Assembly: GCF_013004105.1 (NCBI RefSeq) | Contig: NZ_CP053085.1 | Coordinates: forward strand, 2,728,001-2,792,000 | From: Gemmatimonas groenlandica | GTDB lineage: Bacteria; Gemmatimonadota; Gemmatimonadetes; Gemmatimonadales; Gemmatimonadaceae | Direction of reading: 5' to 3' | DNA: 64,000 nucleotides | Part shown: piece after piece, positions 1 to 64,000 of the stretch | Numbering within the stretch: the stretch's first letter is position 1 | Layout of the letters: every line of letters begins with the position of its first letter | Made by a program: the position numbers and the translations under genes | Notes under the pieces: model-generated | What the model was told of the DNA's origin: nothing | The model's database searches: none | Seen by the model: the letters and a program-made list of their open reading frames with translations, nothing else

Positions 1-333
1 CAGCGTGACTTCACCGTCAGTGAGCTGCAGGTTGCCGGCATGGCCGAGCACGGGGCGCAACGCGCGCATTTGCGCCTTGATTTCGTCCAGGCTCGCCGCC
101 GGTATCGTGTTGGCCCCGGCGTTCAGATAGCAGCCGCGGCAGGCGAAGTCGCAGCGTGGCATCGCACCGATGGTAGCACCGCACCCGTTGCCCTGTTTGC
201 CGAACATCTGCTGCGGCACGCGCATCGATGGTGCCAGTGAGGTCCAGTTGGCGGCCAGCATCTCCTTCGCTTCCTCGCGAACGGGCGCGCGCATGATTTG
301 CACGTACTCCGACCAACCCGACTGGGTACTCAT
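1..333 (-). CDS. Radical SAM protein, partial (C-terminus beyond left edge)
   Basis: The first 111 residues of a radical S-adenosylmethionine enzyme are present; the frame is open to the window edge, so the rest lies outside. The 4Fe-4S/SAM motif is visible as C61-D-F-A-C65-R-G-C68 followed by Tyr, which is the CxxxCxxC signature. The flanking residues (GCGATIGAMPR before it, LQLTDGEVTL after it) read as a well-formed core domain. ATG at 333-331 overlaps the TGA of the upstream DUF547 gene by four bases (ATGA), so the two are translationally coupled. The substrate cannot be told from this fragment. The family assignment is firm; the specific reaction is unknown. Confidence 0.8.
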   Translation of the reverse strand, partial: MSTQSGWSEYVQIMRAPVREEAKEMLAANWTSLAPSMRVPQQMFGKQGNGCGATIGAMPRCDFACRGCYLNAGANTIPAASLDEIKAQMRALRPVLGHAGNLQLTDGEVTL

Positions 334-1115
334 GAGCCGCGTGGCGACGTGTATGCCCGCATGATGTTCAACGACCAGTTGTACTCAGTGACACGCACGG
401 TGAAGCGACCGCTGTTCAGCAGATCGCGCTCCGCCCCCGCGGGGAAGTAGCGCGCAATGTACCGGCCAACGGTCGCCTGCGACCCGCCGAAGTCCTTGAT
501 GTAGTCGCGGAATTCCACGAAGATCGGACTGAGATACGCCACGCGGGCTGACACATCGACCCGATTCTTGGTGGGCGACTGCAGCAGAAACTGACGCGCC
601 TGATCATCGAGCTGCGCGTCGAGGGTCGCGCCCGCATACGCTTCACTTCTGAGCGGGGGGCAGCCCATGGCGGCGCAGACGAGCGCGAAGTGAATCCGCG
701 GTTCGGCAAATCGCTTGCGGATGATGTCCTGCTCGATCTCGTCGAGGCTGTATGCCCTGCCGCCGACCACCGCGAGCTTCTCCTTCCACGGCCCGTAGGC
801 TTTTACGACGCCGAAGCTCTTGTTGATGTTGCGGATCGATTCGCGCTCGTTGTGCGCGTTGATGAGCTGGATGGTGTACGCGTTGTAGGCGTTGATCCAC
901 AGGGCCAGCGCGTCGGCCTTGTTGAGCGAGGCCGGATCGGTCTTCGCGAGCGAGGCGAGGTAGGCCTTGAACTCGGGTGCGCGACCGAAGGCGTCATAAT
1001 CGACGAGGCCGCCGCGCACGTGCGCCTTCAACAGGGCGTCGAACGGGGAATGCGACGGAGCGGGCTGCGGGGTCGCAAGCGAGAGGGCGGCGGCGAACAG
1101 GGCGGCGGTCAGCAT
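330..1115 (-). CDS. DUF547 domain secreted protein
   Basis: This 261-residue protein has a short N-terminal hydrophobic segment (about residues 1-17, ending before TPQPAPSHS) that looks like a signal peptide. The body carries DUF547 hallmarks: LVDYDAF near residue 37, ALWINAYNAYTIQLI near residue 70, HFALVCAAMGCPPLRSEAY near residue 142, and a C-terminal DYIKDFGG segment. DUF547 proteins are often exported and their biochemical role is not established. It is the first gene of a two-gene unit with the radical SAM gene, overlapping it by four bases. I infer joint function but cannot name the pathway. Confidence 0.85.
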   Translation of the reverse strand: MLTAALFAAALSLATPQPAPSHSPFDALLKAHVRGGLVDYDAFGRAPEFKAYLASLAKTDPASLNKADALALWINAYNAYTIQLINAHNERESIRNINKSFGVVKAYGPWKEKLAVVGGRAYSLDEIEQDIIRKRFAEPRIHFALVCAAMGCPPLRSEAYAGATLDAQLDDQARQFLLQSPTKNRVDVSARVAYLSPIFVEFRDYIKDFGGSQATVGRYIARYFPAGAERDLLNSGRFTVRVTEYNWSLNIMRAYTSPRGS

Positions 1116-1206
1116 GATATCAGGGATACGCCGGGCGGGCGCAGCTGGATTTGTGGCAACTACGGATGGCGAGGGCTGGCCTGGGCTGCTATTCCAAATA
1201 TCGTAT

Positions 1207-1317
1207 GTTCACGCGAAGGACGCGGAGGGCCGCGGAGGAACGCGAAGAACAGCAACGGCATTTTTCTTGTGCTGTTCTTCGCGACTCTTCGCGTCCCTTC
1301 GCGAGCTTCGCGTGAAC
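1207..1317. repeat. Nested intergenic inverted repeat
   Basis: Two nested perfect inverted repeats fill the gap between the RND pump stop and the DUF547 start. The outer 12-bp arms lie at 1207-1218 and 1306-1317 (GTTCACGCGAAG and its complement). The inner 13-bp arms lie at 1242-1254 and 1270-1282 (GCGAAGAACAGCA and its complement) around a 15-base loop. The element abuts the stop codon of the 1318-4392 gene. It could act as an RNA hairpin or terminator; no mobility gene is attached. Confidence 0.8.
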
Positions 1318-4300
1318 CTACAGACTCGCGGCCGGCACGACGGCCCGTGTGCGCCGCACCCGCCGCCCAACCAGCAGCGCCGGCATTACAAACATTACGC
1401 CTAGCGTACCCGCGACGGTTCCCCCGGCGGTGGCGAGGGCGATGGCGCCGAACAGGCGGGTGGCGTCGGTGCCGACCGAGAGCGGAATGAGCGAGGCCAT
1501 CGCGGCGAGGGTGACGATAAGAATCATGCCTGCCCGGTCGATCGCGGCGTGCAGCACTTGGCCCGCATGCAGGCGCGCATCGAGGCCCGCCTCGCGCAAC
1601 GCCCGACGTTTCTCGAGGGCAGCGTCGGCCAGTAAGATGGCCTGATTCACGGCCAGCCCGATCACCAGGATCACTCCCACGGCGGCTTCGCGGGTGAAGG
1701 CGGTTTTCAGAAACCAGAACGCCGCCACCACACCGCCGATGGCCAGGGGGAGTGACAAGAACACCTGCGCGGCACCCCACATCGAGTCGAACACGAGGGC
1801 CACCGAGAGCACCACCAGCACCACGCCGATCGCGAATACGAGATAGAGGCCCTTCTCGCTTTCATCGCGATCGAACGGCGAGCCGTCGGTGAGATCGATG
1901 ATGCTGTAGCCGGCGGGGGCCGCCAGCGATTTTATGAACGCGGTGTGCGTACGGCGCGCCAGCTTGGCGGGACCGCGGAAATCGTACGACACCTGTCGGA
2001 TGTACTGCTGGTCTTCGCGCACGATCGTGCTGAGCGCTTCGCGTGCGTCGACGATCGCCACATCACCAATGCGTACCGGTGCTCCGGTGAGCGTAGGCAC
2101 GATCGCCTCCTGCAGTTCTTCGAGACTGCGATCGCGCGCACCGGCCGCTTTCACCGTGACCGGTAGTTCGTCACCTCCGATTTCGAGCAGCTGCCGCCCC
2201 ACCGGTCCGCGCACTTCACGGGCGATCGCGCCGGTGAGCAGTGACGCATTCAATCCATAGCGCGTGAGCGCGGCGCGATCGGGTTCGAGGGTGACCTGAT
2301 AGCCACGCTCGCCGCCGAAGTAGCCGCCGCTGGTGATGCGCACTTCGCGCACGCGCGTGATGCGCTCGAGACGCGACTTGAGATCGTCGGCCACGCGTCC
2401 GACGCCGTCGTACGAATAGCCGCGCACCTGAATGCGGAATGTTGCGAAGCTCGAGCCGCCACCGCCGCTCGAGAAGCCGGGGCCGTCGCCGACGACACTC
2501 ACACTCGCGCCACCGATCAACACCGCGCGTTGCGTGAGCAGCTCCTGCAGCTCGAGTGGCACCGCCGTGAGACCACCGGCGCGCGTGAACAGCACCGACA
2601 TCTGCGCTGACGTGCCGCTGCGAGCCGCTGCCCGCACCTGCTCGATTTCGGGACGCCCAACCACGAGACGTTCAAACTCCGCCATGCCGCGATCGAGCGT
2701 ACCGGGATCGGAGCCGCGAGGAAACGACAGCCCCACGCTCAACGATGTGCGTCGCTCGCCGAAGCCACCGAACGACGAGCGCGGCACTTTCTCCACGAAG
2801 CCCCACGTGAGCACCGCCAAGACCGCCACCGACGCCACCATGGTAACCGCGCGCCACCGCAGCAAGCGTATGAGCACACGCGCGTACAGACGCCGCAGGC
2901 GCGGCCACGCGGCGTTCTGTGCGGCGACACCCTTCCCCAGTGCCGGCACGACGAGCAGCGCCGTGAATACACTCCACCCCAGTGCAAACACGAATGCCGC
3001 CGCAAACGGCACGAACGCGGCTCGCGTGTCACCTTGCAGATACAAGAACGGAAAGAGCACGACGGCGGTGGTGAGCGTGCTGCCGATGATCGCCGGCATG
3101 ATGCGCTGCGTCGCGCGCGCCCGGCCATCGGGCGTATCGGGCTCGGTGCCCAAGCGCTCGACCACCACAAGCCCGTTCTGCACCAAGATGCCGACGCCCA
3201 TGCCGAGCCCGGCCAGGGTGAGCAGGTTGGCGGGGATGTTGAACAGATAGAGCGAGAGCGCCGTGGCGGCGATCGCGACGGCGGTGGTGCCCATCACCAC
3301 GGCCACCGCGCGCCAACGGCGCAGCGTGAAGGCGAGCACCAACAGCACGCACCCGAACGCAATGGTGCTACGCAGGGCGAGATCGTCGAGCTCTTCCTTC
3401 AGGTCTTCGCTTTCGTCGTTGTTGATGCGCAGCCGTACCGCCGGCGGCATGTTGGGCTCGAGGTCTTTGATCGCGGCCCGCAGCGCCGCCGCCGTCTTGA
3501 TGGCATCGGCCCCGGGATGCCGCGAGATCTCCACTGCGACGGCTGGCGCACCATCGATGCGAAAGAAGCGGCCGCGCGCGTCTTCTTCGGCGCGCACCGT
3601 GGCCAGCTCGCCCAGCTTGAATACGCGCGCGCCGGGTCCACGCACCGGTAACGCCTGCAGATCTTCCAGCGCTTTCGGTTGGTCGCGCAACACGACGTTC
3701 TGTGAGGTGGCGTGCGTCGGGTCGCTGCCGCGATCGAGCGCCCCCAACGCCTGCACCATGCGCGCGCCGGCAATCGCCTCTGACAATCGCTGCGGCGAGA
3801 TGCCGATTCGTCGCAGCTGCACCGGATCGTACGACACCGACACGCCCATGTCGGTACCACCGCGCACTTGCACGCCAGCGACTCCGGGAATGCTGCCCAA
3901 TCGCGGACTCACGCGCTCTTCGAGCAGCTTCTGCAACGTGCCCGACGTGTACGGTCCGAACACCGAGAGGGACATCAACGGCGCTTCTTCCAGCCCCTCC
4001 GGCACGTAGTTGGCCACCGTGGGCGGGCTCGCCCCCGGCGGCAAGTCGGCGCGCAACAGCTCGAGTCGCTCGAGAATGGCCAAGCGCGCCATTTGCACAT
4101 CGGCGCGCGCTTCCAACTCGACGGTAAGCATCGCGTAGTCGTCGTTGGAATTGCTGGATACGCGCCGAACCCCGCGCACGCCCTGGATGGCCGCTTCCAC
4201 CGGGCTCGTGAGATACGTCTCGATCACTTCCGGCGACGCACCGGGCCAACTGGCGAAGACGCTGAGCCGCGGTAGCTCCACGGTGGTACGCGTGGCCAGC

Positions 4301-4392
4301 GGCAATCGCGTAAACGCAATCGCGCCGGCCAACAACAGCGCGACGCAGATCGCCCACACCACCGCCGGCCGGTGGGTCGCGAAGCGAATCAC
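1318..4392 (-). CDS. RND-family efflux permease lacking canonical proton-relay residues
   Basis: This 1024-residue protein is of HAE1/AcrB-type RND topology: TM1 at the N-terminus, two large periplasmic loops and TM clusters near 340-500 and the C-terminus. It would pump substrates across the envelope using proton motive force with the adaptor encoded at 7548-8774. In TM4, where AcrB has the Asp-Asp proton relay, this protein reads GILVQNGLVV (Gln405-Asn406). In the later helix, where AcrB has Lys940, it reads GLAVNQAILL. The relay residues are therefore absent, unlike the partner pump. Its ATG overlaps the stop of the 4389-7535 gene by four bases. I infer a heteromeric pump in which this subunit is non-translocating or works differently. 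Confidence 0.9.
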   Translation of the reverse strand: MIRFATHRPAVVWAICVALLLAGAIAFTRLPLATRTTVELPRLSVFASWPGASPEVIETYLTSPVEAAIQGVRGVRRVSSNSNDDYAMLTVELEARADVQMARLAILERLELLRADLPPGASPPTVANYVPEGLEEAPLMSLSVFGPYTSGTLQKLLEERVSPRLGSIPGVAGVQVRGGTDMGVSVSYDPVQLRRIGISPQRLSEAIAGARMVQALGALDRGSDPTHATSQNVVLRDQPKALEDLQALPVRGPGARVFKLGELATVRAEEDARGRFFRIDGAPAVAVEISRHPGADAIKTAAALRAAIKDLEPNMPPAVRLRINNDESEDLKEELDDLALRSTIAFGCVLLVLAFTLRRWRAVAVVMGTTAVAIAATALSLYLFNIPANLLTLAGLGMGVGILVQNGLVVVERLGTEPDTPDGRARATQRIMPAIIGSTLTTAVVLFPFLYLQGDTRAAFVPFAAAFVFALGWSVFTALLVVPALGKGVAAQNAAWPRLRRLYARVLIRLLRWRAVTMVASVAVLAVLTWGFVEKVPRSSFGGFGERRTSLSVGLSFPRGSDPGTLDRGMAEFERLVVGRPEIEQVRAAARSGTSAQMSVLFTRAGGLTAVPLELQELLTQRAVLIGGASVSVVGDGPGFSSGGGGSSFATFRIQVRGYSYDGVGRVADDLKSRLERITRVREVRITSGGYFGGERGYQVTLEPDRAALTRYGLNASLLTGAIAREVRGPVGRQLLEIGGDELPVTVKAAGARDRSLEELQEAIVPTLTGAPVRIGDVAIVDAREALSTIVREDQQYIRQVSYDFRGPAKLARRTHTAFIKSLAAPAGYSIIDLTDGSPFDRDESEKGLYLVFAIGVVLVVLSVALVFDSMWGAAQVFLSLPLAIGGVVAAFWFLKTAFTREAAVGVILVIGLAVNQAILLADAALEKRRALREAGLDARLHAGQVLHAAIDRAGMILIVTLAAMASLIPLSVGTDATRLFGAIALATAGGTVAGTLGVMFVMPALLVGRRVRRTRAVVPAASL

Positions 4393-7300
4393 GCGACGCG
4401 CGCCGCACCGCGAATTGCACGGCTCGCGGTGCGGCGTTCGGTGCGCCGCTCCAGCACCGCGTAGGCCGTGGGCAACAGGAAGAACGTGACCAGCAGCGCG
4501 CTGATGCTGCCACCGATAATGCCGGCCGCCAGCGGCTGGTACAGCGCGCCGCCGCTGCCCCAGCCGAACACCAGCGGCAACACACCGGTCACGGTGGTAA
4601 TTGAGGTCATCGCAATCGCGCGCAGTCGCTGCTCACCGCCGCGAATGATCGCGTCGTCGATGCTGTGCCCGTCTTCGCGGAACTTGCGGATGGCATCGAG
4701 CTTGACCACCGCCTCGTTGTCGGCCATGCCGATCATTACCACGATGCCGATCAAGCTCACGGCGTTGAGCGACTGCCCGGTAAGCCACAAGAAAATCACC
4801 GCACCGGCACCGGCCAACGGCACGGTAAGCATGACCACCAGTGGAATCGTGAAGCTCGCAAATTCGCCCGCTAACACCAGGAACATGAGCAGGGCCGCCA
4901 ACACCGCCACCAGCGTGAGTTCACTGCTCGTACGCTCGCGCTCGGCGTCAGCGCCGCCCACCTGCCACGACACCCCGGCCGGTAGCGTGAGCGCCGCCAT
5001 GCGCGCCTGCACGTCGGTGGTGGCTTTTGCGGTGCCACCGCTCTCCACCAACCCCTCGATGATCGTAACCGGTCGCTGCCCCACGCGCACCACTTCCAGT
5101 GGCGCCCGCGTTTCGCGCACCTGCACCAGCTGCGCCAGCGGCACCCCGCGCAACGGCGTTCTGAGTGCGGTCTCCAGCTCTTCGTTGCGCAGGCCGGCAT
5201 AGCGCACCATGATCGGCGTGCGACGATCAGTCTCGCGCAGCTCACTCGCACTCACTCCACCCAACGCGCCCGCCAACGCACTGGCGACCTGCTGCGGTAC
5301 GATGTCACGTTCCGCCATGCGGGCGCGCTCCAGCGACACTTCCACAATCGGCTGCGTCGCGGCGAAGGCATCGCGCACATCCGTGAGCGATGGCACCGTT
5401 TGCATGGCCGTGCGCACGGTGTCGGCCCATCGTTGCGATTCCACCAGCGTGGGGGCCGACAGCTCCACGCGCACCAGTCGTCCTTCGCGGCCGATCAGCG
5501 AACCGAACTCCGATTGGCCGGCGAGATCGATGGCCAACGCACCCTTCGCCAGGTCCGGCAATTTGGCGCGCAGCTGCTGGGCAAACGCAGCCGCATCGGC
5601 ACGCGCGGGCACCGGCACGATGAGCTGCGCCGTCGCACTCGATCCGGGATCGGCACCGGCCAGGATCTCCTCGTCGGTGGCCTTGCCCACGCGCGCGTAG
5701 ATGCCTTTGGCACCGAGCGATCGTGCGGCGCTTTCTACGCGCGCGACCTGCGCCGCCGTGGCTTGAATGCTAGTGCCTTCCGGGAGTTGGACCGCCGCCA
5801 CCAGCACGCCTTCGTCTACGCGCGGCAGGATTTCCTTCGGCAGCGTGTAAATGAGCACCACGGTGACCGCCAACAATGCGCCGGCCATGCCGAACACCGA
5901 TCGCGGATGCGACAGCGACCACCGCATCCCTCGCTCATACCAGTCGGTGAGCGTGCGTCCCCATGCGTCGAGGGTGCGCGCGGCAGCCGACGGTGTCTTC
6001 GGCGGCGCGATTGGCGCAGGCGCAGCGTTCGCGAGCTTGCGGCGCCCCACGATCATCACCGGCATAAGGGTGAGCGCCAACACCAGCGACGCTGCCACCG
6101 TGGTCACCACACTCAAGCTCAAGTCGCGGAACAGCGCCGCGGCGAGTCCACGCACGAAGATGATAGGTCCGAACACCAGCACTGTCGTGAGCGTGCCGGC
6201 GAACAGCGGCGCCGCGACTTCATCGGTTCCGGTAACGGCCGCCTCCAACAGCGACATCCCTTCTTCACGTCGGCGCCCCACCGACTCAGCTACCACGATC
6301 GCCGTGTCCACCAACAAGCCGGTGCCCAATGCTAGGCCACCTAAACTCAGCACGTTGATGGAGACATCGAGCGCCTGCAGCGCCACCAGCGCCATCAGCA
6401 CCGACAACGGCACCGTGACACCGATGGCGAGTGACAATCGCCAGTCGCGCAGAAACACGAAGATCACGAGTAGCGACAACAGTCCGCCGGCCACGATCTC
6501 CTGCCCCAAATTCGACAGCGCATCGACCACGAAGTCGGCCTGCGCCGCCACCACCGTCATCGAGACGCCCGGGAACTCCTTCTCGAGTTGGGCAATGGCG
6601 TCGGTCATGCGACGGGTGACGGCCACCGTATTCGAGCCGGCGTCTTTGTACACCACCATACCGATGGCCGACGTGCCATCGAGGCGCGTGAGCGTTTGCG
6701 GATCGGCCAACCCCAGCGACACCGTGCCCACATCGCGCAGCGTGATGCCGGCACCCACGCGTCCGATCGGCGTATCGAGAATCTCCGACGGGTTACGGAA
6801 CTCCGTGAGCGCCCGCACCGAGAAGCGGAACTGTCCTTTCCGAATGGTGCCGCCGGCACCCGTCGCATTCTCGGCCCGGATCGCGGCCGCCACGTCTTCC
6901 GGCGTGAGATCGAGCGCGCGCAGCTTCCCGGGGTCGAGCTCGACGCGGATCTCATCGTCGGGCGCGCCTACTACCGCGACACTCGAGACGCCTTCGATTT
7001 GCTCGAGCCGTCGCGCGTGCACTTCGGTGGCCGTACGCGCCAAGCTGCGCAAGTCGCCACCACCCTGCGCCCGCGAGTCCTTCGCCGCCTGCGTCTGCGA
7101 TTGACGAATGGCCAGCACGGCGATGGGCCGCTCGCCCGGGTCACTGGTGAGCAGTGTGGGGCGATCGGCGCGCTCGGGCAGCTGGCTGCGCGCCGCGTCG
7201 AGCCGTTCGCGCACCGACAGCACGGTGGCGCGCATGTCGGTGCCCCACTCGAACCGTGCGGTGGTCGTCACTTCATTGTTGCGACTCACACTGCGCAACT

Positions 7301-7535
7301 CGGTCAGCCCTGGCGTGGCGCCGATCGCTTCTTCAATCGGCTCCGCCACGAAGCGCGACACTTCGGGTGCCGCGGCACCAGTGTATACCGTGCGAATGGT
7401 GAGCACCGGCAGCGACACATCGGGCAGCAGCGACACCGGCAACCGGCTCAACGAGACGGAACCCAGCAGCACGACGGCCAGAATGGCGGAGAGCGTCGCG
7501 ACGGGGCGACGCACCGCATAGGCGGCGAGACTCAC
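4389..7535 (-). CDS. RND-family efflux permease
   Basis: This 1048-residue RND transporter begins with the typical RRPVATLSAILAVVLLGS TM1. The first periplasmic domain follows (about residues 30-340), then TM2-6 with the conserved GLALGTGLLVDTAIVVAES stretch carrying Asp410. A second loop and TM8-12 follow. Asp410 corresponds to one of the two AcrB TM4 aspartates; the adjacent position is Thr. It lies 12 bp downstream of the adaptor gene and overlaps the second pump gene by four bases, so adaptor, pump and pump form one operon. No outer-membrane TolC-type channel is encoded in the window. The substrate is unknown; there are no clear CusA-type metal signatures. Confidence 0.92.
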   Translation of the reverse strand: MSLAAYAVRRPVATLSAILAVVLLGSVSLSRLPVSLLPDVSLPVLTIRTVYTGAAAPEVSRFVAEPIEEAIGATPGLTELRSVSRNNEVTTTARFEWGTDMRATVLSVRERLDAARSQLPERADRPTLLTSDPGERPIAVLAIRQSQTQAAKDSRAQGGGDLRSLARTATEVHARRLEQIEGVSSVAVVGAPDDEIRVELDPGKLRALDLTPEDVAAAIRAENATGAGGTIRKGQFRFSVRALTEFRNPSEILDTPIGRVGAGITLRDVGTVSLGLADPQTLTRLDGTSAIGMVVYKDAGSNTVAVTRRMTDAIAQLEKEFPGVSMTVVAAQADFVVDALSNLGQEIVAGGLLSLLVIFVFLRDWRLSLAIGVTVPLSVLMALVALQALDVSINVLSLGGLALGTGLLVDTAIVVAESVGRRREEGMSLLEAAVTGTDEVAAPLFAGTLTTVLVFGPIIFVRGLAAALFRDLSLSVVTTVAASLVLALTLMPVMIVGRRKLANAAPAPIAPPKTPSAAARTLDAWGRTLTDWYERGMRWSLSHPRSVFGMAGALLAVTVVLIYTLPKEILPRVDEGVLVAAVQLPEGTSIQATAAQVARVESAARSLGAKGIYARVGKATDEEILAGADPGSSATAQLIVPVPARADAAAFAQQLRAKLPDLAKGALAIDLAGQSEFGSLIGREGRLVRVELSAPTLVESQRWADTVRTAMQTVPSLTDVRDAFAATQPIVEVSLERARMAERDIVPQQVASALAGALGGVSASELRETDRRTPIMVRYAGLRNEELETALRTPLRGVPLAQLVQVRETRAPLEVVRVGQRPVTIIEGLVESGGTAKATTDVQARMAALTLPAGVSWQVGGADAERERTSSELTLVAVLAALLMFLVLAGEFASFTIPLVVMLTVPLAGAGAVIFLWLTGQSLNAVSLIGIVVMIGMADNEAVVKLDAIRKFREDGHSIDDAIIRGGEQRLRAIAMTSITTVTGVLPLVFGWGSGGALYQPLAAGIIGGSISALLVTFFLLPTAYAVLERRTERRTASRAIRGAARVA

Positions 7536-7547
7536 GCGCCGCCCTCC

Positions 7548-8774
7548 CTATCGCTTGAGTTTCGGCGCACGATCGCTCGGCGCACGCTCACCCGACGCAC
7601 CGGGAGTGGGCGACGCTTCGCGCGGCGCCGTCACGCGCACCGGCGCATCATGCGTGAGCGTGAGATGTCCTTCGGTGATGATCTGATCGCCGGGATTCAC
7701 CGGGATCTGTCCGGTGGTGGAATCGGGGAGTACTTCGGTATCGACGCCATTGGTGCGACCGGGTACGATGTACGTCCACTGGGCGCGGCCATCTTTGACC
7801 ACGAACACCAGCGGTCGTCCGTCGCGCTCAATGACAGCACGCGACGGCACCATGCGGCGTCCCGGCAATCGTGTGGCCTCGAGTTGCACGTCGGCGTACA
7901 TGCCGGGGCGCAGTGTGCCATCGCCCTGCACGCGCACGATGGCGCGTCCGGCGCGCGTGACCGAATCCACCAGCGGCAACAGCGCATCCACGCGACCTCG
8001 CAGCAATCGACCCGGCGCGCCGGCACTGCTGATGCTGGCTTCACCGCCAACACGCACCAACGGCAGGTCGTGTTCGAGCACCTGCGCCTCGATGCGCAGA
8101 TTGCGCGTGTCCACGACGGTGAGCAGTGCCTGCCCGGCACTGACCTTCTCGCCGGCCGAGATCTCGATGGCGTCGACCGTGCCGTCCACGGGGCTTCGGA
8201 TCGTGGCGCGATCCTGTTCGTACTTGGCGCGCTCGAGGCGCAACCGCGCGCCCACCAAGCCCGCCTTGTTCATGAGTGCCTTGCGCTGCTCGGGCGTGGG
8301 GCCGCGGCCGGTCACCACCGACTCCGGCACGAAGCTTTCCAGAAAGCGCTGCTCCGCTTCATCGGTGCTGGCCTGCGCGTCGCGCACCGAGAGATCGAAC
8401 GGATACCCATCGAGACGGGCCAGCACCTGTCCCTTGGATACCGCTTGCCCGGGCCGTACCACGAGTTGCGCCACCGTGCCCGCCACCTCGGCGCGCAGCT
8501 TCACCGCCGCATCGGAGCGGATCTGTCCCGTGGTGGTTACCCGAAGCACCAGGTCGCCGTCGCGCGCCTCTTCGGCCATCACCGGTAACGCCAGAGCCGG
8601 GCGACCGGCTTCCTCCGCCGCTTCCTGCGCGGCGGTGGAGGTGGCGCTCGTGGAATCGGTGGTGGCGGCGGCGTCGCCCTTGTTGCAGGCGACGAGCGCG
8701 AGCAGCAGTGGCGCCACAGTCTGCAGGCCGAAGGTCACACGGGTAACGGACCGAGCGAGGCTGAGAGGGAGCAT
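7548..8774 (-). CDS. RND efflux periplasmic adaptor lipoprotein (MFP/HlyD-like)
   Basis: This 408-residue membrane-fusion protein bridges RND pumps to an outer-membrane channel. I chose the ATG at 8774 over an in-frame start 58 codons upstream because it directly begins a lipoprotein signal peptide whose lipobox LVAC puts the lipidated Cys at residue 30. The barrel-sandwich hybrid is visible as LRAEVAGTVAQLVVRPGQAVSKGQVLARLD and, after a helical hairpin, as RSPVDGTVDAIEISAGEKVSAGQALLTV. A beta-barrel and membrane-proximal domain follow. The C-terminus is Pro/Ala-rich and ends KLKR. It is first in the operon with the two RND pumps. Confidence 0.9.
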   Translation of the reverse strand: MLPLSLARSVTRVTFGLQTVAPLLLALVACNKGDAAATTDSTSATSTAAQEAAEEAGRPALALPVMAEEARDGDLVLRVTTTGQIRSDAAVKLRAEVAGTVAQLVVRPGQAVSKGQVLARLDGYPFDLSVRDAQASTDEAEQRFLESFVPESVVTGRGPTPEQRKALMNKAGLVGARLRLERAKYEQDRATIRSPVDGTVDAIEISAGEKVSAGQALLTVVDTRNLRIEAQVLEHDLPLVRVGGEASISSAGAPGRLLRGRVDALLPLVDSVTRAGRAIVRVQGDGTLRPGMYADVQLEATRLPGRRMVPSRAVIERDGRPLVFVVKDGRAQWTYIVPGRTNGVDTEVLPDSTTGQIPVNPGDQIITEGHLTLTHDAPVRVTAPREASPTPGASGERAPSDRAPKLKR

Positions 8775-9015
8775 TGGAGTCGAGAGTGGCGAGGCCCGTG
8801 CACGCGGGACAGCGGCGACGGGCGATGGCACGCAATTGGTGTCATCCCGCCGGCCAAAGGTTGCCGTCAGGTAAGTCTCGACAAGTATGGAGCGCAGCGA
8901 CGGATCTCGCGACGGCAAAAGTACGCGGGTGGGGCCATGCAAGCGCACTGAACGCGCGAACGGAGCATTCGAGCATCGGCAAACAATCCGCTAACAAACG
9001 GAGACCCCAACTCGC

Positions 9016-9693
9016 CTAATATGGAGGGTTGCCGCGACGAGTACGCTGCAACCACTCGGCAAGCTCCCGAGCGTCCGAGGGGACTCCTGTCAGCCAGCCG
9101 TTTACGATAAGTGTCGGCGTGGCTCGAACGCCGAGACGCCGAGCGAGCTTTATACTCTCGACAACGGCGGCGGAGGTGTCCGATTGCTCTGCGCAGCGAA
9201 CGAAGGCTGCCGAATCCACGGATTGCACCCTCTTCGCTATTTCGGCGACATTAAAACGACTCAGGGTGTCCTGCACCTCGAACAGTAAGTGATGGGCGAG
9301 CGAAAACCTCCCGAGTCTGTTTGCACATTCTGCAACATTCGCCGCGCGCACCGCCTGCGGATGACTCGGCAGCGGGAACTGCAAATAGCCGATCGTCAGT
9401 TCGGAACTCGAACTTCGCGCGTAATCGCTGAGCAAACGTTCGAAGCGTTTACACGCGGGACATTGATAGTCAGCAAAAATGAGGAGCGTGTCCGGCGCAG
9501 TCACCACGTCTATGCGACTCGCAAGCGAGAAAGGTCGTGCCTCAGCCGTCAAGCGCCGAGCAGGTTCTTGTTGCTCAGAATCGACACGTTGAGGCTGAGG
9601 GCGTACGAACGTTTGATAGGCGAGACTCACGGCTGCCAGTAGTGCCGCGAGTACCAAAACCGCGTCCACGATCCCTTTCCAACGCGTACTCAC
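9016..9693 (-). CDS. Membrane-anchored DsbA/thioredoxin-fold oxidoreductase (CPAC)
   Basis: This 225-residue protein has one N-terminal membrane segment (about 8-28) that places the rest in the periplasm. The fold carries LLIFADYQCPACKRFE with active-site Cys78-Pro-Ala-Cys81 and a cis-proline loop GVRATPTLIVNG (Pro193), typical of DsbA-like thioredoxin_4 proteins that make or shuffle disulfides. Its ATG overlaps the stop of the upstream beta-propeller lipoprotein gene by four bases. It is therefore the last gene of an operon that starts with a secreted peptide containing four cysteines. I infer that it oxidises or isomerises that peptide or the propeller. Two extra cysteines (near 123 and 167) are also present. 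The redox direction cannot be read from sequence. Confidence 0.88.
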   Translation of the reverse strand: MSTRWKGIVDAVLVLAALLAAVSLAYQTFVRPQPQRVDSEQQEPARRLTAEARPFSLASRIDVVTAPDTLLIFADYQCPACKRFERLLSDYARSSSSELTIGYLQFPLPSHPQAVRAANVAECANRLGRFSLAHHLLFEVQDTLSRFNVAEIAKRVQSVDSAAFVRCAEQSDTSAAVVESIKLARRLGVRATPTLIVNGWLTGVPSDARELAEWLQRTRRGNPPY

Positions 9694-10889
9694 CTTTGGG
9701 ACTCCGCTGACGGCGGCAGTGTAGAACTGGGGAGTTCTGGTGACGCCCGTTCAAGGCGGTAAACACTGAAAGAAGGTCCGTCTTCGTCTTCGTCGCGGAA
9801 TACGAGGATACCCTGTTCAGTCGACCGCACGAGTTTCGAACCCGCAGGCAGGCGGACTTCCCCTAAAAACGTTCCGGACGGCGCATCAAAAATATCGACC
9901 GGCACGGGCATGCCCATATTCGACGAGCGCGCGATGAACAGGTGATTTTGCGCATCGACTAGCGGCATCCCGGCAAACAAGAACTTGTACGGAGTGATGG
10001 GGTACGATTCGAGAGCCATCTCGATAGACCGACGCGCGGCCTCATTAGGCGCCCTCGTCGCCAGACTGCGCCGAAATATCTCGACAGAGTCTTTGTCGGC
10101 GTCGGACATCCTGACTACGGGAACTCCCTCTCGTTCGATAAATCCAGCCGGTCGCCCGCCAGCGCTATAGCGAGCGATTCTATATATGGTGTCCGCCTGC
10201 ACACGCGAGTAGATGGTTCCGTCTGGCGCGACGGCCATCCAGCAATACGTGCAGAGACTACGTTCCGGGTCGCTTGAGAATTGCAGCTCCACCACCGGCG
10301 CGGCGGCGGGAGAATCACCCAGCAAAAGTAGGATGCTCGACCGACTGGTTCGCTGCGCGTGCACTCGAACGCCTGCGGTCGTCCGCCACATTCGAGAAAC
10401 GAATAGCGACGGAAGCGATACTTCGGACTCGCATCGTTCCTCGTTATATAGTTGCACACGCCGATTCTTGGAGTCACTGACGAGAATCTTCCCTTTAGGA
10501 TCTACAGCAAGTCCACCAGCGAGCGCGAGCTCGCACGGGCCCTGTCCGTAGTGCGCGAGTTCGGCGAACGTGCCGTCCCAGCGCAGGAGCGACAGCCCGC
10601 GTCCCCGCCCACTAGCGAAGACGACCCCAATTGCTCCGAGCAAGTCAGCATCGATCAGTTCACCACCGGCGATGCTGTCGGGCACTGTTAGCGTTCGAAT
10701 CGACTGCAGCCTATACTCAGAAGCCGTCGCGCCATTTTCGTGACTGCAGCCGATCGTTACGAACGCGAGTAGCGAGCAAGCGAAGAGGCGCAGAGCTCTC
10801 GCCGCTGTTCGAATCGTCCCAGTTCGTGGAGATCCGCGGGGTACGACTGACAGCGGGTTTGTCACCCATCGAATGCGCTTCGCCTTCAT
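9690..10889 (-). CDS. 6-bladed beta-propeller lipoprotein (module 1)
   Basis: This 399-residue predicted lipoprotein has an unusually long basic N-region before a hydrophobic segment and a lipobox ending TIGC (Cys48). The mature part shows NHL/6-bladed propeller features: repeated short strands with LLRWDGTFAELAHYGQGPCEL, GGLAVDPKGKILVSDSKNRRVQLY and MAVAPDGTIYSR. These are the blade motifs of 6-bladed propellers known from surface or periplasmic lipoproteins. It starts 6 bp after a small Cys-rich peptide gene and overlaps the thioredoxin-fold gene by four bases. The same peptide-then-propeller order recurs at 12461-13911. The region has lower G+C than the efflux operon. Role unknown; a binding scaffold for the peptide is an inference. 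Confidence 0.8.
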   Translation of the reverse strand: MKAKRIRWVTNPLSVVPRGSPRTGTIRTAARALRLFACSLLAFVTIGCSHENGATASEYRLQSIRTLTVPDSIAGGELIDADLLGAIGVVFASGRGRGLSLLRWDGTFAELAHYGQGPCELALAGGLAVDPKGKILVSDSKNRRVQLYNEERCESEVSLPSLFVSRMWRTTAGVRVHAQRTSRSSILLLLGDSPAAAPVVELQFSSDPERSLCTYCWMAVAPDGTIYSRVQADTIYRIARYSAGGRPAGFIEREGVPVVRMSDADKDSVEIFRRSLATRAPNEAARRSIEMALESYPITPYKFLFAGMPLVDAQNHLFIARSSNMGMPVPVDIFDAPSGTFLGEVRLPAGSKLVRSTEQGILVFRDEDEDGPSFSVYRLERASPELPSSTLPPSAESQR

Positions 10890-10895
10890 TTTATG

Positions 10896-11114
10896 TCAGT
10901 ACGGGTACTGGATCGCACATTGCGCGACGGTCCACGTGTGCGACTCCGAACAGGCCTCAATCGGATATCCGTGACTGGTGCAATACATATACGCGGTTCC
11001 CGCCCCTGCGTAACAGCGCGCGAGGTCACCAGGATCCTCCTCACCTTGCGCTGTTCCCGCTGCGAGCACGCTCATGACAATTGTTCCCGCCGAGACTATC
11101 CGAATTCGTCGCAT
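10896..11114 (-). CDS. Small secreted four-cysteine peptide (module 1)
   Basis: This gene encodes 72 residues. The ATG at 11114 is preferred over upstream in-frame starts because an AGGGAG ribosome-binding site lies just before it and because it begins directly with a signal peptide (MRRIRIVSAG, then a hydrophobic stretch to TAQG). The mature peptide is about 48 residues with cysteines at 34, 45, 55 and 66, evenly spaced as C-x10-C-x9-C-x10-C. It has aromatic residues and an acidic start (EEDPGD). This predicts two disulfides in a tiny extracytoplasmic domain. It is the first gene of an operon with a propeller lipoprotein and a CPAC oxidoreductase. I recognise no family. Confidence 0.7.
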   Translation of the reverse strand: MRRIRIVSAGTIVMSVLAAGTAQGEEDPGDLARCYAGAGTAYMYCTSHGYPIEACSESHTWTVAQCAIQYPY

Positions 11115-11217
11115 GTGACTCCCTACCATGAATGAAGAATTGCACACACCACGCCTACGCGTGGGCAGCACGATGATACTCCATGTTCTTTTGAGCGCTA
11201 CAACAGAAATCCGTGAG

Positions 11218-11934
11218 TCAGCGAAGCTCCACCGCATTCTGTAGGCGCATGTATGGCTCCCACGCCTGCAGGGCGAGGCGCTCCAGCCACGCCAGTCCTC
11301 GAGATTCGACCTCGGTCCATGAGTGCCCGGTCGTCGAGCTTACTAACCGATAGTACGCGGCAGGATACTCGCCGCGACTGAGCGCCAAGTTGCACAAGGA
11401 GGTGCCACGCTCGGCGCGCCTCGCCATTTCGACGACCTGAAACCAATTCTTCAACAGCCGAACGGGTGGCAGTCGTCTCCGCGCGAGGTCGCGTGACAGC
11501 TCACTGCGATCGGCAACGCCTATAGTTGCACAGGCGTCAGCGACGGTGACCGCCAACCGCAGCTCGGCGAACAGTTCCGCCAGCGCACCCATCCGAACAC
11601 GGAGCTCCAGCCAATGCATCTTGACTTCGTCGTCACCGTATGCGCCGGTGTCAAGCAGCAAGCATTCCTCCGCCGACTCCAAATCGCTCCACTCGATTCG
11701 CCGTTCAAGACCAAAGTACTCAATACGTGATGCGGCGATTGCGACTTCATACTTGAAGCGGAATCGTTGGTGCGCAAGAGCAAATTCGCAGAGACTGAAT
11801 TCTCGTTGCCCACCATGTTCTCCAATGGCCCACCGTGTTCGCTTACAACCGCATTTTCGCGCAACGCCGCGTGTTTTCGTCCCTCGCGCTGCACTCAGCA
11901 CCGCGCGGTCCCAATCACCCACCGCACGATCCAC
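11218..11934 (-). CDS. AraC-like helix-turn-helix regulator (start uncertain)
   Basis: The open frame gives up to 238 residues. The C-terminal half matches the second regulator of the window (16116-16940) in layout. ADRSELSRDLARRRLPPVRLLKNWFQVVEMA aligns with its RRTLQNRLTAARLPPLRPFLTWCRILVAA, followed by a second HTH (YPAAYYRLVSSTTGHSWTEV). This is the double-HTH plan of AraC-type activators. The first ~45 codons overlap a tandem 20-bp repeat (11806-11845) and the end of the next gene, so the true start may lie further in; no good ATG with a ribosome site is visible there. It lies directly upstream of the peptide/propeller operon on the same strand. I infer that it regulates that operon. Confidence 0.6.
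   Translation of the reverse strand: MDRAVGDWDRAVLSAARGTKTRGVARKCGCKRTRWAIGEHGGQREFSLCEFALAHQRFRFKYEVAIAASRIEYFGLERRIEWSDLESAEECLLLDTGAYGDDEVKMHWLELRVRMGALAELFAELRLAVTVADACATIGVADRSELSRDLARRRLPPVRLLKNWFQVVEMARRAERGTSLCNLALSRGEYPAAYYRLVSSTTGHSWTEVESRGLAWLERLALQAWEPYMRLQNAVELR
11806..11845 (+). promoter_or_regulatory. Tandem 20-bp direct repeat, degenerate copy (putative operator)
   Basis: Two adjacent 20-bp units begin TTGCCCACCATGTTC (11806-11825) and TGGCCCACCGTGTTC (11826-11845). They match the better conserved pairs at 14197-14236 and 16031-16070 in sequence and in the exact 20-bp period. This copy lies within the 5' part of the AraC-like frame on the opposite strand. Two-turn direct repeats are the usual binding geometry of AraC-family proteins; binding here is inferred. 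Confidence 0.45.
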
Positions 11935-12365
11935 GTACCCGCGGTCTCACCTTCCGCGTGCTGCACCAGCGCCGTGAGCGTATCTCCGCGCATCGCATAG
12001 CGCGCCGGAATCTCCGCCGAGACCAGGAGCTGTACTTCGCGGCAGTTGCGCCGCGAACGCCAGCCCACAACTAATACGTGCGCCGGCCCCGTGAAAGTGC
12101 CCTTTGCGAAGGTGGGATCGCACGTGATCACCGCCGAACGCTCGCCGGAGAGCATGCCCACGAGCATCGGGAACGACCAGATGACGGCGAATGCCGGCGC
12201 CTTCGACGGATCGCGCGGCAGCTCCAGCATCACCTCGGGGCGCGCGCCACGTCGCGTAGAGATTTCCAGCGCCACCGAATCGATCTGCTTTGATGCCAGA
12301 TGCCAGCGGTACATCATGTTTGACGCTTCGAACACGCCGACCACGGTGCTTTCATCGCGCTCCAC
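11895..12365 (-). CDS. Hypothetical protein, 156 aa
   Basis: The frame opens with GTG at 12365 and I recognise no family. The composition is protein-like, with alternating hydrophobic segments such as PAFAVIWSFPMLVGMLSGE and HVLVVGWRSRRNCREVQLLVSAE. There is no signal peptide and no clear domain motif, and no strong ribosome-binding site precedes the GTG. The 3' end overlaps the AraC-like frame by 40 bases. A nearly perfect 50-bp palindrome lies just upstream, which could mean the 5' end of an older gene was cut by the repeat. It may be a remnant. Confidence 0.4.
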   Translation of the reverse strand: MERDESTVVGVFEASNMMYRWHLASKQIDSVALEISTRRGARPEVMLELPRDPSKAPAFAVIWSFPMLVGMLSGERSAVITCDPTFAKGTFTGPAHVLVVGWRSRRNCREVQLLVSAEIPARYAMRGDTLTALVQHAEGETAGTWIVRWVIGTARC

Positions 12366-12371
12366 TTCCGG

Positions 12372-12421
12372 TCAAGGGGTCAGAGTCGTTGAACGCCCGT
12401 TCAACGACTCTGACCCCTTGA
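12372..12421. repeat. 50-bp near-perfect palindrome, GGGGTCAGAGTCGTTGAA family
   Basis: Two perfect 24-bp arms (12372-12395 and 12398-12421) flank a two-base centre. The arm sequence contains GGGGTCAGAGTCGTTGAAC. Single copies recur at 14048-14071 and, diverged, at 14090-14113. It resembles REP-type palindromes spread by REP-associated transposases in other bacteria, but no such gene is in the window. Confidence 0.85.
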
Positions 12422-12460
12422 ACGGCGCCGACCGTAGGGTTGACGACTATTGGGTCGTCC

Positions 12461-13639
12461 CTAGTACCAATACGTAGGTCCACACTCGGATGGCGAGGTT
12501 GATCGCCTGAAACTTCTACCTCCATTCCGCCGAAGCGTAGTTAATCGCGCACCGGCTGAGTCCACGCGGACAGCAAACAAGCGTTGAGCGTCCAACGAAA
12601 GGGTCACGAATCGACCATCCGCTCGAGTGCGCTCCTCTGGGAATCCTGTACCCATATGTCGATCCAACACAGACGAGCCATCGACTAAGCCCGCGAACCA
12701 GACATCGTCTGTCGTGACTACAAAAGGCTTACGTGAGCGGATGAGGGGTTCTGGAGTAAGCCTATTTAGGCTGTTGACCAGTGCCTCGCGGTCCGAGGCC
12801 TTCCCCAGCTCGTCAGCAGCGGACTCAATGAGCAATCGACGTGCACCAGGACTGAGAGTATCGACCGGAGACGAGAATGGGCGGGATGAACGCGATGACT
12901 TCGTACTGAAGCTGAGAAGTGAGTCGATGACGACGACCGAGTCGCCGCACACCGCGAATGCCCTAGGAAACGGAGATCCTGGGATTGCGACCAGCTGACT
13001 CGACTGCTGAGTTATCGCAACCAACGCGCGCTTTGATCCGTCGACACGCAGAATGGGCTCAGGCTGCCGATCCATCGGCCCGCTCAGAATGGTCAACACC
13101 TCGCGAGACACGGCAACACCGTGGTCAGTTTCGTTCCTGTTCGTTGAGCTGACCCCGACGAACATTCCGTTGTGAAGCCGACCGATGATTCGCAACATGC
13201 CAACGCTTGGCCACGCTGAGAGAACGGTCGCGGTTACCACCTGCAGGCTTCCGTCGAAGACGGTTAGCCTCCTGATCTGCGGATCCCAAACGGCTACAGA
13301 GTCCCCACCGATTGGAAAGAGAGCCGAAACAGACAGAAACTCGCCTGGTCCGCGTCCCACGCCACCTGATTGCGCCACGACCCCGCCGATGCTGTCGCGC
13401 ACGCGCAGCACAAACGAATTCGCGTCTATATCAACTGTGCGATTTCGGCCGATCGAGAGGCCTTGAAGCGGACTGTCATCGCTACCATCCGAAGCGAGTT
13501 GAGGAGCTGAGTCAGTGACCAGCTTTTCGGCAGGGGTCAAGGTTCCGGTGCGAGTTGTGTCGGGCATGCTACATGCCGCCATCATCGCTAACGCGATGAT
13601 GGCGGCAGTTACCGACAATCTCCGATCTGTCAGACGCAA
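12461..13639 (-). CDS. 6-bladed beta-propeller lipoprotein (module 2)
   Basis: This 392-residue protein has a lipoprotein signal (MRLTDRR, hydrophobic stretch, AMMAAC with Cys23). Blade-like motifs follow: VVAQSGGVGRGPGEFLSVSALFPIGGDSVAVWDPQIRRLTVFD, then VFVGV- and FAVCGDSVVVID-type strands. The VGRGPGEF...D...RL.VFD pattern is typical of 6-bladed propellers in this phylum. The only usable start is TTG at 13639-13637, inside the last codons of the peptide gene, giving a 10-base overlap and implying translational coupling. It has the same arrangement as 9690-11114. Molecular function is unknown. Confidence 0.8.
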   Translation of the reverse strand: MRLTDRRLSVTAAIIALAMMAACSMPDTTRTGTLTPAEKLVTDSAPQLASDGSDDSPLQGLSIGRNRTVDIDANSFVLRVRDSIGGVVAQSGGVGRGPGEFLSVSALFPIGGDSVAVWDPQIRRLTVFDGSLQVVTATVLSAWPSVGMLRIIGRLHNGMFVGVSSTNRNETDHGVAVSREVLTILSGPMDRQPEPILRVDGSKRALVAITQQSSQLVAIPGSPFPRAFAVCGDSVVVIDSLLSFSTKSSRSSRPFSSPVDTLSPGARRLLIESAADELGKASDREALVNSLNRLTPEPLIRSRKPFVVTTDDVWFAGLVDGSSVLDRHMGTGFPEERTRADGRFVTLSLDAQRLFAVRVDSAGARLTTLRRNGGRSFRRSTSPSECGPTYWY

Positions 13640-13911
13640 TTTTCGACCGTGTAAACTGATGTACTAGTCGTCGTGGTACCGTCTCGTACGCACACGGTCG
13701 CGACACTGAATCGCGTCCTCGCGCAAGTCGCTTGTATGACAGGGGGACCCGGGTCGATCGTCTTCACGAAGTATGTCGTCGAACTCGAGGACGATCCGGT
13801 GCACGTCGTCCCGTCGTCCTCGCAAGGACCGTCACACGGAAGAACTTGCGCAGCAATTGCTGCCGGCAACAAGGCTGTTGCCAATACGGCTGAAATGAAT
13901 CGACGCTTCAT
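13630..13911 (-). CDS. Small secreted six-cysteine, Ser/Thr-rich peptide (module 2)
   Basis: This 93-residue protein starts at ATG 13911 behind a CGGAG ribosome site. The signal peptide MKRRFISAVLATALLPAAIAAQ is clear. The mature ~70 residues hold six cysteines (26, 30, 37, 63, 74, 92), acidic CDGPCEDDG at the N-terminus and Ser/Thr runs (GSSSSSTT, GTTTTSTS). Three disulfides are possible. No known family is recognised. It is the first gene of the second peptide/propeller module and is translationally coupled to the lipoprotein. The sequence is unlike peptide 1 apart from size, export and cysteine content. Confidence 0.72.
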   Translation of the reverse strand: MKRRFISAVLATALLPAAIAAQVLPCDGPCEDDGTTCTGSSSSSTTYFVKTIDPGPPVIQATCARTRFSVATVCVRDGTTTTSTSVYTVENCV

Positions 13912-14047
13912 ACAAGACTCCGTTTATTAGAGACTGCCTGCTATGCTCGCAATCGCAAGCACGCGGGGATGGTGTGATTCACATCGTGCGAAGTCAACAC
14001 TGAAGTGTCGTGCGCGGCGTTTCAACCGCTTGCATCTGTATTCCGCT

Positions 14048-14113
14048 TTCAACGACTCTGACCCCTTGAACAGACCCCAGAGCGCTCGCTTCAACAACTC
14101 TGACCTCTTGAAC
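14048..14113. repeat. Two solo copies of the GGGGTCAGAGTCGTTGAA repeat
   Basis: Positions 14048-14071 match one arm of the palindrome at 12372-12421 (TTCAACGACTCTGACCCCTT), and 14090-14113 is a diverged copy. They lie in the 354-bp gap between peptide 2 (13911) and the next gene (14266). Apart from these repeats and the tandem motif at 14197, I see nothing in that gap. Confidence 0.75.
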
Positions 14114-14196
14114 GCCGCTCCAACGAGACGCCACGAAGTCAGAATCGCACCATTTCGTCCCCATGTCGAAAGAAAATCACCGATTTCGGAAAGTCG

Positions 14197-14236
14197 TTGC
14201 CCACGGTGTTCGGTAGTTGCCCACTGTGTTCGGTTG
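14197..14236 (+). promoter_or_regulatory. Tandem 20-bp direct repeat (putative AraC-type operator)
   Basis: Two head-to-tail 20-bp units, TTGCCCACGGTGTTCGGTAG (14197-14216) and TTGCCCACTGTGTTCGGTTG (14217-14236), end 29 bp before the ATG of the small helical protein. The first copy plus the preceding AAGTCG is identical to that at 16051-16076 on the other strand. The two-turn spacing suits an AraC-family dimer. Confidence 0.6.
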
Positions 14237-14265
14237 TTTTGGTGAGCACGGTGACATGTTGGGGC

Positions 14266-14508
14266 ATGGTCATGCCGCGTGCCCTCCGTGCCGTTCTGGA
14301 TTCACTCTCCGAAAAGGGTGATCCGACGCTGCGTATTGTCCGCGACCTCCGCGCCATCACGGCCGATCTCGATGCTGCCATCGCGGACATCGAGCAGGCG
14401 CCGAATGACGTGGAGCGCCGTGCCGCACGCCTGCGACGGGTGCGCGCGCTGCGACACATGATCAACACCCTCACCGAGCTCGAGTCCGAATGGACGCGCG
14501 CCAGCTAG
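14266..14508 (+). CDS. Small helical protein, 80 aa, hypothetical
   Basis: The gene encodes 80 residues from ATG 14266 (a second ATG follows at 14272). It is almost entirely charged and helical: LRAVLDSLSEK, then IVRDLRAITADLDAAIADIEQAPNDVERRAARLRRVRALRHMINTLTELESEW, a likely helical hairpin or coiled coil. There is no export signal and no recognised family. It lies immediately downstream of a tandem 20-bp repeat and upstream of the TPR-like gene on the same strand. I infer a small regulator or adaptor, without direct evidence. Confidence 0.6.
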   Translation: MVMPRALRAVLDSLSEKGDPTLRIVRDLRAITADLDAAIADIEQAPNDVERRAARLRRVRALRHMINTLTELESEWTRAS

Positions 14509-14607
14509 TCGACCCGAGCGGGGGACGACGCCACGAAATGCGTGAATTCATGCGGATTAATGCATTGGCAGTATTGACCCTTACATTGTCACGTATTCCG
14601 GAGCCCT

Positions 14608-15810
14608 ATGCGTAAGCCTCTCTCTCCCCTGCAAGCGTTTGCGGCCGACGCGGGCGGTGCCACGGATCGTGGTGTCGACCTCGGCGCACAGCTCATGTCG
14701 TGGCTATCGGTGGCGCAGTCGGCCGATATGCTGGCCGGCGGTTCCGCGCCAACCGAGCAGGCGCTGGCCCAGTCCACGGCGCTGTTGGCCGAGTTCGGCG
14801 ACCAACGTCCGAGCATGGTGCACGACGCGCTACCGGAACCTACGGTGCCGATTCCGCGCATCGCCGAGCGTTTTCGCGTGGCAGCCGAAGCCATGGAGAT
14901 TGCCGGCTGCTACGAGTTGGCGTTTACCACGGTGGCAGCGGTGTGCCGACTCACGGCGCACGCCGATGCGGTCACGGCCACGCTGGCCACGTTGCATCTG
15001 GGGCGCATCGCGCGACAGATGAACGACTTCGCCGCCGCACAGGACTGCTACGACCGGGTTGTGGTGCGCGCCACGCGTGAACGTGATGCGCCACTGGCCG
15101 CGCGCGGCCACATCGGCCGCGCGCTTTTGAGTGACATGCGCGGCAATATACCGGCGGCCGAAGCGAGTTATCGCAAGGCGCTGGATTTAGCCGTGCCCGG
15201 TGGCGGGGCGTACACGATGGCCTGTCAGGGTCTCATTACGTTGGCCATCAATCGCCAGCAGTTGGGCGATGCGCTGTTGTACGGATGGCAGTTGCACGAC
15301 GCGAGTGCCGAAGACTCGGAGTTGCGCTACATCGCGCTGTTCGAGCTGTCAGTCGTGGCCCTGCACGCCGGCTTTCCTGAACCGGCTCTGCGCGGCTTCA
15401 CGTATACGCTGGAGCGCATCGCTGTCCCACGTCTTCGCTTACTGGTCCTCGGCGGCGTCATTCGCGCTGCCGCGCGCCTCAGACGACCACATGAGGTGGC
15501 GGCGACCCGCGAGGCGATCGAACGCACGATCCGCGACGCCAATCAGCCGCACGACGCCGCGCAGGTCCTGATCCAGTGCGCCGGCGCGCTGTACGAAATC
15601 AACGATCCCTCCGGCGCTCGAGCGGCTCTCCAGGCCGGACGCGATCTCGCCGCGCGCCACGGATATCACGAGTTCGTGTTCCGCGCCGACGAGATGGAGG
15701 CCAGCTGGAGCCGCAGCGCGCCGCCTGAAATCCCCGCCGCAGACGTCGCTCCCAGGGTCCGTCAGCGGGCACTTCGCGTCGGCATCGAACGACTCACCGC
15801 CTTGCGGTAG
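14608..15810 (+). CDS. TPR-like helical repeat protein, cytoplasmic
   Basis: This 400-residue protein starts at ATG 14608, with GGAG six bases upstream. Residues ~110-330 are tandem helix pairs with tetratricopeptide character: CYELAFTTVAAVCRL, HLGRIARQMNDFAAAQDCYDRVVVRA, GRALLSDMRGNIPAAEASYRKALDLA, ALFELSVVALHAGFPEPALRGFTYTLERI and so on. There is no signal peptide, so it probably acts in the cytoplasm as a protein-interaction scaffold. It sits between the small helical protein and a convergent tiny lipoprotein. No catalytic domain is seen. Confidence 0.75.
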   Translation: MRKPLSPLQAFAADAGGATDRGVDLGAQLMSWLSVAQSADMLAGGSAPTEQALAQSTALLAEFGDQRPSMVHDALPEPTVPIPRIAERFRVAAEAMEIAGCYELAFTTVAAVCRLTAHADAVTATLATLHLGRIARQMNDFAAAQDCYDRVVVRATRERDAPLAARGHIGRALLSDMRGNIPAAEASYRKALDLAVPGGGAYTMACQGLITLAINRQQLGDALLYGWQLHDASAEDSELRYIALFELSVVALHAGFPEPALRGFTYTLERIAVPRLRLLVLGGVIRAAARLRRPHEVAATREAIERTIRDANQPHDAAQVLIQCAGALYEINDPSGARAALQAGRDLAARHGYHEFVFRADEMEASWSRSAPPEIPAADVAPRVRQRALRVGIERLTALR

Positions 15811-15827
15811 CCGGTGACGTCTCAACC

Positions 15828-15980
15828 TCAGCCCCACGGCCGCACATCCTTGCGCGTCGTATCCGCCGGCGGAGGCGTGTTCGGATCGTCGCCGTCATTG
15901 CCGGTCGGCGTGTGGCAGGCAGCCACGAGCGGGGCGATGGTGAGCAGCGCAACGAGCAGCAGACGGCGGGAATCGATCAC
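15828..15980 (-). CDS. Tiny lipoprotein, 50 aa
   Basis: This short gene starts at GTG 15980-15978 with a CGGAG site upstream and ends in TGA at 15830-15828. The product begins MIDSRRLLLVALLTIAPL and has a lipobox LVAAC with Cys22. A 28-residue Asp/Pro/Thr-rich tail (TGNDGDDPNTPPPADTT) ends in RPWG. This composition is typical of small anchored lipoproteins of unknown role. It is convergent with the TPR-like gene and divergent from the AraC-like regulator. The tandem 20-bp motif at 16031-16070 is oriented towards it, about 50 bp upstream. Confidence 0.6.
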   Translation of the reverse strand: MIDSRRLLLVALLTIAPLVAACHTPTGNDGDDPNTPPPADTTRKDVRPWG

Positions 15981-16030
15981 GACATACTCCGGGAAGGGGA
16001 TGTCCTGTGATACGAGATTGATTCCCGAGC

Positions 16031-16070
16031 GACCTCATCACGGTGGGCAATCACCGAACACCGTGGGCAA
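16031..16070 (-). promoter_or_regulatory. Tandem 20-bp direct repeat (putative operator in divergent promoter)
   Basis: Read on the minus strand, 16070-16051 is TTGCCCACGGTGTTCGGTGA and 16050-16031 begins TTGCCCACCGTGATG, again with a 20-bp period. The pair lies between the divergent lipoprotein (GTG at 15980) and the AraC-like regulator (GTG at 16116), where an autoregulator would be expected to bind. Confidence 0.6.
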
Positions 16071-16115
16071 CGACTTTTTCGCCGCACGATTCACTCTTCC
16101 CACGTCGACCCACAC

Positions 16116-16940
16116 GTGACGCCTGAGCTCGGCATCGGATGGATCCCATCGTCGTCCCCGACGATCGATCGTCTCCGCAACATCGTTCCCCAGGGAGCGG
16201 TGGTTGTGCCGTGTGCCGATGAGGTCGAGCTGTTGATTGCCGTGAGCAGCGGCCGTGTGGCGCTCACCGTCGTGGAAGCGGGCGGCGGCTCCAATGCCCC
16301 GGCGCTGCTCGCGCTGCGGCGCCTGCGTGAGGGGTTTCCGCAGCACCCCGTTGTCGCCTGGTGCGATGTGCGCGCGATCGAGTCGCAGGACCTGCTCGAA
16401 ATCGCCCGCGCCGGCGTGCAGGATCTGGTCCGCCAGGATCTCGACGAACTGCGCCACGTCTTCGCCCGGATTGTCGCGTCGGCCACGCAGCGGGTCATCA
16501 GCCACCGGATCGTGGACGCGTTAGCCGACGTGGTGCCGCATCGACTGCATCCGCTGCTGTCGTATGTGTTGGAGCACTCCGATGAGCATCTCGACCGCGA
16601 CGGCGTGGCCGCCGTGTTCGGCCTCTCACGCCGCACCCTGCAGAACCGGCTCACCGCAGCACGACTCCCGCCGCTACGGCCGTTTCTCACGTGGTGCCGG
16701 ATTCTGGTGGCGGCCGGGCTGCTCGACGAGCCTGGACATACGCTCGACTCGGTGGCCGCGCAGCTCGATTTCCACGAGGCGGCGAACCTGCGCATGACGC
16801 TGCGGCGCTACACCGGCACGAACATCACGCACCTGCGGGCCCGCGGCGCGTTCGTGCAGGCGCTTCGGGCGTTCCGGGAAGAAATCGACCGCAGCCCTTA
16901 CGTCGATGCTTCCTTGCCCCAGTCGTCACCAGCCGATTAA
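16116..16940 (+). CDS. AraC-like regulator with receiver-like N-terminus
   Basis: This 274-residue protein starts at GTG 16116. Residues ~1-125 resemble a degenerate receiver or sensor fold (VVVPCADEVELLIAV, VVAWCDVRAIESQDLLEIARAGVQDLV) without a clear phospho-acceptor Asp. Residues ~165-255 form a double helix-turn-helix of AraC type: HLDRDGVAAVFGLSRRTLQNRLTAARLPPL, then LDSVAAQLDFHEAANLRMTLRRYTG. It is likely a DNA-binding transcription regulator. A tandem 20-bp motif lies 46 bp upstream, so autoregulation is plausible. It is homologous to the shorter 11218-11934 protein. Confidence 0.8.
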   Translation: MTPELGIGWIPSSSPTIDRLRNIVPQGAVVVPCADEVELLIAVSSGRVALTVVEAGGGSNAPALLALRRLREGFPQHPVVAWCDVRAIESQDLLEIARAGVQDLVRQDLDELRHVFARIVASATQRVISHRIVDALADVVPHRLHPLLSYVLEHSDEHLDRDGVAAVFGLSRRTLQNRLTAARLPPLRPFLTWCRILVAAGLLDEPGHTLDSVAAQLDFHEAANLRMTLRRYTGTNITHLRARGAFVQALRAFREEIDRSPYVDASLPQSSPAD

Positions 16941-16963
16941 CTTGTCCCGTCTAGCCGACGAAC

Positions 16964-16983
16964 GGTGTTCCTTCGGGAATGCC
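16964..16983 (+). terminator. UUCG-capped hairpin between regulator and tRNA
   Basis: GGTGTTCC (16964-16971) pairs with GGAATGCC (16976-16983) across a TTCG loop, with two G-U pairs. There is no T-tract behind it, so it is either a weak terminator for the regulator gene or a processing structure before the tRNA. Confidence 0.3.
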
Positions 16984-16996
16984 TCGATCCGGCGTT

Positions 16997-17070
16997 GCGC
17001 GTGTAGCTCAGTTGGATAGAGCGTCTGCCTCCGGAGCAGAAGGTCGCAGGTTCGAGTCCTGCCATGCGCG
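16997..17070 (+). tRNA. tRNA-Arg (anticodon CCG)
   Basis: A complete 74-nt cloverleaf is present: acceptor GCGCGTG (16997-17003) pairs with CATGCGC (17063-17069). The D-arm is GCTCAGTTGGATAGAGC, the anticodon stem TCTGC/GCAGA with loop CTCCGGA giving anticodon CCG, and the T-arm GCAGG-TTCGAGT-CCTGC. The discriminator base is G at 17070 and CCA is not encoded. It decodes CGG arginine codons. rho begins close downstream. Confidence 0.95.
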
Positions 17071-17108
17071 TCCGTTCGGCCTGCGGTCACTCTCGTTTCC
17101 CATGCCTA

Positions 17109-18362
17109 GTGCACGTAGCCGAGCTGAAGCGGAAGTCTGTTCCTGAACTCCTGGCGCTGGCCGCGTCATTGCATGTCACGAGTACCAGCGGCCTTCGCAA
17201 GCAGGAGTTGATCTTCCGGATCGAGCAGGCTCTGCTCGATGCCGAAACGACGCTGTATGGGGAAGGCGTCCTTGAAGTGCTCCCGGAGGGCTACGGCTTT
17301 CTCCGGTCGCAGGACTTCAACTATTTGCACGGCCCGGACGATATCTACGTCTCCCCTTCGCAGGTGAAGCGCTTCGACCTCCGCACCGGTGACACGGTGA
17401 TGGGGGAAGTCCGCCCGCCGAAGGAGTGGGAACGCTATCTCGCGCTCCTCAAGGTGGAGCGCATCAACGGTGGTGACCCTGAGCAGTCGAAATTGCGTAG
17501 CGCCTTCGACAACCTGACCGCGAAGTATCCCGACGAACGCATCCGCCTCGAGCGGAGCAACGGCGAAGTCGCAACCCGGATCTGCGACATTATCGCCCCG
17601 CTCGGGAAGGGCCAGCGCGCCCTTATCGTTGCCCCGCCCAAGGGTGGCAAGACGATCCTCATGCAGCAGCTCGCGAACGCGATCATCGAGAATCATCCCG
17701 AGATCACGCTCATCGTGCTGCTGATCGACGAACGCCCGGAAGAAGTGACCGACATGCAGGCCAGCTGTCCCAAGGCCGAGGTCATCTGCTCCACGTTCGA
17801 CGAAACGGCCGACCGCCATGTACAGGTAGCCGACATGGTCATCGAGAAGGCCAAGCGCATGGTGGAGTCGGGCAAGGACGTCGTGATTCTGCTCGATTCC
17901 ATTACGCGACTGGCCCGCGCCCACAACGCGGTGGCGCCGCAGGGCGGCAAGATCATGTCGGGTGGCATGGAGGCCTCGGCCATGCAGAAGCCCAAGGCGT
18001 TTTTCGGTGCGGCCCGCAATCTCAAGGAAGGCGGCTCGCTCACGATCGTCGCCACCGCGCTCATCGAGACCAACTCGCGTATGGACGAGCTGATCTTCGA
18101 GGAGTTCAAGGGCACCGGCAACATGGAGCTCGTGCTCGATCGCAAGCTGGCCGACAAGCGCATCTTCCCGGCGATCGACATCAACAAGTCGGGCACCCGT
18201 CGTGAAGAGCTCTTGCTCACGCCCTTCGAACAGCAGCGCATCTTCCTGTTGCGCGCGTTCCTGGGCGACATGCCGTCCGACGAGTCACTGCTGTTCCTGA
18301 TCAAGCGAATGGAACGCGCGCAGAACAACCAGGAATTCTTCGAACAGATGGCGGAAGCCTGA
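17109..18362 (+). CDS. rho: Transcription termination factor Rho
   Basis: Rho is the hexameric RNA helicase that ends transcription at Rho-dependent sites. The GTG at 17109 gives 417 residues (E. coli Rho has 419) and starts [17 protein letters not shown]; an ATG at 17064 lies inside the tRNA gene and would add 15 unlikely residues. The RNA-binding domain ([38 protein letters not shown]) is followed by the ATPase core. That core has P-loop [17 protein letters not shown], Walker [17 protein letters not shown], and the Q/R-loop region [20 protein letters not shown]. It is near-canonical throughout. Its short distance to the tRNA suggests possible co-transcription. Confidence 0.97.
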
Positions 18363-18384
18363 GAATCTCTATGCCCAACACGCC

Positions 18385-18846
18385 ATGAATGCGACGACCG
18401 GTCGCCTCCTCGCCGTCGACTGGGGGGACAAGCGTATCGGGCTGGCCGTCAGTGATGAACTGGGCATGCTCGCCTCGTCCGCCGGCGCCATTACGCGTCG
18501 CGCGGGCAAACGCCCGCCGATCGCCGAACTGATGCGCCGCGCCGACGAACTCGGTGTGGCGGGCTACGTGTTCGGTCTGCCGATCGATCCCGCCGGTGCG
18601 GAAACCGACCGCTGCCGCGAAGTGCGCGACGTCGCTGCCAAGCTGATTTCGCGTCAGCCGCTGCCGGTGCGCCTGGTCGACGAGCGCTTCACCACGTCGG
18701 CCGCGCTGCGCAGCATCAAGGAACAGGGAGGCAGCACGCGAGGTCGTAAGGAAGAGGTGGACGCACTGGCCGCCTGCATTCTGCTGGAAGGCGTACTGCG
18801 CGCGTCGGCGCAGGGTGTCACGCTAGGCGAGCTGGTCGAGGCGTAA
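18385..18846 (+). CDS. ruvX: RuvX/YqgF putative pre-16S rRNA nuclease
   Basis: This 153-residue RNase-H-fold nuclease of the YqgF family acts in 16S rRNA 5'-end maturation in E. coli. Diagnostic residues are LAVDWGDKRIGLAVSD at the N-terminus (catalytic Asp), YVFGLPIDPAGAETD, LVDERFTTSAA (catalytic Glu) and the C-terminal RKEEVDALAACILLEG Asp. It lies 22 bp after rho and abuts the mltG GTG directly, so the three form an operon. Confidence 0.93.
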   Translation: MNATTGRLLAVDWGDKRIGLAVSDELGMLASSAGAITRRAGKRPPIAELMRRADELGVAGYVFGLPIDPAGAETDRCREVRDVAAKLISRQPLPVRLVDERFTTSAALRSIKEQGGSTRGRKEEVDALAACILLEGVLRASAQGVTLGELVEA

Positions 18847-19869
18847 GTGGCACGGCGCTCGCGCTCACGCGGCGGCTTGACCCGTATTCTGTTGCTCGCG
18901 GCGCTCGTCGCGGCTGCCTGGTACGCATATGGCGAGATCGAAGGCCGTGGTGATGCGGCGACATCCAGCGAGCGGGTGGTGATTCCCAAGGGCGCGTCGA
19001 TGCGTGCCGCCGCGGACTCGCTGGCCGCGCACGATGTCATCGGCTCGCCCCGTCTGTTCCGTTGGTACACCGCGGCCGCCGGTCGTGAACGCACGATCAA
19101 GCCCGGCACCTATCAGTTCCCGTCGGGTGCCGGTTACGCCTATGTGCTCGACGCGCTCGTGACCGGGCGCGGCATCATGCGCACGGTGGTCATCCCCGAG
19201 GGCTTCGATCTGCGCGACATTGCGCCGGTGTTGGCCAAGGCGCTGTCGGTACCCGAAGACTCCGTGCGCGTCGCCGTGACCGACACCACATGGCGACGGA
19301 AACTCAACGTGCCGGCCGCATCGCTCGAGGGATATCTCTTTCCCGCCACGTACGCGTTCGCCGATGGCACCACGGCGCGCGAGGCGGTGAATGCGATGCT
19401 CGAGCGGTTCGAGTCAGTGTGGAAGCCCGAATGGGACCAGCGCGTGAAGGCGATGGCCATCTCTCGGCACGATGCCATCACGATGGCCTCGATCGTCGAG
19501 AAAGAGGCCCGCAAGCCCGAAGAGCGCGCCCTGATTTCGGCCGTGTACTGGAACCGCGTGAAGAAAGGCATGCTGCTGCAGGCCGATCCCACGGTGCAGT
19601 ATGCGCTGCCGCAGCACGTGGACCGCGTGTTCTTCAAGGATCTCGAAGTCGAGTCGAAGTACAACACCTACAAGTACGTTGGCCTGCCGCCCGGCCCGAT
19701 TGCGTCACCCGGTGAAGCATCGATTGCCGCCGCGCTCGCGCCGGCCGATGTGCCGTATCTGTTCTTCGTGGCCCGCGCCGATGGCGGTCACGAATTCCGT
19801 ACCACGTTCGCCGAGCATCAGCAGGCGATCGCCGAGATCAAGCGGGCGAAAAGCAAGGTGAAGCCGTGA
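18847..19869 (+). CDS. mltG: Endolytic transglycosylase MltG (YceG-like)
   Basis: MltG is an inner-membrane endolytic murein transglycosylase that cuts nascent glycan strands. The GTG start at 18847 follows the ruvX stop without a gap. The 340 residues comprise a basic N-terminus, a single TM (ILLLAALVAAAWYAYG), a LysM-like region (ASMRAAADSLAAHDVIGSPRLFRWY) and the YceG catalytic part. The catalytic part has ASIVEKEARKPEERALISAVYWNRVKKGM, containing the catalytic Glu, then ADPTVQYAL and YNTYKYVGLPPGPIASPG. The next gene overlaps by four bases. Confidence 0.95.
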   Translation: MARRSRSRGGLTRILLLAALVAAAWYAYGEIEGRGDAATSSERVVIPKGASMRAAADSLAAHDVIGSPRLFRWYTAAAGRERTIKPGTYQFPSGAGYAYVLDALVTGRGIMRTVVIPEGFDLRDIAPVLAKALSVPEDSVRVAVTDTTWRRKLNVPAASLEGYLFPATYAFADGTTAREAVNAMLERFESVWKPEWDQRVKAMAISRHDAITMASIVEKEARKPEERALISAVYWNRVKKGMLLQADPTVQYALPQHVDRVFFKDLEVESKYNTYKYVGLPPGPIASPGEASIAAALAPADVPYLFFVARADGGHEFRTTFAEHQQAIAEIKRAKSKVKP

Positions 19870-21050
19870 GTCGTGGTCCACGCATGGAAGGGGCGGCGGT
19901 CGTATCCCGTCGCGCGGTGCAGCGTTTGCGTGGGGGACATCCGTGGGTGTTCCGCTCGGACGTGGAACGCCGGCCTTCGCAGACCGCCGGTATCGTGCCT
20001 TTGGAAGGCCCCGACGGTGCGCCACTTGGCTACGCGTTGTGGAGTCCACTGTCGGAGATTTCGTTGCGTCGCGTCGAGACCGATCTGTCGCGCACGCCCG
20101 ATGCCGCCTGGTGGCATGAGAAGCTGCGCGCCGCGATCGCGCGTCGTGCGCCGTTGGCTGGTGAAGCGAATGCGTATCGACTCGTGCACGGTGAAGGCGA
20201 CGGCTTGCCGTCGCTGGTCGTGGACAAGTACGGCGACGTGCTGGTGATACAACTGCTTTCGGCCGGCGTAGACGCCTGGACCGATGCCATCGTGTCGTCG
20301 CTGGTGGAGCTTACGGGCTGTACCGGTATTCTGGCGCGCAATGATCCCGCCGCGCGCGGTCGCGAAGGGCTGCCGCGTGAAGTGAAGCTGCTGTACGGCG
20401 AGGTACCGCGTACCGTGGAAGTGGTGGAGCACGGCGTGCGCTATCTCGCGGCCCCGTGGGACGGCCAAAAGACGGGCGCATTTCTCGATCAGCGCGAGAA
20501 CCGTGTGCTGATCGGATCACTGGCCCGCGGTCAGGCGCTGGATTGCTTCGCCTATCACGGCAGCTTCGCGCTGCACTTGGCCAAGAAGGCCGACCAGGTA
20601 TTCGCGCTTGATGTATCGGCGCCGGCGCTGGCGCGCGTGCATGAGCATGCCGAACGCAATGGGCTGACCAACATCGAGCCGGTGGAAGGCGACGCCTTCG
20701 ATATTCTGCGCGCGTGGTACAAGGAGGGACGCCGGTTCGATACCATCGTAGTCGATCCACCGGCGTTCGCGAAAACCAAGAGCGCCATCGACGGCGCGCT
20801 GCGCGGCTACAAGGACATCAACCTTCAGGCCATGCGCCTGCTGGCGCCGGGTGGATTGCTGTTCACCGCCAGCTGCAGCTTTCACCTGTCGCGCGGGCAT
20901 TTCTTCGAAATGCTGCAGGACGCGTCGGCCGACAGCGGGCGCGCCTTCGCGCTCCGCGCGATCACCGGCCAGCCGCTGGATCACCCGGAACTGATCACCG
21001 TGCCGGAGACCGGCTACCTCAAGGGTGCCCTGCTCGAAGCGATGAGCTGA
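19866..21050 (+). CDS. rlmI: Class I SAM-dependent rRNA methyltransferase (RlmI-like)
   Basis: This 394-residue protein starts at GTG 19866 overlapping the mltG stop (GTGA). Its architecture matches RlmI, which makes m5C in 23S rRNA. An N-terminal PUA-like domain (VSRRAVQRLRGGHPWVFRSDV) and a central EEHEE-type domain with GEGDGLPSLVVDKYGDVLV are followed by a Rossmann methyltransferase. The latter has ALDCFAYHGSFALHLAKKA (motif I), ALDVSAPAL, FDTIVVDPPAFAKTK (motif IV) and FTASCSFHLSRGHF with the motif VI Cys. RlmI versus a sister specificity cannot be settled from sequence alone. Confidence 0.88.
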   Translation: MSRGPRMEGAAVVSRRAVQRLRGGHPWVFRSDVERRPSQTAGIVPLEGPDGAPLGYALWSPLSEISLRRVETDLSRTPDAAWWHEKLRAAIARRAPLAGEANAYRLVHGEGDGLPSLVVDKYGDVLVIQLLSAGVDAWTDAIVSSLVELTGCTGILARNDPAARGREGLPREVKLLYGEVPRTVEVVEHGVRYLAAPWDGQKTGAFLDQRENRVLIGSLARGQALDCFAYHGSFALHLAKKADQVFALDVSAPALARVHEHAERNGLTNIEPVEGDAFDILRAWYKEGRRFDTIVVDPPAFAKTKSAIDGALRGYKDINLQAMRLLAPGGLLFTASCSFHLSRGHFFEMLQDASADSGRAFALRAITGQPLDHPELITVPETGYLKGALLEAMS

Positions 21051-21052
21051 GC

Positions 21053-22129
21053 GTGCACGTCGCGATCGAAGCCGTCAAGCTGCTACATGAGCGTCGTGGC
21101 ATCGGTCGCTACATGCGCAACCTGTTACCGCAGTTCGTCGATCGGGACCCGTCGCTTCGATTCACGATGTACGTGCGGCGGGACGACGACATGACACTGC
21201 TCAGGGCGCACCTGGCCACGCTACATGCGGCCCTGCCCGATCGCACCACCGTCGCACACGTGCGGGAGTTGCCGCGCACCGATGCCGACGTGGTGTGGTA
21301 TCCATGGAATTTCATTACCGTGGCCGCACCGCACCGGCCGATGGTCGTCACGATGCACGACGTGGCGCCCATGCTGCAGCTCGACCATCGCTGGTGGAAG
21401 CTGCTCAAACGCGTGCGCTTCACGCGCCGCTACCAGCACACCATGCAGCGCGCCGCCGCCGTGCTCACGGTGTCGGAGTTCAGCAAAGGTGAGATCGTGC
21501 GCCACCTCGGCGCTGACGCGTCGCGCATTACGGTGACACCGCTCGCCTCCGACGATCTCGATGTCGAGGGCGCCGATGCGCCGCGCCCGCTCGATGACGC
21601 GGGGGTGACCGGTCCGTTCTTCGTGACCGTCGGCGGTCAGGAAGGGCGCAAGAATCTGCGCACGCTGTACGCGGCCATGGACGCGCTGCACGCGAACGGG
21701 GTGCGCATTCCGCTCGTCCAGTGTGGTCCCGGTATGTCGTCGAACACACGGGCCGTCGCCGGTAGCGCGCCGTGGCTGCATCATGTGGGGTTTGTCAGCG
21801 ACGCCGAGCTCGTCACGCTGTATCGTCGCGCCGTGGCCCTGGTGCTGCCGTCGCGCTACGAGGGCTTCGGCTTGCCGGTGCTCGAGGCCATGCGCGCCGG
21901 GTGCCCGGTGATCTGTGCCAACAGCAGCGCGTTGCCGGAGGTGGCGGGCGACGCCGGACTGCTGTTCGCATGGGATGATGCCGCGGCGTTGGCCGCGCAG
22001 ATGACGCGATTGGCGAACGATCAGCTGTTGCGGGCCGAACGAATCGCCGCCGGTATCGCACACGCGTCTCGGTTTTCGTGGTCGCGTGCCGCTGACCAGA
22101 CGCTGGCGTGTTTCGGCAGCGTGGCGTGA
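21053..22129 (+). CDS. Glycosyltransferase family 4 protein (tandem copy 1)
   Basis: This 358-residue GT-B glycosyltransferase starts at GTG 21053, two bases after the RlmI stop. Longer in-frame starts run into the methyltransferase gene. The N-terminal domain carries LLHERRGIGRYMRNLLPQF. The C-terminal nucleotide-sugar domain carries FFVTVGGQEGRKNL and the E-x7-E signature in VLPSRYEGFGLPVLEAMRAGCPV. It probably transfers a sugar in envelope polysaccharide or LPS synthesis; donor and acceptor are unknown. The following gene is a close paralogue with the same start pattern. Confidence 0.88.
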   Translation: MHVAIEAVKLLHERRGIGRYMRNLLPQFVDRDPSLRFTMYVRRDDDMTLLRAHLATLHAALPDRTTVAHVRELPRTDADVVWYPWNFITVAAPHRPMVVTMHDVAPMLQLDHRWWKLLKRVRFTRRYQHTMQRAAAVLTVSEFSKGEIVRHLGADASRITVTPLASDDLDVEGADAPRPLDDAGVTGPFFVTVGGQEGRKNLRTLYAAMDALHANGVRIPLVQCGPGMSSNTRAVAGSAPWLHHVGFVSDAELVTLYRRAVALVLPSRYEGFGLPVLEAMRAGCPVICANSSALPEVAGDAGLLFAWDDAAALAAQMTRLANDQLLRAERIAAGIAHASRFSWSRAADQTLACFGSVA

Positions 22130-22154
22130 TGAGCGTAGCGTGACGAGCGGCGGC

Positions 22155-23252
22155 ATGCATCTGGCCATCGAAGCCACCAAACTGCTGGGTGAGCGCCGCG
22201 GCATCGGACGCTACGTGCGCAACCTGCTCCGGCAGTTCGTGCAGCAACAGCCGTCGATGCGCTTTACGATGTACATGGCACGCCCCGACGATGCGGCGTC
22301 GCTCACCGCGCTGCTGGCCTCGTGGCACGAACAGCTCGCGGCGCGTACCACGGTCGCGCCTATCGATGCGTTGCCCGACAGCGATGCCGATCTCGTGTGG
22401 TATCCGTGGAATCTCATTACGACGGCTGCGCGAAGGCCGATGGTGGTGAGCACGCTGGATCTGGCGCCGATGCTGCAGCTGGATGACCAATGGTGGCGTG
22501 TGCTCAAGCGACTCAAGTATCGCCGTCGCTATGAGCGCACCATGTCGAAGGCCAGCGCCATTCTTACCATTTCCGAGTTCAGCAAGCGCGAGATTGTGGA
22601 GCGGTTGCAGGTCGATCCGTTGCGCATCACGGTGACGCTGCTGGCCGCCGACGACCTCCCGCTCGACGAGTCCCAGGCCCCGCTGCCAGAGCCGGCGGCG
22701 GCGGTGACCGGCCCGTTCTTCCTGACGGTCGGCGGTCAGGAAGGGCGCAAGAATCTGCTCACGCTGTACGAGGCGATGACGCTGCTCCATGCGCACGGAA
22801 TGACGGTCCCGTTGGTGCAGTGCGGTCCCGGGATGTCGCCGGCTACGCGCGCGTTGTACGGCGCGGCACCGTGGCTCACGCATGTGGGATACGTGACCGA
22901 CGAGCGGTTGGTGGCGCTGTATCGGCGCGCGTCGGCCCTCGTGTTTCCGTCGCGCTACGAGGGCTTCGGATTGCCGGTGCTCGAAGCCATGCGCGCGGGC
23001 GGCGCGGTGATCTGCGCCGATGCCAGTTCACTGCCGGAAGTGGTGGGCAATGCCGCACTGCGCTTTGCGTGGAATGATGCCGCCGCGTTGGCCGCGCAGA
23101 TGATGCGCCTGCTGCAGGAGCCGGGGCTGCGTGATGCACTCATTGCCGCTGGACACGCGCAGGCCGCGCGGTTCTCATGGGCGAAGACGGCGGCCGAAAC
23201 GCTGTCCTGCTTCGATCGCGCCGCAGCCGAAGGCGTTTCGCGGCCGGTCTAG
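22155..23252 (+). CDS. Glycosyltransferase family 4 protein (tandem copy 2)
   Basis: This 365-residue paralogue of the preceding gene is alignable from end to end: LAIEATKLLGERRGIGRYVRNLLRQF, VWYPWNLIT, PFFLTVGGQEGRKNLLTLYEAM, VFPSRYEGFGLPVLEAMRAGG. ATG 22155 is chosen because it gives the same N-terminus as copy 1; an in-frame GTG at 22140 is possible. The two probably add successive or alternative sugars to the same acceptor. The 3' end overlaps the convergent mutM gene by four bases. Confidence 0.88.
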   Translation: MHLAIEATKLLGERRGIGRYVRNLLRQFVQQQPSMRFTMYMARPDDAASLTALLASWHEQLAARTTVAPIDALPDSDADLVWYPWNLITTAARRPMVVSTLDLAPMLQLDDQWWRVLKRLKYRRRYERTMSKASAILTISEFSKREIVERLQVDPLRITVTLLAADDLPLDESQAPLPEPAAAVTGPFFLTVGGQEGRKNLLTLYEAMTLLHAHGMTVPLVQCGPGMSPATRALYGAAPWLTHVGYVTDERLVALYRRASALVFPSRYEGFGLPVLEAMRAGGAVICADASSLPEVVGNAALRFAWNDAAALAAQMMRLLQEPGLRDALIAAGHAQAARFSWAKTAAETLSCFDRAAAEGVSRPV

Positions 23253-24037
23253 CGTCGCTGACAGCGCGGGCAGTAGAAGGTGCTGCGTCCCGCTTGCGGC
23301 AATCGCTTGAGCGTCGCGCCGCAGCGACGACAGGGTTCGCCCTCTCGGCCGTACACGCGCCAGATCTCGTTCTCGTTCACATCGTCGCGCCCGTAGTAGC
23401 GCTCCGTAGGCGCGGTCTCGAGCACGAGGCGCACGGCATCGCGCAGACGCGTCACGCGTTCGCGCGACAACGTGTTGGCGACGGTAGCCGGATGAATGCG
23501 CGCTTCCCACAGCGCTTCGGATGCGTAGATGTTGCCCACGCCGGCCACCAGTTTCTGGTCGAGTAACGCCGGCTTGATTGGGCCACTGCGTCGCGCGAGT
23601 GCGGCGCGAAAGCCGTCGGCCGTGAAGTCGTCGGTGAGGGGTTCCGGGCCGATCGCCGGCAGCACGAAGGCGCCGGCGGCGTGCAGGCGCACCACGCTGA
23701 AGGCTCGACTGTCCACCAGCGACACCCGCACGCCATCGGCTGTTTCCAAGCGGACCCGCTCATAGCGCGGGGGCGCCTCGCCCACGCGGGTGAACTCCCA
23801 GTCGCCCGTCATCCGGAAGTGGACCTCGAGAAGGGCCCCGCCCTGCAGATGCACCAGCTGGATCTTGGCCCGGCGTTCCACGCGGTCGATCGTGAGTCCT
23901 TCGGCGGCCCGTCTGGCCTCCTCCGGCAGGTGGCGCTGCTGGGAGGGGTGCAGGGCGTCGAGGCGGGCGATCACGCGACCGGCGACCGCCGTGCGGAGTC
24001 GCGCGGCTGCGAATTCGACTTCGGGCAACTCGGGCAT
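23249..24037 (-). CDS. mutM: Formamidopyrimidine-DNA glycosylase (Fpg/MutM)
   Basis: This base-excision enzyme removes 8-oxoguanine and formamidopyrimidines and has AP-lyase activity. The start at ATG 24037 is fixed by the catalytic N-terminus MPELPEVE, where Pro2 becomes the nucleophile and Glu3 is catalytic. Other landmarks are RRAKIQLVHL with the conserved Lys, LLDQKLVAGVGNIYASEALWEARIHP (helix-two-turn-helix) and the C-terminal zinc finger CRRCG...CPRC. It has 262 residues, near the family norm. It is convergent with the glycosyltransferase gene. Confidence 0.95.
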   Translation of the reverse strand: MPELPEVEFAAARLRTAVAGRVIARLDALHPSQQRHLPEEARRAAEGLTIDRVERRAKIQLVHLQGGALLEVHFRMTGDWEFTRVGEAPPRYERVRLETADGVRVSLVDSRAFSVVRLHAAGAFVLPAIGPEPLTDDFTADGFRAALARRSGPIKPALLDQKLVAGVGNIYASEALWEARIHPATVANTLSRERVTRLRDAVRLVLETAPTERYYGRDDVNENEIWRVYGREGEPCRRCGATLKRLPQAGRSTFYCPRCQRR

Positions 24038-24121
24038 ACGGCGAGGTGGCGGAGGAGACGGGACGGGGACGGCTAGGCAGCACTGTCGCGGCACCATCCC
24101 AACTGTAATGCCGAAAGACAC

Positions 24122-25009
24122 TTGGAAGTTCGTGGATCACAAATACGCCGGCAATTTCCTCTTGCGTTCCGGCAGGCGACACCTACTTTATCCACATTCC
24201 ATCCACACCTCTGGGGCACCGTTATCCAATCTCCCCGATCGCTCAAGTACGAGTACGAGCTGTTCGTCGAACGCGAGATCGAGGACTACAAGGACTCGGT
24301 GTCGCGCGGCGCGCTGCTCAAGATCGGCGACGAAGCCGTTGAAGTGCTGCGCAAGCAGGATCAGATCGCGCTCACGGAAATGGTTGTGTGGCAGGAAGTC
24401 GACCGGCTGATCACCAAGCGCCTGCGACTGCCGACGTACGCCACTTGGAAGCGGCGTCGGCTCAAGATGCTCGAGCAGTACCAGAAGCCCGAGCACTGGG
24501 GCATCGACCCCAACGCCATGTTGGTGCGCGCCCTCGCCGACTCGAGCGATCGCCACGTGTTGGTGGCGGGTGCGGAGCGTGAAGGCCCGGCGCTGTATCT
24601 CGCAGCACGAGGGTGCGCCGTCACCGCCGTGGAGCCCGCCGAGGACGCCGTAGAGCGCGTTGTGCGGGCGGCGGAAGCCGCAGGGCTGACCGAGCGCGTT
24701 CGTGGCTACTGCGCCGATCTTGGTGGCTGGGCACCCGACGTAGAATTGCACGGCGTGGTCTGCTCACCCACCGCCTTTGCCGGGCTCACCACGCAGGATC
24801 GCGCGCGCGTGATCGAAGTGCTGCAGAGTGCGACGGTCGACGGCGGTGTGCATCTCGTGGAAACGATCGCGGCCGGCACCGAGAGCATGCATGACGGCTT
24901 CCCGCTCGAGGAGCTGCGCTCGCGCTACCGCGGCTGGACGATCTCCGTCGAGAAGACCGTGGGGCTGCGCGAGACGTTCATGGCGCGGAAGGATTTCGCC
25001 GTCGCCTAA
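24122..25009 (+). CDS. SAM-methyltransferase-like protein
   Basis: The frame gives 295 residues from TTG 24122, the only in-frame start candidate before the conserved part; the N-terminal ~40 residues are therefore uncertain. A helical region (YELFVEREIEDYKDSVSRGALLKIGDEAVEVLRKQDQIALTEMV...RLITKRLRLPTYATWKRRRLKMLEQY) precedes a Rossmann-type domain. That domain has VLVAGAEREGPALYLAARGCAVTAVEPAEDAVERV (motif I with acidic residue), VRGYCADLGGWAPDVELHGVVCSPTAFAGL and a C-terminal ETFMARKDFA strand. This is the TehB-like methyltransferase pattern. The substrate is unknown. Confidence 0.72.
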   Translation: MEVRGSQIRRQFPLAFRQATPTLSTFHPHLWGTVIQSPRSLKYEYELFVEREIEDYKDSVSRGALLKIGDEAVEVLRKQDQIALTEMVVWQEVDRLITKRLRLPTYATWKRRRLKMLEQYQKPEHWGIDPNAMLVRALADSSDRHVLVAGAEREGPALYLAARGCAVTAVEPAEDAVERVVRAAEAAGLTERVRGYCADLGGWAPDVELHGVVCSPTAFAGLTTQDRARVIEVLQSATVDGGVHLVETIAAGTESMHDGFPLEELRSRYRGWTISVEKTVGLRETFMARKDFAVA

Positions 25010-25162
25010 GCGGTCGCAGCTCCGGGAACCGACACGTCCCTGTGTCGTTTGCACACACGGAAGTCGAATTTGTGACGTGTCAGTAGGACACCGCCGACGT
25101 GGCTCACGTCGGAGTTTGTTTTTAAGTCATTTAATGGCAACCATTTACAAATGCGAACGGAG

Positions 25163-25179
25163 TGGCATTGGGCGTGCTT
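25163..25179 (+). promoter_or_regulatory. Candidate sigma-54 (-24/-12) promoter
   Basis: TGGCATTGGGCGTGCTT has GG and GC separated by exactly ten bases and fits TGGCAC-N5-TTGC with two mismatches. It lies about 70 bp before a gene with its own GGAGG site. An NtrC-type activator is encoded elsewhere in the window. In G+C-rich DNA this match has a real chance of being accidental. Confidence 0.3.
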
Positions 25180-25249
25180 ATAGAGAGCCCGATCGGTCGC
25201 TTCTGTGCGACCCTGCAGTGCTCACACTCGGGGTGGAGGATCACCCACA

Positions 25250-25426
25250 ATGCGTCTCAAAGAGTCAGTTCTCGTGCTGCAACAGCGCGAACCCATGGGG
25301 ATCGTGATCGCCGACGGTGGACCCGGCGATCGTCCGTCGCGTTTTGCCGCCTTCGTGTGGGGCCCTGTGCCCGACGACGAGGTGCTGGAGATCGAGCGCG
25401 TGACGGAGTTCGTCGCCGCCTCCTGA
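25250..25426 (+). CDS. Small hypothetical protein, 58 aa
   Basis: ATG 25250 follows a GGTGGAGGAT ribosome site, giving 58 residues; longer in-frame starts lack such a site. The sequence is compact and beta-rich: SVLVLQQREPMGIVIADGG, RFAAFVWGPVPDDEV, LEIERVTEFVAAS. There is no export signal and I recognise no family. It sits alone between an intergenic stretch of 240 bp and a bidirectional terminator. Confidence 0.6.
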   Translation: MRLKESVLVLQQREPMGIVIADGGPGDRPSRFAAFVWGPVPDDEVLEIERVTEFVAAS

Positions 25427-25468
25427 AAAAGATCGGCGGACAGTGAAGGACATCATGGAAACGTGAAA

Positions 25469-25492
25469 GGCGCCGGCAGACATGCCGGCGCC
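25469..25492. terminator. Bidirectional intrinsic terminator
   Basis: GGCGCCGGCA (25469-25478) pairs perfectly with TGCCGGCGCC (25483-25492) around GACA. T-rich stretches follow in both directions (TTCGCGTTTAT on plus, TTTCACGTTT on minus). It separates the small hypothetical gene from the convergent histone-like gene. Confidence 0.8.
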
Positions 25493-25530
25493 TTCGCGTT
25501 TATACACCTGCAAACGGCACGAACGCGATG

Positions 25531-25851
25531 TTACGCGGCGACCGGAGCCGGAGCGACAACCTTCTTGGCGCGCTTGGTGGCCTTGCGGGCACCCTTCTTC
25601 GCAGCCTTCTTGGCGCCCTTCTTCGCGGCCTTCTTCGTGGCCTTCTTGGCACCCTTCTTTGCAGCCTTCTTGGCAACCTTACGGGTCGCCTTCTTGGCGG
25701 TCTTACGGGTCGCCTTCTTGGCCGCCTTCTTCACCGACTTCTTCGCGGCCTTCTTTGCGCCCTTCTTCGCGACCTTGCGGGTCGCCTTCTTCGCGACCTT
25801 ACGGCCACCCTTCTTTGCCGCCTTCTTGGCGGCCTTCTTGGCAGGAGCCAT
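25531..25851 (-). CDS. Histone H1-like Lys/Ala-rich DNA-binding protein
   Basis: The product is 106 residues, almost wholly Lys/Ala repeats (AKKAAKKAAKK, GRKVAKKATRKVAKKGAKK) ending in PAPVAA. It resembles the C-terminal tail of histone H1 and bacterial nucleoid proteins of the HctB/AlgP kind. ATG 25851 (MAPAKKAAKK) is chosen because GAGAGG lies upstream and because the longer in-frame extension is of different character. It is expected to bind and compact DNA or RNA through charge. The gene is internally repetitive at DNA level (CTTCTTGGC periodicity), prone to length change. A similar tail ends the NYN-domain protein at 37123-39372. Confidence 0.88.
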   Translation of the reverse strand: MAPAKKAAKKAAKKGGRKVAKKATRKVAKKGAKKAAKKSVKKAAKKATRKTAKKATRKVAKKAAKKGAKKATKKAAKKGAKKAAKKGARKATKRAKKVVAPAPVAA

Positions 25852-26584
25852 TTCGAAAATCCTCTCGAGGAGGTTTGGTTCGCACTCCCTTTCCCCCGGT
25901 GGAAAGGTGAGCTCACACAAGGCGCGGCGCATGCACCGCGGTCTTATGCGCTACACGGTCTCCAGAGGAGTCGTGCAGGTGGATGTCCGCGTCGACCAGC
26001 GACGGGACCAGGCAGGAGCATCGCGCAGCGCAGAAACGCCAAGAGCGTAACGCGGCCGCACAGTTCGTTCACGAAGGACGGGGGAGATGCGCGCGAGGCA
26101 ACGAATACCGCATCGAATGCCGATGGTGTCGTGGGAAGAGACGACACGAAGACCGCGCGGCTCACGCATCGCGATGGCGACAGCGGAGCAAGCCGTCGCT
26201 CCGCGCACAGGCGCGAGCAGCGACGACGAAACCGTGGTCTGAACCGAAACTCGGTTCGCCACGCCAGAGGTGGTCGCCAAAGCGACCGTGGACTGCTCGA
26301 GGAACTCGTGCCGTTTTATGGCCACGCGTTGCCGATGAGGATTGCGCACCCTGTTGCCGTGTTGCGGGAACCACGGACACCCGGATGTGGACAGAGCACG
26401 CAAGTCGTTGAATTCACGCGAATATACGCGTGGATAATTCAAGAGCGCAATAGCGCGTATAAAGAACGCGCGCGATTACATCACCCGAATTCAAAATCGG
26501 ACGTCGAAATCCGGCCTTCCACGCGCTCCGCGCGCGTGCGACTTTTCGCCTTCTGACCGCACGACGATCTCTCCTGGGAGTGAC
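25852..26584. other. Long gene-free divergent region
   Basis: About 730 bp separate the histone-like gene (minus) from tdh (plus). I find no convincing coding frame and no match to tmRNA, RNase P or SRP RNA signatures. An imperfect dyad with arms TTGAATTCACGCG (26408-26420) and CGCGTGGATAATTCAA (26427-26442) lies in an A+T-rich patch. It contains possible promoter hexamers TTGAAT and GATAAT, but with a 19-base spacer. The region must hold both divergent promoters; an untranslated RNA is possible. Confidence 0.4.
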
Positions 26585-27607
26585 ATGAAAGCGCTGGTGA
26601 AGCAAACGGCTGGTCGTGGACTCACGCTGACCGACGTACCCGAGCCGACGATTCGCGACGACGAGGTGCTCATTCGCGTGCGCAGTGCCGGCGTCTGCGG
26701 GACCGACGTGCACATCTACGAGTGGGACGCCTGGGCCGCCGGTCGCTGCAAGCCGCCGTTCATCTGCGGCCACGAGTTCGCCGGCGACGTGGTCGCGGTC
26801 GGCAGCTTCGTCGAGAGCGTGAAGGTCGGCGACCGCGTTACGGCCGAGGGGCATATCGTCGACGAGCGCTCGCTGTTCAGCCGCACCGGCAATGCGCACG
26901 CCGACCCCTCCACCAAGATCATCGGGGTCGACCGCGACGGGTGCTTCGCCGAGTACATCGCGATGCCGGCCACCAACGTCTGGCACCTCGACGATTCGAT
27001 CAGCTACGACATCGGCGGTATTCACGACCCGATGGGCAACGCCTTCCACACGGCGCTCACGGCCAACATCCCCGGCGCCGTCGTGCTCATCACCGGCTGC
27101 GGCCCGATCGGGGCCTTTGCCGTGGGCATCTGCAAAGCCGCTGGCGCCGCGCGCATCATCGCCACCGACGTGAACCCCAAACGTCTCGAGCTGGCCCGTA
27201 CCATGGGCGCCCACGACGCCGTACATCCCGACGACGCGAAGGCCGCCGTCATGAAGGCGTCCGACGGCAACGGCGCCGACGTCGTGCTCGAGATGTCGGG
27301 CGTTCCCTCCGCCGTGCATCAGGCGTTCGCGCTCTGCCGCCCCGCCGGCCGCGTCAACATGCTCGGCATTCCCTCCAAGTCGATCGACATCGATTTCGCC
27401 ACCGAGATCATCTTCAAGGGCCTCACGATCTATGGCGTGGTCGGCCGCCGCATGTATGACACGTGGCACCAGATGTCACGGTTCGTCGCCTCCGGCAACT
27501 TCGATCCGACCCCGGTGATCACGCACCGCCTCCCGCTCGAAGCGGTCGATGACGCGATGCACCTGATCAAATCCGGCGACGCCGGCAAGATCATCTTCCA
27601 GCTGTAG
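26585..27607 (+). CDS. tdh: L-threonine 3-dehydrogenase, structural-zinc loop divergent
   Basis: This 340-residue zinc-type alcohol-dehydrogenase family member oxidises threonine to 2-amino-3-ketobutyrate with NAD+. The catalytic zinc and proton-relay residues are present: GVCGTDVHIYEWD (Cys38, Thr40, His43) and CGHEF (His63, Glu64). The Rossmann motif is GCGPIGAFAVG, and the C-terminal VVGRRMYDTW...FDPTPVITHR matches Tdh. The usual four-cysteine structural-zinc lobe is missing: residues 89-106 read GHIVDERSLFSRTGNAHA. The gene ends 12 bp before kbl, as in the classic tdh-kbl operon, which supports the substrate. Confidence 0.9.
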   Translation: MKALVKQTAGRGLTLTDVPEPTIRDDEVLIRVRSAGVCGTDVHIYEWDAWAAGRCKPPFICGHEFAGDVVAVGSFVESVKVGDRVTAEGHIVDERSLFSRTGNAHADPSTKIIGVDRDGCFAEYIAMPATNVWHLDDSISYDIGGIHDPMGNAFHTALTANIPGAVVLITGCGPIGAFAVGICKAAGAARIIATDVNPKRLELARTMGAHDAVHPDDAKAAVMKASDGNGADVVLEMSGVPSAVHQAFALCRPAGRVNMLGIPSKSIDIDFATEIIFKGLTIYGVVGRRMYDTWHQMSRFVASGNFDPTPVITHRLPLEAVDDAMHLIKSGDAGKIIFQL

Positions 27608-27619
27608 ACCAGACTTTCC

Positions 27620-28816
27620 ATGTCACTCAAGACTGAACTGCAGGCCGAGCTCGACGCCCTCAAGGCCGCCGGCACCTACAAGCGCCTCAACTACCTCGAG
27701 TCGCCGCAGGGCGCCCGCGTGCGGATGGAAGGACGCGGCGAGGTGATCGTGCTGTCGTCCAACAACTACCTCGGTCTCGCCAACGAGCCGGAGGTCGTCC
27801 AGGCGGGCATTCACGCGCTCGAGCAATACGGCGCCGGCACCGCCTCGGTCCGCTTCATCTGCGGCACCTTCGCGCTGCATCGCGACCTCGAGACCGCGCT
27901 CGCCCGGTTCGTGGGCACCGAAGCGTCGCTCTCGTTCGTGTCGGCCTGGAACGCCAACGAGGCGCTCACGCCCACGATCACCCGCGAGGGCGACTTCGTG
28001 GTGTCCGACGCGCTCAACCATGCCTCGATCATCGACTCGGTGCGCTTGGCCAAGTCGATCACGAAGTGCACGACGGCGGTCTACAAGCACAGCGACATGG
28101 ACGACCTCCGGGAGAAGCTGCGCGGCGCGAAGGACGCCAAGCGGAAGATCATCTGGACCGACGGCGTATTCTCGATGGAAGGCTCGATCGCCAAGCTCCC
28201 CGAGATCCTGCAGATCGCCCGCGAGCATGACGCCATCGTCGTCATGGACGATTCGCACGCCACCGGCGTGCTGGGCAAGACCGGGCGCGGGACGGCCGAG
28301 CATTTCGGCGTGATGGGCGAGGTCGACATCATCACGTCCACGCTCGGCAAGGCGCTCGGTGGCGCGGCCGGCGGATTCATCGCCGGACCCGCGGCGCTCT
28401 GCGACATGATGACGCAGCGCTCGCGCCCGCAGCTGTTCTCGAATGCGCTCCCGCCCACGGTGGCGGCCAGTTCGCTGGCCGCGGTGGAATTCACGGAAGC
28501 GCATCCGGAGTTGGTCACCAAGCTGCACGACAACGCGGCGTACTTCCGCGCGGCGATTCAGGAGGCGGGCTTCCATCCACTCCCCGGCGAAACGCCGATC
28601 GTCCCGATCATCGTGGGCGAGACCGCCTTGGCCATCACGGTCAGCGAAATGCTGCTCGACCGCGGTGTATTCGTGACCGGCTTCGGCTTCCCGGTGGTCC
28701 CGCAGGGTCAGGCGCGCGTGCGTTGTCAGGTCAGCGCGGCGCACACGCGTGAGGACCTCGACGCGGTTATTTCAGCCTTCAAGGAAGTCGGAAAGTTGGT
28801 CGGCCTCATTTCGTAG
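27620..28816 (+). CDS. kbl: 2-amino-3-ketobutyrate CoA ligase (glycine C-acetyltransferase)
   Basis: This 398-residue PLP enzyme of the alpha-oxoamine synthase family cleaves 2-amino-3-ketobutyrate with CoA to glycine and acetyl-CoA. Features: NYLESPQGARVRMEGRGEVIVLSSNNYLGLA, GTFALHRDLE, VVMDDSHATGVLGKTGRGT, and the PLP lysine in DIITSTLGKALGGAAGGFIAG. Length and motifs match Kbl rather than AONS/KAS variants, and the tdh neighbour settles it. A long CTCTGCG-type inverted repeat follows the stop. Confidence 0.94.
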   Translation: MSLKTELQAELDALKAAGTYKRLNYLESPQGARVRMEGRGEVIVLSSNNYLGLANEPEVVQAGIHALEQYGAGTASVRFICGTFALHRDLETALARFVGTEASLSFVSAWNANEALTPTITREGDFVVSDALNHASIIDSVRLAKSITKCTTAVYKHSDMDDLREKLRGAKDAKRKIIWTDGVFSMEGSIAKLPEILQIAREHDAIVVMDDSHATGVLGKTGRGTAEHFGVMGEVDIITSTLGKALGGAAGGFIAGPAALCDMMTQRSRPQLFSNALPPTVAASSLAAVEFTEAHPELVTKLHDNAAYFRAAIQEAGFHPLPGETPIVPIIVGETALAITVSEMLLDRGVFVTGFGFPVVPQGQARVRCQVSAAHTREDLDAVISAFKEVGKLVGLIS

Positions 28817-28819
28817 TTC

Positions 28820-28936
28820 CCTCTGCTGTTCCCTCTGCGACCTCTGCGCTCTCTGCGACTCTGCGTGATCGGGCACCCTTGGGCACCATCGAGGAACTGA
28901 TAACGCAGAGCAGCAGAGGTCGCAGAGAACGCAGAG
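28820..28936. repeat. Intergenic inverted repeat (CTCTGCGACC family)
   Basis: Perfect 15-bp arms lie at 28833-28847 (CTCTGCGACCTCTGC) and 28913-28927 (its complement). They are embedded in further CTCTGCG/CGCAGAG reiterations on each side. The element lies between kbl and the sensor kinase GTG at 28977. It may form a long hairpin ending the tdh-kbl transcript. Confidence 0.75.
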
Positions 28937-28976
28937 AAGTGCCTTTTGTGATCGTATCACCTGAATCGGAAGCGCC

Positions 28977-29990
28977 GTGTCCCCAGCCTCCCTCCTGCTG
29001 GCCAGTATCATCCTGTCGCTGTCTGTGGCGGCGCTCGTCGCGTACTTCCGTGCGCGCGAGGCGCGTTTGCAACGTGATGGCGCGACTCAGCGACAAGAAC
29101 TCGACGACACGATCAAGGCCCTCGGCGCGGCGCGCGATGCCGCCACCGAGGCGCAGCAGAAGGCGGAGTCGGCCAGTCGTGCCAAGAGCATGTTCCTGGC
29201 GAACATGAGCCACGAGCTGCGCACACCGCTCAACGCCATCATCGGCTACAGCGAAATGCTGCAGGAAGACGCGGCCGACATGACGCCGGGCGAGATCGCC
29301 GCCGATGTCAAAAAGATCACCGGCGCCGGCAAGCATCTATTAGGACTGATCAACGATGTGCTCGACTTCTCGAAGATCGAGGCCGGGCGCATGGACCTCA
29401 ATCTCGAAACGGTCGACGTCGCGACGCTCCTGCGTGATGTCGAGGCCACCGTAGCGCCGGTGGTGAAGAAGCAGGGCAATCAGTTCGTCGTGCACAGCGA
29501 CGACGATGTCGGCACGATGACGGCCGACCCCGGCAAGGTGCGTCAGGTGTTGCTGAATCTGCTCTCCAACGCCGGCAAGTTCACGACCAACGGTACGGTC
29601 ACGCTGCGCGCCGTGCGCACCGAACGACACGGCGAAGACTTCCTCGCACTCAGCGTCGAAGACACCGGCGTCGGTCTTTCCCGCGAACAGTTTGGCCGTC
29701 TGTTTCAGGCCTTCGCGCAGGCCGACGCCACCACGCAGCGCGACCACGGTGGCACCGGACTCGGGCTCGCACTCTGCCGGCGGTTCACACTCATGATGGG
29801 CGGCGACATCGAAGTGGAATCGAAGGCGGGTAGCGGCTCGACGTTCACCGTCATGCTCCCCGCCAAGGGGCCCGCGCCCGACTCCATTGAGTCGGCGGCA
29901 GGTGATGAAGTGGACGACTCGGAACCGATTTCCTTCCAGACACGCATGTTCCAGATCCCTCTCGCGACCGGCAAGAGTCTTCATGGCTGA
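28977..29990 (+). CDS. Sensor histidine kinase (membrane-tethered, no periplasmic sensor)
   Basis: This 337-residue kinase starts at GTG 28977. One N-terminal TM (LLLASIILSLSVAALVAYF) and a short coiled coil (residues ~30-70) lead to HisKA with MSHELRTPLN (phospho-acceptor His79). The ATPase domain has LLNLLSNAGKFT (N box), VEDTGVGLSREQFGRLFQAF (G1/F) and HGGTGLGLALCRRFTLMMGG (G2). Lacking an extracellular domain, it must sense within or at the membrane. Its stop overlaps the RsbW-like start by eight bases. It heads a six-gene coupled operon whose last product carries the only receiver domain, its likely partner. Confidence 0.9.
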   Translation: MSPASLLLASIILSLSVAALVAYFRAREARLQRDGATQRQELDDTIKALGAARDAATEAQQKAESASRAKSMFLANMSHELRTPLNAIIGYSEMLQEDAADMTPGEIAADVKKITGAGKHLLGLINDVLDFSKIEAGRMDLNLETVDVATLLRDVEATVAPVVKKQGNQFVVHSDDDVGTMTADPGKVRQVLLNLLSNAGKFTTNGTVTLRAVRTERHGEDFLALSVEDTGVGLSREQFGRLFQAFAQADATTQRDHGGTGLGLALCRRFTLMMGGDIEVESKAGSGSTFTVMLPAKGPAPDSIESAAGDEVDDSEPISFQTRMFQIPLATGKSLHG

Positions 29991-30468
29991 CCCCTCGAAC
30001 CACGACGCGGAGCGCATCCTCGCGCTGTCGCCGCTGACACTCGACCGACTCGGCGACATCCGTCAGTTCCTGCGGGTCACGATGGAGGAACTGGGGTGCG
30101 CCGGCGCGACCGACGCCATCGTGCTGGCGGTGGATGAAGTGTGCGCCAACCTCGTGGAGCACGCCGTGGACCACGAGACGGTCGGCATGGCGCCGGGGCC
30201 GACGCGCGTTTCCGTGCGGCGGAGCCAAGATGATGCCATCATTGTGGTAGAAGACCGTGGGCACCCGTTTGACCCCGCCGACGCCCCGGCTCCCGACCTC
30301 ACGTCCGATTGGATCGACCGCCCGATCGGCGGTCTGGGCTGGTTTCTCGTGAAGCAGATGGTGGACGAGGTGCACTACGACTCGGCGTCCACCGAGCAGG
30401 GCATGCTGAACCGATTGACGCTTATCAAGCGCGGCGCCGCCGGCGCTTCCTCTTCAGGACCCGTCTGA
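29983..30468 (+). CDS. RsbW/SpoIIAB-like anti-sigma serine kinase
   Basis: This 161-residue GHKL ATPase starts at ATG 29983 (MADPSNHDAER) inside the kinase stop region. Visible motifs are VDEVCANLVEHA (N box), VVEDRGHPFDPADAP (G1) and GGLGWFLVKQMVDEVHY (G2). Such proteins phosphorylate a STAS antagonist on serine and bind an output protein when the antagonist is phosphorylated. The RsbV-like antagonist gene follows two bases later. No sigma factor gene is nearby, so the sequestered partner is unknown. Confidence 0.88.
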   Translation: MADPSNHDAERILALSPLTLDRLGDIRQFLRVTMEELGCAGATDAIVLAVDEVCANLVEHAVDHETVGMAPGPTRVSVRRSQDDAIIVVEDRGHPFDPADAPAPDLTSDWIDRPIGGLGWFLVKQMVDEVHYDSASTEQGMLNRLTLIKRGAAGASSSGPV

Positions 30469-30470
30469 CC

Positions 30471-30824
30471 ATGCAGATATCGATCACACAGCAGGACCAT
30501 GTCACGATCGTGGCCGTGACCGGCAGCATTGACGCACTCACGGCCGACACGCTGGTGACCGCCCTGCTTGACGAGGTCGCGGCCGGACGCACGCGACTGG
30601 TCGCCCACTTCGGCGGCGTGGAGTACACGAGCAGCGCCGGGTTACGGGTGTTGCTCTCCACGCTCAAGGAAGCGCGCCAGCGCGGCGGGGATCTGCGGAT
30701 CTCCGATATCCGCCCCAACGTGCGACAGGTGCTGGAGCTGAGTGGATTCACCAGCATTTTGAAGTGCTTCGCCGACGTGGACAGCGCGGTCGCGAGCTTC
30801 GCCAACATGAGCGGCACCAAGTGA
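30471..30824 (+). CDS. STAS-domain anti-sigma factor antagonist (RsbV/SpoIIAA-like)
   Basis: This 117-residue single-domain STAS protein starts at ATG 30471. VTIVAVTGSIDALTADTLVTALLDEV is followed by GGVEYTSSAGLRVLLSTLKEARQRGG. Ser55 in the TSSAG turn is the expected phosphorylation site. Unphosphorylated, it should bind the RsbW-like kinase and free that kinase's target. Its stop overlaps the GTG of the first patatin-like gene by four bases, an unusual partner for this module. Confidence 0.9.
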   Translation: MQISITQQDHVTIVAVTGSIDALTADTLVTALLDEVAAGRTRLVAHFGGVEYTSSAGLRVLLSTLKEARQRGGDLRISDIRPNVRQVLELSGFTSILKCFADVDSAVASFANMSGTK

Positions 30825-31669
30825 CAGGAACCGGCATTGCGCTGGTGATCGGCTCAGGCGGCGTGAAGTGCGCCGCCGCCATTGGCCTGCAGCGATGCCT
30901 CGCCCGTGAATCCATCGACATCGACCTCGTGGTCGGTTGCAGCGGCGGGTCGATATACGCCGCGGCGATCGCGCTGGGCAAGAACGCCGAGGACGCAGCT
31001 GCCATGAGCACCGCGCTGTGGACGCGCGATGTCACGGCACAGCCCGACCGCGCCGCGCTCATGCGCATGCTCTTTCCAAAGCTGCTGGGGTTCACGGAAC
31101 GGTTCGGCCTCAAGAAGGACCATCTGGTCTGGGAGCGTCTGACCACGGCGTTCGGCGATCTCACCTTTGCCGACTGCAAGATTCCGCTCTTTATCACGGC
31201 CACCGATTTCCGCACCGGCGAGCAGGTCACGATCAGCGAGGGGCGTATCGCCGACGCCGTGCGCGCGAGCATCGCCATTCCGTTTGCCTTCGCCCCGTGG
31301 GAAGTGAACGGCCGCCTATGTATCGACGGCTTTCTCTCCGACCCGCTGCCGGTGGGTGTGGCGATTCGTGAAGGCGCGCACGTGATCATCGCCATGGGCT
31401 TCGAGAGTCCGTATCAGGAGCGGGTCACATCGGGCGGGCGCTTTGCGTTTCAGCTCAGCAGCATCATGACGAACAACCTGCTCAAGGCGTCGTTCGCCTT
31501 TCACGGACTTGCCCACCATAGCGAAGTGATCGCCGTGATCCCGCAGTTCTCGCAACGCATCCGCCTGTTCGACACCGGCAAGATCCCGCTGCTGGTCGAC
31601 GAAGGCGATGCCGCCATGCGCGAACAGCTGCCGTATCTGCGTCGGCTCCTCGCCGCCGTCCCTACTTGA
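30821..31669 (+). CDS. Patatin-like phospholipase/serine hydrolase (copy 1)
   Basis: This 282-residue patatin-fold hydrolase starts at GTG 30821, overlapping the STAS stop (GTGA). The oxyanion region is ALVIGSGGVKCAAAIG, the nucleophile elbow is VVGCSGGSIY (Ser41), and the dyad Asp is in CIDGFLSDPLP (Asp169). It is predicted to hydrolyse acyl esters of lipids, probably at the membrane face. The C-terminal helices (NNLLKASFAFHGLAHHSEVIAVIPQF) are shared with the next gene. It lies inside a partner-switching operon, suggesting regulated activity. There is no signal peptide. Confidence 0.88.
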   Translation: MTGTGIALVIGSGGVKCAAAIGLQRCLARESIDIDLVVGCSGGSIYAAAIALGKNAEDAAAMSTALWTRDVTAQPDRAALMRMLFPKLLGFTERFGLKKDHLVWERLTTAFGDLTFADCKIPLFITATDFRTGEQVTISEGRIADAVRASIAIPFAFAPWEVNGRLCIDGFLSDPLPVGVAIREGAHVIIAMGFESPYQERVTSGGRFAFQLSSIMTNNLLKASFAFHGLAHHSEVIAVIPQFSQRIRLFDTGKIPLLVDEGDAAMREQLPYLRRLLAAVPT

Positions 31670-31679
31670 GAGGACGCTG

Positions 31680-32600
31680 ATGTCCATCCGACTCGGTTCC
31701 ACCGGCGAACGTTCGCTGGGCGACTTCGGCGAACGCCGTGCGCGCATTGGCCTCGTGATCGGGTCCGGCGGTATCAAGTGCACCGCCGCCGTCGGACTGC
31801 TCAAAGTGCTCGAGCGCGAAAAGATTCCGGTGGACGTGGTGGTGGGGTGCAGCGGCGGCGCGATCTACAGCGCGCTCTTCGCACTGGGCGACAGCGCCGC
31901 GGACATCGAGCGGCAGACGCTGGTGCTCTGGAAGGACCTGTTTACCAAACTGCACTACCGCTCCCTGCTGCGCGCGATCGCCCCGATGTTCATGGGCTAC
32001 CACGAGCAGGTCGGCATGGTCGACGACCGGCAGGTCTGGAAAGTGCTCGAATCGCTGTTCGGCGAGCGTACGTTCGCCGATACGAAGATCCCGTTGCTGC
32101 AGTCAGCGACCGATTTCCGCACCGGCGAAAAGGTCGTGCTCGATTCGGGGCGCATCACCGACGCCACGCGGGCGAGCGTTGCGATTCCGATGCTGCTGCG
32201 CGCCTGGGAAGTGAACGGCCGGATGCTGGTGGATGGCGGTGCCTCCAATCCGCTGCCGATCGACGTCGCGATCCGCGAAGGCTGCGACATCATCCTGGCG
32301 ATGGGCTTCGAAAGTCAGATGAACGCCGAGGTGCGCTCGCTGGTGAATGCGCTCGGGCGGACGTCCACCATCGTGACCAATCACCTGCTCCGCGCCACGT
32401 TCGCCTTCTATAGTGTGGCGCATCACGCCGAAGTGCTACCGATCATGCCCATGTTCGATCGCCACATCGGCCTCACCGAATGGAAGCACATTCCGTATCT
32501 CATCGAACAGGGCGAACGCGCCGCTGAAGAACAGATGCCGTACCTGCGCCGCTTGCTGCAGGCCTCGATGGCCGGCCCGCTACCGACGCCCGGCCTGTGA
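31680..32600 (+). CDS. Patatin-like phospholipase/serine hydrolase (copy 2)
   Basis: This 306-residue paralogue of the previous gene starts at ATG 31680 behind GAGAGG. It has an extra ~20-residue N-terminal extension (MSIRLGSTGERSLGDFGERR). Catalytic elements are conserved: GLVIGSGGIKCTAAVG, VVGCSGGAIY (Ser58), LVDGGASNPLP (Asp185). The central helical part (LVLWKDLFTKLHYRSLLRAI) differs from copy 1. This suggests different substrates or a heterodimer. Its stop overlaps the REC-PP2C gene by four bases. Confidence 0.88.
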   Translation: MSIRLGSTGERSLGDFGERRARIGLVIGSGGIKCTAAVGLLKVLEREKIPVDVVVGCSGGAIYSALFALGDSAADIERQTLVLWKDLFTKLHYRSLLRAIAPMFMGYHEQVGMVDDRQVWKVLESLFGERTFADTKIPLLQSATDFRTGEKVVLDSGRITDATRASVAIPMLLRAWEVNGRMLVDGGASNPLPIDVAIREGCDIILAMGFESQMNAEVRSLVNALGRTSTIVTNHLLRATFAFYSVAHHAEVLPIMPMFDRHIGLTEWKHIPYLIEQGERAAEEQMPYLRRLLQASMAGPLPTPGL

Positions 32601-33799
32601 CGAATCCGAGTAGCCAGCCGATGACCGAAGACCGGTCGGCCCCGGCCCGCATCATGGTCGTCGACGACGTCGAGGTGAACCGCGATCTGCTGTCGCGGCG
32701 CCTGCAGCGCATGGGGCATGTGGTGACGACCGCCAACGACGGACAGGAGGCGCTCGATCTGACGCGGGATCCGTCGTGGGATCTGATCATGCTCGACGTG
32801 ATGATGCCGGTGCTCGACGGCATCGGTGCACTCACGGCACTCAAGGCCAGCGACGCCACGCGACACATTCCGGTCATCATGATCTCGGCCAACACCGAAC
32901 TCGAGACCGTGGTGAAGTGCATCGAGCTGGGTGCCGAAGACTATCTGCCGAAACCGTTCGACCCTGTCCTCCTGCGCGCCCGCGTGGGGGCGTCGCTCGA
33001 GAAGAAGCGGCTGCGCGATCGCGAGCAGGCCCGTTCGCGTCGTATGCAGAAGGAGCTCGAGGTGGGAGCGCGCATTCAGCGCGATTTCCTGCCGGAGAGT
33101 TTACCCACGGTGCCGGGCTATCAGTTCGCAGCCCGCTTTGAACCGGCGCGGGAAGTGGGTGGTGACTTCTACGACGCGTTCCGGTTGCCCGATGGCGCGG
33201 TGGCGCTCGTGCTCGGTGATGTCTGCGACAAGGGCGTCGGCGCGGCGCTATTCATGGCGCTGTTCCGTTCGCTGATTCGCGCCGTGAGCGCGTCGCAGAT
33301 CGGATCGCACACCGTCGAGATGCTGGAGTCGCGCGTGCTGCACGCGGTGACGGTCACGAACGATTACATCGCCAATACCCACGGTCGCGCCAACATGTTC
33401 GCGACGCTATTCGTGGGCGCGCTCGATCCGGCCACGGGTACGATCGCGTACGTGAACGGCGGCCACGAGCCACCGCGCGTCGTACGGGCGAACGGCACGG
33501 TGCGCACCATGTTGCCACCAACGGGACCGGCGGTCGGCATGCTGCCGGAGATTCCGTTCACCGCCGGTACGATCGTGTTGGAACCGGGGGAGACGCTGCT
33601 GGTGCTCACCGATGGGATCACGGAATCCCGCGCGCCGAACGGGTTGTTGTTCGGCGACGACGCCACGGATGCGCTGCTCTCGGCGCCGGCCGACAGCGTC
33701 GACGCGCTGCTGGATCGCGTGCTTGATGCCGTGCACGGGCATGCCGCGGGCGAACCGGCGGCTGACGACGTGACGTTGTTGGCGGTACGGAGGGGGTAG
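32597..33799 (+). CDS. Response regulator with PP2C/RsbU-type phosphatase output
   Basis: This 400-residue protein starts at GTG 32597. The receiver domain (residues ~17-135) has MVVDDVE, phospho-acceptor Asp67 in LIMLDVMMP and the Lys in YLPKPFDP. A linker helix (ARSRRMQKELEVGARIQRDFLPESLP) leads to a SpoIIE/RsbU PP2C domain with REVGGDFYDAF, GDVCDKGVGAALFMA, GGHEPPR and LTDGITESR metal-binding positions. It should dephosphorylate the RsbV-like protein when phosphorylated by the operon's histidine kinase, closing the circuit. It is the last gene; a palindrome follows. Confidence 0.93.
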   Translation: MTNPSSQPMTEDRSAPARIMVVDDVEVNRDLLSRRLQRMGHVVTTANDGQEALDLTRDPSWDLIMLDVMMPVLDGIGALTALKASDATRHIPVIMISANTELETVVKCIELGAEDYLPKPFDPVLLRARVGASLEKKRLRDREQARSRRMQKELEVGARIQRDFLPESLPTVPGYQFAARFEPAREVGGDFYDAFRLPDGAVALVLGDVCDKGVGAALFMALFRSLIRAVSASQIGSHTVEMLESRVLHAVTVTNDYIANTHGRANMFATLFVGALDPATGTIAYVNGGHEPPRVVRANGTVRTMLPPTGPAVGMLPEIPFTAGTIVLEPGETLLVLTDGITESRAPNGLLFGDDATDALLSAPADSVDALLDRVLDAVHGHAAGEPAADDVTLLAVRRG

Positions 33800-33843
33800 A
33801 GCGTAGCAAGGAGGTCACTCAGAACCCGAAACTTGAACCCATG

Positions 33844-33869
33844 ACTCGAGACTCACGTGAGTCTCGAGT
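33844..33869. repeat. 26-bp perfect palindrome, ACTCACGTGAGT family
   Basis: The palindrome (33844-33869) is centred on ACTCACGTGAGT with CTCGAG on both sides. Flanking text (ACTTGAACCCATGACTC before, GAGTCGAAGTATGGAGTC after) matches the 82-bp tandem units at 36181-36546. The family thus lies on both sides of the 33923-36157 gene. Confidence 0.85.
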
Positions 33870-33922
33870 GGTGAGTCGAAGTATGGAGTCGTGAGTCCGC
33901 TCCGAGCCCTGAGGTAAACCCG

Positions 33923-36157
33923 ATGCGATGGCCATCACTCACCGTGTTTCTTCGCTCGCTCGTGGCGGGATTCGCCGCGTGTCCCACGGTGCTCGGCGCG
34001 CAAACGCTCACCGGTGCCGCGAACCGTGCGGAGGACGGCACGCCGGTGGCCGGCGCCATCATCGTCGTACGCGCGCTCGACAGCGACTCGGTGCTGGCCA
34101 ATGCCGTGACCGGTGCCCGTGGGCAATTCTCGGTGGTGGTGGGGCGCACGCAGATTCGCGTGCAGGCGCTGCGCATCGGGCAGCGCCCGTTCGACTTTGG
34201 GCCGGTGCAACTTGTCACGCCGCCGGTGCCCATCGCGCTCGTGCTCCCGAATGAGCCCATCCCGTTGGCGAGCATGCGCACCACGGCATCGCGACCGTGT
34301 GAGATCGGACCGGAGGCCGGGGCGGATATCGTGACGCTCCTCGAGGAATCCCGGAAGACGCTGCTCGCCTCGCAGTTGTCGCCAACAGAAGGGCGCGCCA
34401 GGGCGCAGGTTCGGCTCTTTCGTGAGCTTCGATCGATCAATGGTGAACGACTCACGCTGTTGGAAGAGAGTCAGCGCGCCGGTGAGACGGCGCAGCCATT
34501 TCGCAGCCTCTCGGCCGATTCGCTGGCCCGCGTGGGGTACGTCACGGGGGAGCGCGATGGCGTCGTGTATCGCGCCCCCGATGCGGAGGTGCTACTCTCC
34601 GACTCGTTTCTGGCGCGCCATTGCTATCGCGCGGTGGCTGGTACCGGCGCGAACGCGGCGTGGGTCGGACTCGCTTTCGAGCCTTCGCAGCACGTCGACA
34701 ATTTCGTGGACGTCCGTGGCACACTCTGGCTGGACCGCTCCACTGGTGCGCTGCGGCAGATTCACTTCGTGTACGACACGCTCCCGCGGGCCCTCCGCCG
34801 CGCAGATCTCGGCGGCACCATCGAGTTCACGCATCTCGACGACGGCCTGGTGTTCATCAGCCGCTGGGAAATCCGGATGCCGCGCGTCGCGATCGAGCGC
34901 GGAGCCGATCTATCCGGCACGCGCATCGGCCAACAATCGCGCCGACTTCGACTCACCGGTGTGCAGGCTTCGGGCGGTGAAGTGGTTCAGATGCGTCAGG
35001 GCGACGATCTGCTCTTTGTCGGCAGCAGTCGCGCCGTGGATGCCGAAGCGACATCACTGGCGGCGGCCGTTGCCGCCTCGGGCATGACGATGGAGAGCGA
35101 CACGATTGCCACCGCGTCCACCTGCACCGACGTATCGGGGGGTGAACCCACGGCGCTGGTATACGGCACCGTGTTGCGCGGCGATCAACGCCGCGTGGCC
35201 GATGCCGTGGTGCGCGCGGAGTGGAAGCAGGAGTTTCGCCAAACCGGCGCGTTCGGGTGGACGTGGAAAACGCGACAGCAGTCGGCGTTCACTGCATCCG
35301 ACGGATTCTTCGAGTTGTGCGGAATCCCGCGCGATCGTCCGGTCACGATCCGCGCGCACGTGGGCGACCGCCGCACCCGCCCGCTCGGCGTACGCGTGCC
35401 GGCGCTCGACGGTCGCCTGCGCGTCGACCTGCGATTCACGACGTCGGCCGAAGCGACCACACCGCGGGGCGCCCTCCGGATCGCGGTGCGCGATGCCGAC
35501 AATCATCCAATTCCGTTCGCCACGATCACCCTCAATGGCGGCGCCATTCGCGTGACGAACGCCGACGGCGACTTGATCGTCCCAAACGCGCCGGATTCCC
35601 TCGCCGTCTCCGTGCGACGCATCGGCTTCGTGGCGTTCGACGGGAAGTTGGCCAAGCCCGACAGCGCGACGGCGCCGCCGCAGACGATCGTGTTGCTCCC
35701 AATCGCCGAGCGCTTGGCCACCGTATCGGTGAACGCGCGCGGACCCTCGCCACTCGAGACTCGTGGATTCTACGATCGCGTGTTGCGCGCCCAACGCGGG
35801 GCGTTCGTGGCGGAGTTTCTCACGCCCGAGGTGCTGGACGCACGAAACGTGGGGAGACTGAGCGACATGCTCGTAGGCCGACGCTACGTCGCGATCTCGC
35901 GAAATCCCGCCGGGGTGCGCTACGCCGTCGGGCGCGCGGGCTGTCCGATGTTGGTGCTGCTCGACGGACAAGTCATGCAACCCGAGCCGGGCCGTGGCGT
36001 CGCGATCGATCAGATCGCGTCGGCCACGACGATCGCCGCGATCGAGATCTACGCAAGTACCGCCAACGCCCCCGCGGAGCTCGTGCCGCTCACAGGACCC
36101 AACGCGAACGGTCAGGGCTCGTGCGGGATCGTGGCGCTATGGACAGGGGGGCGATGA
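33923..36157 (+). CDS. Secreted carboxypeptidase-regulatory-domain protein with plug-like C-terminus
   Basis: This 744-residue exported protein has a signal peptide ending around VLGAQ. Residues ~27-105 form a CarboxypepD_reg/Ig-like domain (LTGAANRAEDGTPVAGAIIVVRAL). Two further domains of this type appear near 410-495 (VYGTVLRGDQRRVADAVVRAEW) and 515-590 (LRIAVRDADNHPIPFATITLNGG). The C-terminus (from ~600: LATVSVNARGP, LSDMLVGRRYVAIS, MLVLLDGQVMQ, IASATTIAAIEIYAST) resembles a TonB-receptor plug without any barrel. It is probably a periplasmic or outer-membrane accessory. The substrate is unknown. Confidence 0.8.
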   Translation: MRWPSLTVFLRSLVAGFAACPTVLGAQTLTGAANRAEDGTPVAGAIIVVRALDSDSVLANAVTGARGQFSVVVGRTQIRVQALRIGQRPFDFGPVQLVTPPVPIALVLPNEPIPLASMRTTASRPCEIGPEAGADIVTLLEESRKTLLASQLSPTEGRARAQVRLFRELRSINGERLTLLEESQRAGETAQPFRSLSADSLARVGYVTGERDGVVYRAPDAEVLLSDSFLARHCYRAVAGTGANAAWVGLAFEPSQHVDNFVDVRGTLWLDRSTGALRQIHFVYDTLPRALRRADLGGTIEFTHLDDGLVFISRWEIRMPRVAIERGADLSGTRIGQQSRRLRLTGVQASGGEVVQMRQGDDLLFVGSSRAVDAEATSLAAAVAASGMTMESDTIATASTCTDVSGGEPTALVYGTVLRGDQRRVADAVVRAEWKQEFRQTGAFGWTWKTRQQSAFTASDGFFELCGIPRDRPVTIRAHVGDRRTRPLGVRVPALDGRLRVDLRFTTSAEATTPRGALRIAVRDADNHPIPFATITLNGGAIRVTNADGDLIVPNAPDSLAVSVRRIGFVAFDGKLAKPDSATAPPQTIVLLPIAERLATVSVNARGPSPLETRGFYDRVLRAQRGAFVAEFLTPEVLDARNVGRLSDMLVGRRYVAISRNPAGVRYAVGRAGCPMLVLLDGQVMQPEPGRGVAIDQIASATTIAAIEIYASTANAPAELVPLTGPNANGQGSCGIVALWTGGR

Positions 36158-36180
36158 GCGCGACCGACGGGGCGCGACTC

Positions 36181-36546
36181 GGAACTCCGAACTTGAACCC
36201 ATGACTCACCACTCACGTGAGTTGGGAGTTTTGAGTCGAAGTTTGGAGTCATGGGTTTACTCGAGACTCCGAACTTGAACTCATGACTCACCACTCACGT
36301 GAGTTTGGAGTTTTGAGTCGAAGTCATGACACACCACTCACGTGAGTTGGGAGTTTTGAGTCGAAGTTTGGAGTCCTGGGTTGACTCGAGACTCCGAACT
36401 TGAACTCATGACTCACCACTCACGTGAGTTGGGAGTTTTGAGTCGAAGTTTGGAGTCCTGGGTTGACTCGGAACTCCGAACTTGAACTCATGACTCACTA
36501 CTCACGTGAGTTTGGAGTTTTGAGTCGAAGGTTGGAGTCCTGGGTG
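36181..36546. repeat. 82-bp tandem repeat array with ACTCACGTGAGT palindromes
   Basis: The 12-bp palindrome ACTCACGTGAGT recurs at 36211, 36293, 36336, 36418 and 36500, spaced 82, 43, 82 and 82 bp. This gives four full 82-bp units and one shortened unit. Each unit reads GAACTCATGACTCACC, palindrome, then GGAGTTTTGAGTCGAAG, so each forms a hairpin. The array replaces an ordinary intergenic region and runs into the 3' end of mpg. Confidence 0.9.
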
Positions 36547-37121
36547 CCCTCGTGTACAACGCGGAATCGTAACGGCCATTCCACCGCCTTTGTGATCCCC
36601 ACCCGCGGGCCCACGACGACCTGATCGTCCGGCACCGGCACTCCGGCGTGAATCGTCAGCGCCGACCCGCCGGTCAGCACGGCCCCGTCAAAGCGGCGAT
36701 CGATGCCGAGGGCGGCGCAGAGTTTGCCCGGGCCGTCGCACAGCTGCGCATCGCGACGGGCCTTGGGCCGTCGCGCCCGCATCGTCTCGATCCCCTCTTG
36801 AGGCTCCAGCGCCCGGATGAGCACGGCGCTGCCGAAGCCCTCTTCGCGCGTGACGGCATTCACGCACCAGTGCATGCCGTACACGAAGTACACGTACGCG
36901 ACCCCCGGCGGACCGAACAGGTGCCAGGTCCGCGCCGTCCGGCCCACGACTGAATGCGAAGCCGGATCGTGAGGTCCGAGGTACGCCTCGGTCTCCACGA
37001 TCCGGCCACTGACTGCTCCCAGTTCATCCTCGTGCCGTAGCACGGCGCCGAGGAGTTCGCGGGCCACCACTGCCGGATCCCGGTCGTAAAACCCGGCCGG
37101 CAGTGGGGCTCCGAACATCAT
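36498..37121 (-). CDS. mpg: 3-methyladenine DNA glycosylase (AAG/Mpg family), repeat-encoded tail
   Basis: This 207-residue base-excision glycosylase removes alkylated purines. Family motifs: PAGFYDRDPAVVARELLGAVL, SGRIVETEAYLGPHDPASHS (catalytic Glu), GVAYVYFVYGMHWCVNAV, EGFGSAVLIRALEP, LCDGPGKLCAALGI and GPRVGITKAVEWPLRF. The last ~16 codons (GTQDSNLRLKTPNSRE) and the TAG are supplied by the 82-bp repeat array, so the native C-terminus has been overwritten. It starts one base after the stop of the NYN-domain gene, in the same operon. Confidence 0.93.
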   Translation of the reverse strand: MMFGAPLPAGFYDRDPAVVARELLGAVLRHEDELGAVSGRIVETEAYLGPHDPASHSVVGRTARTWHLFGPPGVAYVYFVYGMHWCVNAVTREEGFGSAVLIRALEPQEGIETMRARRPKARRDAQLCDGPGKLCAALGIDRRFDGAVLTGGSALTIHAGVPVPDDQVVVGPRVGITKAVEWPLRFRVVHEGTQDSNLRLKTPNSRE

Positions 37122-37122
37122 C

Positions 37123-39372
37123 TTACCGCTTCTTCGCGGCCTTCTTGGCCGGGGCCTTGGCCGCCGCCTTCTTGGCGGCCGGGGCCGGAGCCTTCGCCGC
37201 CGGCTTGGCAGCCTTCGCAGGGGCCTTGGCGGCCTTGGGCGCGGCCTTCGCCGGTGCCTTGGCGACCGCCTTCTTGGCCGGCGCCGGCGACTTGGCCGGG
37301 GCGGACTTGGCCGGAGCCGCCTTCACGGGCGTCTCCTTCTTGGCCGCCGGCTTGGCACCACGACCGCGGGCCGGAGCTGTCGGAGCGGCCGGAACCGACG
37401 GCGCTTCGACCACGACCGGAGCTGTCGGCGCGGCGACGGGTGAAACCGCCACCGGAGCCACCGGAGCCGCCGCCGTCGTGCCGTTCGTCGCCGGAGCAAC
37501 CGCTCCGACCGGACGGGCACCGACGACGCCGAACATGAGCAGGTCGGCCGGCGGACCGGCCGGGGCACGTCCACGCGATCCACCGCGCGGAGCGACACCA
37601 CGGGCACCCATACCACGCGGTGCCTGAGGCAGCAGCGCCGCGGCCGCCTTGGCCTCGGCCTTCTGCGCATCGTCGACCGTCTTGAGCTGCTCCACGATCG
37701 ACGCCGCATCGGCGGCACGCGCGACTTCGAAGTCGTTTCCACGACGACGGAGGTCGATCATGTTCGCGTCGTGCGCGTCCTGCAGGATGCGCTCGAACAT
37801 GCGCGAGCTCAACGACTCGCTATCGCGGCCGAGGAGCTCGAACGCCTTCGTGCGCGCCGCGCTGGCGCTCGTCGAATCATCACCCTGCACCAGCGCTTCG
37901 ACCGCACGACGCACGAGGTCGAACGCCTCGCTGCGGGTGAGCCGTTCACCGCTGCTACCGATGTGACCAGCAACGGCCGAACCAAAGGTCGGCGTCGCTG
38001 CGGCCGGCGTGGCCGCCACCGGGGCGACGAACACCGGAGCCGCCACCACGGGCACGGCCGGCACATCGGCGTCGGCGGCCGGAGCCACCTCGCCATCGGC
38101 CTGCGCCGCGGCATCCGCCTCGGCGCGCGGCTCACGCCCTTCACGATCGCGGAACCGATCGCGGCCACGGCCACGACGGTTACGACCACGACGCGCTTCC
38201 CGCTCGACTTCGCCAGCAGCATCGGCCGCGGCATCGACACCCGGCTCACCGGTCGCGTCGGCTTCCGCCGGCACGTCGACGGCCGCGGAATCGAGCAGCG
38301 GCGCGAAGCTGACCAGCTCCGCCGCTTCGGCGGCATCGTCGGCGGCATCATGCTCGGCGTCGGCGGCATCCTGCGTCGCGTCACGCACTTCCCCGTCGAC
38401 CGGCGTGCGGTCGAAGCGATCGCGGCCACGGCCACGACGGCCACGACGGCCACGACGTTCATCGCGCTCACGATCGCTTTCTTCACGACGCGGTTCGGCG
38501 GGCGCAGCGGCACTCGCGCTCGACGCCGGGGCGATGCTGCCATCGGGCGTGTCGATTTCGAGCTGGCCGCTGTCGAGCTTCGTGACCTTGAGCAGCCCCT
38601 TGTGTGAGGCGTCCTGCACGAAGCGCGAGAACTTCGGCATGCCGAGGTTCTTCTCGTCGAACGACGAGTCGATCTCCTGCATGACCTGCTTGAGACGGTC
38701 GGAGCGCATCACGTCGCCGTTGCGCTTCATGCGATTGACCGACTCGGTCACGAGCTCCCACGGATCCCAGCGGGTCGACTCATCGTCGCCCGTCTTGGTG
38801 AGGCCAGCGAGCGCATTGTACGAGTAGTACTCGTCGCAGTTCATCACGAGCAGGTCGCTCGACGACTCACGGATGCCGACGCCGATCACGTACTTGCCGT
38901 ATTCCTTGAGCTTGATGACCATACTCGAGAAATCGGAGTCACCGGAGAGCAGCACGAACGTGCCGATCTCGGGGCGCGTGAAGACGAGCTCCATCGCGTC
39001 GATGGCAAGACGGATGTCGGTCGCGTTCTTCTTCGACGAACCGTAGGCCGGCGCGAAGATCAGGTCGATCGACGACTCGGTGAGCGGCACGATGTACTGC
39101 GGGTAGCGACGCCAGTCGGCGTAGGCGCGGCGCACCGCGACCTTGCCCTTGACGATGTCCGACGAGAGGAGGTTGTTGAGCTCTCCCTGCAGGTCGGAAC
39201 GGATGCCCATCGTGACGTTGTCAAAATCGATGAGCAGCGCGGCATTCGGTGCGTGGGCCGGCGGGGCGGCATTCGGCGACGTCATCGGAGTGACGGCCTG
39301 CGGTCCACGATGGAACGGCGCGATGGTACGGGACGGTGCCGCACTGCGGGACCGGGTGTCATGTCGACTCAT
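37123..39372 (-). CDS. NYN-domain RNase candidate with two LOTUS-like domains and H1-like tail
   Basis: The product has 749 residues. A NYN/LabA domain at ~44-185 has the acidic nuclease residues in ALLIDFDNV (Asp49, Asp51), KKNATDIRLAIDAM (Asp119) and LLSGDSDFSSM (Asp145, Asp147). An OST-HTH/LOTUS-like domain follows (DPWELVTESVNRMKR...LGMPKFSRFVQDASHKGLLKV). Next come Arg/Gly-rich RNA-binding stretches (RRGRRGRRGRGRDRF and NRRGRGRDRFRDR) in a disordered acidic linker, then a second LOTUS-like domain (SEAFDLVRRAVEAL...SSRMFERILQDAHDANMIDL). A Lys/Ala/Pro tail (~650-749) ends it. It probably acts on RNA. It lies 3 bp after the acyl-CoA ligase gene. Confidence 0.85.
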   Translation of the reverse strand: MSRHDTRSRSAAPSRTIAPFHRGPQAVTPMTSPNAAPPAHAPNAALLIDFDNVTMGIRSDLQGELNNLLSSDIVKGKVAVRRAYADWRRYPQYIVPLTESSIDLIFAPAYGSSKKNATDIRLAIDAMELVFTRPEIGTFVLLSGDSDFSSMVIKLKEYGKYVIGVGIRESSSDLLVMNCDEYYSYNALAGLTKTGDDESTRWDPWELVTESVNRMKRNGDVMRSDRLKQVMQEIDSSFDEKNLGMPKFSRFVQDASHKGLLKVTKLDSGQLEIDTPDGSIAPASSASAAAPAEPRREESDRERDERRGRRGRRGRGRDRFDRTPVDGEVRDATQDAADAEHDAADDAAEAAELVSFAPLLDSAAVDVPAEADATGEPGVDAAADAAGEVEREARRGRNRRGRGRDRFRDREGREPRAEADAAAQADGEVAPAADADVPAVPVVAAPVFVAPVAATPAAATPTFGSAVAGHIGSSGERLTRSEAFDLVRRAVEALVQGDDSTSASAARTKAFELLGRDSESLSSRMFERILQDAHDANMIDLRRRGNDFEVARAADAASIVEQLKTVDDAQKAEAKAAAALLPQAPRGMGARGVAPRGGSRGRAPAGPPADLLMFGVVGARPVGAVAPATNGTTAAAPVAPVAVSPVAAPTAPVVVEAPSVPAAPTAPARGRGAKPAAKKETPVKAAPAKSAPAKSPAPAKKAVAKAPAKAAPKAAKAPAKAAKPAAKAPAPAAKKAAAKAPAKKAAKKR

Positions 39373-39375
39373 GTA

Positions 39376-41004
39376 CTAGCCTGGATACGAAACGGAGTGA
39401 TCGAGCGCGTTGCCATGCAGCGCCGAGGCGCTCATCGTGTTCGCACTCAGCGCGATTGCCCGCGCGAGTTCTCGCCGCCGCACTTTGCCACTTCCCGTCA
39501 TGGGAAAGACATCGAAGAAGCGGACGAAATCGGGAACCTTGTCGGCAGCCATCGTTTCCTGGGCGAAGCGTTTGATTTCGCCACCCGTGATGACTGCCCC
39601 TTCTACTGGCACGATGCACGCGCACACCAGCTCTCCCATGACATCATGGGGCACGCCGATCACGCAGACATCGTCCACTGCCGGATGCGCACGCAGACGA
39701 TCCTCGAGTTCACGCGGGTAGAGCTGCATGCCCCCGCGTGAAATCGTCTCCTGCCGCCGCCCGACGATCTTCACATAGCCATCCTCATCGATGATGCCCA
39801 GATCACCGCTGAGGAAAAATCCGTCCGGCGTCATGACCTTGGCGGTCTCGGCCGGCATGCGGAGATAGCCCCGCATGAGATTGGACCCGCGGACGGCGAT
39901 CTCGCCGACCGCTTCGGGTCCGTGCAGCTCTCCCGTGATCAGATCCATCGCCATGATCTCGACGCCGGGAAGGGCGCAGCCCACGGTGCTCAAACGACGT
40001 TCGTCGTTGTCGGCAAAGCGGGTGATCGTGACGACAGGTCCGGTTTCCGTGAGGCCGTACGCCACGAGCACATCGCACCAGCGACGCACTCGGCGCACCA
40101 GCGCCTCGTCCACCGAACTGCCGGCAATGACGCCGGCTCGCAGCGATTTGAGTCGCGACGGGTCGAACGACTCCTCACGCATGAGGAGGTGATACTGCGT
40201 GGGCACGCCGTGCAGCACCGTGACCTTCGCGTCGGCGATGAGCGCGAGGGCGCGCGCCGGGTCGAAAGACGGTTGCAGCACGATCGTCGCTCCACGTGCC
40301 ATCGTGCCCAGCATGATGCCGAAGCCGAAGATGGCGAAGAACGGAACCGCGCCGAGCACACGGTCGTCGGGCGAAATCTCGAGGATTTCCGCCACACGTA
40401 CCGCGTTTTCCACCAGCGCCCGGTGCGAGAGTGGCACGCCCTTGGGCTTGCCCATCGTTCCCGACGTGTACATGACGGCCAGGTCGGCCGTCTCGTCATA
40501 CACCGCTGGTCGCGGAACCGATCGTCCGGTACCGCTCGAGACGAGATCTTCGAACTGAAAGATCCGGTCGTCGTACCACAGGTCCTCGTCGCCTACCGTG
40601 ACCACGTACTGCAGATCAGGCAGATCGCCGAGCAATTCTTCGAAGCGCTGCAGAAAGTCGACGCCGTCCCATTTCTCAATGGTGACGACGGCACTCGCTT
40701 CGGCGTGTCGCAGCTGGTAGCGCAGATCATGAATACTGAGCTGCGGACTGACCGGCACTACGACGGCGCCCAGCTTCGCGGCCGCCAACGTAGCAATGAT
40801 CCACTCGACGCCGTTCGGCAGGTTGACCGCGATGCGATCGCCCATGCCCAGCCCCAATTCGGAGAAAGCAGCAGCCAGGGAGGACGCGTCGGCGTCCACC
40901 TGCTGATAGGTCCACGTCCGTTCACCATTCGTGGCGAGCACGCGTGCGGGATGCTCCTGCGCACGTTGCTCGACCAAGGGGGCTAGGGACCACGACGTTG
41001 CCAT
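39376..41004 (-). CDS. AMP-dependent acyl-CoA synthetase/ligase
   Basis: This 542-residue ANL-superfamily enzyme activates a carboxylic acid, probably a fatty acid, via acyl-AMP to acyl-CoA. Motifs: LAVMYTSGTMGKPKGVPLSHRAL (P-loop A3), VAYGLTETGPVVT (A5), FFLSGDLGIIDEDGYVKIVGRRQETISRGG (A7-A8 hinge) and GSGKVRRREL with the catalytic Lys (A10). The acyl preference cannot be read with confidence. The short 40-bp gap upstream to the divergent kinase gene must hold both promoters. It is followed at 3 bp by the NYN-domain gene. Confidence 0.92.
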   Translation of the reverse strand: MATSWSLAPLVEQRAQEHPARVLATNGERTWTYQQVDADASSLAAAFSELGLGMGDRIAVNLPNGVEWIIATLAAAKLGAVVVPVSPQLSIHDLRYQLRHAEASAVVTIEKWDGVDFLQRFEELLGDLPDLQYVVTVGDEDLWYDDRIFQFEDLVSSGTGRSVPRPAVYDETADLAVMYTSGTMGKPKGVPLSHRALVENAVRVAEILEISPDDRVLGAVPFFAIFGFGIMLGTMARGATIVLQPSFDPARALALIADAKVTVLHGVPTQYHLLMREESFDPSRLKSLRAGVIAGSSVDEALVRRVRRWCDVLVAYGLTETGPVVTITRFADNDERRLSTVGCALPGVEIMAMDLITGELHGPEAVGEIAVRGSNLMRGYLRMPAETAKVMTPDGFFLSGDLGIIDEDGYVKIVGRRQETISRGGMQLYPRELEDRLRAHPAVDDVCVIGVPHDVMGELVCACIVPVEGAVITGGEIKRFAQETMAADKVPDFVRFFDVFPMTGSGKVRRRELARAIALSANTMSASALHGNALDHSVSYPG

Positions 41005-41044
41005 TCCACTCCGGGATCGGGTACAGCCACGTAAATTACTGACT

Positions 41045-42361
41045 ATGAACGAGATGCGGAAGCCGACCGTTGACGAAAGCGGGTCGAACCCTCAGAACCG
41101 CCCGGGAGAGAAACCCTCCCCCGAAGGCTCTCGTAGGGAGCGGCGTCGGCTCGCACGCACCGGGGCCCGGGCACCGTTCCGGTCGCGGTTGTTCGCCATG
41201 CTGATTCTGTTCGCGCTCGTCCCCACCGTGGCGGTCACGTTGGTGGGCGTCGGTACGGCCAGTCGGGCGCTGTCGATGTTGTCGGCCCGCTCGGCGTGGG
41301 AGCGGATCGCGCTCAGTGGTGAGCAGGCGCTGTCCGCCACGCGGTCCGCTCCGCTCACTGTCGAGCAGCGGGCGGCGGTGGAACGACACGAAGCCGAACT
41401 GCGCCAGTCGGTGGAGTTGGCGCGTCGCTTCGATTTCGTGGCCGGTCGCTCGATGCGCCTGGTCGTGGCGGGCGCCGTGCTGGTGGTGCTGTTGGTAGCG
41501 GTTGGTGCGTCACGCGTGGCCGGTCACTTGAGTCGTCAGCTCAGCCGTCCGCTTGATGAACTGGTGGGATGGACCGGGTTGATCCGCACGGGGCGGCCCA
41601 TCCCGGAACAACCGGAGCGCCGCGGCGCCCCGGAATTCGAAGTACTGCGAACGGGGATGCGCACTATGGCTCAGGAACTCGACACGGGACGACGACGGGC
41701 GCTCGAGGCCGAGCGCGCCGAGGCGTTTCGCGAGTCGGCCCGCCAATTTGCGCACGAGCTCAAGAACCCACTCACGCCGATCCGCTTCGCGGTCGACCGG
41801 CTGCGTCGCTCCGCCCCCGATGAGTTGCGCGACACGGTGGAGGTGCTGGCCGAGGAGGCCGCGCGTCTGGAAACGATGGCGAAGAGCTTCGCCCAGTTCG
41901 GCCGTCTTCCCGATGGTCCGGCCGCCGACATCGACGTGTCGGAGCTTGTCACGCGAGTCGCGCGCAGCACGGTCCCCGAGCGTCTCACCGTGGCGATCAC
42001 CAGCGACGATGCATTGCCGTTGGTGTACGGCTTCCACGAGCCGCTGGTTCGCACCGTCACGAACGTGCTGATGAATGCCGTCGATGCCTGTGGCGCGTCG
42101 GGACAGATCGATATCGCGCTGCGCTACGCCGTTCCGCACGTCACCATCACGATTCGCGATAGCGGCTGCGGCATCGCCCCCGACGCGTTGGCGCGCATCT
42201 TCGACCCGTACGTGACCACCAAGCCGGGCGGAACCGGCCTCGGGCTCGCCATTGCGCGACAGACCATGGAAGCGCATCACGGTTCGATCGACGCCGCGAG
42301 CGCGCTTGGCCACGGTACCGAAATCACGCTGCGCCTCCCCATTCGCGAGACCATCGCATGA
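41045..42361 (+). CDS. NtrY/AtoS-type sensor histidine kinase
   Basis: This 438-residue kinase starts at ATG 41045. A basic cytoplasmic N-terminus is followed by TM1 (~50-70), a short periplasmic helix region (~75-135), TM2 (~138-158) and HAMP. HisKA then has FAHELKNPLTPIRF (His237). The GHKL domain has NVLMNAVDAC, IRDSGCGIAPDALARIFDPYVTTKPGGTGLGLAI. The HELKNPLTPI box is typical of kinases paired with sigma-54 activators. Its stop overlaps the next gene by four bases. The NtrC-type regulator three genes later is its probable partner. Confidence 0.92.
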   Translation: MNEMRKPTVDESGSNPQNRPGEKPSPEGSRRERRRLARTGARAPFRSRLFAMLILFALVPTVAVTLVGVGTASRALSMLSARSAWERIALSGEQALSATRSAPLTVEQRAAVERHEAELRQSVELARRFDFVAGRSMRLVVAGAVLVVLLVAVGASRVAGHLSRQLSRPLDELVGWTGLIRTGRPIPEQPERRGAPEFEVLRTGMRTMAQELDTGRRRALEAERAEAFRESARQFAHELKNPLTPIRFAVDRLRRSAPDELRDTVEVLAEEAARLETMAKSFAQFGRLPDGPAADIDVSELVTRVARSTVPERLTVAITSDDALPLVYGFHEPLVRTVTNVLMNAVDACGASGQIDIALRYAVPHVTITIRDSGCGIAPDALARIFDPYVTTKPGGTGLGLAIARQTMEAHHGSIDAASALGHGTEITLRLPIRETIA

Positions 42362-42822
42362 CCCAGAATCAGACCACGGCGGTGAAGGTCACGCCGTTGG
42401 GTGACCGCCTGCTCATCACGATGCCGTCGTCCGACGGCACTCGACGCAGTATCGAGGTGTCGTCCGACGGGAAGGCGCTGCTGAGCGTGGACGGCATCGC
42501 GACGACCGCCATCGCGCCGCCCCCCCCGCGGTCGCGCCGCGACATTCCGGATGGCGTGGTCGATATCGTCCAGGCGGTGGGAGCGATGACCATGATGGTG
42601 GTGGTCTTCGGCCCGCTCGCGCGGGCATTCGCCCGGCGTATCGACAAGCGCACGGTCGCGACGCCGGCGGCGGTGCCAGCCGAAGTCTCGCAGCGGCTCG
42701 CGGCTATCGAGCAGGCGGTGGATTCGGTGGCCGTGGAAGTCGAACGTATCAGTGAAGGACAACGCTTCACGACGAAGTTGTTGTCGGATCGAACCAAGGT
42801 TGAGATGGAGCGGGTGTTATGA
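42358..42822 (+). CDS. Membrane/coiled-coil accessory protein of two-component operon (copy A)
   Basis: This 154-residue protein has an N-terminal beta-rich part (VKVTPLGDRLLITMPSSDGTRRSIEVSSDGKALLSVDG), a proline hinge (APPPPRSRRD) and one hydrophobic segment (VVDIVQAVGAMTMMVVVFGPLARAF). A C-terminal helical coiled coil ends it (QRLAAIEQAVDSVAVEVERISEGQRFTTKLLSDR). The coiled coil is shared with the next gene, so the two are paralogues. They are overlapped and sandwiched between the kinase and its regulator, suggesting modulators of kinase signalling. No known family is recognised. Confidence 0.7.
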   Translation: MTQNQTTAVKVTPLGDRLLITMPSSDGTRRSIEVSSDGKALLSVDGIATTAIAPPPPRSRRDIPDGVVDIVQAVGAMTMMVVVFGPLARAFARRIDKRTVATPAAVPAEVSQRLAAIEQAVDSVAVEVERISEGQRFTTKLLSDRTKVEMERVL

Positions 42823-43424
42823 ACACAGTGCGCCAACAGCCGGCCTCACCGGGCCTGCCGGCAGAGATCGCCCAGACGATTCGCGAAACACAGCAGGCTA
42901 CGCGCGATGCGGCGCAAGCCACGCGTGATGCAGCGCAGGCCACCCGAGATGCGGCACAGGCTGACGCCGACGCGGCGCGTGCCCCGGCCGAGCCGCTGCC
43001 ACCCGGCACGATCGTCTTTACCGGCGACGGCAGCGGCGAGAACGTGCGCATCAACGTAAAGGGCGGCAACGTCGTGCTCTCACAGGGCGACAACACCACC
43101 ACGATCCCGTTGCGCGACGTCGTACCGCAGGGCCTCGTGCAGATGTCGTGGGCGCTGGCGGCCTCGGTGATCGCCGTGTTCATCGGCTGGCCAATTGCCC
43201 GTGCCATCGCGCGCGCAATCGACCGTCGCGGTCGCGCCGTGCGCGCGGACAACGCGCTCGAAGCGCAGCTGCAGCAACGATTCGATGCGATGGAGCGCAA
43301 CATCGACACCGTCGCGGTGGAGATGGAGCGCCTCAGCGAAGCGCAACGGTTCACCTCGAAACTGCTGGAGCAACGCTCGGCCGCTGAGCAGCGTGCCGCC
43401 GTGCCTGTCGACGCGAACCGGTAG
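42819..43424 (+). CDS. Membrane/coiled-coil accessory protein of two-component operon (copy B)
   Basis: This 201-residue protein starts at ATG 42819, overlapping copy A. It opens with a tandem heptad (QATRDAA repeated three times, DNA repeat ~42897-42959) and a Pro-rich linker. A strand-rich segment follows (GTIVFTGDGSGENVRINVKGGNVVLSQGDNTTTIPL), then one TM (LVQMSWALAASVIAVFIGWPIARAIARAI). A cytoplasmic coiled coil (QQRFDAMERNIDTVAVEMERLSEAQRFTSKLLEQR) matches copy A. The C-terminal halves are clearly homologous and the N-termini differ. Function unknown. Confidence 0.7.
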   Translation: MNTVRQQPASPGLPAEIAQTIRETQQATRDAAQATRDAAQATRDAAQADADAARAPAEPLPPGTIVFTGDGSGENVRINVKGGNVVLSQGDNTTTIPLRDVVPQGLVQMSWALAASVIAVFIGWPIARAIARAIDRRGRAVRADNALEAQLQQRFDAMERNIDTVAVEMERLSEAQRFTSKLLEQRSAAEQRAAVPVDANR

Positions 43425-43436
43425 TCGACCGCCGCG

Positions 43437-44831
43437 ATGCCCAGTGTCCTGATCGTCGACGACGAACCCAACATCCGACGTATGGTCGGCGCTCTGCTGA
43501 GCGCCGAGGGATACGACGTGCGAGATGCCGCCGACGGGGTTACCGGGCTCGCACTGGCGGAAGCGAATGAGCCGGACGTGGCGCTGGTCGATCTCATGAT
43601 GCCGGGCGACCTCGATGGGCTCGCGCTCTTGCAGAAGCTGCGTGAGCGTCGACCCGATATGCCGGTCGTCATGATGAGCGGTCGCGCCGCACTGACCGAT
43701 GCGGTGCGCGCGACGAAGCTTGGCGCGTTCACCTTTCTCGAGAAGCCGCTTACCCCCGAGGGCGTGCTGCTGGCCCTCGCCTCGGCGTTCGAGCTGCGCC
43801 AGGCCCGCCGGGCCGCCGCCGCACTGCGAGAAGATCTTGGCATTTCAGGCGAGATGGTCGGTGAGTCGCCGGTCATGCACGACGTGCGCGCCCTCATCGC
43901 GCGTGTGGGCCCGACCGACGCGCGCGTGCTCATTACAGGCGAATCGGGCACGGGCAAGGAACTCGTGGCGGCGGCGCTGCATCTGGCGAGCCCCCGGCGC
44001 GATCGCCCGTTCATCCGGGTGAACTGCGCGGCCATTCCGCGCGATCTGGTGGAGAGCGAAATGTTCGGTCACGAGCGAGGTGCGTTTACCGGCGCCACGG
44101 ATCGACGCATCGGACGGTTCGAACTCGCGCACACGGGCACGCTGTTTCTCGACGAAGTCGGTGACCTGGGCGCAGAAGCGCAGGCCAAGCTGCTAAGGGC
44201 CATCGAAGCGCGCGAGATCGAACGCGTCGGCGGGGGCAAGCCGATCAAGATCGATGTGCGCATCCTGGCCGCCACCAACAAGGATCTGGGCCGCGCCGTC
44301 GCTGACGGCAGCTTCCGTGAGGATCTGTTCTTCCGACTGAACGTGATCCCGATTCAGCTACCACCGCTGCGCGACCGGCCGGGCGATCTGCCGGCACTCG
44401 TACGGCATTTCTCGGCGCGACATCGCACGCGCACCGGCAGGCCACTCGTGCAATGGCACGACGACGCGCTCGGTGCCCTGAGCAGCTATCGCTGGCCCGG
44501 CAACGTGCGCGAGCTCGCCAACGTCGTCGAGCGGCTGGCGATCTTGCACGCGGGTAGTGTGGTGGGGCGCGCCGAGGTATTGCAGGTGCTGCCGACGGTG
44601 GCCGCCGACCCGTTCAGTGTGCCCGCAGGCGAGAACGCAGTGCGTGCAGGCGAAACGCTGCCGATCCTCCCACTCAGCGATGCGCTCGACGCGTATGAAC
44701 GCCGACTCATTTCGGCGGCGCTGGCGCAGAGTGATGGCAACGTGGCCGAGGCCGCGCGACGCCTGCAAACCGATCGGCCGAATCTCTATCGACGCATGCG
44801 TCGATTGGGCTTGGCGTCGGCCGGCGAGTGA
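43437..44831 (+). CDS. NtrC-family sigma-54-dependent response regulator
   Basis: This 464-residue activator has a receiver domain with Asp8-Asp9, phospho-acceptor Asp52 (VDLMMPG) and Lys103 (LEKPLTPEG). The AAA+ domain has Walker A GESGTGKE (168-175), the sigma-54-contacting GAFTGA loop (215-220), Walker [11 protein letters not shown] and the arginine-finger region [14 protein letters not shown]. The Fis-type HTH is [24 protein letters not shown]. The intact GAFTGA loop means it can open sigma-54 promoters. Its kinase is encoded three genes upstream. A candidate -24/-12 site lies before the downstream outer-membrane gene. Confidence 0.95.
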
Positions 44832-44954
44832 TGACGCGCGCCGTTCAAACCTTTTGCGTGATTCGAATGTCGGCAATGAGATCGCGTATCGGGACGACAC
44901 ACCCGCTGTCCGGAATCGATGACGTTCGCGTCGGCGGCTCCGTCTACGGGCGCG

Positions 44955-44970
44955 TGGTACACGACGTGCC
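44955..44970 (+). promoter_or_regulatory. Candidate sigma-54 (-24/-12) promoter upstream of barrel gene
   Basis: TGGTACACGACGTGCC has the invariant GG and GC ten bases apart. The start site it predicts, ~12 bp further on, leaves a short leader with the AGGAG site before ATG 45004. It would link the BamA-like gene to the sigma-54 activator next to it. The match is imperfect and could be chance. Confidence 0.33.
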
Positions 44971-45003
44971 CTTGGGGGCGGTGAACCTCAGCAGGAGAAA
45001 CGG

Positions 45004-46791
45004 ATGAAGGCAGCCATGACCCCACGTGGTCAGGCACGGATAGTCCTCGCGGTGATGTGTGTGGCGATGAGCAGTGTGCCACTGGCATCGGCCTGGGCGC
45101 AGCGGGATCGCGAGCCCGACCAGGATCGCTCACGACGACTGGGTGGCGTGCCGCGCGAGGTGGCATTGGAAGTCACCGCGGTGTGGAACGCGCCTGCGAC
45201 GCGCCGTGTGCGCGGCGACTTTGCGCTGGCGAGCACCGATACCGTGCGCGGAGATCTCGCGGTGCTCGGTGGCCGCGCGCGTCTGGCCGGTGTGGTCACC
45301 GGTCAGGTGGTCGTGCTGAACGGCGACGCGTCACTGGTGGAAGGCGCGCGGATCGAGCGTTCGCTGACGGTGATTGGCGGCGCCTTCGACTCGCCCGAGC
45401 GCCCGAACGTCGGCGGCGAAATCCGCGTCTGGAGCGCGGCATATCGTTACCACGAAGTGGGCGACACGCTGGTGGCCGATCTCGATTTCTTCTCCCGCTG
45501 GTCCAGTTGGATGCGGGACGACGAACGCAGCAGCGGCCGGACACGAAGCGACCTGCTGGTCACGACGGCGCACACCTACAACCGCGTGGAAGGGCTGCCG
45601 ATTTACGTGGGTCCGCGCGTTCGTACCCGCAGCGGCGACACGCGCGTACGCGCTGAGGTGTTCGGCATCTTCCGTACGGGCGATGGGCTGACGTGGAAGC
45701 GCGAGAACCTCGGCCACCGGGTGCTGTTCGAAGTGCGCCAGGGCAACAGTGCCGGCGTGGCGATTGGCGGCCGCTTGTTCGATGACGTGGACGCCGTCGA
45801 GAAGTGGCAGCTCACCGACACCGAAGTCGGACTCAATGCCTTTCTGTTCACGCGCGATTATCGCGATTACTGGCAGCGCCATGGAGGCCAAGGCTACGTG
45901 AGCCTGTTCGCCGGGCGAGGGTCGGAGTTGAAGGCGTCATACGGCGAGGAACGTTGGAGCTCACGTCGGTCGCGCAACGTGCTGTCGATCGTGAACGACA
46001 AAGTGCCGTGGCGAGCGAATCCGCTGGCTGACGAAGGCGTGATGAAGCTGCTGACCCTGTCGGCCACCTTCGACACACGCAACAGCTCAAAGGACCCGCG
46101 CGCGGGCTGGTATCTGCGCGGCGACTATGAGCATGGCGACGGCACGCTGGCGCGCGTGAATGCGTTGGTGCCGAGTGCGCCGGCACCGGAAAGCGACGCG
46201 GTGTACTCCCGCGCGCTACTTGACTTGCGTCGTTACAACCGCCTTGGCCCCAATGGCTCGTTGAATATGCGCGCCGTGTTGGGCGGCTGGATCGACGGCG
46301 ACCCGCTGCCGGCGCAGCGCCGCTTCTCGGTGAGCGGTATCGATGCCCTTCCCGGCTTCGATTTCCGTCGTCAGCTGAACGATACCGATGTGGGCACCTG
46401 CGCCACCGGTGACGAACAGGCGTACACCGCGCGCGGCCGCCCGTCGCTGTGCGATCGCATGGCACTGCTGCAGATCGAGTGGAAGGGCGACTTCCGCGTC
46501 AATCTGTTCGGTGACGACGACGATCTCGGCGATCGCCGCTGGGTGTTCGGTCGCGTGAAGGCCGACGGCGCCTGGGTGGTGTTCGCGAACTCGGGACGCG
46601 GATGGTTGGTCGGTCCTCGTGGCACGGACAACCTGCTCTACCCGAAGGGATCGATACCCGACATCAAGTCGTGGCGCACCGATCTTGGCGGCGGCTTCGA
46701 TTTCGGTAACTTCGGCGTGTACGTGGCGCAGGCGGTGTCGGAAAGTGGCCTGTCTCCCAATGTCTACATGCGGCTCAGTCGTCGCTTCTAA
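45004..46791 (+). CDS. BamA/Omp85-superfamily outer-membrane protein with bactofilin-like N-domain
   Basis: This 595-residue protein starts at ATG 45004 with AGGAG upstream and a signal peptide ending ASAWAQ. Residues ~70-145 read as short right-handed repeats (DTVRGDLAVLGGRARLAGVVTGQVVVLNGDASLVEGARIERSLTVIGG), like a polymer-forming beta-helix. The rest is alternating amphipathic strands with LSATFDTRNSSKDPRAGWYLRGDYE and GIDALPGFDFR. It ends in RLSRRF, a C-terminal Phe beta-signal typical of surface-antigen D15 barrels. No POTRA domain is evident. Function is not known. Confidence 0.78.
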   Translation: MKAAMTPRGQARIVLAVMCVAMSSVPLASAWAQRDREPDQDRSRRLGGVPREVALEVTAVWNAPATRRVRGDFALASTDTVRGDLAVLGGRARLAGVVTGQVVVLNGDASLVEGARIERSLTVIGGAFDSPERPNVGGEIRVWSAAYRYHEVGDTLVADLDFFSRWSSWMRDDERSSGRTRSDLLVTTAHTYNRVEGLPIYVGPRVRTRSGDTRVRAEVFGIFRTGDGLTWKRENLGHRVLFEVRQGNSAGVAIGGRLFDDVDAVEKWQLTDTEVGLNAFLFTRDYRDYWQRHGGQGYVSLFAGRGSELKASYGEERWSSRRSRNVLSIVNDKVPWRANPLADEGVMKLLTLSATFDTRNSSKDPRAGWYLRGDYEHGDGTLARVNALVPSAPAPESDAVYSRALLDLRRYNRLGPNGSLNMRAVLGGWIDGDPLPAQRRFSVSGIDALPGFDFRRQLNDTDVGTCATGDEQAYTARGRPSLCDRMALLQIEWKGDFRVNLFGDDDDLGDRRWVFGRVKADGAWVVFANSGRGWLVGPRGTDNLLYPKGSIPDIKSWRTDLGGGFDFGNFGVYVAQAVSESGLSPNVYMRLSRRF

Positions 46792-46808
46792 ATCGCGTCA
46801 TTCCCGAA

Positions 46809-47486
46809 TTGAACCACTCGGCGCTGCCCACGGCTTCGGCATCGGTGCGAACACTGGTTCGCACGCTGTGCGTCATGCTGCTCCTCCTGTTCGGAGTGAG
46901 CCGCGTGGCGTGGGCGCAGTCGCGCCCGGAAATCGATATCCGGGTAGCGCCCACGTCGTATCCGCCAATGGTGGCGATTCGAGGTGTGCTGACCGAGAAA
47001 CCGTTCGACGAACTGCTGCGCAGCGGCTTCCCGGCGCGCCTGCATGTGCGAGCCGAGATCTGGACGATCGGCCGCTGGTTCGACGACGTCATTGGTCGCG
47101 TCGAATGGGACGTCGTGGTTCGCTACGACGCGATCGATCGCACCTACGAAGTGGGTCGCTTCGTGGGCGGTCGACTCGCGTCGCTGGGCAGCTACGTGCG
47201 ATTTTCCGACGCTCGCGCTGCCAGCGAACTGCCGTATCTCCCCGGGCTCGCCGCGCCGCCACGCGGGCGCAAGAGCTACGTGGCGGTGCAGGCCGAGTTG
47301 CAGACGCTCGACGTGAGCGACCTCGACGAACTCGAGCGCTGGCTTCGTGGTGAGGCGTCGCCGGCGGTGCGTGGGAAGCGCAGCCCCAGCACCGCGCTGA
47401 CGCGCGGTGTCCGGTCGTTGGCCAGCCGTTTGCTGGGCGGTGAAGTACGACGGCTCGAGGCCAAGAGCCCGGCCGTGACGTACTGA
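46809..47486 (+). CDS. DUF4390-like secreted protein
   Basis: This 225-residue protein starts at TTG 46809; GTG 46845 is an in-frame alternative that also begins before the signal peptide (TLCVMLLLLFGVSRVAWAQ). The mature part has the DUF4390 pattern: short strands with LLRSGFPARLHVRAEIWTIGRWFDDVIGRVEWDVVVRYDAIDRTYEV, then LPYLPGLAAPPRGRKSYVAVQAELQTLDVSDLDELERWL. The domain is found in exported proteins of unknown role. It follows the barrel protein by 17 bp and ends just before the convergent HNH gene. Confidence 0.72.
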   Translation: MNHSALPTASASVRTLVRTLCVMLLLLFGVSRVAWAQSRPEIDIRVAPTSYPPMVAIRGVLTEKPFDELLRSGFPARLHVRAEIWTIGRWFDDVIGRVEWDVVVRYDAIDRTYEVGRFVGGRLASLGSYVRFSDARAASELPYLPGLAAPPRGRKSYVAVQAELQTLDVSDLDELERWLRGEASPAVRGKRSPSTALTRGVRSLASRLLGGEVRRLEAKSPAVTY

Positions 47487-47487
47487 C

Positions 47488-48066
47488 TTACGTCGTGACG
47501 ACCGCGCCCTCGATCTTCTCGAGCTCGCGCAGCGTCTCCTCGCCATAAAACACCTTGATGTACTGCGCCTGAATCGGCGTCAGTCGCCGAACCGCCCAGC
47601 TGAGATGCACGAAGTGCGGCTCGGACGGAGCGTGCAATGGCGTCATGCCAATTTCGTAGGGCATGCGATTGGCCTTCTTCGTGTTGCAGCCGCTACAGGC
47701 CGTCACCACGTTCGTCCACTCGTTCGAGCCACCGCGCGAAATCGGAATCAGGTGATCGCGCGTGAGCGACTCCCGAGGCTTGAGCTCCGTAGAGCGACGC
47801 CCGCAATACTGACATTGATAGTCGTCGCGGGCGAAGAGGAACGTGTTCGTGACCTGTCGACGGAATCGTCGCGGTACGTGCACGAAGCGGGTCAGGCGGA
47901 TGACCGCCGGGCGCGGAAATGCTTGTCGTTCGGAGCGCACGGGCATGCCCGTGTCGGCCTCGACGATTTCCGCCTTGCCGTCGATCACCAGCCGCAGCGC
48001 TCGCCGAAGCGGCACCATGGTCAGGGGTTCATACGACGCATTCAGTGCGAGACATCCGGCGATCAC
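47488..48066 (-). CDS. HNH endonuclease domain protein
   Basis: This 192-residue protein has an N-terminal domain (LALNASYEPLTMVPLRRALRLVIDGKAEIVE) common to a widespread stand-alone HNH family. The zinc-bound HNH core is CQYCGRR, then SLTRDHLIPISRGGSNEWTNVVTACSGCNTKKANR, giving both Cys pairs, the catalytic His (DHLIP) and the Asn. It probably cuts DNA, but this family is often chromosomal and housekeeping-like with no known target. No intron, phage or restriction genes accompany it. It is convergent with the DUF4390 gene, one base apart. Confidence 0.9.
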   Translation of the reverse strand: MIAGCLALNASYEPLTMVPLRRALRLVIDGKAEIVEADTGMPVRSERQAFPRPAVIRLTRFVHVPRRFRRQVTNTFLFARDDYQCQYCGRRSTELKPRESLTRDHLIPISRGGSNEWTNVVTACSGCNTKKANRMPYEIGMTPLHAPSEPHFVHLSWAVRRLTPIQAQYIKVFYGEETLRELEKIEGAVVTT

Positions 48067-48121
48067 GCCCTACCCTCCACTCTACAGTGTTAAGGTCGAT
48101 GGGTCCGCTATATGAAGAGTA

Positions 48122-49489
48122 TCATACGGTGGAAGCCTGTCGCCACTGTTGCAGGCGATCGCGCCACGCCGACACTCGTAACGGTAAGGTCTCGTCGCGC
48201 TGCACGAGCGCCCCGTTCCGGACCAGCTCCCGGCCTTCCACCGTCACAAGAATCGCCTCGACTTTTCCGGCGAGTGCGTGCACGAGGGCTACGGCGGGAT
48301 CGAAGAGCGGCTGAGCGTCGTCGTGGTCGAGCGGAAAGGCCGCCAAATCGGCGTCCTTCCCTGTTTCAAGTGTTCCGACCCTCGCGGCTAGCCCGAGCGC
48401 CTCCGCCCCACCCCGTGTCGCCAGCGCGAGCGCCTCATGGGCGGACAGGGCATCGGGGGTGCCCACGCGCAGCGACGCAAAGAGGGTGGCCTGACGCGCC
48501 TCCCCCAGCAGATCCATGCGATCGTTGCTGGCCACCGAATCGGTGCCGAGACCGGTACGGATGCCGTGCGCCAGCATGCGATCCAGCGGCGCGATGCCGT
48601 GGCCAAGTTTCGCGTTCGAGATCGGACAGTGCACGATGGTCGCGCCGGCGTCGGCAATGCGCGCCAGGTCACGGTCGTCGGCCTGAATCACATGAATCAG
48701 TAGCGGCCGGGCCGCCAGCAAACCGGTCGCCTCGAGCAGCGCAATCGGCGACTCGGCCTGCGGCGCTACCGCGATCTCGCGCGCCCGCAACCGGTCGGCG
48801 AATGGTCCCGAGCCGTCGCGCACGAACAGCATCTCGGCCGCGCTCTCCGCCACGTGCACGGCCATCGGCAGCGACTCGCTCCGCGACAACGCCGCGGTGG
48901 CCGCGAACAGATCGCGCGACACCGTGTACGGCGCGTGCGGCGATATGCCCACGCGCACGAGCGCCGTATCGTGGGCACGCGCCTCGCGCACGCGGGCCGC
49001 AAGCTGCGCGATGGCCCCCGCGCACTGCACGGGATCGGGGCCGAACACTTCCAGGTAGCCCACGCCGCGCACGCCGTACTCGCGCATCGCCGTCAGCGGC
49101 GCACCCGAATCAGTGGTGTCGGCGAGGCAGGTGATGCCGTTGCGCAGTGCTTCGCGGATACCGGCCCGCGAGGCATCAAGCAACACGCTCTCGCTCATGA
49201 GATCACGGCGTACCGTGGTGAGGGTGCGCAGCCAATCGCGGAAGTCGAGTCCCTCGAGAAATCCACGCAACAACGTGAGCTCGAGATGCGAATGCGCGTT
49301 GACGAGCCCCGGCATGAGCACCGCGTTGCCCAAGGCTACCGTGCGGCCGGCGCTGCTCTCCAGGGTGACCGCGCGTGCGGCACCGACGAACGCGATGCGC
49401 CCCTCCTCCACGAGCACCGCACCGTGGCGGATCGGCGCCGACGAGATCGGCAATACCCAGTCCGCCGTGTACAGCGTCCGTACACTCAC
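48122..49489 (-). CDS. Amidohydrolase/deaminase (TrzN/MqnX/SAH-deaminase type)
   Basis: This 455-residue metal-dependent hydrolase starts at GTG 49489-49487, overlapping the PBP stop (GTGA). Longer in-frame starts lie inside the PBP gene. Metal ligands are seen in MPGLVNAHSHLELTLLRG (HxH), AVHVAESAAE (His), LLIHVIQADDRD (His) and TGLGTDSVASND (Asp). This fits the cytosine-deaminase-like branch that includes aminodeoxyfutalosine and S-adenosylhomocysteine deaminases and s-triazine hydrolases. The exact substrate is not determined. No menaquinone genes are nearby. Confidence 0.85.
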   Translation of the reverse strand: MSVRTLYTADWVLPISSAPIRHGAVLVEEGRIAFVGAARAVTLESSAGRTVALGNAVLMPGLVNAHSHLELTLLRGFLEGLDFRDWLRTLTTVRRDLMSESVLLDASRAGIREALRNGITCLADTTDSGAPLTAMREYGVRGVGYLEVFGPDPVQCAGAIAQLAARVREARAHDTALVRVGISPHAPYTVSRDLFAATAALSRSESLPMAVHVAESAAEMLFVRDGSGPFADRLRAREIAVAPQAESPIALLEATGLLAARPLLIHVIQADDRDLARIADAGATIVHCPISNAKLGHGIAPLDRMLAHGIRTGLGTDSVASNDRMDLLGEARQATLFASLRVGTPDALSAHEALALATRGGAEALGLAARVGTLETGKDADLAAFPLDHDDAQPLFDPAVALVHALAGKVEAILVTVEGRELVRNGALVQRDETLPLRVSAWRDRLQQWRQASTV

Positions 49490-51642
49490 GCGGGCGGAAT
49501 CTTGAACGGGTTCGTGGAGTCCGCCTTGGCGCGCAGCTTGGCGACGCTGTCCGTCGAGAGCAGCGTGCGCGGCGACGGATCGGTACACGTGCCGGTCGGC
49601 TCGGTGCCCTGCACGAAGAATTCCGTCGTGAGCGCCGTCATGCAGCTGCTGTTCGCGAGCTGCCCACTGAGTGCATCGATTTCGCGCACCACCACGCCGT
49701 CGGGGCGCGGCCAGTCGGGCGGCTGCGGCTTGCGGCGATACACTTCGGTCATGAACGACGACCACGCCGGCGACGCCAGCTCACCACCCTGCGCATTCGC
49801 CTTGATCTTCTGCGGCTTGTCGAAGCCCATCCAGACGCCAGCCACCAGATCGGCGGTGTAGCCGATGAACCACACGTCGGCGCCGTCGTTCGTGGTACCG
49901 GTCTTGCCACCGGCGGGGACATGGAAGCCCGAGCTCCAGATGCGTGCACCGGTACCACGCACCACGACGTCCTTCATCATGCTCACCATCAACCATGATT
50001 CTTCGGGCGACAGGACGGCTTCGCGCTCGGTAGTGGGCTGCCACACCACTTTGCCGTCGGCGTTCTCGACTTTGAGAATCGCGTGCGGCGTGGTGCGCAG
50101 ACCGAGGTTGGCGAACACCGAGTACGCGGCGATCATCTGCACCGGATACACGTCGGCCGACCCGATGAAGATCGACGGATACGGCGGGATGGGTGTGGTG
50201 ATGCCGAAGCGCTTCGCCATGGAAATGACGCTGCCAGCGCCGACCGCCATACCGGTTCGGATCGCCGCCAGATTTCGCGACTGATACAACGCTTTGCGCA
50301 TGGGAATGTTGCCCATGAACTTCATGTCGTAGTTCTGCGGCGACCACGTTTCGCCACTCACCTGGTCGAGCGAGATCGGCGAGTCGTCTACGATCTGCGC
50401 AGGACTGAACCCCTCGTGCACGGCGGTGGCGTACACGATCGGCTTGAAGGTCGAGCCGGGCTGACGCAGCGCCTGCACGGCGCGATTGAATTTTGAATCG
50501 CCGAAATCACGGCCACCGACCATGGCGCGCACGGCACCACTGCGCGGATCGACGGCCACAAAGGCGCCCTGTAGATACGGCGAGTTGGCGGCGCCACGCT
50601 CGCCTCCTTCGGCCGACCGTGCGAGATACGCTTCGTAGGTCAGGTGCGAGTACTTGCCGTGGCGTCCAGCCTCGATCGCCTGCAGCTGATTCTCCAACGC
50701 GCGCTCGGCGGCACCCTGCATATCGACATCGAGCGACGTGTACACTTTGTAGCCTTCGTCGTAGAGTCCCTTGCCGAAGTGCTCTTCAAGCTCCTGGCGC
50801 ACCCATTCCACGAAATACGGCGCCACGTCGCCCGACTCGGTGCGTTCGGCCAGCTGCAGCGGATACGCCTTGGCCAGCGACGCATCGGCATCGTTGATCG
50901 CGCCCTCGCGGCGCATCAGCTCGAGCACGGTGTTGCGCCGCAGGATCGCGCGATCGGCGAAACGGCGGGGGTTGTAGCGCTCGGGACCCTTGAGCAATCC
51001 GGCCAGCACGGCGGCTTCGGCCACACTGACCTCGCGCACCGGTTTGCCGAAGTAGCGCTGCGACGCGGTTTCCACCCCGTACGCGCCGTTGCCGAGGTAC
51101 ACCTGATTCAGATAGAGCTCGAGAATCTTGTCCTTCGTGTAACGCTGCTCGATGGCGCGGGCCACGCGCGCTTCCTTTATCTTGCGCAGCAATGTCTTTT
51201 CGCGGGAAATGCGATCGGAGAAGACATTGCGGGCGAGCTGCATCGTGATCGTGGAGAAGCCCTGCACATAGCTGCCGGCTTTCACGTTGCGCGCGAGCGC
51301 ACCGAACACGCGGTAGTAGTCGATCCCGGAGTGCGAATAGAATCGGCGGTCTTCGGTGATGACGACGGCGTCGCGCACATGCTTCGGGATCTCTTGCAAC
51401 CTCACAAGGGTGCGACGCTCGAGACCGAGTTCCGTGATGAAACGGCCGTCGGCGGCGTACACCTTGGAGGTCTGGCGGGGGACGTACTGCTCGAGCGAGG
51501 CGATCGACGGACAGCGTCCCTCGCGGCAGATGACGCTCCAGGCGCCAAGCAGCCCGCCGGCACCGACCATGCCGCCGAAAATCCCAACCACGAGCAGCCA
51601 CCCCAGCCACGGGCGCCGCGAAAGAACGGAGGAGAGAGCCAT
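49486..51642 (-). CDS. Class A penicillin-binding protein (PBP1a-type)
   Basis: This 718-residue bifunctional peptidoglycan synthase starts at ATG 51642 with GGAG upstream. One TM (WLGWLLVVGIFGGMVGAGGLLGAW) is followed by the GT51 transglycosylase domain with VITEDRRFYSHSGIDYYRV (catalytic Glu), GFSTITMQLARN and ILELYLNQVYLGNGAYG. The transpeptidase domain has PGSTFKPIVYATA (SxxK Ser), YQSRNLA (SxN) and GGKTGTTND (KTG). It is divergent from tyrS and translationally coupled to the deaminase gene downstream. Confidence 0.95.
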   Translation of the reverse strand: MALSSVLSRRPWLGWLLVVGIFGGMVGAGGLLGAWSVICREGRCPSIASLEQYVPRQTSKVYAADGRFITELGLERRTLVRLQEIPKHVRDAVVITEDRRFYSHSGIDYYRVFGALARNVKAGSYVQGFSTITMQLARNVFSDRISREKTLLRKIKEARVARAIEQRYTKDKILELYLNQVYLGNGAYGVETASQRYFGKPVREVSVAEAAVLAGLLKGPERYNPRRFADRAILRRNTVLELMRREGAINDADASLAKAYPLQLAERTESGDVAPYFVEWVRQELEEHFGKGLYDEGYKVYTSLDVDMQGAAERALENQLQAIEAGRHGKYSHLTYEAYLARSAEGGERGAANSPYLQGAFVAVDPRSGAVRAMVGGRDFGDSKFNRAVQALRQPGSTFKPIVYATAVHEGFSPAQIVDDSPISLDQVSGETWSPQNYDMKFMGNIPMRKALYQSRNLAAIRTGMAVGAGSVISMAKRFGITTPIPPYPSIFIGSADVYPVQMIAAYSVFANLGLRTTPHAILKVENADGKVVWQPTTEREAVLSPEESWLMVSMMKDVVVRGTGARIWSSGFHVPAGGKTGTTNDGADVWFIGYTADLVAGVWMGFDKPQKIKANAQGGELASPAWSSFMTEVYRRKPQPPDWPRPDGVVVREIDALSGQLANSSCMTALTTEFFVQGTEPTGTCTDPSPRTLLSTDSVAKLRAKADSTNPFKIPPA

Positions 51643-51710
51643 AGGTTGTCTGAAGGCTACCCGCTCACGCGGGGGCGCGCCAAGAGCCGGACCCGCGATA
51701 ACTTGTGAGA

Positions 51711-53015
51711 ATGTCCGAGCCATCAGCCCCGATTTCCGAACTCGCCTGGCGCGAGCTCCTGTTCCAGCACACCGAGGGCCTTCCGGCCGCCTTCGCGGCG
51801 GGCCAGGTCACCGGCTACTGCGGATTCGACCCCACGGCGTCCAGCCTGCACGTGGGCAATCTCGTCCCGGTCATGGGACTGGTCCATCTGCAAAGGGCTG
51901 GCCATCGCCCCATCGCGTTGGTGGGCGGTGGCACGGGCATGATCGGAGATCCCAGCGGTCGGAGCAGCGAACGCACGCTCCAGTCGTTGGAAACGATTGC
52001 CGAAAACGCCGAGGCGATCCGGCTGCAGCTGGCCAAGTTCCTCGACTTCGAGGGGCCCAACGCCGCCAAGCTGGTGAACAACGCCGACTGGCTCACCAAG
52101 TTGTCGCTGCTCGACTTCTTGCGCGACACGGGCAAGCACTTCTCGATCAATTACATGCTGGCGAAGGACTCCGTGAAGTCGCGCCTGGAAAGCGGGCTGT
52201 CGTTCACGGAGTTCTCGTACATGTTGCTGCAGGCCCACGACTTCCTCGAGCTGCATCAGCGCGAGGGCGTCACGCTGCAGATCGGCGGCAGCGATCAGTG
52301 GGGCAACATCACGGCCGGTCTCGAGCTGATCCGCCGTACCACCAACGGCGACGCCAACGCGCTCACCTTCCCGCTGATCACCAACGCCGACGGCTCCAAG
52401 TTCGGCAAGAGCACCGGCGGCGGGTCGGTGTGGCTCGATCCGGCACGCACGTCGCCCTACAAGTTCTATCAGTTCTGGATCGGCGCCGACGACCGCGACG
52501 TGTCACGGTACCTGCGCTTCTTCACGCTGTTGGACCGCGCCACCATCGAAGCGCTCGATCAGTCGGTGCGCGCCACTCCCGAGAAGCGCGAGGCGCAGCG
52601 TGCGTTGGCCACGGAAGTGACCACGCGCGTGCACGGGGCCGAAGCGGCGCGAGTGGCGCAGGAAGTGTCAGCACTGCTGTTCGAAAAGGCCGACCCGCAG
52701 GGGCTGTCCGACGCCGCGCTCGAAGCGCTGCGCCTCGAGATTCCCTTCGCGACGTACGCGGCCCCGGCCGACGGTGGGCCGGCGAACGGGCCAGCGCTTT
52801 CCGAGGGCATCGACGTATACGAGTGTCTGACAGCACTCGGCATCGCGGCATCGCGCGGGGCAGCCAAGCGGCTGCTCGAGCAGGGTGGCGTCAGCATCAA
52901 CGGCACGAAGCTCTCGGCCGCCGATCGTCTGATCGGTGAAGACCGCTTGCTGCGCGGCCGTCATCTGCTGCTCAAGAAGGGCGCACGCGAATTCGGGTTG
53001 GTGCAGGTCCCGTAA
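51711..53015 (+). CDS. tyrS: Tyrosyl-tRNA synthetase
   Basis: This class Ic aminoacyl-tRNA synthetase has 434 residues from ATG 51711; an in-frame GTG at 51705 adds two. Features: YCGFDPTASSLHVGNLVPVM (HIGH-like HVGN), GGGTGMIGDPSGRSSER, QIGGSDQWGNITAGLELIRR and the KMSKS-like GSKFGKSTGGG. The C-terminal S4 RNA-binding domain is ASRGAAKRLLEQGGVSINGTKL. All catalytic regions are intact. It is divergent from the PBP gene across 68 bp. Confidence 0.96.
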   Translation: MSEPSAPISELAWRELLFQHTEGLPAAFAAGQVTGYCGFDPTASSLHVGNLVPVMGLVHLQRAGHRPIALVGGGTGMIGDPSGRSSERTLQSLETIAENAEAIRLQLAKFLDFEGPNAAKLVNNADWLTKLSLLDFLRDTGKHFSINYMLAKDSVKSRLESGLSFTEFSYMLLQAHDFLELHQREGVTLQIGGSDQWGNITAGLELIRRTTNGDANALTFPLITNADGSKFGKSTGGGSVWLDPARTSPYKFYQFWIGADDRDVSRYLRFFTLLDRATIEALDQSVRATPEKREAQRALATEVTTRVHGAEAARVAQEVSALLFEKADPQGLSDAALEALRLEIPFATYAAPADGGPANGPALSEGIDVYECLTALGIAASRGAAKRLLEQGGVSINGTKLSAADRLIGEDRLLRGRHLLLKKGAREFGLVQVP

Positions 53016-53060
53016 TCGCGTCCGTCTGGCAGGTCTCCACCCCTCCGGGTACCCAACCGC

Positions 53061-54770
53061 ATGGACAAGTCGAAGCTCCCGAGTCGTCACACGACCGTAG
53101 GCCCCGAGCGCGCGCCGCATCGCTCGTACTACTACGCGATGGGCCTCGACGAAGCACAGATCGCGCAGCCGATCGTCGGTGTCGTCTCCAGCTGGAACGA
53201 GGCGGCACCGTGCAACATCTCGCTGCGCCGTCAGGCCGACGCCGCCAAGCGTGGCGTCAAGGCGGCGGGTGGTACGCCGCGTGAATTCACCACGATCACC
53301 GTGACCGACGGCATCGCGATGGGGCACGCCGGCATGAAGTCGTCACTGGTCAGTCGCGAAACGATTGCCGACTCGGTCGAGCTTACGGTGCGCGGGCACA
53401 CCTACGACGCGCTGGTGGCCATCGGTGGCTGCGACAAGGCGCTGCCGGGCCTCATGATGGCGATGGTGCGTCTCGACGTGCCGTCGGTGTTCCTGTACGG
53501 CGGCTCGATCATGCCGGGGCGCTATCAGGGTCGTGATGTCACCGTACTCGATGTCTTCGAAGGCGTGGGCAAGCACTCGGCCGGCAAGATGACGCTCGAG
53601 GAGCTTACGGCACTCGAGAAAGTGGCCTGCCCCGGCGCCGGCTCCTGCGGCGGACAGTACACGGCCAACAGCATGGCGTACGTGTCGGAAGCAATCGGAC
53701 TCGCGCTGCCCGGGTCGGCCAGTCCGCCGGCGGTGCTGGAGTCGCGCGATGTGTATGCCGAACGCGCCGGCGAAGCGGTGATGCGTCTACTGCGCGATGG
53801 TCCGCGCCCGCGAGAGATTGTCACGCGCAAGTCGCTCGAGAATGCGGCCGCCGTGGTGGCCGCCACGGGCGGCAGCACGAACGCCACGTTGCATCTACCA
53901 GCGCTGGCGCACGAAGCCGGGATCGCGTTCGACCTGTTCGATGTGGCCGAAGTTTTCGCGCGCACCCCGCTTCTGGCCGACCTCAAGCCGGGCGGCAAGT
54001 ACCTCGCGAAGGACGTGCACGAAATCGGCGGTGTGTCGATCATCCTCAAGGCGCTGCTCGATGGCGGCTATCTGCACGGCGACTGCATCACGGTGACGGG
54101 CCGCACGTTGGCCGAGAACCTGGCCGACGTCGTGCTGCCCGAGGGGCAGGATGTTGTGATGCCCGTGTCGCGCGCGATCTCCATGACCGGCGGTCTGGTC
54201 GGCATGCGCGGCAACCTCGCGCCCGATGGTGCGATCGTGAAAGTGGCCGGACTGCACACGCGCCTGTTCAGCGGCCCGGCGCGCGTGTTCGACAGTGAAG
54301 AAGACGCGTTCGCCGCCGTAACCGAACGCCGCTACGAGGCCGGCGACGTGATCATCATTCGCTACGAAGGCCCGCGCGGCGGACCGGGCATGCGCGAGAT
54401 GCTATCCACCACGTCGGCGATTTACGGACAGGATATGGGCGACAAAGTCGCGCTCATCACCGACGGTCGTTTCAGCGGCGCCACGCGCGGCCTGTGTATC
54501 GGCCACGTAGGCCCCGAGGCGGCGCTAGGTGGCCCGATCGGCCTGCTGCGCGACGGCGATATCATCGACATCGATGCGAACGCGGGCACGATGTCGGTGC
54601 GGCTCTCCGATGAGGAGCTCGCCGCGCGCCGCGCCGCGTGGGAGCCACGGCGGCACAACTTCCAGTCCGGTGCAATCTGGCGCTACGCGCAGACGGTGAG
54701 TCCGGCGCGATACGGCGCCGTGGTGCATCCCGGCGGGGCGGCGGAGACGCACAATTATATGGACAGCTGA
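53061..54770 (+). CDS. ilvD: Dihydroxy-acid dehydratase
   Basis: This 569-residue Fe-S dehydratase makes the keto acid precursors of valine and isoleucine. Visible features: [13 protein letters not shown] (cluster Cys51), [12 protein letters not shown] (cluster Cys and metal-binding Asp-Lys), [22 protein letters not shown] (third Cys), [14 protein letters not shown], and the C-terminal [14 protein letters not shown]...[21 protein letters not shown] with the catalytic Ser region. It is full length and canonical. It stands alone, without ilvC/ilvB neighbours. Its stop codon lies at the edge of an inverted repeat. Confidence 0.97.
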
Positions 54771-54893
54771 AACTGCCAACCGCTTAGGTAGCAGGGAGGA
54801 GGACGTCAGGAAGGAGGGGGCAGGACATCGCCGTTTCCCTGCATCCTCCACCCTGATACCCTCCTTCCTGCTTCCTAAGCTTTTGGCAGTTTC
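54769..54893. repeat. Inverted repeat bridging two convergent stop codons
   Basis: Outer perfect arms GAAACTGCCAA (54769-54779) and complement (54883-54893) overlap the ilvD TGA and the GNAT gene's stop. Inner arms (CTTAGGTAGCAGG near 54783 and CCTGCTTCCTAAG near 54867) match at 12 of 13 positions. Purine-rich GGAGG runs on one side face pyrimidine-rich CCTCC runs on the other, so the whole 125 bp can fold into one hairpin, probably a bidirectional terminator. Confidence 0.8.
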
Positions 54894-55686
54894 ACGTTTC
54901 CGCCGGCGTCACCGCATCCACCCGCGTGACGTGCAGCGTCAACGAACGCGCGAACGCCACGAATCCGACGGTGCTGGCGAGGGCGCGCGCGGCCAGATCA
55001 CCCATGGCGAGACGCACGACGGGAATGAAGCCCTGCTTCAGCACCTGGCGCACGAGGGCGTGAAGCACGGCGCGGCCGTAGCCCATACGCCTGTGCTGCG
55101 GCGACACCAGGACGCGGACGCGCGCCAACCGTCCTTGCGGCGCATCGACGGAAGCCAACGCCACCAGCACGCCGCCCTGAAGCGCGCCGACGCGATGGGG
55201 CGAGTCGAGGTTGCCGCCGCCTTCGTTCCACTCCAACGGCGACACATCGTGGCGGAGCATGTCGAGTACGTCGCGGCGAGGATCGAACACCAGCATGCCC
55301 GCGACCCTCGGCACCGGCGCGATCGTGCACTCGTCGAGCACTTCGACGGCAGCGGGATCCTCGCTCACCGTCAGTCGCGCCGACCTCAGTTCGATCACCG
55401 AACCGGGCGAGGCCTCGAGGCGCGTGATGGCGATCAGCTCCTGGACTTCAGCCGGATCGAGGCCGAGGTCGATCTCATCCCGGCAGGGGATGGATACCAG
55501 GCCGACCTCGTCACGCACGAACGTCCGAACGACCGGCTGGTCGTCGCCGAGTCGCTGGACGGTCGCGACCCGATGACGCTCGAGAAAGCCGACCGGACAT
55601 CCGAGCGGCATCGCACAGGACCGCAGCGCGTCCGCAACGCTGCGCATGGCGAGTGAGGACCGTAGGTCGTTCGAGGAGTTCGACAT
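54892..55686 (-). CDS. GNAT-family acetyltransferase
   Basis: This 264-residue protein has a C-terminal GNAT fold: GGVLVALASVDAPQGRLARVRVLVSPQHRRMGYGRAVLHALVRQVLKQG contains motif A (HRRMGYGRA for acetyl-CoA pyrophosphate). The closing strand is GFVAFARSLTLHV. The N-terminal ~130 residues are less typical (VGLVSIPCRDEIDLGLDPAEVQELIAITRLEASPGSVIELRSARLTVSEDP) and may form a degenerate second GNAT half. The substrate is unknown. It follows the aminotransferase gene by 48 bp. Confidence 0.8.
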   Translation of the reverse strand: MSNSSNDLRSSLAMRSVADALRSCAMPLGCPVGFLERHRVATVQRLGDDQPVVRTFVRDEVGLVSIPCRDEIDLGLDPAEVQELIAITRLEASPGSVIELRSARLTVSEDPAAVEVLDECTIAPVPRVAGMLVFDPRRDVLDMLRHDVSPLEWNEGGGNLDSPHRVGALQGGVLVALASVDAPQGRLARVRVLVSPQHRRMGYGRAVLHALVRQVLKQGFIPVVRLAMGDLAARALASTVGFVAFARSLTLHVTRVDAVTPAET

Positions 55687-55734
55687 CGTATCAAAAACAT
55701 GACAGGTTCGGACTCAGAGTCCAATAGGCAGTTT

Positions 55735-56886
55735 TCAATTGTCAAGAATTTTGAGCACCTGCTCAATCTCCGCGGCGCTGTTGTAGCAGTGCGGCGACAG
55801 GCGGATCGCGCCTTCCCGGACGGTATGGGTCACGTGCGCCGCGCTGAGCCGACTGGCCATCGCGCCCAGCGACTCGGAGGCGAACGAGATCACCCCGGCC
55901 CGGCGAGCAGGGTCCGCCGGCGTCACCAAACGAACATCGGAGCGGGACTGCGCCCACTCGACGATCCGCGTGCCGAGTGACGTGATGTGCGCCGACACCG
56001 CGTCCACCCCGAGGTCGAGCAGGATCCGGGTCGAGGCGTTGGCTACCGCAAAGTCGTGATACGCCAGCGTAACGACCTCGAAGCGCCGCGCATCGTCGAA
56101 GAAGTCGTAGTCGTAGTCGGTGAGACGGGTGTAGTCGGTGGACGACTTCATGCAGGCCCATCCCACGTCGATCGGATCAATGGCCGTCAGCAGCTCGCGA
56201 CGCACGTAGACGAATCCGGTTCCCCACGGGCTGAGCTGCCACTTTTGGGCGCCGCTGGAGAAGATGTCGATCGGCAACGCGTGCAGATCGATCGGGCGCA
56301 CACCGCACCCCTGAATACCGTCCACGATAAAGAACACGCCGCGCTCACGGCAGGCGGCACCGATACGGGCGAGATCGGCGACATACCCGGTAGCGAACTG
56401 CACCCAGGAGACCACCACGGCCACCACGTCTGGGCGCGCGATGGCGGCGACCAGCGCGTCTTCATCCGGGAGTCCGTGCGTCCGCGGGATCAGATCGAGA
56501 TTGATACCGCGCGATCCTAGTGCCTGAAAGGGATACACGCAGCTCGGAAACTCCCCGTCGAAGGTGAGGATCGTGCCGGGCCGCAACGGCAACGCGCGCG
56601 CCGCGAGATTGAGCCCGTAGGTCGTGTTGGGCATGAGGGCGATTTCGTCGGCGTCGGCACCGACCAACGCGGCGAACTGCGCGCGCGCCGTCGAGGCGGC
56701 GTGCTGCATCCACTGGAACGGCAGCGAGTGCGGCTGCGCCCGCATGCGGCTCCACGTATTCGCCACCTCCACCGCCGCCGCCGGCATCGGCCCCACGCTG
56801 GCGGCATTCAGGAAAATCGCCGGATCATTGGCCATCCAGGCGTATTCACGGGCGCGAAGCGCTGCGACGTCGAGTGATGCAGTCAT
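55735..56886 (-). CDS. Class V aminotransferase family PLP enzyme
   Basis: This 383-residue fold-type I PLP enzyme is related to cysteine desulfurase/isopenicillin-N-epimerase-like proteins. Features: FLNAASVGPMPAAAVE, MPNTTYGLNLAARAL, VDGIQGCGVRPIDLHAL (Asp and Gln cofactor contacts), SGAQKWQLSPWGTGFVYV with the PLP Lys, and a C-terminal VREGAIRLSPHCYNSAAEIEQVL. Cysteine desulfurase activity is unlikely to be certain, as no typical catalytic-Cys loop is evident. The substrate is unknown. It is in a minus-strand run with transport genes. Confidence 0.88.
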   Translation of the reverse strand: MTASLDVAALRAREYAWMANDPAIFLNAASVGPMPAAAVEVANTWSRMRAQPHSLPFQWMQHAASTARAQFAALVGADADEIALMPNTTYGLNLAARALPLRPGTILTFDGEFPSCVYPFQALGSRGINLDLIPRTHGLPDEDALVAAIARPDVVAVVVSWVQFATGYVADLARIGAACRERGVFFIVDGIQGCGVRPIDLHALPIDIFSSGAQKWQLSPWGTGFVYVRRELLTAIDPIDVGWACMKSSTDYTRLTDYDYDFFDDARRFEVVTLAYHDFAVANASTRILLDLGVDAVSAHITSLGTRIVEWAQSRSDVRLVTPADPARRAGVISFASESLGAMASRLSAAHVTHTVREGAIRLSPHCYNSAAEIEQVLKILDN

Positions 56887-56934
56887 GATCGGCTCAGCGG
56901 AAACGTCCGCGTTCGGGAGAGAGGAGACATCGGT

Positions 56935-57825
56935 TTACGGCATGCGACGGGCGCCGCGCGGATCGAGCGCGTCGCGCAAGGCATCGCCGAGCAGATTGAA
57001 ACCGAGCACCGCGACACCGATTGCCAGGCCCGGTGCGAGACTCGTCCACGGCGCATTGCGCAGCTGCGAGAGATCACGGCCATCGGCGATCATCGCGCCC
57101 CAGCTCGGCGTGGGCGGCTGCACACCGAGGCCCAGGAACGACAACGCCGCTTCCGCCATGATCGCGCCGGCGATGCCAAGCGTGGCCGCGATCACGACCG
57201 GCGCAATCACATTCGGCAGCACATGGCGCAGCAGGATCCGGCGGTCGCGTGCCCCGAGTGCCCGCATGGCCTGCACGTACTCCAGTTCACGCACTACCAG
57301 CACCTGCCCGCGCACCAATCGCGCCATACCGGCCCAGCCCACGACGCCGATCACGGTGCACACCACGGTGAGCGAGGGTTCGAACGCCGCCGCCATTGCG
57401 ATCAGCAGCAACAACGACGGAAACGCGAGCGTGACGTCGGCCAGCCGCATGATGATCTCTTCCGTCCACTTACCGCGATATCCCGCGACAAGCCCAAGCA
57501 CGAGACCGATCGACAGCGAAATCCCCTGTGACGCGAGTCCGACCAGCAGCGAAATGCGGGCACCATGCACCAACCGCGACCAGACATCGCGTCCCTGCGC
57601 GTCGGTGCCAAGCCAGTGCGCGCCACTCGGCTTCTGCAGCGCGTTGCGGAGGTCGATCTGTATGGGATCGGCGCCGTCGATGAGCGGCGCTAGCAGCGCT
57701 GCCACAATCAACAGTGCGATCACGCCAAACCCGAGACGGGCCCGACGATCGTCGCGCAGGCGCGTCCACGCGGCATTTCCCGACGCATTGGCCGCTTCGC
57801 TTCCGATGGCGGGCGTCATGCTCAC
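56935..57825 (-). CDS. ABC transporter permease, DppC/OppC type (orphan)
   Basis: This 296-residue peptide/nickel-type ABC permease starts at GTG 57825 (ATG at 57819 is in frame), overlapping the upstream stop. It has the OppC_N start (RDDRRARLGFGVIALLIVAALLAPLI), GAHWLGTDAQGRDVWSRLVHGARISL, and multiple TMs. The EAA-type loop is YVQAMRALGARDRRILLRHVLPN, followed by EAALSFLGLGVQPPTPSWGAMI. These are diagnostic for DppC. The partner DppB, ATPases and binding protein are not in this window, so it is an orphan or part of a split system. Confidence 0.92.
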   Translation of the reverse strand: MSMTPAIGSEAANASGNAAWTRLRDDRRARLGFGVIALLIVAALLAPLIDGADPIQIDLRNALQKPSGAHWLGTDAQGRDVWSRLVHGARISLLVGLASQGISLSIGLVLGLVAGYRGKWTEEIIMRLADVTLAFPSLLLLIAMAAAFEPSLTVVCTVIGVVGWAGMARLVRGQVLVVRELEYVQAMRALGARDRRILLRHVLPNVIAPVVIAATLGIAGAIMAEAALSFLGLGVQPPTPSWGAMIADGRDLSQLRNAPWTSLAPGLAIGVAVLGFNLLGDALRDALDPRGARRMP

Positions 57826-58898
57826 GCCGTGCTCAGTGAGGCACGGATCGCAGCCGACGCCACGCGCGAACCGGAGGCCCTAGACAGCACCTCGGCTGCA
57901 TCGTCCACGAACCGCTGCCAGTCGTGCTGTCTCGATGCGCGCGCCCTCGCGGCATCGCCCATCGCGTCGTACTCATGGCGGTCCGACATCAACCGGGCCA
58001 GCTCGGCGACGATGGCCGGGACATCGGCATCCGACGTTACGAAGCCGGTGATACGCGATGCAACGATCGACGCAAACGACAGCGCGGACGGCACGACGAC
58101 GGGAATGCCACGCTGCATGGCGGCGATGGTAGCGATGGCGCCCTCGTCGCCGTCGGCGGTGATCCACACGGCCGCGGCCTCAACGTCGTCAGCCAGCAGC
58201 AGCGCCTCGAGCGGCGCAATCTGCACGAAGGCGGTGAGCCCGAGCGAGGCTGCATGCACCCGCGTGGACTGCAACGCCGCAAGATCGCCGAGCAGCACGA
58301 TGCGCAGCGACGGATGCCGACCCACCAGCCTCGCCGCGGCCCGTAGTGCCACGGCGGTACGCTCGTCGTGCTCGGCCGGCGGCACGATCCACAACGCAGT
58401 GGGAACGGTCTCACCGGCTGGCGTATCGCCACGCAGGTGCGGTGACGACGGCCCCGGCCAACTCACCGCGATCGGATCGCGACCCCACGACGTGAGGCGC
58501 GTGCGCGAGCCGGCCAATCGCGTACGCCACGTGCGCGCGGCAGGATGCCGATCGGGTGCATCCTCACCGACGGCCCACCGTCGGACCACTCCACCACGGC
58601 GCCCGGTGGCCAGCGCGGCCAAAAGGGCATCGGGTTCACTCTGCACCAACACCGCATCGGGGCGCAGCGCGGCCACGATCCCGCGTGCACTGCGAATACG
58701 CGCAAAGGCGCCCTGACCCGTAATGCCGCGCACCGGCAAGCGCGGGAAGGTGGCTTCGACGGAGCGCTCCAGCGCGCCGTGACTCAGGCACGCCACGGTC
58801 ACGATGTCACCGCGGGCCGCGAGCTCCGCGCCCAGCGTGATCGGCAGGCGAACGTCAGGCGTCCACGACGCCGCCGTGGTGAGAATGAGAACACGCAC
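57822..58898 (-). CDS. Glycosyltransferase-like (GT-B) protein
   Basis: This 358-residue protein opens with RVLILTTAASWTPDVRLPITLGAELAARGDIVTVACLS, the N-terminal GT-B Rossmann pattern. The C-terminal half has ALRAAARLVGRHPSLRIVLLGD and ITADGDEGAIATIAAMQRGIPVVVPSA, corresponding to the GT4 nucleotide-binding Glu region. The ExxxxxxxE motif is weaker than in the two glycosyltransferases at 21-23 kb. It starts 3 bp after the MsbA-like exporter gene and overlaps the DppC-type permease gene, so it may modify the lipid or polysaccharide that the exporter moves. Confidence 0.72.
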   Translation of the reverse strand: MRVLILTTAASWTPDVRLPITLGAELAARGDIVTVACLSHGALERSVEATFPRLPVRGITGQGAFARIRSARGIVAALRPDAVLVQSEPDALLAALATGRRGGVVRRWAVGEDAPDRHPAARTWRTRLAGSRTRLTSWGRDPIAVSWPGPSSPHLRGDTPAGETVPTALWIVPPAEHDERTAVALRAAARLVGRHPSLRIVLLGDLAALQSTRVHAASLGLTAFVQIAPLEALLLADDVEAAAVWITADGDEGAIATIAAMQRGIPVVVPSALSFASIVASRITGFVTSDADVPAIVAELARLMSDRHEYDAMGDAARARASRQHDWQRFVDDAAEVLSRASGSRVASAAIRASLSTA

Positions 58899-58901
58899 GG
58901 A

Positions 58902-60722
58902 TCACTCGCTACCGCGATTGAACTGCAAGGCATGCAGACGCGCGTACGCGCCATTCCGTTCCAGCAGATCGGCATGCGTACCCTGCTCCACCAGCTGCCC
59001 GCGCTCGAGCACGAGAATGCGATCGGCGTGCTGGATCGTGGCCAGGCGATGGGCGATCACGAACACCGTGCGCCCTTCGAGCAGACGGTCGATTGCCTCC
59101 TGCACCAGCCGCTCGCTTTCCACATCGAGTGCCGAAGTGGCCTCGTCGAGAATGAGAATTGGCGGGTCGGACAGGAGCGCCCGCGCGATGGCCAGGCGCT
59201 GACGCTGCCCGCCCGACAAGCGTGATCCGCGCTCGCCGAGGTTGGTATCCCAGCCTTCGGGCAGTTCCTGAATGAACGACAGCGCATTGGCCGCGCGAGC
59301 CGCGGCGTCGAGCTGCGCCTGCGTGACCTGCGTGCGGCCAAAGGCGACGTTGGCGCGCACGGTGTCGTTGAAGAGCACGGTGTCCTGGCTCACGATACCC
59401 GTGAGCGAACGCAACGCGTCGAGCGTGATGTGGCGCAGGTCGACACCGTCGAGCGTGATACGGCCTCTGGTGGGTTCGAGAAAGCGAGGCAACAGGTCGA
59501 TCAGTGTGCTCTTACCGGCGCCACTCGCGCCCACGAGGGCGACGACTTCACCCTTTCGCGCCGAGAACGACACATCGGACAACGCCGGCGCATCGTCGCC
59601 ATACGCAAACGTCACGTGCTCGAACTCGAGCGAGGTCGCAAACGTCGGCACGGTGATGGTGCCGCGATCTGCCGCCGTCTCCGTGGGCGAGTCGAGCACC
59701 TCGAAAATCCGCTCGGCGCTGGCCAGCGACTGCTGCGCCGCCGCCGGTACCTGCGACAGCTGCTTGAGCGGCTGCAACAGGCGCATCACCCAGATCAGGA
59801 ACGTCACCAGCAGCGCGCCGTCGAGCGACTTCTCGACCAGCACGAGCCGCGCACCGAACCAGAGAATCGCCACGGCCATCACGGCACCGAGCGTTTCCGT
59901 GACCGGGCCCGACATCAGCGCGAGTCGACCGATGCGCACGTAGCCCTTGGCGAACGCCGCATTACGCGTCACGAAACGCTGCTCTTCGCGCACCTCGGCG
60001 CCGTAGGATTTGATGAGACGGATGCCGCTCACCACTTCCTGCACCATGCTGGTGATCTCGCCCTGCTCATTGCCCATGCGGCGATGGCCTTTGCGCAATT
60101 TGCGCAGCACGGGTTGCAGCGAGAGCACCGTGAGCGGCACGACCACCAGCGACGCCAGCGACAACTTCCACGACACGGCGAACATGATCGCGATGGTGGA
60201 CACCACCTGTGCGGTACTCCAGATCGACCGGGTCACCAATTCAGTGACGACGGCCTTGGCGTTCGTGGTGTCTGTGAGCATGCGGGAGATCACCTGGCCC
60301 ACCTTGTTGGCGGTGAACCAGCTCATGGGCAAGCGCAGCAGATGCGCATACAGCGCATCGCGCAAATCTCGCACCACGAACTCCTGCAACTGCGCGCCGA
60401 TCTGCCCACTCAACCACACCAACACGTTCTTGAGCGTGACGGCCAGCAACACCAGCACGATCACGTTGCGCAGCGATCCCATCTGATCGGCGGGATCGAG
60501 CAAAAAGCCGATCGTCGTGCCAAGAATGGCCGACACGACCTTGTTGCCCGGAATCAGCTGCGGCTGCTCGAATAGCGCGTTCAGAAACGGAATCAGCAGC
60601 GTGAACGAGAAGACGTCGAATACGGCGGCGAGCAGGTTGAGCGACACCACACCCACCAGCTTCGAGCGATGCGGGCGCACGAAGCCCCACAGCCGTCCCC
60701 ACAATCCCGCAGGCGCGCTCAT
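58902..60722 (-). CDS. MsbA-like ABC exporter (fused permease-ATPase)
   Basis: This 606-residue type IV ABC exporter starts at ATG 60722, overlapping the PorX-like stop (ATGA). Six TM helices (~20-320) are followed by the nucleotide-binding domain. The latter has Walker A VALVGASGAGKSTLIDLL, Q-loop GIVSQDTVLFNDTV, signature LSGGQRQRLAIARALL, Walker B ILILDEATSALD and H-loop FVIAHRLATIQHAD. All are intact, so it should work as a homodimer. Lipid A-core or another amphipathic envelope molecule is the likely cargo given the glycosyltransferase next to it. It lacks a peptidase domain. Confidence 0.93.
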   Translation of the reverse strand: MSAPAGLWGRLWGFVRPHRSKLVGVVSLNLLAAVFDVFSFTLLIPFLNALFEQPQLIPGNKVVSAILGTTIGFLLDPADQMGSLRNVIVLVLLAVTLKNVLVWLSGQIGAQLQEFVVRDLRDALYAHLLRLPMSWFTANKVGQVISRMLTDTTNAKAVVTELVTRSIWSTAQVVSTIAIMFAVSWKLSLASLVVVPLTVLSLQPVLRKLRKGHRRMGNEQGEITSMVQEVVSGIRLIKSYGAEVREEQRFVTRNAAFAKGYVRIGRLALMSGPVTETLGAVMAVAILWFGARLVLVEKSLDGALLVTFLIWVMRLLQPLKQLSQVPAAAQQSLASAERIFEVLDSPTETAADRGTITVPTFATSLEFEHVTFAYGDDAPALSDVSFSARKGEVVALVGASGAGKSTLIDLLPRFLEPTRGRITLDGVDLRHITLDALRSLTGIVSQDTVLFNDTVRANVAFGRTQVTQAQLDAAARAANALSFIQELPEGWDTNLGERGSRLSGGQRQRLAIARALLSDPPILILDEATSALDVESERLVQEAIDRLLEGRTVFVIAHRLATIQHADRILVLERGQLVEQGTHADLLERNGAYARLHALQFNRGSE

Positions 60723-62281
60723 CGCTTGGGCGTGAGCAGCGCAACCGGCAGGATGCACTCCTCCGGCGTCACACCACCGTGCAGGAATGATCCACGATAC
60801 CGGCTCTGGTATTCGCGCAGCTTGGTGGGATACACGAAGAACGTGTCACCGGCGGCCATCAGCGTGTTGTTGCCGGGGCCACGATGCGGCAAGCGCAGGT
60901 CATCGGGATTCGTGAACAGCAACGCCTGCTCGGGACGTTCGGCCCGTAGATCCTCGCCGAACTTGTAGCGCAGGTTGGCCGTGGCATCGCGCTTGGCGAA
61001 CACGGTGGCCGGCGAATTACAGTGCAGCGCGCCATGATCGCTGGTGATGACCACTGAAATATTCCGGCGCGACGCTTCCTTCAGCAGTGTGAACAGCGAC
61101 GACCGCTCGAACCACTGCTTGGTGATGGCACGCAAGGCGATCTCGTCACGCGCGACTTCGAACAGAATCATCGATTCGCTGCGGCCGTGCGTGAGCATGT
61201 CCACGAAATTGAACACGAACGCATGAATACCTTCGCCGGCGATGGCGCCCGGCAGGTGGCGCTCGAGGTCGTCGGAGTCGGCGGCGGTTGTGATCTTGTG
61301 ATAGCGCACAGGAGCCTGAACCTTGAGCTCCTCGAGATGCGCCACCAGCAAATCGCGCTCGTGCATATTGAGCGTTTCGTCGTCCTTCTCGCCCCACCAG
61401 TCGGGGAAGCGCGCGGCGATTTCCCCAGGGAAGAGCCCGCTGAACAGCGCGTTGCGCGCGTACGGTGTGGCGGTCGGGAGAATCGAGTAGTAGTGCGTGG
61501 TTTCCACATCGTACAGCGGAGCCAGTAGCGGCTCCAGCACGCGCCACTGATCGACCCGTAGGCAGTCGATGACCACGAAGATCGCCTTGCGATCACGCGC
61601 CAAGACCGGCATCACGAATTCGGTGACAACGTCTACCGACAGTGGCGGACGGTCGCCTTCGAGCTCACGGAGCCAGCGCGGATACTCGGTGCGCATGAAC
61701 GTGGCGAACTCGCGATGCATGTCGGGATACAGCCCGCGCAACGACTCGTGCAGCCCCAGCTCGCCGGCCGCGGCGAGATCGACGTCCCACTGCATGAGCT
61801 CCGCGAAGCGCTCGATCCAGCCGCGCCAGTCGAGCCCCGCGTAGCGCTCGGACTCGATGGCACGGAACCGTTCCACGAACGCGCGGGCCAACGCCTGCGA
61901 GCGAATCAGCGGACCTTCGAGGATGCGCGTGACGACTGTCAGCACCTGTCGCGGGGTGACCGGCTTCACGAGGTAATCGCGGATGTTCACGCCGATCGCT
62001 TCCTTGAGCGTCGCGTCCTCTTCGCTCTTGGTGACCATCACGACGGGCATGGTCGGCAGCATCTCGCGGATGTCCTTGTAGGCATCGAGTCCGCGGGTAC
62101 CGGGCATCTGCTCGTCGAGCAGCACCAGATCGTACGGGCGACGTCGCAGCAGCTCGAGCGCGTCGTCCGCGTTCGTCGCCGTCTCGACGCGATAGCCCTT
62201 GTCTCCGAGCAGGAGTCGATGCGGCTCGAGAAGCTCCGCTTCGTCGTCCACCCAGAGAATCGTTTTTGCCATCAGCGCCAT
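60719..62281 (-). CDS. porX: PorX-like response regulator with PglZ (alkaline phosphatase superfamily) output
   Basis: This 520-residue protein starts at ATG 62281 (ATG 62272 is equally possible). The receiver domain (1-125) has VDD at 11-13, phospho-acceptor Asp56 (LVLLDEQMPG) and Lys106 (YLVKPVTP). After a helical linker, the PglZ domain has FVVIDCLRVDQW (metal Asp239), YYSILPTATPYARNALFSGLFP with candidate nucleophile Thr270 or Thr272, FNFVDMLTHG and VITSDHGALHCNSP (metal Asp/His). This REC-PglZ fusion is the architecture of PorX, which regulates type IX secretion in Bacteroidetes. No PorY-like kinase or T9SS gene is in the window. It is coupled to the exporter gene. Confidence 0.88.
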   Translation of the reverse strand: MALMAKTILWVDDEAELLEPHRLLLGDKGYRVETATNADDALELLRRRPYDLVLLDEQMPGTRGLDAYKDIREMLPTMPVVMVTKSEEDATLKEAIGVNIRDYLVKPVTPRQVLTVVTRILEGPLIRSQALARAFVERFRAIESERYAGLDWRGWIERFAELMQWDVDLAAAGELGLHESLRGLYPDMHREFATFMRTEYPRWLRELEGDRPPLSVDVVTEFVMPVLARDRKAIFVVIDCLRVDQWRVLEPLLAPLYDVETTHYYSILPTATPYARNALFSGLFPGEIAARFPDWWGEKDDETLNMHERDLLVAHLEELKVQAPVRYHKITTAADSDDLERHLPGAIAGEGIHAFVFNFVDMLTHGRSESMILFEVARDEIALRAITKQWFERSSLFTLLKEASRRNISVVITSDHGALHCNSPATVFAKRDATANLRYKFGEDLRAERPEQALLFTNPDDLRLPHRGPGNNTLMAAGDTFFVYPTKLREYQSRYRGSFLHGGVTPEECILPVALLTPKR

Positions 62282-62381
62282 CTAGTAAGGTACCTGAGCG
62301 GCGGGACTACGGTCCAGCGGGGTCGCCCCGGCTACCGCGCCGCGCCGCGCCGGACGCAATCGGACGCGTTACATTCGGACC

Positions 62382-62777
62382 GTGCACGCTGAATCCCTTC
62401 CCTACGCGCTCGAACCGCTCCGCTTCCCGTTCCCTGCTCTCGCGTCGCTGGCCGGACGCCTGCCGCTGGGTGGCGGACGTGAGGTGGCCCTGGCCGCACT
62501 CATGACCGCCCGGTTGGCGCAGGGCGTGATGACCGGCGACGCGCTCCATACCGGTGAGCGGGTCACCCGCGCGGCCGCTGCCAAGGTGTGGCTGGCCTCA
62601 CTCGCGCTCCCGGCGACGACGCGCGTTCCGTTTGCCCGCTGCGTCGAGTCCACGACCGGCACCTCGCTGCAGGTGGCGGGTGCGATCCGCAGCCTCGTCG
62701 CAGCCGCCGGCACGCATCTCGACGGCCCCTCGGTACAGGAACTCGAGAAGCTCGCGCGCCTGCTCGCGGGCTCATGA
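62382..62777 (+). CDS. Hypothetical protein, 131 aa
   Basis: This protein starts at GTG 62382 and its stop overlaps the next gene's ATG by four bases. It is alanine-rich and helical: ALASLAGRLPLGGGREVALAALMTARLAQGVM, then RAAAAKVWLASLALPATTRVPFARCVE, then VAGAIRSLVAAAGTHLDGPSVQELEKLARLL. There is no signal peptide or recognisable domain. Tight coupling to the DnaB-like gene suggests the two products work together, perhaps as a complex. It is divergent from the PorX-like gene across 100 bp. Confidence 0.65.
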   Translation: MHAESLPYALEPLRFPFPALASLAGRLPLGGGREVALAALMTARLAQGVMTGDALHTGERVTRAAAAKVWLASLALPATTRVPFARCVESTTGTSLQVAGAIRSLVAAAGTHLDGPSVQELEKLARLLAGS

Positions 62778-63613
62778 CCCACCGCACCGATATCTCGCCG
62801 CTGACCCGCGTCGTGGCGCGCCTCGACCGGGCCAGCGTCGGTGATGTCGACCCGGGTCTCGTCCCCACCCGATTCCCGTCGATCGATCGCGCCATCGGCG
62901 GTGGGATGCGCCGCGGCGACCTGATCGTCGTCGGCGGAGACGACAGCGCCGGCTGCTCCGCTCTTGGCCTCGCCATCGCCTTGCGCGTGTCCCCTCGTGC
63001 GTTGCTGCTCACCGGTGAAATGCAGGCCGAACGCGCCTACGAGCGCGCCCTCGCGATGGGGGCGAAGGTACCGCTGGAATCGATGCGCCTTGGCGTCGTC
63101 AGCGAGGAAGAACGCGCCCGGCTCGCCACCGTCGCGGTTACGCTACGCGACCGGGCGCCGGTCATCGAAACGATCACGTCCGGCACCATGGCCGCCATCG
63201 ATCGTGCGGTAGAAGCGACGCCCGACGCCTCGTTGGTGGTGGTCGATCCGCTGGAATGCCTGCTGGATCGCGATTCGGGTCGCGACGAAGCACTCGGGTT
63301 CGCGGTGCTGTCGCTCAAGCGACTCGCGCTGCGACGCAATGTGGCGGTATTGCTGACGACACACCTGCCGCAGTTGGATCGCGTGCGCCACGATCGCCGT
63401 CCCCGTCTCACGGATTTCGGATTGGGCGGAGCGATCGGGACCCACGCCGATCTGGTATGGGGGCTGTATCGCGAAGAGCTGTACGAGGCCGATCTCGGGG
63501 TGTCCGGAGCTGCGGAGTTGCTACTGCTGAAGAACCGGGATGGGGCGAGAGGATACATCGATCTGTATTTCGACCAGCGGTACAGCCGGTTCGAGGATGT
63601 ACTCGAGGAGTGA
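62774..63613 (+). CDS. Stand-alone DnaB-C/RecA-like protein with degenerate Walker A
   Basis: This 279-residue protein starts at ATG 62774. It aligns with the C-terminal helicase domain of DnaB: FPSIDRAIGGGMRRGDLIVVGG, LLLTGEMQAERAYERALAMGA (SLEM-like Glu82), LVVVDPLECLL (Walker B Asp158), LTTHLPQLDRVRHDRRPRLTDFGLGGAIGTHADLVWGLYREELY, and LLLLKNRDGARGYIDLYFDQRYSRFED. The P-loop reads GDDSAGCS, with Cys61 where DnaB has the catalytic Lys. The DnaB N-terminal primase-interacting domain is absent. It is probably a structural or regulatory RecA-fold protein. A terminator follows. Confidence 0.8.
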   Translation: MTHRTDISPLTRVVARLDRASVGDVDPGLVPTRFPSIDRAIGGGMRRGDLIVVGGDDSAGCSALGLAIALRVSPRALLLTGEMQAERAYERALAMGAKVPLESMRLGVVSEEERARLATVAVTLRDRAPVIETITSGTMAAIDRAVEATPDASLVVVDPLECLLDRDSGRDEALGFAVLSLKRLALRRNVAVLLTTHLPQLDRVRHDRRPRLTDFGLGGAIGTHADLVWGLYREELYEADLGVSGAAELLLLKNRDGARGYIDLYFDQRYSRFEDVLEE

Positions 63614-63616
63614 AGA

Positions 63617-63643
63617 GGCGGAGGTAGCCTCCCCGCCCTTTTT
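63617..63643 (+). terminator. Intrinsic terminator after DnaB-like gene
   Basis: GGCGGAGG (63617-63624) pairs with CCTCCCCGCC (63628-63637, two C bulged) around TAG, followed by CTTTTT (63638-63643). It lies four bases past the stop codon. Confidence 0.75.
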
Positions 63644-63644
63644 G

Positions 63645-64000
63645 ACCCACAACCCAGAACCCATTACCTCGAGCCCCCAGCTCGTAGCCCACAGCGGCTG
63701 TGAGCTGTTGGCTTGAGGTTTGAGGTACTGGGTGGTGGGTGGTGGGTCACCAGCTCAGAAGACCAGAATTCAAGAACCCACAACCCAGAACCCATTACCT
63801 CGAGCCCCCAGCCCATAGCCCACAGCGCCTGTGAGCTGTTGGCTTGGGGTTTGAGGTACTGGGTGGTGGGTGGTGGGTAACTAGGACAGAAGACCAGAAT
63901 TCAAAAACCCACAACCCAAAACCCACGACCCAAAACCCCCAGCCCATAGCCCACAGCCGCTGTGAGCTGTTGGCTTGGGGTTTGAGGTACTGGGTGGTGG
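63645..64000. repeat. 131-bp tandem repeat array running off the right edge
   Basis: Units start at 63645, 63776 and 63907 (ACCCACAACCC), an exact 131-bp period; the third is cut by the window edge. Each unit is itself a long imperfect inverted repeat: ACCCAGAACCCATTACCTC near the start faces GAGGTACTGGGTGGTGGG near the end, with CACAGCGGCTGTG at the centre. No coding frame is seen within it. Confidence 0.88.

Follow-up and report, generated by a model that had tools for sequence, protein, structure and literature searches.

NVEALA peptides (PF14055) of Bacteroidota adjoin six-bladed propellers. In the methylamine dehydrogenase operon, a small disulfide-rich subunit (MauA) and a beta-propeller subunit (MauB) are accompanied by a thioredoxin-fold helper (MauD). 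Pediocin-type bacteriocins have an oxidoreductase of their own with a thioredoxin fold, which raises the potency of the peptide (PMC4919988). We found no open-access paper on NVEALA, nor on exported peptides of Gemmatimonadota with propellers. On the minus strand of the window, by which we mean the whole analysed stretch of 64,000 nucleotides of Gemmatimonas groenlandica TET16, positions 13911-9016 carry two units, each made of an exported Cys peptide and a propeller lipoprotein.

What the locus shares with NVEALA systems is a small exported peptide close to a propeller lipoprotein, here predicted to be six-bladed, whereas its constant partner is a DsbA. That the peptides themselves are unrelated to NVEALA had been proposed from sequence and holds: the window peptides have no PF14055 match, and no match exceeds the cut-off in 179 Gemmatimonadaceae genomes, with Bacteroides positive as the control of this search. 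With pediocin-type and other disulfide bacteriocin loci (PedC/BrcD, TIGR01295), the likeness is a small exported Cys peptide encoded next to a dedicated oxidoreductase with a thioredoxin fold. In contrast to those loci, the Gemmatimonas cassette has a Sec signal peptide where they have a double-glycine leader, its maps contain no ABC transporter, and it combines an anchored DsbA of the Thioredoxin_4 kind with a propeller partner. The cassette also has the same three kinds of part as methylamine dehydrogenase, but its peptides are variable and its propeller is of the NHL kind.

The sequence-only reading had described two peptide-propeller units with six and four cysteines, joined by a 10-base overlap of the prop1 start with the pep1 end and by a 6-base gap from pep2 to prop2, and the ORF coordinates agree on each point (Table 1). 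It had also attached the gene of the CPAC protein to the unit starting at 13911. The gene actually continues the four-cysteine unit (11114-9690), overlapping prop2 by 4 bases, and the pep1 unit has no DsbA of its own. Between the two units lie a regulator-like gene and what is left of a third propeller gene, an ORF that matches the C-terminal part of a propeller from another locus (L244; phmmer E 2.9e-5).

Table 1. Positions in the window of the cassette genes, the repeats and the genes bounding the insertion site
Feature	Position	Strand	Description
RND periplasmic adaptor	7548..8948	-	left hotspot boundary; conserved in 24/30 genus genomes
CPAC DsbA-like oxidoreductase	9016..9693	-	225 aa; N-terminal membrane anchor; Pfam
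prop2	9690..10889	-	399-aa beta-propeller, predicted lipoprotein; VTIGC lipobox; NHL match
pep2	10896..11114	-	72 aa; four Cys in mature part; C-terminus WTxxQCxIQYP; ORF
regulator-like gene	11218..11934	-	HTH-type; start uncertain; family homologues
third-propeller remnant	11895..12365	-	GC-rich truncated ORF, C-terminal part
REP-like palindrome	12367..12425		downstream of prop1; 28-nt arms, 2-nt loop
prop1	12461..13639	-	392-aa beta-propeller, predicted lipoprotein; TTG start; MMAAC lipobox (from sequence)
pep1	13630..13911	-	93 aa; signal peptide, then six Cys; ORF
more copies of the REP-like repeat	14045..14118		upstream of pep1; opposite in orientation to one arm of 12367-12425
rho	17064..18362	+	right hotspot boundary; genome comparison

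The region is indeed more A+T-rich than its surroundings, with 59.0% GC against 65.4% in the window, which places it among the 1.2% of 4.9-kb windows that have the lowest GC. The core of the REP-like palindrome, GGGGTCAGAGTCGTTGAA, occurs 18 times in the genome as an exact copy, for the most part in inverted pairs, and the two stretches of repeat bracket the pep1-prop1 module. Low GC and repeats would fit mobility. Neither these repeats nor the third-propeller remnant had been noted in the sequence-only reading. Searches against Rfam, for plasmids and with the anti-phage defence models of PADLOC returned no match, and promoter and terminator scans scored no better than shuffles.

Prop2 matches the NHL model of Pfam (E 1.6e-4; 22 bits, cut-off 20), and the profile of the propeller family matches the six-bladed NHL structure of Thin at E 1.5e-29. 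By these two matches, the cassette propellers resemble the NHL-type/DUF5128 six-bladed propellers, from which they differ as predicted bacterial lipoproteins. A DUF5128 search of the TET16 genome found generic propellers only. The six blades proposed earlier are predicted from this profile similarity; the AlphaFold model of prop2 is poor (pLDDT 51, seven rows) and too weak for blades or contacts. The top Foldseek matches of this model are NHL proteins, but with a TM of about 0.2, and we used it only as ‘all-beta’.

The CPAC protein belongs with the DsbA-like oxidoreductases. It matches Thioredoxin_4 (PF13462) at 6e-20 (72.5 bits, cut-off 23.2) and DSBA at 1e-9 in Pfam, and TIGR01295 only at E 0.007. 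Both the CPxC active site (CPAC) and the cis-Pro loop (ATPT) are present, and the Cys pair and the TP are conserved in our alignment of the DsbA family. Among related Trx-like proteins, some have SCPxS, without the second Cys of the active site. Natural fusions of DsbA and propeller occur in three genomes from two distant families, and two of the three directly follow an exported peptide with 6-9 Cys. The long DsbA open frames at L304/L408, L409 and L412 were rejected as fusions, being overlapping frames.

The peptides fall outside all Pfam and NCBIfam families, and their N-termini are of the signal-peptide type with AxA-type cleavage. The pep1 family has the motif xPCxxxC(G/E)(G/D)DG..C, and its N-terminal motif recurs at four further loci (L191, L193, L144 and L145). 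A pep1 homologue adjoins a propeller at another locus (L040; phmmer E 0.005), and the alignment of pep1 with its best homologue beats 1997 of 2000 shuffles, three being as good. For pep2, the homologue in G060:C249 (L041) precedes a homologous propeller and aligns at all four Cys, which none of 2000 shuffles equals. This was the sole true homologue when the pep2 profile was run across the family, where the remainder was noise at E>0.01. With signal peptides called by a home-made hydropathy rule, the mature Cys count is even in 38 of 46 curated peptides (p=9e-6). Purifying selection is seen in close pairs of peptides (dN/dS 0.03-0.52); its absence would have counted against the sequence-only reading.

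Homologous or equivalent cassettes are found throughout Gemmatimonas and in other families of Gemmatimonadota. One cassette of genome G060 (C249) combines the pep2 homologue with a propeller and a CPAC protein. A second (C279) contains a regulator, a CPAC protein, an 8-Cys peptide, a propeller and a Trx-like protein. The parts at G051:C264 and G058:C99 are similar, and a peptide-DsbA pair is present in G043. We counted DsbA relatives in the phylum (profile E<1e-28) that have an exported peptide, called by the same hydropathy rule, with four or more Cys, encoded on the same strand no more than 1450 bp away. There are 37 among 54, a non-random sample, given that cassette members made up the profile and similarity to them guided the choice of loci; the background is 13 of 290 genes, which come from the same loci and control in part for that selection (Fisher 1e-25). 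Such a peptide lies near 1 of 11 generic DsbAs of the phylum and near 4 of 52 DsbAs in other phyla. A two-sequence DsbA profile retrieved mostly ordinary DsbAs from many phyla, and these served as a control set.

The pairing of peptide, DsbA and propeller is real, and TET16 carries one copy of a phylum-wide, apparently undescribed cassette with a small and very variable exported peptide of the disulfide type. Many relatives have a CarboxypepD_reg protein as third partner in place of a propeller, so the stable core is peptide and DsbA, with the propeller as a frequent partner. The expectation that propellers sit beside a short exported ORF holds for cassette propellers, which keep the peptide, but not for the wider family, where only 16 of 103 do. 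The latter count would fit small exported-looking ORFs that neighbour unrelated propellers by chance. We consider this extremely improbable, as it is contradicted by the association, the Cys parity, the selection, the homologous peptide-propeller pairs and the fusions.

We propose, with a probability of about 0.6, that the cassette serves a disulfide-stabilised exported peptide, which the anchored DsbA oxidises and for which the propeller is a periplasmic binding partner. To judge from its sequence, the peptide would be exported by Sec and then cut by signal peptidase. The anchored DsbA-like enzyme would oxidise its paired Cys in the periplasm, a step suggested by the co-localisation, the even Cys counts and the preserved CPxC and cis-Pro motifs. 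The propeller, a predicted lipoprotein in TET16 and covalently fused to DsbA in some relatives, may bind the peptide near the membrane as a holder, a carrier, or a cognate receptor or immunity partner. The earlier suggestion is upheld in part. The association, the Cys parity, the purifying selection and the fusions support a functional unit of peptide, propeller and CPAC protein around disulfide-type exported peptides; in the remainder of that suggestion, the propeller would receive or display the peptide, and the peptide would leave the cell for signalling, competition or display.

The same trio of small Cys-rich exported protein, propeller and thioredoxin-fold helper, together with the fusions and the strictly adjacent genes, which overlap or leave only short gaps, would also suit a peptide that serves the propeller as a disulfide-locked light subunit, as in methylamine dehydrogenase. 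DsbA would then be a MauD-like helper, and the product a periplasmic or outer-membrane enzyme or a surface complex. We find this unlikely. The methylamine dehydrogenase families have no Pfam match among the window proteins (E<=1) or ten other peptides (E<=10), the gene maps show no cytochrome or cofactor-maturation genes, and a conserved cofactor would not suit peptides that vary so much.

The gene between the units had been called AraC-like, a label that we regard as tentative, as Pfam gives only a weak match to HTH_31 (E 0.95) and the family profile has no PDB relative. The family is nevertheless real and conserved: seven further Gemmatimonas genomes have homologues, most of them next to cassettes. 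Because the alignment with these homologues begins only near residue 70, the start of the gene is uncertain. Its position beside cassettes in several genomes, and the allele-like variation of the peptides at one site, raise the idea of a peptide pheromone, which the propeller would receive at the surface and to which the regulator would respond. This is doubtful, since the cassette has no kinase, anti-sigma factor or transducer joining an extracytoplasmic propeller to a cytoplasmic regulator, and the regulator is found confidently only within the genus, cassettes elsewhere having none.

Genome comparison reveals an insertion hotspot between rho and the RND adaptor gene: some relatives have nothing there, and others have cassettes with unrelated peptides. 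In three cassette-free genomes (G045, G048 and G071), the distance between rho and the adaptor gene is about 320 bp. The neighbours of the hotspot are 71-80% identical to those of G058 and G067; the DsbA proteins are 27-33% identical, and the peptides are unrelated. Such high variability of the mature peptide between strains at the same chromosomal site would be explained most simply by a strain-to-strain role, in competition or kin signalling.

The competition version of the disulfide-peptide reading is a bacteriocin-like toxin that kills related strains, in which the propeller lipoprotein would confer immunity and DsbA would take the role of PedC. Hypervariable peptides at a syntenic, exchangeable locus agree with it, the repeats and low GC being compatible with mobility, and dedicated thiol oxidoreductases serve the maturation of pediocin and sublancin (PMC4919988). 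However, the cassettes have neither a double-glycine leader nor a peptide ABC transporter, no known immunity family is matched, and the DsbA-propeller fusions suggest maturation over immunity, which leaves a toxin possible but on the unlikely side. A little less guardedly, we speculate that Gemmatimonadota share a polymorphic exported disulfide-peptide system, in which the peptides differ from strain to strain, every peptide has an anchored DsbA of its own and a propeller that recognises it, and the sets are exchanged at chromosomal hotspots and serve killing or kin recognition.

Gemmatimonadota occur widely in soil and fresh water; few bacteria are less well understood, and only a handful of species have been cultured (PMC8779627). 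The cassette is directly testable, as G. groenlandica TET16 is a cultured carrier. If our reading is true, bioactive mini-proteins could be drawn from a large, hypervariable and as yet untapped stock of exported disulfide peptides with dedicated oxidoreductases. Such a stock would also help to test which ligands the many extracytoplasmic six-bladed propellers recognise, and it would give a first handle on interactions among Gemmatimonadota.

The chromosome carrying the window (at 2,728,001-2,792,000) is 5,179,092 bp long, the length published for Gemmatimonas groenlandica TET16 (PMC7844134). All ORFs named in the sequence-only reading were found there, with the 10-base overlap and the 6-base gap that couple the peptide genes to their propeller genes. 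The CPAC gene, assigned by that reading to the six-Cys module, comes instead after the four-Cys unit. The A+T-richness of the region holds (59.0% GC vs 65.4% in the window), and between the two peptide-propeller units a GC-rich ORF is what remains of the C-terminal part of a third propeller gene.

Features of the peptide-propeller region
Feature	Position	Strand	Size
Repeat GAACACNGTGGGCAACNA	16056-16073; 14194-14235; 11803-11844		
REP-like repeat, core GGGGTCAGAGTCGTTGAA	14045-14118; 12367-12425		
pep1 (Cys peptide)	13911-13630	minus	93 aa, six Cys
prop1 (propeller)	13639-12461	minus	392 aa
Third propeller remnant	12365-11895		
Regulator-like gene	11934-11218	minus	
pep2 (Cys peptide)	11114-10896	minus	72 aa, four Cys
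prop2 (propeller)	10889-9690	minus	399 aa
CPAC protein	9693-9016	minus	225 aa

With a Thioredoxin_4 match at 6e-20, the CPAC protein is identified as a DsbA-like oxidoreductase; its sequence shows an N-terminal anchor. Both propellers carry lipobox-like signals; prop2 has an NHL match above the curated cut-off, and a profile built from 17 related propellers matched NHL six-bladed structures. Structure prediction of prop2 was poor (pLDDT 51, from an alignment of few rows). Neither the two peptides nor ten peptides from related loci matched a Pfam or NCBIfam family, and a profile search ruled out NVEALA identity, as the earlier reading had held. The regulator-like gene belongs to a real family within the genus Gemmatimonas; its AraC label found no support in Pfam and PDB-relative searches.

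The REP-like repeat flanks pep1-prop1 on both sides. Its core recurs 18 times across the genome without mismatch, chiefly as inverted pairs a few bases apart, and the reversed control has none; it may be linked to mobility of this module. The second repeat occurs four times in the window (0.06 expected).

In the window, rho and an RND adaptor gene flank the cassette. Among the genomes compared (G-numbers), these two genes are about 320 bp apart without a cassette in G045, G048 and G071, and enclose only TPR and HTH genes in G059 and G060. Peptide cassettes occupy the site in G058, G067, G057, G046 and G054, and several other genomes have propellers only. Identity to G058 and G067 is 71-80% for the adaptor and transporter genes but only 27-33% for DsbA, and the peptides are unrelated. 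Peptide cassettes are thus gained and lost, or diversify rapidly, at this site.

The same parts recur in related loci (L-numbers). In L041 (G060), a pep2 homologue whose four Cys all align lies ahead of a propeller with 26% identity and of a CPAC gene interrupted by a stop; in L040 (G067), two propellers follow a pep1 homologue. L045 (G060) starts with a regulator homologue and a CPAC gene, continues with an 8-Cys peptide from a third family and ends with a propeller lipoprotein and a Trx-like gene. Cassettes with different peptides also occur in G047, G051, G054, G056, G057, G058, G061, G067 and G070 and at L269, and cassettes extend beyond the genus to other families of Gemmatimonadota.

We also notice several variations. 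SCPxS DsbA-like proteins without the second active-site Cys (L045:6437-7063, L047, L143) are encoded after the propeller in cassettes with 8-11 Cys peptides. The peptide gene is in tandem copies inside single cassettes at L266, L268 and L142, and L043:7321-7797 (G059) is a decayed propeller copy close to the propeller of L041. In L284, L285 and L289, another exported 6-Cys peptide (128 aa; 87-99% identical across three genomes, dN/dS 0.03-0.2) overlaps a 195-aa anchored protein, followed by a propeller.

Of 54 distinct Gemmatimonadota DsbA relatives (profile E<1e-28, enough flank), 37 have a small exported ORF with four or more Cys no further than 1450 bp away and on their own strand, compared with 13/290 of the remaining genes of these loci (Fisher p about 1e-25), the profile being made from cassette members, the loci picked by similarity and signal peptides called by a home-made rule. 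Such ORFs accompany 1/11 more distant Gemmatimonadota DsbAs and 4/52 from other phyla, where the hits in Myxococcales and in Archangiaceae seem to be another conserved anchored protein. At L362, L391 and L396, from these taxa, a small, conserved, anchored Cys protein (CLVHGDCxxxERCLV) lies directly upstream of the DsbA genes. The mature Cys count is even in 38 of 46 curated peptides (p=9e-6, two ORFs judged spurious having been removed by hand), as expected of proteins with pairing cysteines. Close peptide gene pairs are under purifying selection, since their dN/dS is 0.03 to 0.52; more distant pairs are saturated.

In L264 (G051), L410 (G433) and L411 (G278), a single open frame encodes a DsbA domain (E 8e-44 to 5e-33) followed by a propeller domain (E 3e-17 to 6e-14, family profile; DUF5128 in L410 at 1.5e-4 narrowly misses the cut-off). 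An exported Cys peptide directly precedes two of the three. The occurrence of the fused pair in two distant families argues strongly for joint action of DsbA and propeller on one side of the membrane, and speaks more for maturing or holding the peptide than for a remote receptor. A propeller is not always required: in L258, L269, L270, L415, L424 and L427, its position beside the peptide-DsbA pair is filled by CarboxypepD_reg or other large proteins (Pfam check of the first three; TonB plug match in L270).

In its component parts the cassette resembles methylamine dehydrogenase, as that system is generally known; identity with it was rejected on the absence of family matches in Pfam searches with the window proteins and ten other peptides. 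In mode of working it is likened to bacteriocin loci with PedC-type helpers (PMC4919988). The pediocin type was ruled out, as the cassettes have neither a double-glycine leader nor a transporter. No paper describing the cassette was found in the open-access literature.

The genes of the cassette are coupled and conserved, selection acts on them, and their variation takes the form of allele-like replacement. The peptide would be exported via Sec, oxidised by the anchored DsbA and bound by the propeller, and would act outside the cell. Rival models give it a role in competition, as a subunit or in signalling. Since strain-to-strain interaction typically shows itself by variability at a single site, we lean to a putative role of this kind.
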